A program made the translations under genes and the position numbers. Shown here in pieces: positions 1-23,835 of a stretch of 23,835 nucleotides of DNA; the first letter of the stretch is position 1; each line of letters begins with the position of its first letter. The DNA is from a virus: IMG/VR virus record IMGVR_UViG_3300045440_000175, positions 1-23,835 of that record; one strand, given 5' to 3'. The notes under the pieces were generated by a model. That model did no database searches. It saw only the letters and a program-made list of their open reading frames with translations, and was not told the origin of the DNA.

Positions 1-1083
1 TACCGAAGCACCGCCAGCACGAGTCGGGTCAGCGATAAATTCATAGGGCATACCGCCCATAACTGCATCGCGGCGAAGGTGGTCGATAAAGCCGTTGAAG
101 GCCGTAGACGGACGAGCAGAAGCGTACGATACAAGAGATTCATTGGTCTGTAAAACTGCGGTGACGCCACCAAGGACACGATTGAGCGTGTCTGGGTCGG
201 TCGGATTCGTGGTGGAATTACCTTCGCCAAGAGGCTGACCGAGACCAAGGTCGCCGGAATCCATCTTGGTGTCCTCAACCTTTAGGATTCGGCTAGTGCG
301 GCTGTTGTCCTTGACTGCGACCTTCTCCATTGCCAGCAGGTCCATCTCGTCACGCATGTTGTTAATCGCATGCTGGTGCGGAGGGAATGAGCGGGCTTGC
401 GAGGCGTATTCAGGATTGAATACGTGAATCATCGAGGCGGCAGGAATCTTGGCGTGGACGCCATTAGTCTGCCGGACGTAATAGAACAGGGGTTGTCCGA
501 GGTTGCTGAACTTGATGCCATCCGTGACGGAGGTATCGTTCAGGAAGTCATTGGGAGTCTCGACTCTGTGGGTTTCGATGAGCTGGAACTTCGGTGAACC
601 ACCCCTCTTGGACTTGATGATGAAAATCTCCCCATCTCTGTCTAGGGCTTCACAAATAATATAGAGGGATTCGAGCATCGAGAAGCGACCAGATACTTCT
701 GGCCCCTCGCACTCATGCTCCCACTCTGCCTCGACAAGGTTTTGCCACTCGTAGTCGCCACCTGTGCACTGACAGCCGATGCCATCACCCACCGTGTAGA
801 TGGCGGTGTCCTTGATGACTTGCTTGTAGAGGCCGTTGTTCTTTTCAAGCCAGCGGGAAAGGCGAACCATCTCCCGGCGGGAGGTCTCTGGCATCTCGCG
901 CTTGAAGTCATCGGGCTGCGGAGCGTCGATACGCGTCCTGTGAACCGAATATCGGGTGGACTCGAAAGCCCCCTGATAAGCCTTCGGCTTCAGTAGGTTC
1001 GACAAACCGATGCGAACTCGGTCGAGGAAATTGGGTGTCTGTCCGCCCGTTGTGGGCTTCGGTTTGGGTGCTTCGGGTGCCAT
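1..1083 (-). CDS. phage portal protein, lambda gpB family (C-terminus beyond window)
   Basis: The frame is open from the ATG at 1083 to the window edge, giving 361 residues without the C-terminus. Portal proteins form the dodecameric ring at one capsid vertex through which DNA enters and leaves and to which the tail joins. Visible family features are a basic N-terminus, the stretch IHVFNPEYASQARSFP followed by a helix rich in acidic and basic residues (INNMRDEMDLLAMEK), and the late motif GGMPYEFIADPT, which resembles the PYE region of lambda-type portals. The start overlaps the stop of the gpW-like gene by one base (TAATG). The order TerL, gpW-like, portal matches lambda A-W-B, apart from two extra tagged genes. 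The family call is from remembered patterns and no alignment was run. Confidence 0.88.
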   Translation of the reverse strand, partial: MAPEAPKPKPTTGGQTPNFLDRVRIGLSNLLKPKAYQGAFESTRYSVHRTRIDAPQPDDFKREMPETSRREMVRLSRWLEKNNGLYKQVIKDTAIYTVGDGIGCQCTGGDYEWQNLVEAEWEHECEGPEVSGRFSMLESLYIICEALDRDGEIFIIKSKRGGSPKFQLIETHRVETPNDFLNDTSVTDGIKFSNLGQPLFYYVRQTNGVHAKIPAASMIHVFNPEYASQARSFPPHQHAINNMRDEMDLLAMEKVAVKDNSRTSRILKVEDTKMDSGDLGLGQPLGEGNSTTNPTDPDTLNRVLGGVTAVLQTNESLVSYASARPSTAFNGFIDHLRRDAVMGGMPYEFIADPTRAGGASV

Positions 1084-1334
1084 TATCTGTCTACGAGTCG
1101 GTTATAATTCGTGTAGATACCACGCACTCTGCCCGGAGTTGCGAGGCGCTCAAGGGCGTATTTGGCTTCCTGAAGCATCTGCGCGGGCGGCATAGCAAAC
1201 TGCTTCTGGGCGTTTGTGGAGCCATCGCCGTAGCTCATAATCGTCTTGCCCTCTAGGATTAGCGCTACTGCCTTATCTCGGATGGCCTCGATAGTTGCTT
1301 GGGGAAGACCGACAAAGATTCCATTGGCCGCCAT
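1083..1334 (-). CDS. gpW-like head-tail joining protein
   Basis: This 83-residue protein sits directly upstream of the portal gene, where lambda has gpW, the small protein that closes the portal after packaging and provides the tail-joining surface. An amphipathic N-terminal helix (ATIEAIRDKAVALILEGKT) leads into a short polar turn (SYGDGSTNAQK) and a second helix (PAQMLQEAKYALERLA). This helix-hairpin-helix layout and the EGKT turn resemble gpW-like proteins. The frame opens seven codons earlier at a TTG (1355), but that TTG belongs to a recurrent TTGAC box, so the ATG at 1334 is preferred; it then lies 16 nt after the box, as in other genes here. No SD is seen. The call rests mainly on size, position and helix pattern. 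Confidence 0.65.
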   Translation of the reverse strand: MAANGIFVGLPQATIEAIRDKAVALILEGKTIMSYGDGSTNAQKQFAMPPAQMLQEAKYALERLATPGRVRGIYTNYNRLVDR

Positions 1335-1350
1335 AGTATTCTGGCGGGGT

Positions 1351-1357
1351 GTCAACG
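1351..1357 (-). promoter_or_regulatory. RRTTGAC box before gpW-like gene
   Basis: GGTTGACA on the minus strand lies 16 nt before the ATG at 1334 and 7 nt after the stop of the tagged gene at 1365-2183. It is one of 13 matching boxes between leftward genes. Function unknown; no -10 hexamer is found at normal spacing. Confidence 0.5.
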
Positions 1358-1364
1358 CAACCGA

Positions 1365-2183
1365 TTAGAACTTATGCTCGTCGATAAGTTTCTGCGTCGC
1401 CTTGGATGTAGGCTGACTCCATCCGAGCTGTTGAAGCAGCTTGGCGGCGTCGAGACCAGACATCCGAATCTTACCACTGTCATCTCCGGCGTCTTCAGCA
1501 TCCTTGGTCTTCTTGTCCACATAATCACGCAGGACCTTACTGTCTCCAACGACCAAGCCCGCGCGACCTTCAGAGACATAGGCGTCTGCACCACGACCCT
1601 TGCGTGGGCGCTTCGGAGCGTCAGACTCCATGCTTCCTGCCTTTTCCAAACCAGAAATAGCCTTACCGAGTTCGGAAGACTTGACCTTAAGGGCTTCGAT
1701 GCGGGTTCTGAACTTATCCTGACCAAGTTCCGATGCAACACCTTCCCAAAGCTTGCCATCAACGGCACGCTGGACGCGGCCGTCAGTCTCATCTTTGTCC
1801 TTTTGGAGGAGAGCCTTAACATAAGCAGTGTCTCCCTTCGATGCATCAATTGTCTTCTGGATATCTTCCCTTACAGCCTTACCAAAAGCCTCGCCACGTC
1901 CGAGAAACACGTTCTCAAGAGCATTGGCATCTTGTGCTTGGTCAATAGTCTTAAGAGAGTTCACAAACCCTTCTGTGATAGACTTGGCAGGCTTTTCAGA
2001 AGCGGGAATTTGTTTTGCGAGCTCGGCGGCGACGGCCTTTGTCGTGGCGGGAATGTCTTTGATGGGACCATTGCCTGCGGCTGCGAGTTGAGCCATGCGG
2101 GTTTCGGACCAGTTCTTGGGGATGGTGACATCCTTCCGAATGTCCCTGCCAGCCCCTTCAGATTTTAAAGCGCCTCGTGCCAT
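1365..2183 (-). CDS. tagged protein with MARGALKSE start, virion-module member
   Basis: This 272-residue protein is not recognised beyond its first nine residues, MARGALKSE, which match the tag shared by eight proteins in the window. The rest is highly charged and mostly predictable helix, with alternating Lys and Glu/Asp and no cysteines, hydrophobic segments or catalytic motif. Residues near 200-210 are a basic patch (PKRPRKGRG). It lies between TerL and the gpW-like and portal genes, where the surrounding genes build the head, so a virion-internal or head-assembly role is an inference from place. A TTGACA box precedes the ATG by 17 nt. It could also be a scaffold-like protein, but scaffolds normally sit after the portal. 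Confidence 0.85.
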   Translation of the reverse strand: MARGALKSEGAGRDIRKDVTIPKNWSETRMAQLAAAGNGPIKDIPATTKAVAAELAKQIPASEKPAKSITEGFVNSLKTIDQAQDANALENVFLGRGEAFGKAVREDIQKTIDASKGDTAYVKALLQKDKDETDGRVQRAVDGKLWEGVASELGQDKFRTRIEALKVKSSELGKAISGLEKAGSMESDAPKRPRKGRGADAYVSEGRAGLVVGDSKVLRDYVDKKTKDAEDAGDDSGKIRMSGLDAAKLLQQLGWSQPTSKATQKLIDEHKF

Positions 2184-2200
2184 GATACACTTTGATGCCT

Positions 2201-2207
2201 GTCAACT
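2201..2207 (-). promoter_or_regulatory. RRTTGAC box before tagged gene 1365-2183
   Basis: AGTTGACA lies 17 nt before the ATG at 2183 and shortly after the TGA of the preceding tagged gene (2217-2219). Same family as the other boxes. Confidence 0.5.
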
Positions 2208-2216
2208 GTTAGGAGG

Positions 2217-2750
2217 TCAATCCAAAAGGCGAACTCGCACCACGCCATCCTTCTTCAGCGACTTGAAGGAATACCAGACGCCCGGACCATTGTTCTTGGG
2301 GCCATAGATATCGACGCCTTCGGGGGCATCCTTAATCGTGTTGCGGCCGACCCTGACCTTCAGGTCTGGAACGAGGAACTGCATCTTCTGTCCTTCGACA
2401 TCGATGACGGTTGAGAGGGTAACCTTAAGGGTCTTGGCGGCATAGTTATCCTTGTCACCAGAGGGCTTCTCACCACGGATTCGCTTGTCCTCCTGCGTGG
2501 CAAACTGGTCTATCTTGTCCTCTAGGGTTTCAAGTAGTGCGACACGGTTAATGCGGCCATCCCTGCCCTTCTCATCCATCCAACCTTTGAAAGCCTTCTC
2601 GGTGCGGTCGAGCTTCTCAAAAGCCTCCGTGTTAGAGATGTCTGTCTCGCGCCCAATGCCAATACGCGTGAACCCATCCCCTTCTATCTGAAGGGTTTGA
2701 CGGAAGCTGGATGGGAGTCCAAAATCGGACTTTAGTGCGCCGCGTGCCAT
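2217..2750 (-). CDS. tagged protein with MARGALKSD start, TerL-proximal
   Basis: This 177-residue protein begins with the full tag MARGALKSD. Beyond the tag it is not recognised. The first half is charged helix (around residues 40-95, with KLDRTEKAFKGWMDEKGRDG). The second half looks beta-rich, with alternating hydrophobic residues (KTLKVTLSTVIDVEGQKMQFLVPDLKVRVGR), and it ends WYSFKSLKKDGVVRVRLLD. This suggests a helical stalk plus a small beta domain. It is the first protein gene after tRNA-Glu and TerL and has its own TTGACA box. There are no cysteines and no membrane segment. The tag and the position among packaging genes suggest a virion-associated protein, which is inference. Confidence 0.85.
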   Translation of the reverse strand: MARGALKSDFGLPSSFRQTLQIEGDGFTRIGIGRETDISNTEAFEKLDRTEKAFKGWMDEKGRDGRINRVALLETLEDKIDQFATQEDKRIRGEKPSGDKDNYAAKTLKVTLSTVIDVEGQKMQFLVPDLKVRVGRNTIKDAPEGVDIYGPKNNGPGVWYSFKSLKKDGVVRVRLLD

Positions 2751-2766
2751 ATGCGTCTGGGGCTAT

Positions 2767-2773
2767 GTCAACT
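2767..2773 (-). promoter_or_regulatory. RRTTGAC box before tagged gene 2217-2750
   Basis: AGTTGACA lies 16 nt before the ATG at 2750. Upstream of it is a gene-free stretch rather than a nearby stop codon. With the tRNA and hairpin, the interval 2774-3184 holds no convincing protein gene. Confidence 0.5.
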
Positions 2774-2928
2774 GAAAGTGAATCCGGCAGTCAGCGGGAT
2801 GAAAGGTCCAAAAAAACCTCGGAGTTAGTTTCCACCCTCCCCGCTTTTACCGAAAGTGAATGACTTGCTGGACGGCCCCATTGTTCCAAGCCAGCGACAC
2901 CCCATAGGAGCGTCTCTGTTTATGATGG

Positions 2929-2950
2929 GCGGGTGCTTTCGCAGTCCCGC
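2929..2950 (-). other. GNRA-capped RNA hairpin downstream of tRNA-Glu
   Basis: On the minus strand GCGGG and CCCGC pair as an outer stem, with an inner TGC/GCA stem closed by a GAAA tetraloop and a 2-nt bulge. It begins about 22 nt past the encoded CCA of tRNA-Glu. No U-run follows, so it is not a standard terminator. It could be a processing or stability element, or chance. Confidence 0.35.
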
Positions 2951-2972
2951 TCCTTCCGTCAGCCAAGCCAAG

Positions 2973-3047
2973 TGGCGGAGTCACGGAGAATCGAACTCCG
3001 ATTACGCGGATGAAAACCGCGTGTCCTGACCGTTAGACGATGACTCC
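2973..3047 (-). tRNA. tRNA-Glu(TTC) with encoded CCA
   Basis: The minus strand folds into a full cloverleaf: acceptor GGAGTCA/TGACTCC, D-arm with AACGG, anticodon stem CGCGG/CCGCG with loop TTTTCAT (anticodon TTC), T-stem CGGAG/CTCCG with loop TTCGATT, discriminator G, and an encoded CCA. The D-arm and overall sequence are close to ordinary bacterial tRNA-Glu. It lies between the stop of TerL and the tagged gene 2217-2750. Phage tRNAs usually supplement host decoding or replace host tRNAs cleaved by defence nucleases; which applies here cannot be told. Confidence 0.95.
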
Positions 3048-3171
3048 AAATTTTAAAGAACAGAAAGTGAGCTGGCGTGGATGCCGACCGCCCTTTCCAA
3101 GGGCTCCGACACCCCGTTTTTTCCAGCACTCTCAAACAACTATCTTCTGTTATGGGCAACTGCTTGCCTCT

Positions 3172-3178
3172 GTCAACT
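3172..3178 (-). promoter_or_regulatory. RRTTGAC box after TerL
   Basis: AGTTGACA lies 6 nt after the TerL stop codon. No protein gene starts 17 nt on; tRNA-Glu begins about 124 nt downstream. A CATAAC sequence 16 nt after TTGACA is a weak -10 candidate, so this copy could be a promoter for the tRNA. Confidence 0.4.
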
Positions 3179-3184
3179 CTATTT

Positions 3185-5047
3185 CTACTCGGAGGGCATC
3201 TCTTTTTCCGGAGCGTTAACCACTGGTGCCGCGACTTCAGCGGGCTTCTCTGCGGGCGGGATTGCCGCCGCATTCATTAGGCCGAACGCCAGAGCCGGAA
3301 TAAACTGCATCACCTCGCAGTCCCACAGGTGATTCGCTCGCTTACCGATTCGCTTCCACTCTGGCTTGCCAGTAACATTCTTTACTCGGACCTCGCTGTC
3401 CATCTGGTCGAGGTAGTCCTGCCCCGCATCGTTGGCACAGGAGTGCTTCCCTGTGCGTCGCAGGCGCGACAGTTGGTCCTTGAGCGCCAAGTTGGAGAAG
3501 TGGTGGACTCGGACTGCCCCCGTTCCGACGTTCACTAGTCGAGCTGGAGCATAGACCTTGGCAACCATCTTGAATCCCTGCGGGGTCTGAATCCGCCAAG
3601 GGAAGTCATACCGCTGGTCCCCTCGTAGGGCTGTCCACTTGTTGATACCGCACTGCCGGATGACGTCGTCGAACTGGTCACCACAGTCCACATAGACAAA
3701 GGCGGGAATGACCTCATTCACCTTGGCGAGTTGGGCGACGTCTTCCCAAGTCTGGACGAACTTCCACTTGTGCAGGCGCGATTCGCCGCCGAGCGCCCAA
3801 GCCCGGATGAGGCAATAGAATCCGTTTCTCTGAACGTCCACGGTCATAAACCGCAGCTTGAGCTGCTTCTCGCGCGTGTGGTCGTTGTGGACCTTGCGGG
3901 TGGCGGGGTCAATGAGCGAGGCCTCGCCCCATGCATCACCCATCTTATACTGCCCTATTGCCTGCAAGGTGTCAAAGGCGTCGGGGGCATCAGACCAGAA
4001 TTTGGCGAGCTGCTTCTGCTCAAAAATTTGCATAGCCTTTGCGTCGCCGTTGGCATCGATGGCATTCTTCGCCCGGAGATACATCTCCGCCAGACCGCCC
4101 CACGAGCGTGCGGCTAGAGCATTCCAATGGAAGCCCACCTGTGCATCATCTGCCGTCGGATTCTGCTTCGCATAAAACCCATTCGCATTCATCGCATCTC
4201 TGTTCGTGCGCGTATCCTTAAAGCGATGCAGACACCCCTCGCACTCATAGGTCGTGTCCACCTTGATGACCTGAAAATTCCAATCCCCATCCGCATCGGT
4301 CGCATTCTCTGGAATCCGAATCTGCTCCCACTTGAAGGGCTGCTTGAACCCGCACTCCGGACAGGCGAATGACCAAGTCCTCTTATCCGTAGTCTGCCAA
4401 CAGGCCTCCGTATCGTCGCCCTGAAACGACCCCTGCGACATAAAGATTCGCTTACCCAACCAACCGAATGAGGTCACACGCGCGGAGGCTTCCGCCAAGT
4501 GTCCCTGCGGCCACAGCCAAGTTTCATCCCCGATGAGCCATCGGATAGACCGCCTCTGTAGGTTCTTCTCATTGAACGCCCCCAGACACCAGAAGGTCAT
4601 ATCCGCCGTCTGCACCGTCCCCGCCTTCTTCTTCTCCTCATCCTTGGTCAGCTTGGACAGCACCGCCGGAACATTCTCCCAGAGAACGCGTAGTCGGCTC
4701 TGCATCCAGTCCGCCGCATTGGAATCTTGGTCATTCAGGTAGAGCGTCGGCGCTGGTTGACGGGCAATAATGAAACAGGATAACATCTCCGCCGCCAAGG
4801 ACTTGCCAGACTGAATCGGGGCTATCAGCTGCACTAGTCTAATTTCGGGGTCGGCAAAAGCCCGGAGGGGTTCAGCCAGCCACGGTGTCTCCGCCACTCT
4901 AAACCCACTAGGCATCGGTGAAAACGGAATCTGCCTGATGTTGTCCTCCAGCCACTTCACGATATCCCCACCATCGTCAGGTCGAAAGACCTTCCGCAGC
5001 TTGGCTTCCAATCGGTCGCCAATCTTCTCCTTGTCGGCAGGCGTCAT
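3185..5047 (-). CDS. terminase large subunit, GpA family
   Basis: This 620-residue protein is the ATP-driven DNA packaging motor and concatemer-cutting nuclease, working with TerS and the portal. The ATPase Walker A is APIQSGKS (76-83) and the Walker B is WLIGDE (170-175). A zinc-ribbon-like insert has CPEC (229-232) and CEGC (269-272). The C-terminal nuclease half includes the acidic TVDVQ (D404) and YVDCGD (D454) motifs. Length is near that of lambda gpA (about 640), and GpA-type enzymes usually go with cos-type packaging. Its ATG overlaps the TerS stop (ATGA), indicating translational coupling. The C-terminus is rich in Pro and Ala (about 600-615), plausible for a portal-docking tail. Confidence 0.95.
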   Translation of the reverse strand: MTPADKEKIGDRLEAKLRKVFRPDDGGDIVKWLEDNIRQIPFSPMPSGFRVAETPWLAEPLRAFADPEIRLVQLIAPIQSGKSLAAEMLSCFIIARQPAPTLYLNDQDSNAADWMQSRLRVLWENVPAVLSKLTKDEEKKKAGTVQTADMTFWCLGAFNEKNLQRRSIRWLIGDETWLWPQGHLAEASARVTSFGWLGKRIFMSQGSFQGDDTEACWQTTDKRTWSFACPECGFKQPFKWEQIRIPENATDADGDWNFQVIKVDTTYECEGCLHRFKDTRTNRDAMNANGFYAKQNPTADDAQVGFHWNALAARSWGGLAEMYLRAKNAIDANGDAKAMQIFEQKQLAKFWSDAPDAFDTLQAIGQYKMGDAWGEASLIDPATRKVHNDHTREKQLKLRFMTVDVQRNGFYCLIRAWALGGESRLHKWKFVQTWEDVAQLAKVNEVIPAFVYVDCGDQFDDVIRQCGINKWTALRGDQRYDFPWRIQTPQGFKMVAKVYAPARLVNVGTGAVRVHHFSNLALKDQLSRLRRTGKHSCANDAGQDYLDQMDSEVRVKNVTGKPEWKRIGKRANHLWDCEVMQFIPALAFGLMNAAAIPPAEKPAEVAAPVVNAPEKEMPSE

Positions 5048-5826
5048 TCGTTATCGTCCTCGATTTCCCCAAGGCTCTCGCCCGTGAAGTCTTCAAGTGA
5101 ACCACCCGCCTTGGGTGTCGAATCATCCTCAAGGTCGCCAATCGCATCAAAGAATGCCGCATTGCGGGGGACGCTCGGAGTCACCGATATCTCATCATCT
5201 CCAATCGACGGGGAGGCATCCTTCACGCTCGGACTATACTCCGATATCTTGCGGAACACATCCTCCTTGAATTCCCGGAACGCCTTGAGGGCTTTCGTCG
5301 GGTTCTCTGGGTTCGCCTTTGGGGCAAAGGTAAGTTCGGCTCGCTCCACCTGTGACCGCAACTGCGATAGCACCTTCCCGAATCTCTGTGCCGCCGCGTC
5401 AGCATTTATAAGTCGTCCCTCTTCCTGCTCCCGCTGGAATCGCACCTTCTCCAGCGACAGTAGCGTCCCAATCGCTCGGTCATAGTTCCCATACAGCTTC
5501 CCCTGCGAGGGGTCACCCGACTGCAACGCAGTCAGAAAAACTGACCTCGTCAATTCGCACAGCTCGACCTGATTTCGGATGCGCTCATCCATCTCCGGGT
5601 TACCCGTGTCCCCTGTAACCGACTGCAAAATGCCATCCAAGTCCCCCAAGACTAGGGGCTGAACGGGCTGGCTAATATGACCCGCCTTCTGGTTGTCCAC
5701 CTTCCGGCGGTCCCGCCATGCTCGCGCTTCCTCCACCGAACTCGTCGGCATCCCTTCCTTCACAAGCTGCGACACTCGCCCCTTTGTAAGACCCAACGCC
5801 ACCGCAATTTCAATCTGTGATGCCAT
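5044..5826 (-). CDS. terminase small subunit, Nu1-like
   Basis: This 260-residue protein lies immediately upstream of TerL with an ATGA overlap. Small terminase subunits recognise the packaging site and present DNA to TerL. The N-terminus carries a clear helix-turn-helix, VALGLTKGRVSQLVKEGMP (9-27), followed by EEARAWRDRR, the layout of Nu1-like winged-helix domains where a Pro follows the recognition helix. The middle (about 95-190) is helical and likely mediates oligomerisation. The C-terminal 60 residues are acidic and low in complexity (DDEIS, EDDS, EIEDDNE), consistent with a flexible tail that contacts TerL. The start follows an A/T-rich leader with no SD. Confidence 0.8.
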   Translation of the reverse strand: MASQIEIAVALGLTKGRVSQLVKEGMPTSSVEEARAWRDRRKVDNQKAGHISQPVQPLVLGDLDGILQSVTGDTGNPEMDERIRNQVELCELTRSVFLTALQSGDPSQGKLYGNYDRAIGTLLSLEKVRFQREQEEGRLINADAAAQRFGKVLSQLRSQVERAELTFAPKANPENPTKALKAFREFKEDVFRKISEYSPSVKDASPSIGDDEISVTPSVPRNAAFFDAIGDLEDDSTPKAGGSLEDFTGESLGEIEDDNE

Positions 5827-5858
5827 TATAATTAAGTCGTTGGTTTATAAGTGTTTCC

Positions 5859-5884
5859 AAAAAAGGCTAAACCCGCTGGTTTGA
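5859..5884 (-). terminator. weak terminator-like hairpin upstream of TerS
   Basis: On the minus strand AAACC and GGTTT form a 5-bp stem around an AGCG loop, followed after four bases by six T. It lies between the HTH gene and TerS. The stem is short, so it may be attenuation or chance. Confidence 0.3.
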
Positions 5885-5972
5885 AACGCGGTGTCTTACG
5901 ACCCAGCACTGCGATTGGGCAAGATAATAGATTCCTTAAGGGGGGGTGGGGGTAGCACACCCGTTGTGTATT

Positions 5973-5979
5973 GTCAACC
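5973..5979 (-). promoter_or_regulatory. RRTTGAC box after HTH gene
   Basis: GGTTGACA begins about 10 nt after the stop of the HTH gene at 5990 and about 147 nt before the TerS ATG. The intervening 5827-5972 holds a G-rich plus-strand run near 5940 and the weak hairpin at 5859-5884, with no gene. Confidence 0.4.
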
Positions 5980-5989
5980 GATTGTTTAT

Positions 5990-6682
5990 TCATTTGTTGG
6001 GTCTATCGTTATTGACTCTGACGCTGGTATCATTAGTGATGGTGGCTCTCGTATGCCCCTTACGGGGCGACGGCTTGGTGGTGGCTCTGTGCGTATGGGA
6101 TTGGGCATTCGTGGAGGCTACCGCGTCCTCCTTGGTGCGTTGCCACGCCCTTGCGTATGCTGCACACGCTTGTTCACTACGCATAAACTGTGAGGGCGAT
6201 AGATTAAACATCTGTTGTATGCGCTTTACCTTCTTGGATACGAACTGACGCGAGCATCCTTTGACCTTTGCGAGCTCGGTCTCCGTGGGTGGGTCCCCGA
6301 TGCCGAAGGCTATGAGGATGCACCGGGCCTGAAAGAGGCAGTCCGGGGACTCTGACATCTGCATAGCCATTACTGTTCTGCGAACTACTTCTTGCACTTC
6401 TTCTTCTGTGTATGTGCGGGGCGGGTCCCCCTCTGGGGGGCTGTCGCTGTATGGCTCATCCTCGTGGGCGAAGGCTTGGTGGTCTGGATTGACCTCAAAG
6501 GTGTAGTTACCGTCCCCCTCACGTGCCTCTGGTGCTAGTCCCTGTCTGATATACTCCTGCTGTATGGCTATGGGCTGTTGGGTGAACCACAGTGCGTAAG
6601 CCTCTATGCCTTGCTTGTTGGCTGGTATCTCGACCTCTGTGTAGCGAGAGGTTTCGGCTTTCTTGCGGCCTCCTATTCCCAT
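5990..6682 (-). CDS. helix-turn-helix protein, possible sigma-region-4-like regulator
   Basis: This 230-residue protein is not assigned to a named family. Residues about 112-160 form a helical DNA-binding region: CLFQARCILIAFGIGD leads to TETELAKVKGCSRQFVSKKV, a helix-turn-helix resembling sigma-70 region 4 (conserved E, G-C-S-R turn, basic recognition helix). The middle (60-95) is acidic and Pro-rich, and the C-terminal 45 residues are basic and disordered (THRATTKPSPRKGH). It lies just upstream of the terminase pair. It is one of few genes with an evident SD (AAGGAG), and that SD is folded into a hairpin. It could be a late-gene regulator or an unusual packaging cofactor; the DNA-binding call is reasonable and the rest is inference. 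Confidence 0.75.
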   Translation of the reverse strand: MGIGGRKKAETSRYTEVEIPANKQGIEAYALWFTQQPIAIQQEYIRQGLAPEAREGDGNYTFEVNPDHQAFAHEDEPYSDSPPEGDPPRTYTEEEVQEVVRRTVMAMQMSESPDCLFQARCILIAFGIGDPPTETELAKVKGCSRQFVSKKVKRIQQMFNLSPSQFMRSEQACAAYARAWQRTKEDAVASTNAQSHTHRATTKPSPRKGHTRATITNDTSVRVNNDRPNK

Positions 6683-6689
6683 TGGAGTC

Positions 6690-6705
6690 GTCTCCTTGCG
6701 GAGAC
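6690..6705 (-). promoter_or_regulatory. hairpin covering the SD of the HTH gene
   Basis: GTCTCC-GCAA-GGAGAC on the minus strand forms a perfect 6-bp stem with a GNRA loop. The 3' half contains the GGAG of the only strong SD near the start at 6682. An alternative outer pairing (GAGTC with GACTC) could extend it. This layout would lower translation unless opened. Confidence 0.5.
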
Positions 6706-6733
6706 TCTGGTTGGTTGTGAGGGGGTCATCGGG

Positions 6734-8776
6734 TTAGAAGGGGTCGGGTTCTTTACCATACTGGACGCCTGACCAAGTGGTCGAGCGCTGGTTCCAGATG
6801 ATGATTGGGTTGGAGGCGGAGAGCCGCATCAGGTGTGCGACTACCTCGGAAGCGGAATGAAGCCCTAGTCCCAATTTGGTGGCGACGTAACGGACTAATG
6901 CGGACTGATTCATATCCGAACTGTGTGCCGTGGGTGGCATATCAATCATCTTCTGAAGGTCCTTGAGCGAGAAGGCGGTCATCACGTTCTCGTCATTGCT
7001 CTCCCAGAGGATGCGTCCCTCTGCGTGCCGGAGGTTCATCGTGTGGGTGAGTTTGCCGTCCTTGTCCACGATGCCCGACCGCTTGCCTCGCTTGGTAAGC
7101 ACCAGCTCGAAGAATGGTTTGATTCTATCAGTGCGTCTCAACACGGCTACCTCACGCGCCCAATTAACCAGCTCACTGGAACCGAGTCCGCTGTATGCGA
7201 GGTCCGATACGGTTGCGGCCGAGGATTCTTCCTTTGCCTTGGGCTTGCCCGTGTGGTGCAGGAAGACCCACACGACGTTGGTTTCCATCAGCACCGGGGT
7301 AATCCAATTTCGGAGGAACTGCGATGCGTAGTCCTGCTTGGAGATGTCCCCGCCTGCGAACGAGAGAAGAGGGTCTGCGAAGAAAAAATCGGCCTTGTGA
7401 TGGACGATGAGCTTGCGGGCTTGCTTGACGAACTCGTGACCGACCTTGACGGTCTCACGATAGAACTTGATGTTCTTACGCAACAGGACGCGCTCTTCAT
7501 CGGTTAGCGACATCGAGCCTGTGATGCCTTTGAAGGCCTCCGCCAAATCACCCGTGTCATTTTCGGCCTGCATCACGATGCACTTGTATGGTCGCTTCAC
7601 CTCGACGCCGAAGAAGGGTCGACCGATAGCCAACATAATCGCCATCTGCATCAGGAACGAAGACTTGCCTATGCCCGATTGGCCGATGACGCAGAGGCTT
7701 CCGCCTTGGCAGAGCCAGCGATTGCCCAGCACCGTGGTCGGGTCGTTCTCGGTGTCGAAGGCTTCGAGCTCCTCGATGGTGACCTCGTCCGGGACCTCGG
7801 AGGATTCGAGATATGCGAGCCATGCTTCCCACGATTCGCAGCCGATTGACAGAGCGATGATGCGTTGCTCATGCTCTCCTCGCATAACGCCTCCTAGTCT
7901 CGACCAGCGTGATGGGTTCTTGGTCATCTCGTCCGGCTCATAGTCGGAGAGGTAGTCGAAGACCTGTTGGCGGCGGACCTTCCAGTCCTCAAAGTCTCTT
8001 GCGTCGACCCGCACCCATGCGTGGATACTCTTGCCCCCGCTGTCGATTACCGCAGCGATGGGGAGCTGTGACTGCTTGAAGATAGCATACTGCTCGTCCT
8101 TGGGTCTGGTATCGAACTCCACCAGCACATGCTTGAACGTGGAAACAGAATCGTCGCGTCCAGAGTATTCGTCTGGCTTGATGGCGTTGATGCGGATGTA
8201 AGCGCCTTGGGGCTTGTCCCGGAACAGCTCTCGGTCTTCTGGGTTCGGACCAAAGAAGCGGTCGAGCCACCAGCGAACGGTCTGGAACGTCCCCTTGCTT
8301 GCGGGAAACCAGCGACCGTCTTCATCTTGTCCTGCTTCGTTCGTGATGCAGATGACCTCGTCCATCTTGAAGCAAGACTTGAGCAACTGCTCGGTCGTGA
8401 TTCGTTCCACATCGGGAATAGGAGCTAGACTGCCGAGGTTGACCTTGAACTTACCCGACTGCGTGACCGATGTCGCAGATGCTTTGCGCGGGGCGAGGTC
8501 TTGGGGATTCGTATCGGTCAGCAACCACCCCCTCGGCTGGGAATGTTGCTTGCTCTTGGCGTCGTTCATCTTGTGGCGGAGTTCGCGCTCCGGCCAAGGT
8601 GGTGCGCACTTGAGATTGTAAGCCATCAGCAAAGCCCAAGCCTCCGCTTCGGAGAGATTGAAACCGTGATATAAGGCAATGGCTAGTGCGTATGTAGAGC
8701 CATGCCCATCCTGCCCCGATACCGCAGGCGGAGTCGCTGCCATATAGCGGGCTGCACGCTCGTAAGGGGTTAACAT
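6734..8776 (-). CDS. primase-helicase fusion (PriCT-like, AEP-like and RecA-fold domains)
   Basis: This 680-residue protein probably opens the replication fork and makes primers. The N-terminus (about 5-75) is a helical PriCT-like domain with the ending PPWPERELRHKMNDA. Residues about 165-310 resemble an archaeo-eukaryotic primase core: VLVEFDTRP (217-225) with an acidic motif, then AAVIDSGGKSIHAWV (241-255), the GGKS-x-H signature. Residues about 340-600 are a RecA/DnaB-type ATPase of the AAA_25/RepA kind with Walker A GQSGIGKS (365-372), Walker B ADFFFADP (462-469) and the HH of VFLHHTGKP (about 504-512). It follows an A/C-rich leader without SD. Catalytic residue assignments are by pattern only. 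Confidence 0.85.
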   Translation of the reverse strand: MLTPYERAARYMAATPPAVSGQDGHGSTYALAIALYHGFNLSEAEAWALLMAYNLKCAPPWPERELRHKMNDAKSKQHSQPRGWLLTDTNPQDLAPRKASATSVTQSGKFKVNLGSLAPIPDVERITTEQLLKSCFKMDEVICITNEAGQDEDGRWFPASKGTFQTVRWWLDRFFGPNPEDRELFRDKPQGAYIRINAIKPDEYSGRDDSVSTFKHVLVEFDTRPKDEQYAIFKQSQLPIAAVIDSGGKSIHAWVRVDARDFEDWKVRRQQVFDYLSDYEPDEMTKNPSRWSRLGGVMRGEHEQRIIALSIGCESWEAWLAYLESSEVPDEVTIEELEAFDTENDPTTVLGNRWLCQGGSLCVIGQSGIGKSSFLMQMAIMLAIGRPFFGVEVKRPYKCIVMQAENDTGDLAEAFKGITGSMSLTDEERVLLRKNIKFYRETVKVGHEFVKQARKLIVHHKADFFFADPLLSFAGGDISKQDYASQFLRNWITPVLMETNVVWVFLHHTGKPKAKEESSAATVSDLAYSGLGSSELVNWAREVAVLRRTDRIKPFFELVLTKRGKRSGIVDKDGKLTHTMNLRHAEGRILWESNDENVMTAFSLKDLQKMIDMPPTAHSSDMNQSALVRYVATKLGLGLHSASEVVAHLMRLSASNPIIIWNQRSTTWSGVQYGKEPDPF

Positions 8777-8818
8777 CGTTGTGGCGTGTGCGTTAGAAAT
8801 GCCGCACTTCCACGGCGT

Positions 8819-8825
8819 GTCAACC
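8819..8825 (-). promoter_or_regulatory. RRTTGAC box upstream of primase-helicase
   Basis: GGTTGACA lies 42 nt before the ATG at 8776 and about 17 nt after the stop of the gene at 8843. The longer spacing differs from the 15-17 nt class. The leader after it is A/C-rich (CACACGCCACAACG). Confidence 0.4.
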
Positions 8826-8842
8826 GCCCGTGAGTAACTTTA

Positions 8843-9262
8843 TCAAAATAATCCGAGAGAGTCTTCGTCGGCCTTGCGGTCTTTCGATGCGGACTTCTTT
8901 GCGTGCTGAAGTCGCATGCCTTCTTCAATTGCGTCCCAGACAAGATGGAATGCTTTGCCGAGTGATGCCGCACCGACCGCTCCGGGAAGTCTGTTCTGCT
9001 CGAACAGTTTCGTGTGCTTGAGACGCTTCTCTGCAATCCACGGGTGTAGGACTCCAACCTTCGTCCCTGCCTTGAACGTGAAGTCATCCTCCGCTGTGAT
9101 GAACCCCGCTCCCCCTTCGGCTAGTATGCTTACCGCCGTGTAGAGGGTTATCTGTGACTTCGGTGCGTTCAGTCGGATGGAGTAGTCGATACGCATCGGT
9201 ATGCCCCCCTTGTGGGGAACACAGGTCACGGTGCAGGCTGACGAGGATAACTCGTTAACCAC
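8843..9262 (-). CDS. unknown protein, possibly the frameshifted C-terminal part of the gene at 9321
   Basis: Read from the first usable start (GTG at 9262) this gives 139 residues of unknown function. The frame stays open upstream through 9323 with protein-like sequence (KKPTDYQLELETESGYDY), but contains no ATG, GTG or TTG there. Upstream, the preceding gene ends TCG TTT TGA, and a +1 slip at TTT-TGA would enter this frame directly. The protein may therefore be made as a fusion. Inside are a Gly-rich turn (ILAEGGAGF) and basic helices, and the end is acidic with a terminal Phe (DEDSLGLF), like the tail by which single-strand DNA-binding proteins recruit partners. It is next to the primase-helicase. 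Whether it starts at GTG 9262, ATG 9196 or by frameshift is open. Confidence 0.7.
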   Translation of the reverse strand: MVNELSSSACTVTCVPHKGGIPMRIDYSIRLNAPKSQITLYTAVSILAEGGAGFITAEDDFTFKAGTKVGVLHPWIAEKRLKHTKLFEQNRLPGAVGAASLGKAFHLVWDAIEEGMRLQHAKKSASKDRKADEDSLGLF

Positions 9263-9320
9263 ATAGTCGTAGCCCGATTCCGTTTCGAGCTCTAACTGAT
9301 AGTCGGTTGGCTTCTTCGCC

Positions 9321-9329
9321 TCAAAACGA
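9321..9329 (-). other. possible programmed +1 frameshift site (TCG TTT TGA G)
   Basis: Frame 0 reads S-F-stop at TCG TTT TGA, and the +1 frame continues TTT GAG GCG AAG AAG into the open frame of the gene at 8843-9262. The arrangement parallels the prfB CUU-UGA site, where a slow stop codon favours a +1 slip on U-rich codons. No upstream stimulatory SD was found. Confidence 0.35.
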
Positions 9330-9683
9330 GACGTCGTCCGACTCTCCGGCGGACTTGCTCTTGTTCATCCAAGGCTTCTTGGGGCTGAAGGAGGACTTGG
9401 GAGGGACGCCAGCACCCTTGCGGGCTTTCCACTCTTGGTAGTCCGCTTCCTTAACCGCGCCAGCGGTTTCAAGGTCCTGCTCACCAAGGAATGCGAGCTG
9501 TTCGGGCGACACCCAAATCTTCTCGCCTGACTCGACGGAGTTCTTGTCGAAATACTCGACGGTGATGGCCTTGACTCCAAACTTCGTTTGGATTCCAGCC
9601 TTGATGATGATTACTTTCTTCTCGGCAAATTTGCCGGAGGTGACTTTGCAGATGTCACCGTGGTCGAGCTCGTGATGTTCCAT
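9321..9683 (-). CDS. small replication-associated protein with SSB-like acidic tail
   Basis: This 120-residue protein is chosen to start at ATG 9683 after an A/C-rich leader; the frame opens at a TTG (9734), but that TTG is part of a TTGACA box overlapping the previous stop. Residues about 5-60 look like a small beta barrel (GDICKVTSGKFAEKKVIII, then KAITVEYFD), possibly KOW- or OB-like. Residues about 85-110 are basic and Ser/Pro-rich, and the protein ends GESDDVSF, an acidic tip with terminal Phe similar to bacterial SSB tails (DDDIPF). With its place beside the primase-helicase, a DNA-replication accessory or SSB-like role is plausible but unproven. Its TGA may be a +1 frameshift site. Confidence 0.75.
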   Translation of the reverse strand: MEHHELDHGDICKVTSGKFAEKKVIIIKAGIQTKFGVKAITVEYFDKNSVESGEKIWVSPEQLAFLGEQDLETAGAVKEADYQEWKARKGAGVPPKSSFSPKKPWMNKSKSAGESDDVSF

Positions 9684-9729
9684 TAGTTTGAGGGTTGGGT
9701 GGTCACTTAAATGGACTCGCAAACTGTCT

Positions 9730-9736
9730 GTCAATT
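9730..9736 (-). promoter_or_regulatory. RRTTGAC box overlapping a stop codon
   Basis: AATTGACA contains the TGA of the small membrane protein gene and lies 46 nt before the ATG at 9683. A TTTAAG sequence 17 nt after TTGACA is a fair -10 match, so this copy could be a sigma-70-type promoter. Confidence 0.4.
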
Positions 9737-9904
9737 ACAAAACGCGACGACGAGAATCAAAATTACGAGAGACGCAATAACGAGTATCTGAATAGTCAAC
9801 TGCTTCTCTTTAGCACGACGCTGGTTAACTCTTTCGGTTTCTTCTTCACGCAACCGCTTTAGTTCTGCATGAGACCTCTTAATCTGTTCCATCCAACGAC
9901 TCAT
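9731..9904 (-). CDS. 57-residue tail-anchored membrane protein with coiled coil
   Basis: The start is ATG 9904, overlapping the HNH stop by 4 nt (ATGA). Residues 5-36 are a strongly charged helix, probably a coiled coil (HAELKRLREEETERVNQRRAK). Residues 38-56 are a single hydrophobic segment (IQILVIASLVILILVVAF), leaving no tail. This is the topology of a tail-anchored protein with a cytoplasmic coiled coil. Function unknown. A lysis role is not supported, because spanins and holins place the segment differently and no lysis genes are nearby. Neighbours are a replication accessory gene and an HNH gene. Confidence 0.7.
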   Translation of the reverse strand: MSRWMEQIKRSHAELKRLREEETERVNQRRAKEKQLTIQILVIASLVILILVVAFCN

Positions 9905-10251
9905 CGGTGCAGCATAAGGCCTGTAGCATAAGCCCACTCCGGGTTGTGATGAATCTTGTCGTGGCACGTCCTGCACACGGCGATAAAGAATGCGACCTCG
10001 GTAAGTCGAGACTTCCAGCGACCTCGACGATGATGGATGTCGCATGCGGGAGCGTGTAAGCACACCTCGCACTTCGGATGCTCTGTCAGGTATTGCTTCC
10101 TGACTACCGTGTAAGTCTTATTCTCTTTTGCTCTACGTGCGCTCACGCGACGTATCGGTTTGTTTGCCTTAAGCGGGCGAGACTTGTTTAGTGAACCACT
10201 TGCCTTGTTAGACCGGAGCGAGCTGGTTCGCTTTAGAGGAGAGCGCTTCAC
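9901..10251 (-). CDS. HNH-type zinc nuclease-like protein
   Basis: This 116-residue protein has a basic N-terminus of about 45 residues, then a compact HNH/ββα-metal core: CEVC (61-64), DIHHRRGR (71-78) and CRTCHDKIH (93-101). The two CxxC pairs fit zinc binding and the HH pair fits the catalytic position. This layout is widespread in phages. Such proteins can aid terminase cleavage or act as nicking or homing nucleases. It forms a coupled trio with the ribbon-helix-helix protein upstream (4-nt overlap) and the membrane protein downstream (4-nt overlap), so the three are probably made together near the divergent control region. Confidence 0.8.
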   Translation of the reverse strand: MKRSPLKRTSSLRSNKASGSLNKSRPLKANKPIRRVSARRAKENKTYTVVRKQYLTEHPKCEVCLHAPACDIHHRRGRWKSRLTEVAFFIAVCRTCHDKIHHNPEWAYATGLMLHR

Positions 10252-10448
10252 TTCAGATACTCCTCGATTGCCTTGATGATAACGGAAGCCTTGGAGACTT
10301 TGTTCTCCTTTGCCTTCGCAGCGAACCGTTCACCGAGTTCACGATTTATATAAAGCCCAAGCAGGACTGTGTTTCGCTTCGCTCTGTATTCACGCGAGTA
10401 GCGAGTGTATTTATTGTCAGTTGGATTCAGAACTCTGGGTGGTCGCAT
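10248..10448 (-). CDS. small ribbon-helix-helix DNA-binding protein
   Basis: This 66-residue protein is the first gene of the leftward arm. A basic N-terminus (about 1-26) precedes a short beta strand, NTVLLGLYINREL, then two helices with a conserved-type turn (AAKAKENKVSKASVIIKAIEEYL). That is the layout of CopG/Arc repressors, which bind operators as dimers. It lies beside the divergent intergenic region, where a repressor controlling both arms would be expected; this is inference. It overlaps the HNH gene by 4 nt. The leader CTAATGCCCCA has no SD. Confidence 0.7.
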   Translation of the reverse strand: MRPPRVLNPTDNKYTRYSREYRAKRNTVLLGLYINRELGERFAAKAKENKVSKASVIIKAIEEYLK

Positions 10449-10638
10449 TGGGGCATTAGAGGACCTGTCGCTATAAATTCAACTGCTTTTCGCCCAGACT
10501 TTCCCGCAAACAGCGATGATTCTATTCTGAAAAAGAACTGTTTAAATGCATAAGTCATTGATATTGAGGCACTAAAAAATCTTCACTTCCGTGTGTTTTT
10601 AATCTGGACTCCGCAGGCGTTTGGGTAATGATACTGAT
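10449..10638. other. divergent A/T-rich intergenic control region
   Basis: These 190 bp separate the leftward and rightward gene sets and are clearly richer in A/T than the surroundings, with runs such as TTTAAATGCATAAG and ACTAAAAAATC. Promoters for both directions probably lie here, but no clear -35/-10 pair could be assigned on either strand. An origin or operator sites are also possible. No tRNA, repeat array or small gene was seen. Confidence 0.6.
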
Positions 10639-11118
10639 ATGACAACGATGCACATCACGAATCCCAACGCGCTCGACGCGTTCTTCAACATCAAGGGGAC
10701 CTTCGCCAAGGTCACCTTCAAGAGCAACCCCAAGCCCGCCGCCGCCTTCAAGGGTGTCGACCTGATGAAGGTCACCACCGGAGTCTTCCGCGCGGGAATC
10801 AACTACGCCAACATGGCGGTCGTCAAGGACGCCATCGCCAACGGCGACAAGGACGGAGTCGGCCCCCTGCCGTGGGGTGTCTGGGACAAGTTCCCCTTCA
10901 CCATCACGCACAAGGGCGACACTTACCTCCGCCTCGCCACGGCGGTCGGGGGCAAGGTGACCACCGACTACTTCGTCAACGGAGTCAAGGTGGACAAGGC
11001 GGACTTCGACGGGTATCTCACCCCCTCGGCAGCCGCTGGTCGCCCCGCTGGTGACGACCTCATCGTCTTCACCATCAAGGCCGCCAACCTCATCGCAGTC
11101 AACGGAGTGGATGCCTGA
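10639..11118 (+). CDS. conserved-type phage protein, function unknown
   Basis: This is the first rightward gene, 159 residues from ATG 10639; a second ATG at 10648 is also possible. The frame opens at a TTG in 10621, which is less likely. The sequence is soluble, with no cysteines or membrane segment. A recognisable stretch is PLPWGVWDKFPFTITHKGDTYLRL (about residues 76-99), a pattern I associate with uncharacterised phage proteins. Codon use is strongly C-ending (GTC, ACC, AAC), more so than in the small genes downstream, which suggests high expression. It is followed by its own hairpin terminator, so it may be a monocistronic, abundant early product. Confidence 0.8.
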   Translation: MTTMHITNPNALDAFFNIKGTFAKVTFKSNPKPAAAFKGVDLMKVTTGVFRAGINYANMAVVKDAIANGDKDGVGPLPWGVWDKFPFTITHKGDTYLRLATAVGGKVTTDYFVNGVKVDKADFDGYLTPSAAAGRPAGDDLIVFTIKAANLIAVNGVDA

Positions 11119-11124
11119 AAACAC

Positions 11125-11157
11125 GGGCGGGGGATAAAACCCCTGCCCTTTCCTTTT
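11125..11157 (+). terminator. intrinsic terminator after first rightward gene
   Basis: GGGCGGGGG (11125-11133) pairs with CCCCTGCCC (11140-11148) around an ATAAAA loop, forming a 9-bp stem with one G-T pair. It is followed by TTTCCTTTT. It starts 6 nt after the stop codon. The pyrimidine tail is the same as in the terminator at 12057. Confidence 0.75.
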
Positions 11158-11181
11158 CCCAAACCCGATACACATACACAC

Positions 11182-12045
11182 ATGCAAAACAACATGACCC
11201 CGTCCGTGGCTGAAGCCGTGGACGAACGCCAGAGCAACAAGTTCGACTACGTTGTCGAACAGGTCCCCTTCCACCTGCCCAACGGAAGCCGCACCCGATT
11301 CCTCGCCAATGTCCGACAGGACACGGGTGAAGTCCTCGGCTGTGTCACGGAGCAGTATGAGATTCTCCAGAACTCTCGCCTGTTCGACACCTGTGAGACC
11401 CTGTTCGGTAACAAGGGCTTCAAGAACTACACCCGCAAGGCTGTCGTTACTCACGGGGGTGCGCGTGCGCGAGCCATCTACGACTTCAAGGACATCGGGG
11501 TTCGCCTCAATGGGCAGGACCTGACGTTCCGCCTCAAGGTCCAGAATTCGTTCGACGGTAGCCTTCGTGCCTCCTTCGCCGTGGGGCTGTTCCGCCTCAT
11601 CTGCTCGAATGGCTTGGCGGTTCCGGTGAATGCCATTGGGATGACCAAGAAGCATATGGGCGAGCTCGATGCGGACTTCGTCGCCAAGGGCTTCGATAAT
11701 GCGGTCAAGGTCTTCCACGATAGCGTCCCCGCTCTCGCCAAGATGGCCGACACCCGCATCTCCCAGAATGACGGCAAGGTCATCTACGAAAACCTCGTGA
11801 AGCGTAAGGTCCTCTCGGAGCGTATGAGCGAGGGCATCATCCGCGTGTGGGATTCCCCCACCCACGCTGAAGACCGTGAGCGTAACCTGTGGAACCTCTA
11901 CAATGCGGCCACGGAACACCTCACCCACAGCGTCGAGGGCAAGCGCTTCGAGCTCGCTGAACGCACGAATATGGCGGTCCTCTCCGCCCTCTCTGCGGCG
12001 GTTAAGAATGACTCGGTCGCCTCGCTGCTCGTCAAGCTGAACTAA
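11182..12045 (+). CDS. DUF932 family phage/plasmid protein
   Basis: This 287-residue protein resembles the DUF932 family, common in phages and plasmids and of unknown biochemical role. Family-like features are VTEQYEILQNSRLFDTCETL (residues about 56-75), the central strand pattern ARAIYDFKD and RLKVQNSFDGS, and the cysteine-containing FRLICSNGLAVP (about 142-153). The start at 11182 follows an A/C-rich leader (CACATACACAC) without SD; a second ATG at 11194 is possible. Codon use is C-rich like the gene before it. It is bracketed by two hairpin terminators, so it is probably transcribed on its own or partly attenuated. Confidence 0.85.
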   Translation: MQNNMTPSVAEAVDERQSNKFDYVVEQVPFHLPNGSRTRFLANVRQDTGEVLGCVTEQYEILQNSRLFDTCETLFGNKGFKNYTRKAVVTHGGARARAIYDFKDIGVRLNGQDLTFRLKVQNSFDGSLRASFAVGLFRLICSNGLAVPVNAIGMTKKHMGELDADFVAKGFDNAVKVFHDSVPALAKMADTRISQNDGKVIYENLVKRKVLSERMSEGIIRVWDSPTHAEDRERNLWNLYNAATEHLTHSVEGKRFELAERTNMAVLSALSAAVKNDSVASLLVKLN

Positions 12046-12056
12046 CCAAACCGGAT

Positions 12057-12084
12057 GGGGGTGGAAACACCCCCTTCCTTTTCC
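12057..12084 (+). terminator. intrinsic terminator after DUF932 gene
   Basis: GGGGGTG (12057-12063) and CACCCCC (12068-12074) form a perfect 7-bp stem with a GAAA loop, followed by TTCCTTTTCCC. It starts 11 nt after the DUF932 stop. Confidence 0.8.
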
Positions 12085-12123
12085 CTTTACATTCGCAACC
12101 GATTACCCATAACACACCACGAC

Positions 12124-12366
12124 ATGACCCACGAACGACTCAATAAACACCCAGAACGAATGCTCAAGTTGCTCGACGAGCCGCTTAAGATTCACGGGGC
12201 AATTACCACAGTAATTGTAGAACTCAACGAACCCTCTGGTTCGCCAGAAGCCGCAAGGGAGATGCTCAAGCACAAGTTGCAGACTATTGCGGCTCTTAAC
12301 AAGGGGCTTATCTTCACGCTCATTCAGCGAACTGATGGCGACGAGAAATACCAAGAACTCCCATGA
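12124..12366 (+). CDS. small unknown protein opening the coupled gene chain
   Basis: This 80-residue protein starts at ATG 12124 after an A/C-rich leader (AACACACCACGAC); the earlier ATG in the same frame (12055) falls in the terminator hairpin and is rejected. The sequence looks like a small alpha/beta fold: strand ITTVIVELNE, helix EAAREMLKHKLQTIAAL, strand LIFTLIQRT. No family recognised. Its stop overlaps the next start (ATGA), beginning a chain of coupled small genes that runs to 15831. Confidence 0.7.
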   Translation: MTHERLNKHPERMLKLLDEPLKIHGAITTVIVELNEPSGSPEAAREMLKHKLQTIAALNKGLIFTLIQRTDGDEKYQELP

Positions 12367-12662
12367 GGCACTTTAAATTCAATGCAGTCGCTAACTCGGT
12401 AGTCACGGCGACCGCGCCAGAGCTGGTGGTTGACCTCAAGCCGTTCTCGACGAACAAGCCTGCACCCGCCTGTCCGACCGATGACAATGCTATCTTCCTC
12501 AAGATGATGGCAGAGGGCAAGCTTCCGCTGCCTACGCCCTTCCAGAGGCTGTCCACCGACCGCCTTATGGAGTTGGGCTACCCCAAAGTCCTCTGGTCCA
12601 AGAAGTATGGCGTCAAGTATGTGATGCACCGGATGTATAGCCGAGGAGGGGATATCTCGTGA
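12363..12662 (+). CDS. small unknown protein in coupled chain
   Basis: This 99-residue protein is not recognised. The N-terminal 40 residues look extended (FNAVANSVVTATAPELVVDL). The C-terminal half contains FQRLSTDRLMELGYPKVLWS followed by a basic, aromatic tail (KKYGVKYVMHRMY). The LSTDRLMELGYPKVLW region reads like a short helix-turn-helix, but without enough support for a DNA-binding call. It overlaps its neighbours on both sides by 4 nt. Confidence 0.65.
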   Translation: MRHFKFNAVANSVVTATAPELVVDLKPFSTNKPAPACPTDDNAIFLKMMAEGKLPLPTPFQRLSTDRLMELGYPKVLWSKKYGVKYVMHRMYSRGGDIS

Positions 12663-12916
12663 GCCATTTCTCCGACCCGACCCACGCCCTTCTCGCCAAG
12701 ATTGCGAGGGGCATCGAAAACCTTAACGAGAGCATCGTTAACCAGCCCTCACGCGATGGGAATCTGTTGGCTGAAGCCCTTGCCGAGAACATTCGGCTTA
12801 AGGAGGTTGTCCGTAGCCTTGGCGAAGAGCTCTTAATTGTCCGGATGGATGCGACCAAAGACCCTGCCTTGATTGCGGCTATTAAGGACTCTATTCTCAA
12901 CCCACGAACCAAATGA
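12659..12916 (+). CDS. small helical unknown protein, GTG start
   Basis: This 85-residue protein starts at GTG 12659 through a GTGA overlap. It is almost entirely predicted helix: ALLAKIARGIENLNESI, a polar break, then LLAEALAENIRLKEVVRSLG. The N-R-L-K-E-V spacing recalls the coiled-coil proteins that follow, but the shared module (QVERL-x-KAGD) is absent. Function unknown. It is coupled to the coiled-coil gene at 12913. Confidence 0.65.
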   Translation: MSHFSDPTHALLAKIARGIENLNESIVNQPSRDGNLLAEALAENIRLKEVVRSLGEELLIVRMDATKDPALIAAIKDSILNPRTK

Positions 12917-13353
12917 GCGAACCGAACCGACAGTATCACCAAGCCCTGTCAGCAAACAGGAAATTGCTTGAAGAGGTTGCTCTACTTAAGGCAGAGGTCG
13001 AGCATCTGACCTCCGAACTCAAGATGGAGAAGGAGAACGAAGACCGCATCGTCCGTCTTTGGCAGACGGCTAACAATGAGGTGCATGGACAGGCTACGCA
13101 AATCGCCGCCCTGATTGATAATCAGACCCACCTCAAGGCCGAGGTCGAGAGTTTGACCGAGGGCAACGAGTGCCTCGACAATATGCACGAAAAGGAAATG
13201 GCAAGGTCGGCTTACCTTTGTGAACAGGTCGAGCGTCTACGCAAGGCGGGGGATGAACTTGAGCGAGTCCTCACAAATAAGTCTGGGTCTTATGAGGCTG
13301 GAAACGCTTCTCACGAATGGCAATCTGCCAAGAATTACAAGCCAAGCGTATGA
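12913..13353 (+). CDS. coiled-coil paralogue 1
   Basis: This 146-residue protein is almost all coiled coil, with leucine heptads such as LLKAEVEHLTSEL (24-36) and LKAEVESLT (74-82). From about residue 83 it carries the module ECLDNMHEKEMARSAYLCEQ followed by VERLRKAGDELE, also found in the gene at 13565. The C-terminus (HEWQSAKNYKP) resembles that of the 13565 product (LKAWNAAKEGKKP). It has no catalytic motif. The heptads suggest it oligomerises, perhaps with its paralogues. It is coupled by 4-nt overlaps on both sides. Confidence 0.75.
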   Translation: MSEPNRQYHQALSANRKLLEEVALLKAEVEHLTSELKMEKENEDRIVRLWQTANNEVHGQATQIAALIDNQTHLKAEVESLTEGNECLDNMHEKEMARSAYLCEQVERLRKAGDELERVLTNKSGSYEAGNASHEWQSAKNYKPSV

Positions 13354-13541
13354 CCCCCGACTTTATTACCTCCGTGTTGGGCAGAGTCGCTTTGGCTTTA
13401 CTTCCGACATTTGCGTATATCGCCATCGCTTCATTCTTGGACATCGCCTTCAATGATGGCACGATGGAGAGTCGATTTGATTACCTGTTCGGGCTGACCT
13501 TTATCTTCTTCGGCGCGGTCTATCTTTGGCAAAACCGCTGA
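13350..13541 (+). CDS. small two-helix membrane protein
   Basis: This 63-residue protein starts at ATG 13350 by ATGA overlap with the coiled-coil gene. Two hydrophobic segments lie at about 8-32 (VLGRVALALLPTFAYIAIAS) and 45-60 (LFGLTFIFFGAVYLW), joined by an acidic loop (DIAFNDGTMESRFD). Size and topology would fit a class II holin or a small inner-membrane effector, but no endolysin is nearby. Function unknown. Confidence 0.7.
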   Translation: MTPDFITSVLGRVALALLPTFAYIAIASFLDIAFNDGTMESRFDYLFGLTFIFFGAVYLWQNR

Positions 13542-13564
13542 TTACTTAACCACACTACGCTAAT

Positions 13565-14176
13565 ATGAGTAAACCCAAACCAACTAAACACGAGGACGAT
13601 GTTCGCAGAGGGCTACGCACAGCCCAATATAACGGCATCATCGACACGCAACTTAAGGTTATCGAAGAACTCAAGGCCGAGGTTGAAAGTCTGAAGAAGC
13701 CAGCAGTCATCGGAGGATACAACATCTCCGAATACATTCGTATGGCTAATTCAGAGACGCTTGAGTTCGACAACGGAGACATCTTCGCTGATATGACTCT
13801 GCCAGAGCGTATCAAATATATCGTCGAGTCCCACGCCCGGCTCAAGGCCGAGGTCGAGCGGCTGACCCGCAAACTTGAAGTAGCCGACAACCACGCTCAA
13901 TGCCTTGAGATGGTCATCAACGCTGGAACAGCCAAAGAACTACGCCTCAAGGCCGAGGTCGAGCGGCTGACCAACAACTGCGACTACCTTGACAAGAAAT
14001 TGGACGAGGAATTGGACAAGTCCGCTATGCTGTGCGGACAGGTCGAGCGGCTGACCAAGGCCGGGGATGCGATGGCTGAAGAAATGGGTTTGGAAACTTA
14101 TGCTGAAGAGCATTTCAAACAACAGAAAGAGTTCTTGAAAGCGTGGAACGCCGCCAAGGAGGGCAAGAAGCCGTGA
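13565..14176 (+). CDS. coiled-coil paralogue 2, with internal repeats
   Basis: This 203-residue protein is the largest member of the coiled-coil family. It contains LKAEVESL (36-43), then RLKAEVERLT twice (92-101 and 127-136), the last two encoded by an identical 27-nt DNA repeat. The shared module follows at 139-168: DYLDKKLDEELDKSAMLCGQ then VERLTKAGD. An unrelated insert (about 47-85) carries ISEYIRMANSETLEFDNGD. It is the only gene within the chain with a 23-nt gap upstream, and its leader is A/C-rich (TTAACCACACTACGC). Probably oligomeric; role unknown. Confidence 0.75.
   Translation: MSKPKPTKHEDDVRRGLRTAQYNGIIDTQLKVIEELKAEVESLKKPAVIGGYNISEYIRMANSETLEFDNGDIFADMTLPERIKYIVESHARLKAEVERLTRKLEVADNHAQCLEMVINAGTAKELRLKAEVERLTNNCDYLDKKLDEELDKSAMLCGQVERLTKAGDAMAEEMGLETYAEEHFKQQKEFLKAWNAAKEGKKP
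13841..13867 (+). repeat. 27-nt direct repeat, copy 1 (coiled-coil heptads)
   Basis: Identical to the copy at 13946-13972, and encodes LKAEVERLT. Shorter relatives of the same run lie at 13132-13150, 13670-13682, 14041-14056 and 14254-14270. Confidence 0.8.
13946..13972 (+). repeat. 27-nt direct repeat, copy 2 (coiled-coil heptads)
   Basis: Second identical copy, 105 nt after the first and in the same frame (105 = 35 codons), consistent with in-frame duplication inside the gene. Confidence 0.8.
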
Positions 14177-14388
14177 GTGGCCTTTTACCTTGGGAAAACG
14201 CACGGGCTTGGGGAAAGATGAAGCGTTTGGAAGCCGAGAACGCACGCCTCCGAGCCGAGGTCGAGCGGCTTGAAGCCTTCTGCACCCGCACGATTATTCC
14301 AAATGAAATCCTGCAAGCACAGGTCGAACGATTGGAGTGCGCCATCATCACGGGCAACGCCATCACCCCGGACGCCAAGCCCGAATGA
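14173..14388 (+). CDS. short coiled-coil paralogue
   Basis: This 71-residue protein starts at GTG 14173 by GTGA overlap; the ATG at 14143 in the same frame lies inside the preceding gene and is rejected. After SGLLPWENARAWGKM comes the heptad run LEAENARLRAEVERLEAF and then LQAQVERLECAI, the same EVERL/QVERL pattern as its neighbours. The DNA for RAEVERL matches the repeat family in the gene upstream. It probably interacts with the longer paralogues. Function unknown. Confidence 0.7.
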   Translation: MSGLLPWENARAWGKMKRLEAENARLRAEVERLEAFCTRTIIPNEILQAQVERLECAIITGNAITPDAKPE

Positions 14389-14621
14389 GCAAAACAAAGC
14401 CAAAGTTTCCGACGGAATGGACCAACACCTTTGAGTGCGGCGCTGGGATGGTCCTCTATGGAAAGCGATACTTGGTCGTTGAGATGACCACGGAGCAGAT
14501 GGCCCAAGGGTGCATTATGCTCCGGTCGCAGCTTATCCCTTATGAGCATGTAGACCCGACTCTTTATTACGCGTCTCCCAAGCCCCCGAAGCGTCCCCGT
14601 AAGAAGAGGAAGACAAAATGA
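14385..14621 (+). CDS. small unknown protein with basic tail
   Basis: This 78-residue protein starts at ATG 14385 by ATGA overlap. The core looks beta-rich (MVLYGKRYLVVEMTTEQM, then CIMLRSQLIPYEHV) and the C-terminus is very basic and Pro-rich (SPKPPKRPRKKRKTK), suggesting nucleic acid or acidic-surface binding. Two cysteines (about 18 and 43) are not in a zinc pattern. No family recognised. Coupled to both neighbours. Confidence 0.65.
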   Translation: MSKTKPKFPTEWTNTFECGAGMVLYGKRYLVVEMTTEQMAQGCIMLRSQLIPYEHVDPTLYYASPKPPKRPRKKRKTK

Positions 14622-14800
14622 GCAACAACGACTACCATGCTTACGGAGTCGTCCACATCCGCAACTGTAAGGAGTGCCGAGATGAATACCACCGCCGTCA
14701 CGACCTCACGGCAGAGCAGGGGGCTTGGATGGCTATCGGCTTCTGTGTAGTGGCTGTGATTTGGTATTGGGGATGGGAAAGGGACAAAGGAATACGATGA
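14618..14800 (+). CDS. small single-span membrane protein with CxxC
   Basis: This 60-residue protein starts at ATG 14618 by ATGA overlap. The N-terminal part is polar with His residues and a CKEC motif (17-20). Residues about 36-52 form a hydrophobic segment (AWMAIGFCVVAVIWYWG), followed by a short charged end. The CxxC could bind metal. Function unknown. Confidence 0.65.
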   Translation: MSNNDYHAYGVVHIRNCKECRDEYHRRHDLTAEQGAWMAIGFCVVAVIWYWGWERDKGIR

Positions 14801-14955
14801 GAAACCCAATCGACTTCACCCACAAGTCGGTCTATGACCGGATGGATGCGGATGCCGCATACCACCGCCGCTTCCGGTTCGCTTACAAGGTAGCAGGAGT
14901 CATCGCTTTCTTTGTTGGCTTTTGCGGGGCGCTCTACATCTTGAAGTCACTATGA
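14797..14955 (+). CDS. 52-residue single-span membrane protein
   Basis: The start at ATG 14797 overlaps the preceding stop (ATGA). The polar N-terminus (about 1-28) ends in a basic run (HRRFR), then residues 29-49 are hydrophobic (AYKVAGVIAFFVGFCGALYI), giving a likely N-in orientation with the basic side in the cytoplasm. It is the second of two tandem small membrane proteins. Function unknown. Confidence 0.65.
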   Translation: MRNPIDFTHKSVYDRMDADAAYHRRFRFAYKVAGVIAFFVGFCGALYILKSL

Positions 14956-15371
14956 GCGAACCGAAACGATGGATGATTGAGTGGGATGACGCCAAGGGCT
15001 GCTCGTGCGCCCAGAAGGAACACCCAGAGGGGGACTTCGTCTACTACTCCGCGTATGCTGAAGTAAAGGCTGGGTGGCGAAAGGCCGCTTTGAAATCTAT
15101 CTCCGATATCGGACAGTTGGGGGAGCAGTCTGCCGAGATTGCTTACCTTAAGTCGGAGGTCAAGCGGCTGAAGAACAACGTCAAATACCTCGACAGGTCT
15201 CTGGATAATGAGATAGACAGGTCGGCTGACCACTCACGCCTGCATGCCGCGGTCTTTGCCAAGGTGGCAGACGCCAAGGCAGAGCTGGACAAATGCGGGA
15301 CTCTGGAGACACCGGGCATCAAGGCTTGGCGAATCCTCAACGAACTGCTTACCCCGCCACCATTGCCATGA
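14952..15371 (+). CDS. coiled-coil paralogue 3, with distinct N-terminal domain
   Basis: This 139-residue protein starts at ATG 14952 by ATGA overlap. The first 45 residues form a separate aromatic-rich part (RWMIEWDDAKGCSCAQKEH, then FVYYSAYAEVKAGW). Residues about 63-92 are the family module: YLKSEVKRLKNN then KYLDRSLDNEIDRSA, aligning with LKAEVERLTNN and DYLDKKLDEELDKSA of the 13565 product. After this the shared QVERL segment is lost. It is a fusion of a family module to a new head. Function unknown. Confidence 0.7.
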   Translation: MSEPKRWMIEWDDAKGCSCAQKEHPEGDFVYYSAYAEVKAGWRKAALKSISDIGQLGEQSAEIAYLKSEVKRLKNNVKYLDRSLDNEIDRSADHSRLHAAVFAKVADAKAELDKCGTLETPGIKAWRILNELLTPPPLP

Positions 15372-15571
15372 GCAGACCAAGGTCAGGCATTCCGTGGAAA
15401 AAGTTTTCCTCAAATAAGCGCCCCGCTCATGGCGGGGGCTATCTCGTTGCTAGTAAGAAAAACCAGACGCCAGCAGAGTTTGCTACGACCAAGCGATACT
15501 TTACCGATGCCAAAGCCAAGTGGGACTACCTTTTCCACCCCGACCGAAACAGGTGGACTTTACATAAATGA
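15368..15571 (+). CDS. small basic unknown protein
   Basis: This 67-residue protein starts at ATG 15368 by ATGA overlap. It is rich in Lys, Arg, Gly and aromatic residues: RSGIPWKKFSSNKRP, then GGGYLVASKKN, then a helix around TTKRYFTDAKAKWDYLF. There is no zinc or enzyme motif. The high charge suggests nucleic acid binding, which is inference only. Confidence 0.6.
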   Translation: MSRPRSGIPWKKFSSNKRPAHGGGYLVASKKNQTPAEFATTKRYFTDAKAKWDYLFHPDRNRWTLHK

Positions 15572-15831
15572 ACACGCCCCAATACCCAATCGTCTGGAAA
15601 GAACAATCCGGACTAGAGCATTCAATCAGTTACGATTGGCACACGGGCAGCTTTAAGTATCAAGCAAGAGCCATACTTCCCGTCATCAATCAAGAGGTGC
15701 TGTATGCCGTCAGTCTCGCCTGTGCGCCGAGCAGCAAGATGAAGAAAGCCCTCCTGAAGGAGGCTCGCGTGAGGCTGGTTAACGTGTCAAAGAAAGCCTT
15801 TATGCGGGTCGAGCGTGGCTACAAGAAGTGA
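15568..15831 (+). CDS. small unknown protein, end of coupled chain
   Basis: This 87-residue protein starts at ATG 15568 by ATGA overlap. The first half looks like beta strands (YPIVWKEQSG, then ISYDWHTGSFKYQA). The second half is basic helix (SSKMKKALLKEARVRLVNV) and the end is RVERGYKK. No family recognised. It is the last gene with a 4-nt overlap in the chain. Confidence 0.65.
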   Translation: MNTPQYPIVWKEQSGLEHSISYDWHTGSFKYQARAILPVINQEVLYAVSLACAPSSKMKKALLKEARVRLVNVSKKAFMRVERGYKK

Positions 15832-15873
15832 TTGGGTGCTTGCCCTTGGACGACACCCCGCAAGGGTATAGCC

Positions 15874-16134
15874 GTGGCAAAGCACTTCGATAAGAATGAC
15901 TACACGGATGAGGAACTGATTTCGGTTCAGTCCATCAAGCCGAGATTCCTATGCCCGCACTGTATGGGTCGCAACTGGAAGGACACGACCACTTTCAAGA
16001 CGCCTCCGGGTGCGAGGCTCTGGACTGCCTCTTCGGTCTGCAATGCTTGCGAGAAGAAGGTCAGATGGCTCATAGACCCAGACAGGACGATGGAACTTCA
16101 GACCGAAAAGATGCACCGACCAATCGGTCTTTAA
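15874..16134 (+). CDS. small zinc-ribbon-like protein
   Basis: This 86-residue protein carries two CxxC pairs, CPHC (27-30) and CNAC (56-59), spaced as in a zinc ribbon. The start is taken as GTG 15874, preceded by AAGGG at 8 nt; the frame also opens at TTG 15832, directly after the previous stop. It is the last rightward gene, and its stop overlaps by 4 nt the stop of the leftward tagged gene at 16131, with no terminator between the converging genes. The ribbon may bind nucleic acid or protein. Confidence 0.65.
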   Translation: MAKHFDKNDYTDEELISVQSIKPRFLCPHCMGRNWKDTTTFKTPPGARLWTASSVCNACEKKVRWLIDPDRTMELQTEKMHRPIGL

Positions 16135-16625
16135 TCGTAGTTCGGGCGGTGGTATGAGCTGCCGATGGTCGCTGTGCCAGCATACTTGCCTCCGACTTCC
16201 TTCAGCCCAACGATACGACCATCGCTCTTATCAAGGACGAGTTTGCTTCTGTCTCCGAGCGTTCCATCGGCTCGAACAATCGCTACGGTCACAGACCTAT
16301 CCTTGACTTCCGTGATTCGGTGGACGGAGCTGGCTGACCCATAGTAATGATAGATTGATACTGCATCTCCCCGGACCAAGAGGTCCTTGAGTGAGCCTGC
16401 TGCGTTCTCATTGAAAAACTTCTCGATACTGATGATTGGCGTCCGCCTTACAAGAGGGCCTGCGCCTCCTGTGCTGGAGCTGTAAGCATCTCTGTTGCGA
16501 GCCTGCTTGTTGCTGATAGCCAGCGGCATAGCATCCATAGTGGATGCCCATTCCCCCTCTATGGGATTCTTAACCCGCATCCCGACAGCCGCCATCAGGT
16601 CGCTCTTAACATTGCCTCTTGCCAT
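16131..16625 (-). CDS. tagged protein with MARGNVKSD start
   Basis: This 164-residue protein begins with the tag MARGNVKSD; the A-to-N and L-to-V changes make it the most diverged full tag. The middle has a serine/glycine-rich linker (DAYSSSTGGAGPLV) and a segment IISIEKFFNENAAGSLKDLL. The C-terminal half looks like a small beta barrel (VSIYHYYGSASSVHRITEVK, then VTVAIVRADGTLGDRS). No catalytic pattern is recognised. It has its own TTGAC box and lies at the distal end of the leftward accessory block, converging on the plus-strand chain. Confidence 0.85.
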   Translation of the reverse strand: MARGNVKSDLMAAVGMRVKNPIEGEWASTMDAMPLAISNKQARNRDAYSSSTGGAGPLVRRTPIISIEKFFNENAAGSLKDLLVRGDAVSIYHYYGSASSVHRITEVKDRSVTVAIVRADGTLGDRSKLVLDKSDGRIVGLKEVGGKYAGTATIGSSYHRPNYD

Positions 16626-16642
16626 GACTACTATGGCTATGC

Positions 16643-16649
16643 GTCAACC
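16643..16649 (-). promoter_or_regulatory. RRTTGAC box before tagged gene 16131-16625
   Basis: GGTTGACG lies 17 nt before the ATG at 16625 and a few bases after the TGA of the preceding tagged gene. Confidence 0.5.
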
Positions 16650-16650
16650 A

Positions 16651-17205
16651 TCAGATAGATGCCGATTCATTCATCTGACGGCCGTCTTCATCCCTGATTA
16701 CAATGTCAGCATGAAAACGGGATGAGCGTCCATTTTTATCCAGAACTCGGTATGAGTTAACCACCCTCTTTGCTTCCGAAAACACTTGTTCAGCATCTTG
16801 GCGGGATGCTTTCATAGTTATGCTGAAGTCCGGCATGTCACCCGGCTCATCGGGCTGGAATGTTGAAATAGAAGTCAGGACGCCGCGAGCAGCGAGAACG
16901 CTGTTATTCATCAGGTCGTGAGCAAGCATTACCTTGAGTTTGCGACGGTCTCCTCGACCGCCAAGTTCAAATCCACTCAAGAATCCAACCTTGGAACCAA
17001 CCGTGTTGCGCTCACCGTCGGCATTTATAACTTCACGGGCATCCGTCTTGGTTTTCTTAAAGACGACGGCATCAAAGCCCCTCTCGGATGCGACAGACTG
17101 AAGAGCGGCTTCTATCTGGCTTGTGCCGAATTCAGATGTTCCGACAAGGTCGGAGCGGAGCTTACCGCGCACGCGAGCATCAGACTTTATTGCACCTCTT
17201 GCCAT
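16651..17205 (-). CDS. tagged protein with MARGAIKSD start
   Basis: This 184-residue protein has the tag MARGAIKSD, followed by a basic repeat of it (ARVRGKLRSD), so the tag may be duplicated in degenerate form. The core reads as alpha/beta: helix IEAALQSVASERG, strand FDAVVFKK, long loop with GGRGDRRKLKVML, then a helix DAEQVFSEAKRVVNSY. The GFDAVVFKK motif resembles the GYDAVRYTD stretch of the neighbouring ART-like protein, but no other ART motif is visible. It has a TTGAC box right after the previous stop. Confidence 0.85.
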   Translation of the reverse strand: MARGAIKSDARVRGKLRSDLVGTSEFGTSQIEAALQSVASERGFDAVVFKKTKTDAREVINADGERNTVGSKVGFLSGFELGGRGDRRKLKVMLAHDLMNNSVLAARGVLTSISTFQPDEPGDMPDFSITMKASRQDAEQVFSEAKRVVNSYRVLDKNGRSSRFHADIVIRDEDGRQMNESASI

Positions 17206-17220
17206 ATCGTTTGGATAAGT

Positions 17221-17227
17221 GTCAATC
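17221..17227 (-). promoter_or_regulatory. RRTTGAC box before tagged gene 16651-17205
   Basis: GATTGACA lies 15 nt before the ATG at 17205. TTGAC begins immediately after the TGA stop of the ART-like gene. Confidence 0.5.
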
Positions 17228-18104
17228 AGCCTGTCCTATACTCAATCTTGTCGAGGAGGAATCGGGTCTTGTCGAACTCTTCCCCCGGCTTCCAGCCCGG
17301 AAACCTTGGCGTCCGCTTCTGCTCGCGCGTGCTGTCGAACATATTATCGGAGCTCTGGTTGACCTTGCTGTCGCCAAAGTAAGATTTGAATTGCGAGCCG
17401 CTCTTAAAGGCGACCGACGACTTGTTATCCTGACCTGAATCCGTGTAGCGGACAGCGTCATAGCCCTGCTTCTCCAGCTCCTTCATAAACGGCTTGATGC
17501 CGAAAATCTCATACGTCCAAGTGATTGGTCGCTTGTCCAAAGCCTTTTCCATCTTGGCAACGAAAGCCTTGTCGTCTCGCTTGCCAAGGATGTCCGCTAG
17601 GACTTCCGCCTGTGGCATCCGGTTAACGCCACTCTTGCCCTTGTCCAGCGGCCAGTATTGGGTGCTGATGTGCAGACCTGTGACGTCGAGCAACTTCTTC
17701 GAGTCCAGCACGCCCTCGATGAGAGCTGTGTTCTGCGGGTATCCGGGGCGAGCAAGCTTGCCGCCGTAGTATGAGGCATACCGCATATCAGGGGTAACGT
17801 GATTCCAATCTCCACGGACGCGACCGTCTTGGTCCTTCTTCCACTTGGTGTCCCATTGACCGCTGCCGAGCGACTCATAAGCACCCTGACCACGATAGAC
17901 GACCTCCTGAACCTGTGAGTTCTTTCTGATTTCCTCAAGCTCTGCGATGCGTTCTGGCGAGCCGCCAGCCTTGCCGAACATATTTAATTCGCGTGTAGGC
18001 TTGCCCGTCTTCGGGTCAAACATATCGACCGTCACAGGATTGCGAGGCCACTCGCCAACTCCCTGTCGGGCGACGCTGTCTGTTTTTAGTGTGCCTCTAG
18101 CCAT
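17226..18104 (-). CDS. tagged ADP-ribosyltransferase-like protein
   Basis: This 292-residue protein begins MARGTLKTD. After the tag, residues about 66-245 match the order of an ADP-ribosyltransferase of the kind found in phage polyvalent proteins: an Arg after strand 1 (VVYRGQG, R71), then HVTPDMRYASYYGG (102-115), which fits the F-T-x-D-x-x-x-A-x-x-Y motif, a VLDSKKLLDVTG strand-turn, and a late GYDAVRYTDSG...SSVAFKSGSQFKS (214-241) matching the terminal strand pair where family members read YDGV and VVFDPSQIKS. The usual catalytic Glu is not obvious. Such enzymes use NAD to modify host proteins. The start overlaps the upstream stop by one base (TAATG). Function is inferred from motif order. 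Confidence 0.7.
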   Translation of the reverse strand: MARGTLKTDSVARQGVGEWPRNPVTVDMFDPKTGKPTRELNMFGKAGGSPERIAELEEIRKNSQVQEVVYRGQGAYESLGSGQWDTKWKKDQDGRVRGDWNHVTPDMRYASYYGGKLARPGYPQNTALIEGVLDSKKLLDVTGLHISTQYWPLDKGKSGVNRMPQAEVLADILGKRDDKAFVAKMEKALDKRPITWTYEIFGIKPFMKELEKQGYDAVRYTDSGQDNKSSVAFKSGSQFKSYFGDSKVNQSSDNMFDSTREQKRTPRFPGWKPGEEFDKTRFLLDKIEYRTG

Positions 18105-18598
18105 TAGTGTATCCCGATTGTCTGCCCCCTGATGCGTTCGTCAATTTCATTTGCCATCCGGGCAAAGGATGCCCGCTGAAGATGTAGCATAGCATCACGC
18201 TCACCATCGCCAAGGGCGATTGGGAATCTGACCGAGGCGATTGCCTTGACCTCGCCAGATGAGTCCCAGAAGACCACCGCACGCTTGAAGTCGGCTTCTG
18301 CCGTGGGGACATTCGCACGCAAAGCCCTCACCAAGGCGAGATAAGCCCGACCCGAATCCTTTGCCAGCTCGTCGACCTTGTCGAGCAAGCCGCGGGCGTT
18401 GAAGTCATCGAGAATAGGCGTCGGAATCGCCCTGTTGACGATGTTCCGGATGATGGATGTCTCCATGCCACTAGCATCGAGCGCTTGGTCCAGCTCGCGC
18501 CACATTTTGTTTTCCTCCAGAGCCTTGTCGATGTGGGACTGCTGCGACTTCGCCTTGGCGATAGCCTCGGTCACGATTCGCTCAAGGGTTTCCTTCAT
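18104..18598 (-). CDS. untagged helical protein coupled to the ART-like gene
   Basis: This 164-residue protein is not recognised and lacks the tag. It is mostly helix: LERIVTEAIAKAKSQQSHID (5-24), then IRNIVNRAIPTPILDDFN, then a strand pair around AVVFWDSSGEVKAIASVRF and a final helix LQRASFARMANEIDERI. Its TAA overlaps the ATG of the tagged ART-like gene, so the two are translationally coupled. As the only untagged protein gene beside an ART, it could be a partner, chaperone or antidote, but nothing in its sequence shows this. Confidence 0.75.
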   Translation of the reverse strand: MKETLERIVTEAIAKAKSQQSHIDKALEENKMWRELDQALDASGMETSIIRNIVNRAIPTPILDDFNARGLLDKVDELAKDSGRAYLALVRALRANVPTAEADFKRAVVFWDSSGEVKAIASVRFPIALGDGERDAMLHLQRASFARMANEIDERIRGQTIGIH

Positions 18599-18670
18599 AT
18601 CGGTTGAGGGATGTCCACCTTTGTGGTTGCCTTCCCCTTGGGACTAGGGACGATGTTCGGCCACACGACT

Positions 18671-19243
18671 ATGGTATCCATCGAGCTCACCAAGCAGATG
18701 AAGGACTTCGCTTGGGCGGTCGTGTCCAGCCGGAACTTCGGTCAGCGGGAGCGAGGAGGCAACGGAAACCTTCAGCAGCAATACACGGGAATCCTTGGCG
18801 AGACAGTCGTCAACCTGTTGGCGAATGGATGCCTACCCTCTTACAATGAGTTCAGCATTACGGACCTGACCATCAATGAGCATCGCGTCGATGTGAAGTC
18901 TATGGGTCGCAACGTCCCCTTCCGGGACGGCTTTGTGCATAACTTCGTCGCTTACCAGAAGGAGCATCCCAACGACATCTACATCTTCACTAGCGTCAAT
19001 CGCAAGGCATCGACCGTCGAGATATGCGGATGGTTAACCAAGCCGCTGTTCTTCGAGCGTGCGAGCTTTTACGACAAGGGTTCCACCCGGCGACGAGCCG
19101 ATGGAACTTCCTTCGAGACTTTCGCTCCTCTTTATGAGATAGACAATCGCCTGCTGCACCCCATATGTAACAGACAGGACATAGCGAAAGTCGGTATGGG
19201 TCTGTCGTTCAACGGACAGGACTGCGCTCTTCTAAAGCGCTAA
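18671..19243 (+). CDS. PD-(D/E)XK-like nuclease running into tRNA-Arg
   Basis: This plus-strand gene interrupts the leftward block. From ATG 18671 it encodes 190 residues; ATGs at 18611 and 18653 are alternatives. The order GILGETVVNLL (E44), DLTINEHRVDVKSMG (D74, K76) and later IYIFTSVNRKASTVEICGWL resembles a PD-(D/E)XK nuclease core, where Glu, Asp and Lys bind metal and the last strand precedes a Gly-Trp. The last 15 codons and the stop lie inside the tRNA-Arg gene, so the C-terminus (from about GLSFNGQ) is translated tRNA sequence. It could degrade host or rival DNA. Codon use does not stand out clearly. Confidence 0.65.
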   Translation: MVSIELTKQMKDFAWAVVSSRNFGQRERGGNGNLQQQYTGILGETVVNLLANGCLPSYNEFSITDLTINEHRVDVKSMGRNVPFRDGFVHNFVAYQKEHPNDIYIFTSVNRKASTVEICGWLTKPLFFERASFYDKGSTRRRADGTSFETFAPLYEIDNRLLHPICNRQDIAKVGMGLSFNGQDCALLKR

Positions 19244-19269
19244 TCTGGGTTCGATTCCCAGCGGACCCA
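19198..19269 (+). tRNA. tRNA-Arg(TCT)
   Basis: The cloverleaf has acceptor GGGTCTG/CGGACCC, D-arm GTTC/GGAC, anticodon stem GCGCT/AGCGC with loop CTTCTAA (anticodon TCT, reading AGA/AGG), T-stem CTGGG/CCCAG with loop TTCGATT, and discriminator A. CCA is not encoded. The 5' half overlaps the nuclease gene's end, and the 3' end is one base from the stop of the converging small gene at 19271. The D-arm (AACGGACAGGAC) resembles that of the tRNA-Glu at 2973 (AACGGTCAGGAC). Confidence 0.93.
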
Positions 19270-19270
19270 C

Positions 19271-19417
19271 TTACTTCTTCGGCGCAACCTTCTTAATGAT
19301 TGCGTCGATGTTAATTTCCTTCACCGGATTCTTCGGCGGCATCGGCTTGGTGGGGTTCTTGATTTCGTGGCGTTCGGTGAACTCGCCGCCGTTGCTGGGC
19401 TTTTTTCCTTTGGTCAT
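19271..19417 (-). CDS. 48-residue basic unknown protein
   Basis: The ATG at 19417 overlaps the stop of the JAMM-like gene (ATGA), and the frame runs 48 codons to TAA next to tRNA-Arg. The product is basic and Pro-rich: TKGKKPSNGGEFTERHE, then NPTKPMPPKNPVKE, then a hydrophobic-charged end INIDAIIKKVAPKK. No membrane segment or family. The exact overlap and steady coding character make it likely real despite its size. It may be an accessory to the JAMM-like protein. Confidence 0.6.
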   Translation of the reverse strand: MTKGKKPSNGGEFTERHEIKNPTKPMPPKNPVKEINIDAIIKKVAPKK

Positions 19418-20118
19418 TTGGATTGTGTAATCTTGTAATTAAGTCCGTAAATTTTATCCATTGCAAGAGCGGATTGATTGATGACCTCAATCTGGACTTC
19501 ACGCGGTGCGTGGTCTAGGGGGTTGTAATCCTTGCCGCCCGAATATCCGAGTTGCGAGAATATCTCCTTCCGGAGCTTCGCATGGGTGCTGGAAATCTTG
19601 TCTACGGATGTCTTCCAGAACAGGGAGTCACGAGGCGGAGACATCGAGTAAGTCATCCCGTCCTCCACCCCGACCGCTCGCAGCTCCTTGATGTTGTTCT
19701 TGCGCATCTCTACGATGTCTGCGCGGCTCAAGGAGGAGCCTGATGGGTGATTATGGGTAACCACCGCCCCCGCTAGTAACTTGGCCTCCTTGGCGTTAAA
19801 GGACACCGAAGCGCCTTGGCCTGCGGTGATGATGGCTCTCGCTGCTCCGTTCTTACCGAAAATGACGAGGGTCTCGAATTCCTGAACGCCGATGATGCGC
19901 TCGGCTGTCGCAAGGTCGGCCTCCACCAGCTCCTTGGGAAATACGAGTCCGCTTTTCCCGGAGTTGAGGAGAGGGGCTAAACGCTTGTCATCTAAAGCCT
20001 CATTGGCTTTAACTTCACTCTCATATGCGGTCAGCTTGGGCTTATTCGCGCGGGCGCGGGTAGCCACATCGGCATTAAATGCTCCGCCCCGGCTTCCTGT
20101 TCCTGCTCCTCTTGACAT
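19414..20118 (-). CDS. RadC/JAMM-like metalloprotein with degenerate tag
   Basis: This 234-residue protein has a weaker form of the shared start (MSRGAGTGSRGG). Its core matches the RadC/JAB fold: strand ETLVIFGKNGAARAIITAG (82-100), helix LLAGAV, then THNHPSG (121-127) and SRADI (131-135). The two His and the later Asp fit a zinc-binding JAMM site (HxHPSG...S..D), with one residue fewer than usual between H and S; a candidate catalytic Glu is E79 or E82. JAMM domains cleave isopeptide or peptide bonds, and RadC-like copies occur in phage polyvalent proteins. It is coupled to the small gene at 19271. Confidence 0.75.
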   Translation of the reverse strand: MSRGAGTGSRGGAFNADVATRARANKPKLTAYESEVKANEALDDKRLAPLLNSGKSGLVFPKELVEADLATAERIIGVQEFETLVIFGKNGAARAIITAGQGASVSFNAKEAKLLAGAVVTHNHPSGSSLSRADIVEMRKNNIKELRAVGVEDGMTYSMSPPRDSLFWKTSVDKISSTHAKLRKEIFSQLGYSGGKDYNPLDHAPREVQIEVINQSALAMDKIYGLNYKITQSK

Positions 20119-20536
20119 CTTGCTTATGGGGTTCAGTCAACCGCCTGTGGCGGAGGGTTCGACCAAGTTTGTTAAGCTTTCCATAGTTCGGTGTCATTGC
20201 ATGACAGTTTGGGCAGAGGGCTTCAAGGTTCTTTTCTACCGTGTTCAGGGCATTGCCATCGATGTGATGGACCTGAAGGGGGACGCGACCTGTGACCGGA
20301 TGATACTCCCGCCAGCCACACTTGGAGCATTGGTTCTCCGCCTTGGCTATGATGTAGTTCCTTATAGGCTGTGACAATTGGAGCTGCTCGCCCCTGACTC
20401 CATTGAAGCGACCCGCCTTCCAGTCCTTAATGGTCTGCTTGTTCTGGTAATCGTTCTGGCATGTGTGGGAACAATACTTTCCGGGACGGTTTTTTCGCCG
20501 CCCGAAATCAGTCTTACAATTATGGCAAGTCCCCAC
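20075..20536 (-). CDS. HNH endonuclease, homing-type
   Basis: This 153-residue protein has an N-terminal zinc motif (CHNC at 4-7, YCSHTC at 21-26) and a C-terminal HNH core: CSKCG (70-74), PLQVHHIDGN (86-95, catalytic His pair), a following Asn (about 103) and CPNCH (108-112). This pattern is common in free-standing phage homing or nicking endonucleases. The start is GTG 20536 after a TTGAC box. The 3' end overlaps the JAMM-like gene by 44 nt in another frame and includes that gene's box, so it may have inserted at this junction. The leader just upstream is G/C-rich, unlike the A/C-rich leaders elsewhere. Confidence 0.8.
   Translation of the reverse strand: MGTCHNCKTDFGRRKNRPGKYCSHTCQNDYQNKQTIKDWKAGRFNGVRGEQLQLSQPIRNYIIAKAENQCSKCGWREYHPVTGRVPLQVHHIDGNALNTVEKNLEALCPNCHAMTPNYGKLNKLGRTLRHRRLTEPHKQDVKRSRNRKPGRSI
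20136..20142 (-). promoter_or_regulatory. RRTTGAC box before JAMM-like gene, inside HNH gene
   Basis: GGTTGACT lies 17 nt before the ATG at 20118, within the end of the HNH coding frame. Confidence 0.45.
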
Positions 20537-20553
20537 TTGCTATGTGGGGGGCA

Positions 20554-20560
20554 GTCAACC
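20554..20560 (-). promoter_or_regulatory. RRTTGAC box before HNH gene
   Basis: GGTTGACT lies 17 nt before the GTG start at 20536 and 8 nt after the stop of the tagged gene at 20569. Confidence 0.5.
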
Positions 20561-20568
20561 AGCGGTGC

Positions 20569-21054
20569 TTACTTCAGGTAGTCCTTGAGGGCTGTGCGCT
20601 CGAAGTCCTTCTGGAGGTCGATGAGACGGTCAGCGGCTTCATCGCCACGCTCGTCCTGCCAATCCTCATAAGACTGCTGCTCGGCGTCGGGGCTATCAGC
20701 ATCCTGCTCGGCTTCCATGTCCTCTTCATATAGGTCTTGGCTCGACGTGCCATCCTTCTCCCATGAGCGCCGGACACCAAGCATATGGTCGGCAAGTTCG
20801 GTCTGCTTGGCGGGCGTTAAGGCCTTAATCTTGTCCTGAAGGTCCTTGGGAACCCAAGACTTCTTCTCGGTCAACTCCTTGACCATATCCCGTTCAGGTT
20901 CGCTGCGGGAGTTGTCGATAGAGCGCTGGGCTTCGCGTGCCTGCTTCTTGGTCACGTTAGCCTCCACCGTCTGACGAAAGTTCTTGGGGTTGTATGCCTT
21001 GTCCTTGCCTCTGTCGGCCTTGGAGAAGTCTGATTTCAGTGAGCCTCTTGCCAT
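20569..21054 (-). CDS. tagged protein with MARGSLKSD start, acidic helical
   Basis: This 161-residue protein begins MARGSLKSD. It is mostly charged helix: basic first half (TKKQAREAQRSIDNSRSE) and a very acidic stretch near 105-135 (LYEEDMEAEQDADSPDAEQQ). No cysteines, hydrophobic segment or enzyme motif. The acidic centre and length suggest a flexible or scaffold-like virion protein, which is inference. It starts 3 nt after the stop of the tagged gene upstream, so it is translated by coupling and lacks its own box. Confidence 0.85.
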   Translation of the reverse strand: MARGSLKSDFSKADRGKDKAYNPKNFRQTVEANVTKKQAREAQRSIDNSRSEPERDMVKELTEKKSWVPKDLQDKIKALTPAKQTELADHMLGVRRSWEKDGTSSQDLYEEDMEAEQDADSPDAEQQSYEDWQDERGDEAADRLIDLQKDFERTALKDYLK

Positions 21055-21057
21055 AAA

Positions 21058-21504
21058 TTAAAGGTGTCCTTGGTTTTTGAGCCAATCCTGCATAAACTCA
21101 ACGGCAGAGGTAGCCTTCCAGTTTCGCTCTGTGAGTCCATAGAGGTCGGTATCTTCTCTCATGTTCCTGCGCAGGGCGGCCACGGCGTCGTTTCGGTCTG
21201 CCCTTTGAATGGCAGCATCGTTGCTCTGGATTAAGTTGATGAACTTATTGAAGCCCGGAATGCCCGGATTCCTGAAGCCCTTGTAGTCTCCGCTCATTCG
21301 GTTATACTCCTTGAGGCGAGCGGCGTCGGCCTTGGGTGTCGCGCCAGCCTTGCGGGCGGCAACCTCATCAGCCCTGCGACCACGTTCTGCAAGTTCGTCC
21401 TTATCCTGACTGCGTAAGGCTTCGTCCTTCGCGCGAGTCTTGTAAGCCTCGTCGATGTAGTTACCCTTATTCCGTAAATCTGACTTTAGAGTTCCTCGTG
21501 CCAT
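21058..21504 (-). CDS. tagged protein with MARGTLKSD start
   Basis: This 148-residue protein starts at ATG 21504, where MARGTLKSD begins; the frame opens four codons earlier at a TTG (21516), rejected because the tag fixes the start. The sequence is helical and charged: ALRSQDKDELAERGRRADEV, a PGIPGFNKFINLIQSND stretch, then an aromatic end (ATSAVEFMQDWLKN). It has two TTGAC sites upstream, at 29 and 7 nt, neither at the 15-17 nt spacing. It is coupled with the tagged gene at 20569. Unknown function. Confidence 0.85.
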   Translation of the reverse strand: MARGTLKSDLRNKGNYIDEAYKTRAKDEALRSQDKDELAERGRRADEVAARKAGATPKADAARLKEYNRMSGDYKGFRNPGIPGFNKFINLIQSNDAAIQRADRNDAVAALRRNMREDTDLYGLTERNWKATSAVEFMQDWLKNQGHL

Positions 21505-21533
21505 ACAGATAGTCAAGTGGTTGAGTTGATAAA

Positions 21534-21540
21534 GTCAACC
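21534..21540 (-). promoter_or_regulatory. RRTTGAC box at the 21504 start
   Basis: GGTTGACT lies 29 nt before the ATG. A second TTGAC (21512-21516) lacks the RR and lies only 7 nt before it. Confidence 0.35.
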
Positions 21541-21544
21541 TGAA

Positions 21545-22438
21545 TTAGTCGACCTTTGCGATTTGGAAACGCTGTTCGGCAAGGGAGTAAGTGGTGTCGG
21601 TGAGCTTGGCATCGGGGGCTTTGACCACCCGGACAATCTTACCACCCTCGAACCAGACTCGCATAGCCGAACCCTGTTCGGGCAAAGCATACTGGCGGAA
21701 TGAAGGAGCTTCACTCCATCTCGTAGGAATGGTAACCACAGCATACTTGCCCTGCGTATTGATGTTCCGGTGCTGGTTAGCATCGATAAGCGTCTTGAGG
21801 CTGGCGGCAGCGTGATACATCTCGCCAGCGGACATCTCAAAGGTCTTCATGCGACCGAACAGGCGGGTGGCACTGTCCTTGCCGACCAAGGAGTTCAGAT
21901 TGAAGTGGTCACCCGTGGCGTCGGTAACCACGCCCGACTTCTTGTTGAATTCCGGGTTAATCTTATATCGGTAAGAGGCGGGCGAGGTGATAGCCTTGAG
22001 ACCCTTATACTCCTTGTCCATAGCCTTGAAGAGCTCGGTGTCGCCCTTGTTCCGCTCTGCCATCGCATTGAGTTGGGTGGCAAGTTCGGAGGCGCGAGCC
22101 TTCATTCGCTGTAGGACTTCTGGGTTCTTGCGGAGGAACTCGTCATTATAGTTCGACACATCGACGCTATTCGGAATCGGGATAGCCTTCACGCCGTGGC
22201 TAGTAACGATGTCCTTGGGGTCATAGCCCAACAGGCGGAGTTGCATCCCAGAAGCCTTTTCAAGCCCAGCCGGAAGAGCCTCAAGGCCTTCCCTGCGAAG
22301 CCTGTTGATGACAAAGCCCTTCTCGCCCGCTGCGGTGAGACCAAGCTTGGCGATGGACTCGCGTTCACTATCAGACGACCCAAAGAGTCGCTGGTTACGC
22401 ATAGTCCCGATATCAGATTTAAGAGCGCCTCGTGCCAT
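21545..22438 (-). CDS. largest tagged protein of the accessory block, MARGALKSD start
   Basis: This 297-residue protein starts MARGALKSD. Residues about 25-100 read as helix and turn (ERESIAKLGLTAAGEKGFVI, then RLLGYDPKDIVTSHGVKAIP). The middle is charged helix (RMKARASELATQLNAMAERN). The C-terminal third is beta-rich (YAVVTIPTRWSEAPS, then SAMRVWFEGGKIVRVVK). A central HFNLNSLVGKDSATRLFGRM stretch precedes AAASLKTLIDANQHR. No family is recognised; the length would fit an enzyme of about 250 residues. It opens the tagged block on the leftward strand and has its own box. Confidence 0.85.
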   Translation of the reverse strand: MARGALKSDIGTMRNQRLFGSSDSERESIAKLGLTAAGEKGFVINRLRREGLEALPAGLEKASGMQLRLLGYDPKDIVTSHGVKAIPIPNSVDVSNYNDEFLRKNPEVLQRMKARASELATQLNAMAERNKGDTELFKAMDKEYKGLKAITSPASYRYKINPEFNKKSGVVTDATGDHFNLNSLVGKDSATRLFGRMKTFEMSAGEMYHAAASLKTLIDANQHRNINTQGKYAVVTIPTRWSEAPSFRQYALPEQGSAMRVWFEGGKIVRVVKAPDAKLTDTTYSLAEQRFQIAKVD

Positions 22439-22455
22439 AATAGTAGTGGTTGGTT

Positions 22456-22462
22456 GTCAATC
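22456..22462 (-). promoter_or_regulatory. RRTTGAC box before tagged gene 21545-22438
   Basis: GATTGACA lies 17 nt before the ATG at 22438 and 7 nt after the stop of the gene at 22470. Confidence 0.5.
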
Positions 22463-22469
22463 TGTGGTG

Positions 22470-22679
22470 TTAGGCGTCATCCTCATCATTGGCGACCACA
22501 AGGTCGTCGACGGTTTCGGTGTCCTGTTCGTAGAGTTTGACGATTTCCTTGGCAAAATAAACCAAGCTCCGGCGGGCGCGGGCTTCGTCCTTGGAGTCAG
22601 CCCCATCATACCACATATCGATGACTTCAGCGAGGTCCTTGGCGGTGTTCTGGTGGCGGCAGTAAGACATGTTGCTCAT
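22470..22679 (-). CDS. small conserved-type phage protein (MSYCR group)
   Basis: This 69-residue protein begins MSNMSYCRHQNTAKDLAEVI. The MSYCR-x-x-NT start followed by a helix is one I recall from small phage proteins of unknown function, so the second ATG (22670) could be the real start. A charged middle (DSKDEARARRSLVYF) and acidic end (VVANDEDDA) follow. The leader (CTAACCCAACACACAT) lacks an SD, like the next genes. Unknown function. Confidence 0.7.
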   Translation of the reverse strand: MSNMSYCRHQNTAKDLAEVIDMWYDGADSKDEARARRSLVYFAKEIVKLYEQDTETVDDLVVANDEDDA

Positions 22680-22691
22680 ATGTGTGTTGGG

Positions 22692-22985
22692 TTAGAGGTT
22701 GGAGTATTGGGGCTTCTGCTTGAGTAAGCCGTGGGGGTCATTCGCCTCAAGGATAATCTCCCACGAGAGGTGGTCGGCATCCCGCAGAGCCTCGTCGAGG
22801 TGGATTCGGGCGAGCTCCATCGCGTCCCCGGACTTCTTGAACTCATACTCGAACGAGAGGGAGGGGTTGGTCATCTGGAACATCACGGAATGCTGGGCAT
22901 CCCGGAAGCGAGCGAGGGCGTTGATGAGGACTTTGGTGGCGCGAGCCATCTTGACGGGCTTGGTGTCTTCGTTTTGGGTGGTCAT
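22692..22985 (-). CDS. small unknown protein
   Basis: This 97-residue protein starts at ATG 22985; the upstream in-frame start (23024) precedes the A/C-rich leader (AATACCCAACACAC) and is rejected. The sequence is one long helical region: KMARATKVLINALARFRDAQ, then FEYEFKKSGDAMELARIHLD and ADHLSWEIILEAN. No family recognised and no catalytic motif. It lies between two other small genes with the same leader style. Confidence 0.65.
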   Translation of the reverse strand: MTTQNEDTKPVKMARATKVLINALARFRDAQHSVMFQMTNPSLSFEYEFKKSGDAMELARIHLDEALRDADHLSWEIILEANDPHGLLKQKPQYSNL

Positions 22986-23004
22986 GTGTGTTGGGTATTG
23001 GGGG

Positions 23005-23256
23005 TTAAGAGTTTCCCTTGGCAATCATCACTTCGAGGTCAGCGACGACCTGTTTCGCCTTGGCGAGGGCGCGGTTGAGATGCTCAAGGGCATTGCGGTC
23101 GGCACTGTCAACTTGGAAGGGGGTCGCGCTGGCGTTGGCCTGTGCGAGGTAGTTCCTTGCGGTGCTGATGTGGTCCGGAATCTCGTCGGCAAGGTTGGCG
23201 ACCTTGCGGGCGGAGATTGGGTTGAAGTAGATTTCTTTCACTTTGGGTTGGCTCAT
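23005..23256 (-). CDS. small helical unknown protein
   Basis: This 83-residue protein starts at ATG 23256 after CTAACACCAAT, with no SD. After a short extended start (PKVKEIYFNPISARK) it is helical: VANLADEIPDHISTARNYLA, then RNALEHLNRALAKAKQVVAD. A leucine and alanine pattern suggests a helical bundle or dimer. Function unknown. Confidence 0.65.
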   Translation of the reverse strand: MSQPKVKEIYFNPISARKVANLADEIPDHISTARNYLAQANASATPFQVDSADRNALEHLNRALAKAKQVVADLEVMIAKGNS

Positions 23257-23263
23257 ATTGGTG

Positions 23264-23671
23264 TTAGGCGGGAGGGTTGAAGGGCTTGCCCATCGCGGCG
23301 AAGGCGGTCTTCACCGCATCCACGGTGAGGACGAACATCTTGCCGTTCTTGGCGATGATGAACTTGTCGGCACGCGGCTTGTAGCCAGCGAGGGTGAAGA
23401 CATCCCCCTTGAAGGTGAAGGGCGTGGCGATGTGGGCATCGGTCACTCCGAGCAACTTTGCGTAGAGGTGGAGGGCTTTCATATCCTTGGTGATAACCAC
23501 CCCGCCGTCACCCTTGACCGAGAGGTCGAGTTTGAAGGTGGCGTTGGTATCCGTGAAGCGGCATCCGCCCGTCTTAAGGGCGACGTCGTGCTTCTTGGCG
23601 ATGGCGTCCAGAGCCGCATCGATGTCGACGCGGATGATTTTGAGGAGGTCTCGGCTGATGGTGTTGGGCAT
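23264..23671 (-). CDS. conserved-type phage protein, function unknown
   Basis: This 135-residue protein starts at ATG 23671 after an A/C-rich leader (AACCCAAAACACAC); the upstream start at 23731 lies before that leader. The sequence RVDIDAALDAIAKKHDVALK (about residues 14-33), with GGCRFTDTNATFKLDL after it, matches a pattern I recall from many phage hypotheticals: a helix then a beta sheet. The end (VFTLAGYKPRADKFIIAKNG) is also beta-like. Biochemical role unknown. Confidence 0.75.
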   Translation of the reverse strand: MPNTISRDLLKIIRVDIDAALDAIAKKHDVALKTGGCRFTDTNATFKLDLSVKGDGGVVITKDMKALHLYAKLLGVTDAHIATPFTFKGDVFTLAGYKPRADKFIIAKNGKMFVLTVDAVKTAFAAMGKPFNPPA

Positions 23672-23688
23672 GTGTGTTTTGGGTTGGG

Positions 23689-23835
23689 TTAGAGGGGGAG
23701 GAGTCCGATGGCTTTCGCGCGGGCGAGGCACTTGGCACAGGTGATGTGATTCAGACCGTAGCCCGTGTTGCGGGCTTTCGAGAAGGGCGAGTCACCGCCG
23801 CAGGCTGGGTAGAGCCTCGTGTATCCGGTGTCGAA
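23689..23835 (-). CDS. C-terminal part of a small Cys-rich protein (start beyond window)
   Basis: Reading leftward from the edge the frame is open for 48 residues to TAA at 23689. The segment contains ACGG (near residue 11) and CAKC (near 36-39), which could form a zinc site, with a basic helix ARAKAIG before the end. Too little is present to name it. The stop is followed by the A/C-rich leader of the gene at 23671. Confidence 0.6.
   Translation of the reverse strand, partial: FDTGYTRLYPACGGDSPFSKARNTGYGLNHITCAKCLARAKAIGLLPL

Follow-up and report, generated by a model that had tools for sequence, protein, structure and literature searches.

Tagged genes in the window

The window, by which we mean the whole stretch of DNA analyzed here, spans the full length of an IMG/VR virus record (23,835 bp), which is probably an incomplete piece of a phage genome. 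Eight genes on its minus strand encode proteins that begin with the consensus M-A-R-G-x-[LIV]-K-[ST]-[DE] (the tag). An earlier note on this DNA had drawn attention to open reading frames at 17226–18104 and 19414–20118 as separate proteins sharing such a tag. Both were found on the minus strand and the tag is genuine, given that its DNA pattern has seven exact matches in the window versus none in 100 dinucleotide-preserving shuffles. The eighth copy, MARGNVKSD (16131–16625), deviates from the DNA pattern. The relevant features, all on the minus strand, are:

1365–2183, minus strand: tagged protein (MARGALKSE), between the TerL and head genes
2217–2750, minus strand: tagged protein (MARGALKSD), between the TerL and head genes
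3185–5047, minus strand: large terminase (TerL), the marker for finding relatives
16131–16625, minus strand: tagged protein (MARGNVKSD), with orthologs at L034:1899 (MARSYSSSTSRVARSD), L153:8807 (MATRTGSRSNYSNRVLASD), and L199:15204 (MATRSDRQRLARAD)
16651–17205, minus strand: tagged protein (MARGAIKSD)
17226–18104, minus strand: tagged, probably ART-like protein of 292 aa (MARGTLKTD; MARGTLKTDSVARQ)
17334–17909, minus strand: conserved ART-like region, residues 66–257 (VYRGQ, HVTP..YA.YY, GYDAV...QFKSYFG), from alignment A11 and hhalign to ART-PolyVal
18078–18104, minus strand: tag MARGTLKTD of the ART-like protein
19414–20118, minus strand: predicted JAMM/RadC-like protein of 234 aa, with weak tag MSRGAGTGSRGG
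19423–19926, minus strand: predicted JAMM fold, residues 65–232, with E82, H122, H124, S131, and D134, from the 34-sequence alignment and structure matches
20083–20118, minus strand: variant tag MSRGAGTGSRGG of the JAMM protein
20569–21054, minus strand: tagged protein (MARGSLKSD)
21058–21504, minus strand: tagged protein (MARGTLKSD), with its start set at 21504 and an upstream TTG at 21516 not used
21545–22438, minus strand: tagged protein (MARGALKSD)

Across all of IMG/VR, the window-type tag pattern was found at four loci, none of which revealed a family. Loci with MASGSLKS.. (L008, L010, and L011) were rejected as tagged genes, as no open tagged gene begins there where read (L008 and L010), and L009 was rejected as an isolated internal start inside a longer frame. 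We found no report of MARG-type tags in the open-access literature.

The JAMM and ART-like proteins

The earlier note had assigned the protein at 19414–20118 to the RadC/JAMM type based on the motifs HNHPSG and SRADI, and this assignment stands. The two motifs are located at residues 122–135, and E82, H122, H124, P125, S131, and D134 are invariant in an alignment of 34 phage sequences, matching the JAMM signature E-x(n)-H-x-H-P-x(n)-S-x2-D. The AlphaFold2 model has a pLDDT of 81.5 (>90 over most of the domain), with the N-terminal ~55 residues mostly of low confidence. When this model was compared with the PDB using Foldseek, the best match was Pyrococcus JAMM1 (PfJAMM1), with a probability of 0.97 but an E-value of 0.02, followed by Chlorobium RadC. 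A second structure aligner returned mainly Rpn11, PfJAMM1, AMSH, CSN5, BRCC36, RadC, and Cap3, with Z-scores of 5–7 (about 6–7 in the top rows) that are modest but belong to one consistent family. Pfam RadC (PF04002) scored 12.4 bits (E-value 0.15), under the cutoff of 22.1, and there was no above-cutoff Pfam match. As judged from the catalytic residues and the modeled fold, the protein carries a JAMM domain. Orthologs were found in related phages, and these retain a JAMM-specific TGxRGG stretch. The tag is weak in the window (MSRG...), as the earlier note had it, and its orthologs in related phages show that it belongs with the other tags as a variant; the G082 ortholog bears the canonical local tag MATRSVSQTALQSD.

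The outcome for the protein at 17226–18104, which the earlier note had described as an ADP-ribosyltransferase (ART), is mixed. The ordered motifs VYRG, HVTPD..YA.YY, and GYDAV...QFKSYFG are present and are kept in the two orthologs, from G028 (463 aa) and G082 (~498 aa), the only ones found; the conserved forms are VQEVxYRGQ-like, H[VL]TP..YA..Y, and DAV..Y...QFKSYFG. Alignment to ART-PolyVal (PF18760 members) using hhalign gave probabilities of 83–86%, over the C-terminal 51–60 columns only, versus 0.5% for an unrelated control (the JAMM protein). Against this, the triad of ART-PolyVal and Tox-ART-HYD2, with H in strand 1, Y in strand 2, and D in strand 5 (PMC5512222), is not conserved in the sequence alignment. 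The strand-1 residue is R71 (of VYRG) instead of H, and there is no conserved acid ahead of QFKSYFG; the triad tyrosines are retained. Sequence searches of phages, the PDB, Pfam, PHROGs, and NCBIfam gave no match (one of them listed nothing better than E-values of 8–9), and none of 20 records, mainly from the phage group, contained PF18760. Structure prediction, which supports the JAMM fold, yielded an unusable model in this case (AlphaFold2 pLDDT 34, from a two-row alignment predating the full-length orthologs). Overall, the protein is probably ART-like and its catalytic activity is putative.

Another tagged family, found in G082, G008, and G028, displays R-G, mostly SFT, and [EQ]xE, and by motif would have the R-S-E ART layout. 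An hhalign comparison of two different ART-like families aligns the tag only.

Phage-specific tags and selection on the peptide

Relatives were gathered via TerL and capsid searches, and the related contigs are mostly fragments. In bacterial genomes, relatives of TerL occur mostly in Verrucomicrobiota (28–43% identity), and Verrucomicrobia phage P8625 has the lowest E-value among the phage matches listed; the hosts are therefore probably Verrucomicrobiota. The closest cultured-phage TerLs among the matches listed are ~24% identical. The relatives that carry such tags are lake phages. Every related phage has its own tag on multiple unrelated proteins, for example:

G008: MARGYSQSRSE, ~21 proteins
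G082: MATRSxxQxLASD, ~24 proteins
G014: MARGxxSxGRAARSE, ~12 proteins
G016: MARGNNQSxSSVRSE, 4 proteins
G028: MP[ST]RN..SL[KR]S[DE], 3 proteins, plus MATRTGSRSNYSNRVLASD
G005: MARSYS..VRSD, 2 proteins

The 89 tagged proteins from 10 phages (JAMMs included) comprise 56 body families, and no two tagged bodies are homologous within the window or within G008. Among them are JAMM and ART-like proteins, an HD_4 hydrolase (above cutoff in one G008 protein), proteins with pentapeptide repeats, and a weak GNAT match. By analogy, this repertoire resembles the kind found in injected effectors.

Orthologous proteins carry different tags in different phages. The ART-like orthologs begin with MARGTLKTD, MPSRNGSGAYGRSLRAD (L153:10178–11566), or MASRSGSKAMTASLMAD (L199:12573–14066), depending on the phage, and those of the protein at 16131–16625 with MARGNVKSD, MARSYSSSTSRVARSD, MATRTGSRSNYSNRVLASD, or MATRSDRQRLARAD. 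Similarly, GNAT-like orthologs with 59% identity over 87 residues are tagged MARGNPMSMGRAARSE versus MATRSTNKSLQSD. For 79 of the 89 proteins the closest nonhomologous tag is of the same tag type (one phage each, with sister phages G013 and G014 pooled), compared with 16 by chance and 0 of 2000 shuffles, although the tagged sets were partly assembled by tag similarity and these within-versus-between numbers are therefore inflated. Less affected is the comparison of orthologs across tag types, in which the tags of unrelated proteins of the same phage are nearer than the ortholog's tag in 66 of 72 non-JAMM comparisons. An earlier, smaller, tag-trimmed set, which excluded JAMM and pre-capsid proteins, fit this concerted pattern in 27 of 28 cases. 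A first test on the initial 20 residues had reached just 34 of 72, lowered by signal from the protein bodies and from the JAMM-specific stretch. JAMM orthologs follow the concerted pattern in only 19 of 40 comparisons.

Codon identity within tags is near the expectation from codon usage (0.43 vs. 0.39, 0.36 vs. 0.33, and 0.32 vs. 0.28), third codon positions are near-random, and no similarity was detected between tagged genes in the DNA that flanks the tags. Thus, the peptide is selected and the DNA was not copied, and an origin of the tags from duplicate DNA or a recombining cassette was rejected. Selection at the peptide level in turn implies a partner that is specific to each phage. The same evidence bears on two simpler accounts. 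It is extremely improbable that the tagged proteins are ancient paralogs or recombination products with a leftover common N terminus: some are indeed paralogous (the G016 pentapeptide pair and the G082 ART-like set), but the bodies are mostly unrelated, their flanks lack similarity, and orthologs with switched tags contradict the idea. The position of the tag exactly at the start codon could mean that it merely tunes translation initiation or protein stability. We regard this as very improbable, because amino acids are conserved while third codon positions are free, and because the tag is limited to certain genes and its sequence is phage-specific.

Most tags terminate in xS[DE], and the relatives encode an S49-type head maturation protease. 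It is thus conceivable that the tag serves in maturation or processing, being cut at [RK]S[DE] by the phage's head protease or by a peptidase of the host, with a role in release rather than loading. However, a cleavage site alone leaves the conserved M-A-[RT]-[GRS] start unaccounted for, and we consider such a role quite improbable.

Head genes, fused forms, and a possible loading address

The stretch from TerL to the head–tail connector/portal genes contains tagged genes in L028 and L026 as well as in the window. The gene order in relatives is portal, S49-like protease, scaffold-like protein, a pre-capsid tagged protein, and major capsid. The protein encoded directly ahead of the capsid gene starts with MARG, MARS, MATR, or MPGSN (the last in G010), and a tagged protein holds this position in most of the examined tag-bearing relatives that include the region.

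A scan for JAMM homologs returned 80 viral loci. Outside the group, JAMM is at most loci the C-terminal domain (from residue ~300–420) of proteins of 450–570 aa. One of these fusions (L091) matches Pfam Phage_Mu_F at an E-value of 6e-4, under the curated cutoff, and BFVD annotates similar JAMM-fusion proteins as “Minor capsid protein.” In many other phages, these look like fusions of JAMM to MuF minor-capsid proteins. On an unrelated contig (L130), a 1632-aa protein combines ART-PolyVal (PF18760, 69.5 bits with its neighbors) and a homologous JAMM, and GGPGSGNFGH[SA]GRPGEVGGS (with minor variants) occurs seven times in this chain, ahead of successive domains. The layout of L122 is similar, with F[ND]PxQxRDxxGRW-like motifs. 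Considering these loci together, the same JAMM thus takes three forms: fused to a MuF-like protein, part of a concatenated chain, or encoded by a tagged gene of its own. We found no report of the GSGNFGH/HNQKTHG motifs in the open-access literature. The earlier note's suggestion that the window has, as separate tagged pieces, what elsewhere forms one chain is supported by L130. As for the note's check of whether related phages carry the domains fused, the fusion occurs on that unrelated contig; in the window and the group relatives examined, the ART-like protein and the JAMM are encoded by two distinct genes and do not occur on one polypeptide. The note had also stated that both domain types are reported in phage polyvalent proteins, which is incorrect for RadC, as Iyer et al. 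(2017) place it in the polyvalent proteins that conjugative elements carry and not in the phage type.

A concerted, phage-specific tag demands only a phage-specific partner, not one in the head, so the tag might instead recruit proteins to a complex or compartment that the phage itself encodes, inside the infected cell. We consider this unlikely, given that several tagged genes lie in the head operon, that most of the tag-bearing relatives examined there encode a tagged protein directly ahead of the capsid gene, and that MuF-like capsid proteins occur fused to homologous JAMMs.

The explanation that we favor, and consider reasonably likely, is that the tag is a virion-loading address. A head component encoded by the phage would recognize it and thereby bring separate effectors into the prohead, from which they would be injected together with the DNA. 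In support of a loading address, the tag is beyond chance, shared by unrelated proteins, phage-specific, and concerted across orthologs. Peptide-level selection, effector-type domains, and the several tagged genes in the head operon support it further, and the fusion of a homologous JAMM to a MuF-like virion protein in other phages would favor it by analogy. Weighing against it, JAMM orthologs follow the concerted pattern only half the time. Mechanistically, a trans-acting phage receptor, presumably in the scaffold or capsid (the tagged pre-capsid protein and the scaffold are candidates), would read the tag. Tagged proteins would then be loaded into the virion and injected alongside the DNA. 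In the new host, the JAMM protein may act as a metal-dependent peptidase or deconjugase. As for the ART-like protein, it may modify targets in the host, or its catalytic function may be lost.

A broader version of the loading address, which we put forward tentatively and at somewhat short of an even chance, is a private postal code. Under this scheme, each of these probable Verrucomicrobiota phages would have its own peptide address and a co-evolving head receptor, and the larger phages would load at least 20 effectors per virion. Incoming genes would gain the local tag, and polyvalent proteins with repeated motifs would be a concatenated version of the tag-plus-domain module. If true, phages can fill virions with many effectors modularly, without fusing them, and the tag lists the injected proteins of uncultured phages from sequence alone. 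The two largest relatives would each supply ~20–24 such candidates, the majority of them outside any known family. Because natural tag swaps between orthologs already exist, the choice of internal virion proteins would be directly testable, and the tags could offer new means of loading cargo into virus-like particles.

A functional parallel is found in phage T4, whose capsid-targeting sequence (CTS) puts GFP into the head core (PMC9958956), and whose Alt protein, an ART, is packaged and injected (PMC5512222). As in the T4 CTS of the internal proteins IPII and IPIII, a short (~10 aa) N-terminal peptide is common to different proteins, and prohead targeting is proposed here by analogy. In contrast to T4, the tag sequence is different, each related phage has a separate tag, and at least 20 proteins are tagged in the largest relatives rather than a few. 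Also, the head module here is lambda-like (TerL, portal, and S49 protease), whereas the CTS phage T4 has a different head protease, which counts against the loading explanation. The domain repertoire (ART, JAMM/RadC, and others) overlaps that of phage polyvalent proteins (Iyer et al. 2017), except that the domains are on separate genes. MuF toxin domains are reported to include ARTs and metallopeptidases (Jamet et al. 2017, PMC5576092), and a homologous JAMM is the C-terminal domain of ~500-aa MuF-like proteins; that of the window is instead free and tagged, with no MuF fusion. Finally, the predicted JAMM protein shares the catalytic signature and fold of RadC/JAB and of JAMM deconjugases (PfJAMM1, Cap3, and Rpn11), at ~7–22% identity in structure-based alignments.

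Genes adjoining the JAMM and ART-like genes, and tRNA genes

In the window, the genes for the JAMM protein (19414-20118, minus strand) and the tagged ART-like protein (17226-18104, minus strand) each overlap a neighbor, and there are two tRNA genes:

2973-3047, minus strand, tRNA-Glu gene
18104-18598, untagged 164-aa gene, overlapping the ART-like gene start by one base
19198-19270, plus strand, tRNA-Arg gene
20075-20536, gene for an HNH endonuclease, whose reading frame overlaps that of JAMM

The 164-aa gene is conserved close to the JAMM gene in the related phages G005/G006. Homologues of the HNH endonuclease (53%-65% identical) occur in four relatives, all of which also carry JAMM, and these homologues lack the tag.

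A TTGAC element before start codons

Most tagged genes in the window, as well as the JAMM and HNH genes, have TTGAC ~7-20 nt upstream of the start codon:

Upstream of tagged-gene starts 2183, 2750, 16625, 17205, 21504 and 22438
20136-20140, element of the JAMM gene
Upstream of the HNH gene

When counted with a looser pattern (TTGAC/TGGAC), the element is enriched before tagged genes in the window (5/8 vs. 3/21 other ORFs) and in the relative G008 (10/19 vs. 11/74); no such enrichment was found in the relative G082 (1 of 20 tagged genes). The element is possibly a late promoter or a translation element.

Shared starts and repeated motifs in other phages

In a more distant phage pair (L064:9760-11375 and L065:7072-8897), two consecutive proteins have MLKPRAE in common, and in L064 this protein pair directly precedes the capsid gene. 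Pre-capsid and near-TerL genes of distant relatives (G085/G083/L190) start MAGRTFY, MAGRSYR or MGRSYE, perhaps these phages' own tag. Two proteins of G015 (L050), of 464 and 490 aa, share MPTEEGDKRxG..ASDVL; the latter is rich in glycine at its C-terminus and also contains a domain resembling JAMM.

Repeated motifs precede successive domains in the polyvalent-type proteins of the contigs L130 (5567-10462; GGPGSGNFGHSGRPGEVGGS) and L122 (F[ND]PxQxRDxxGRW). A literature search found no report of these motifs, which are also present on separate proteins encoded nearby.
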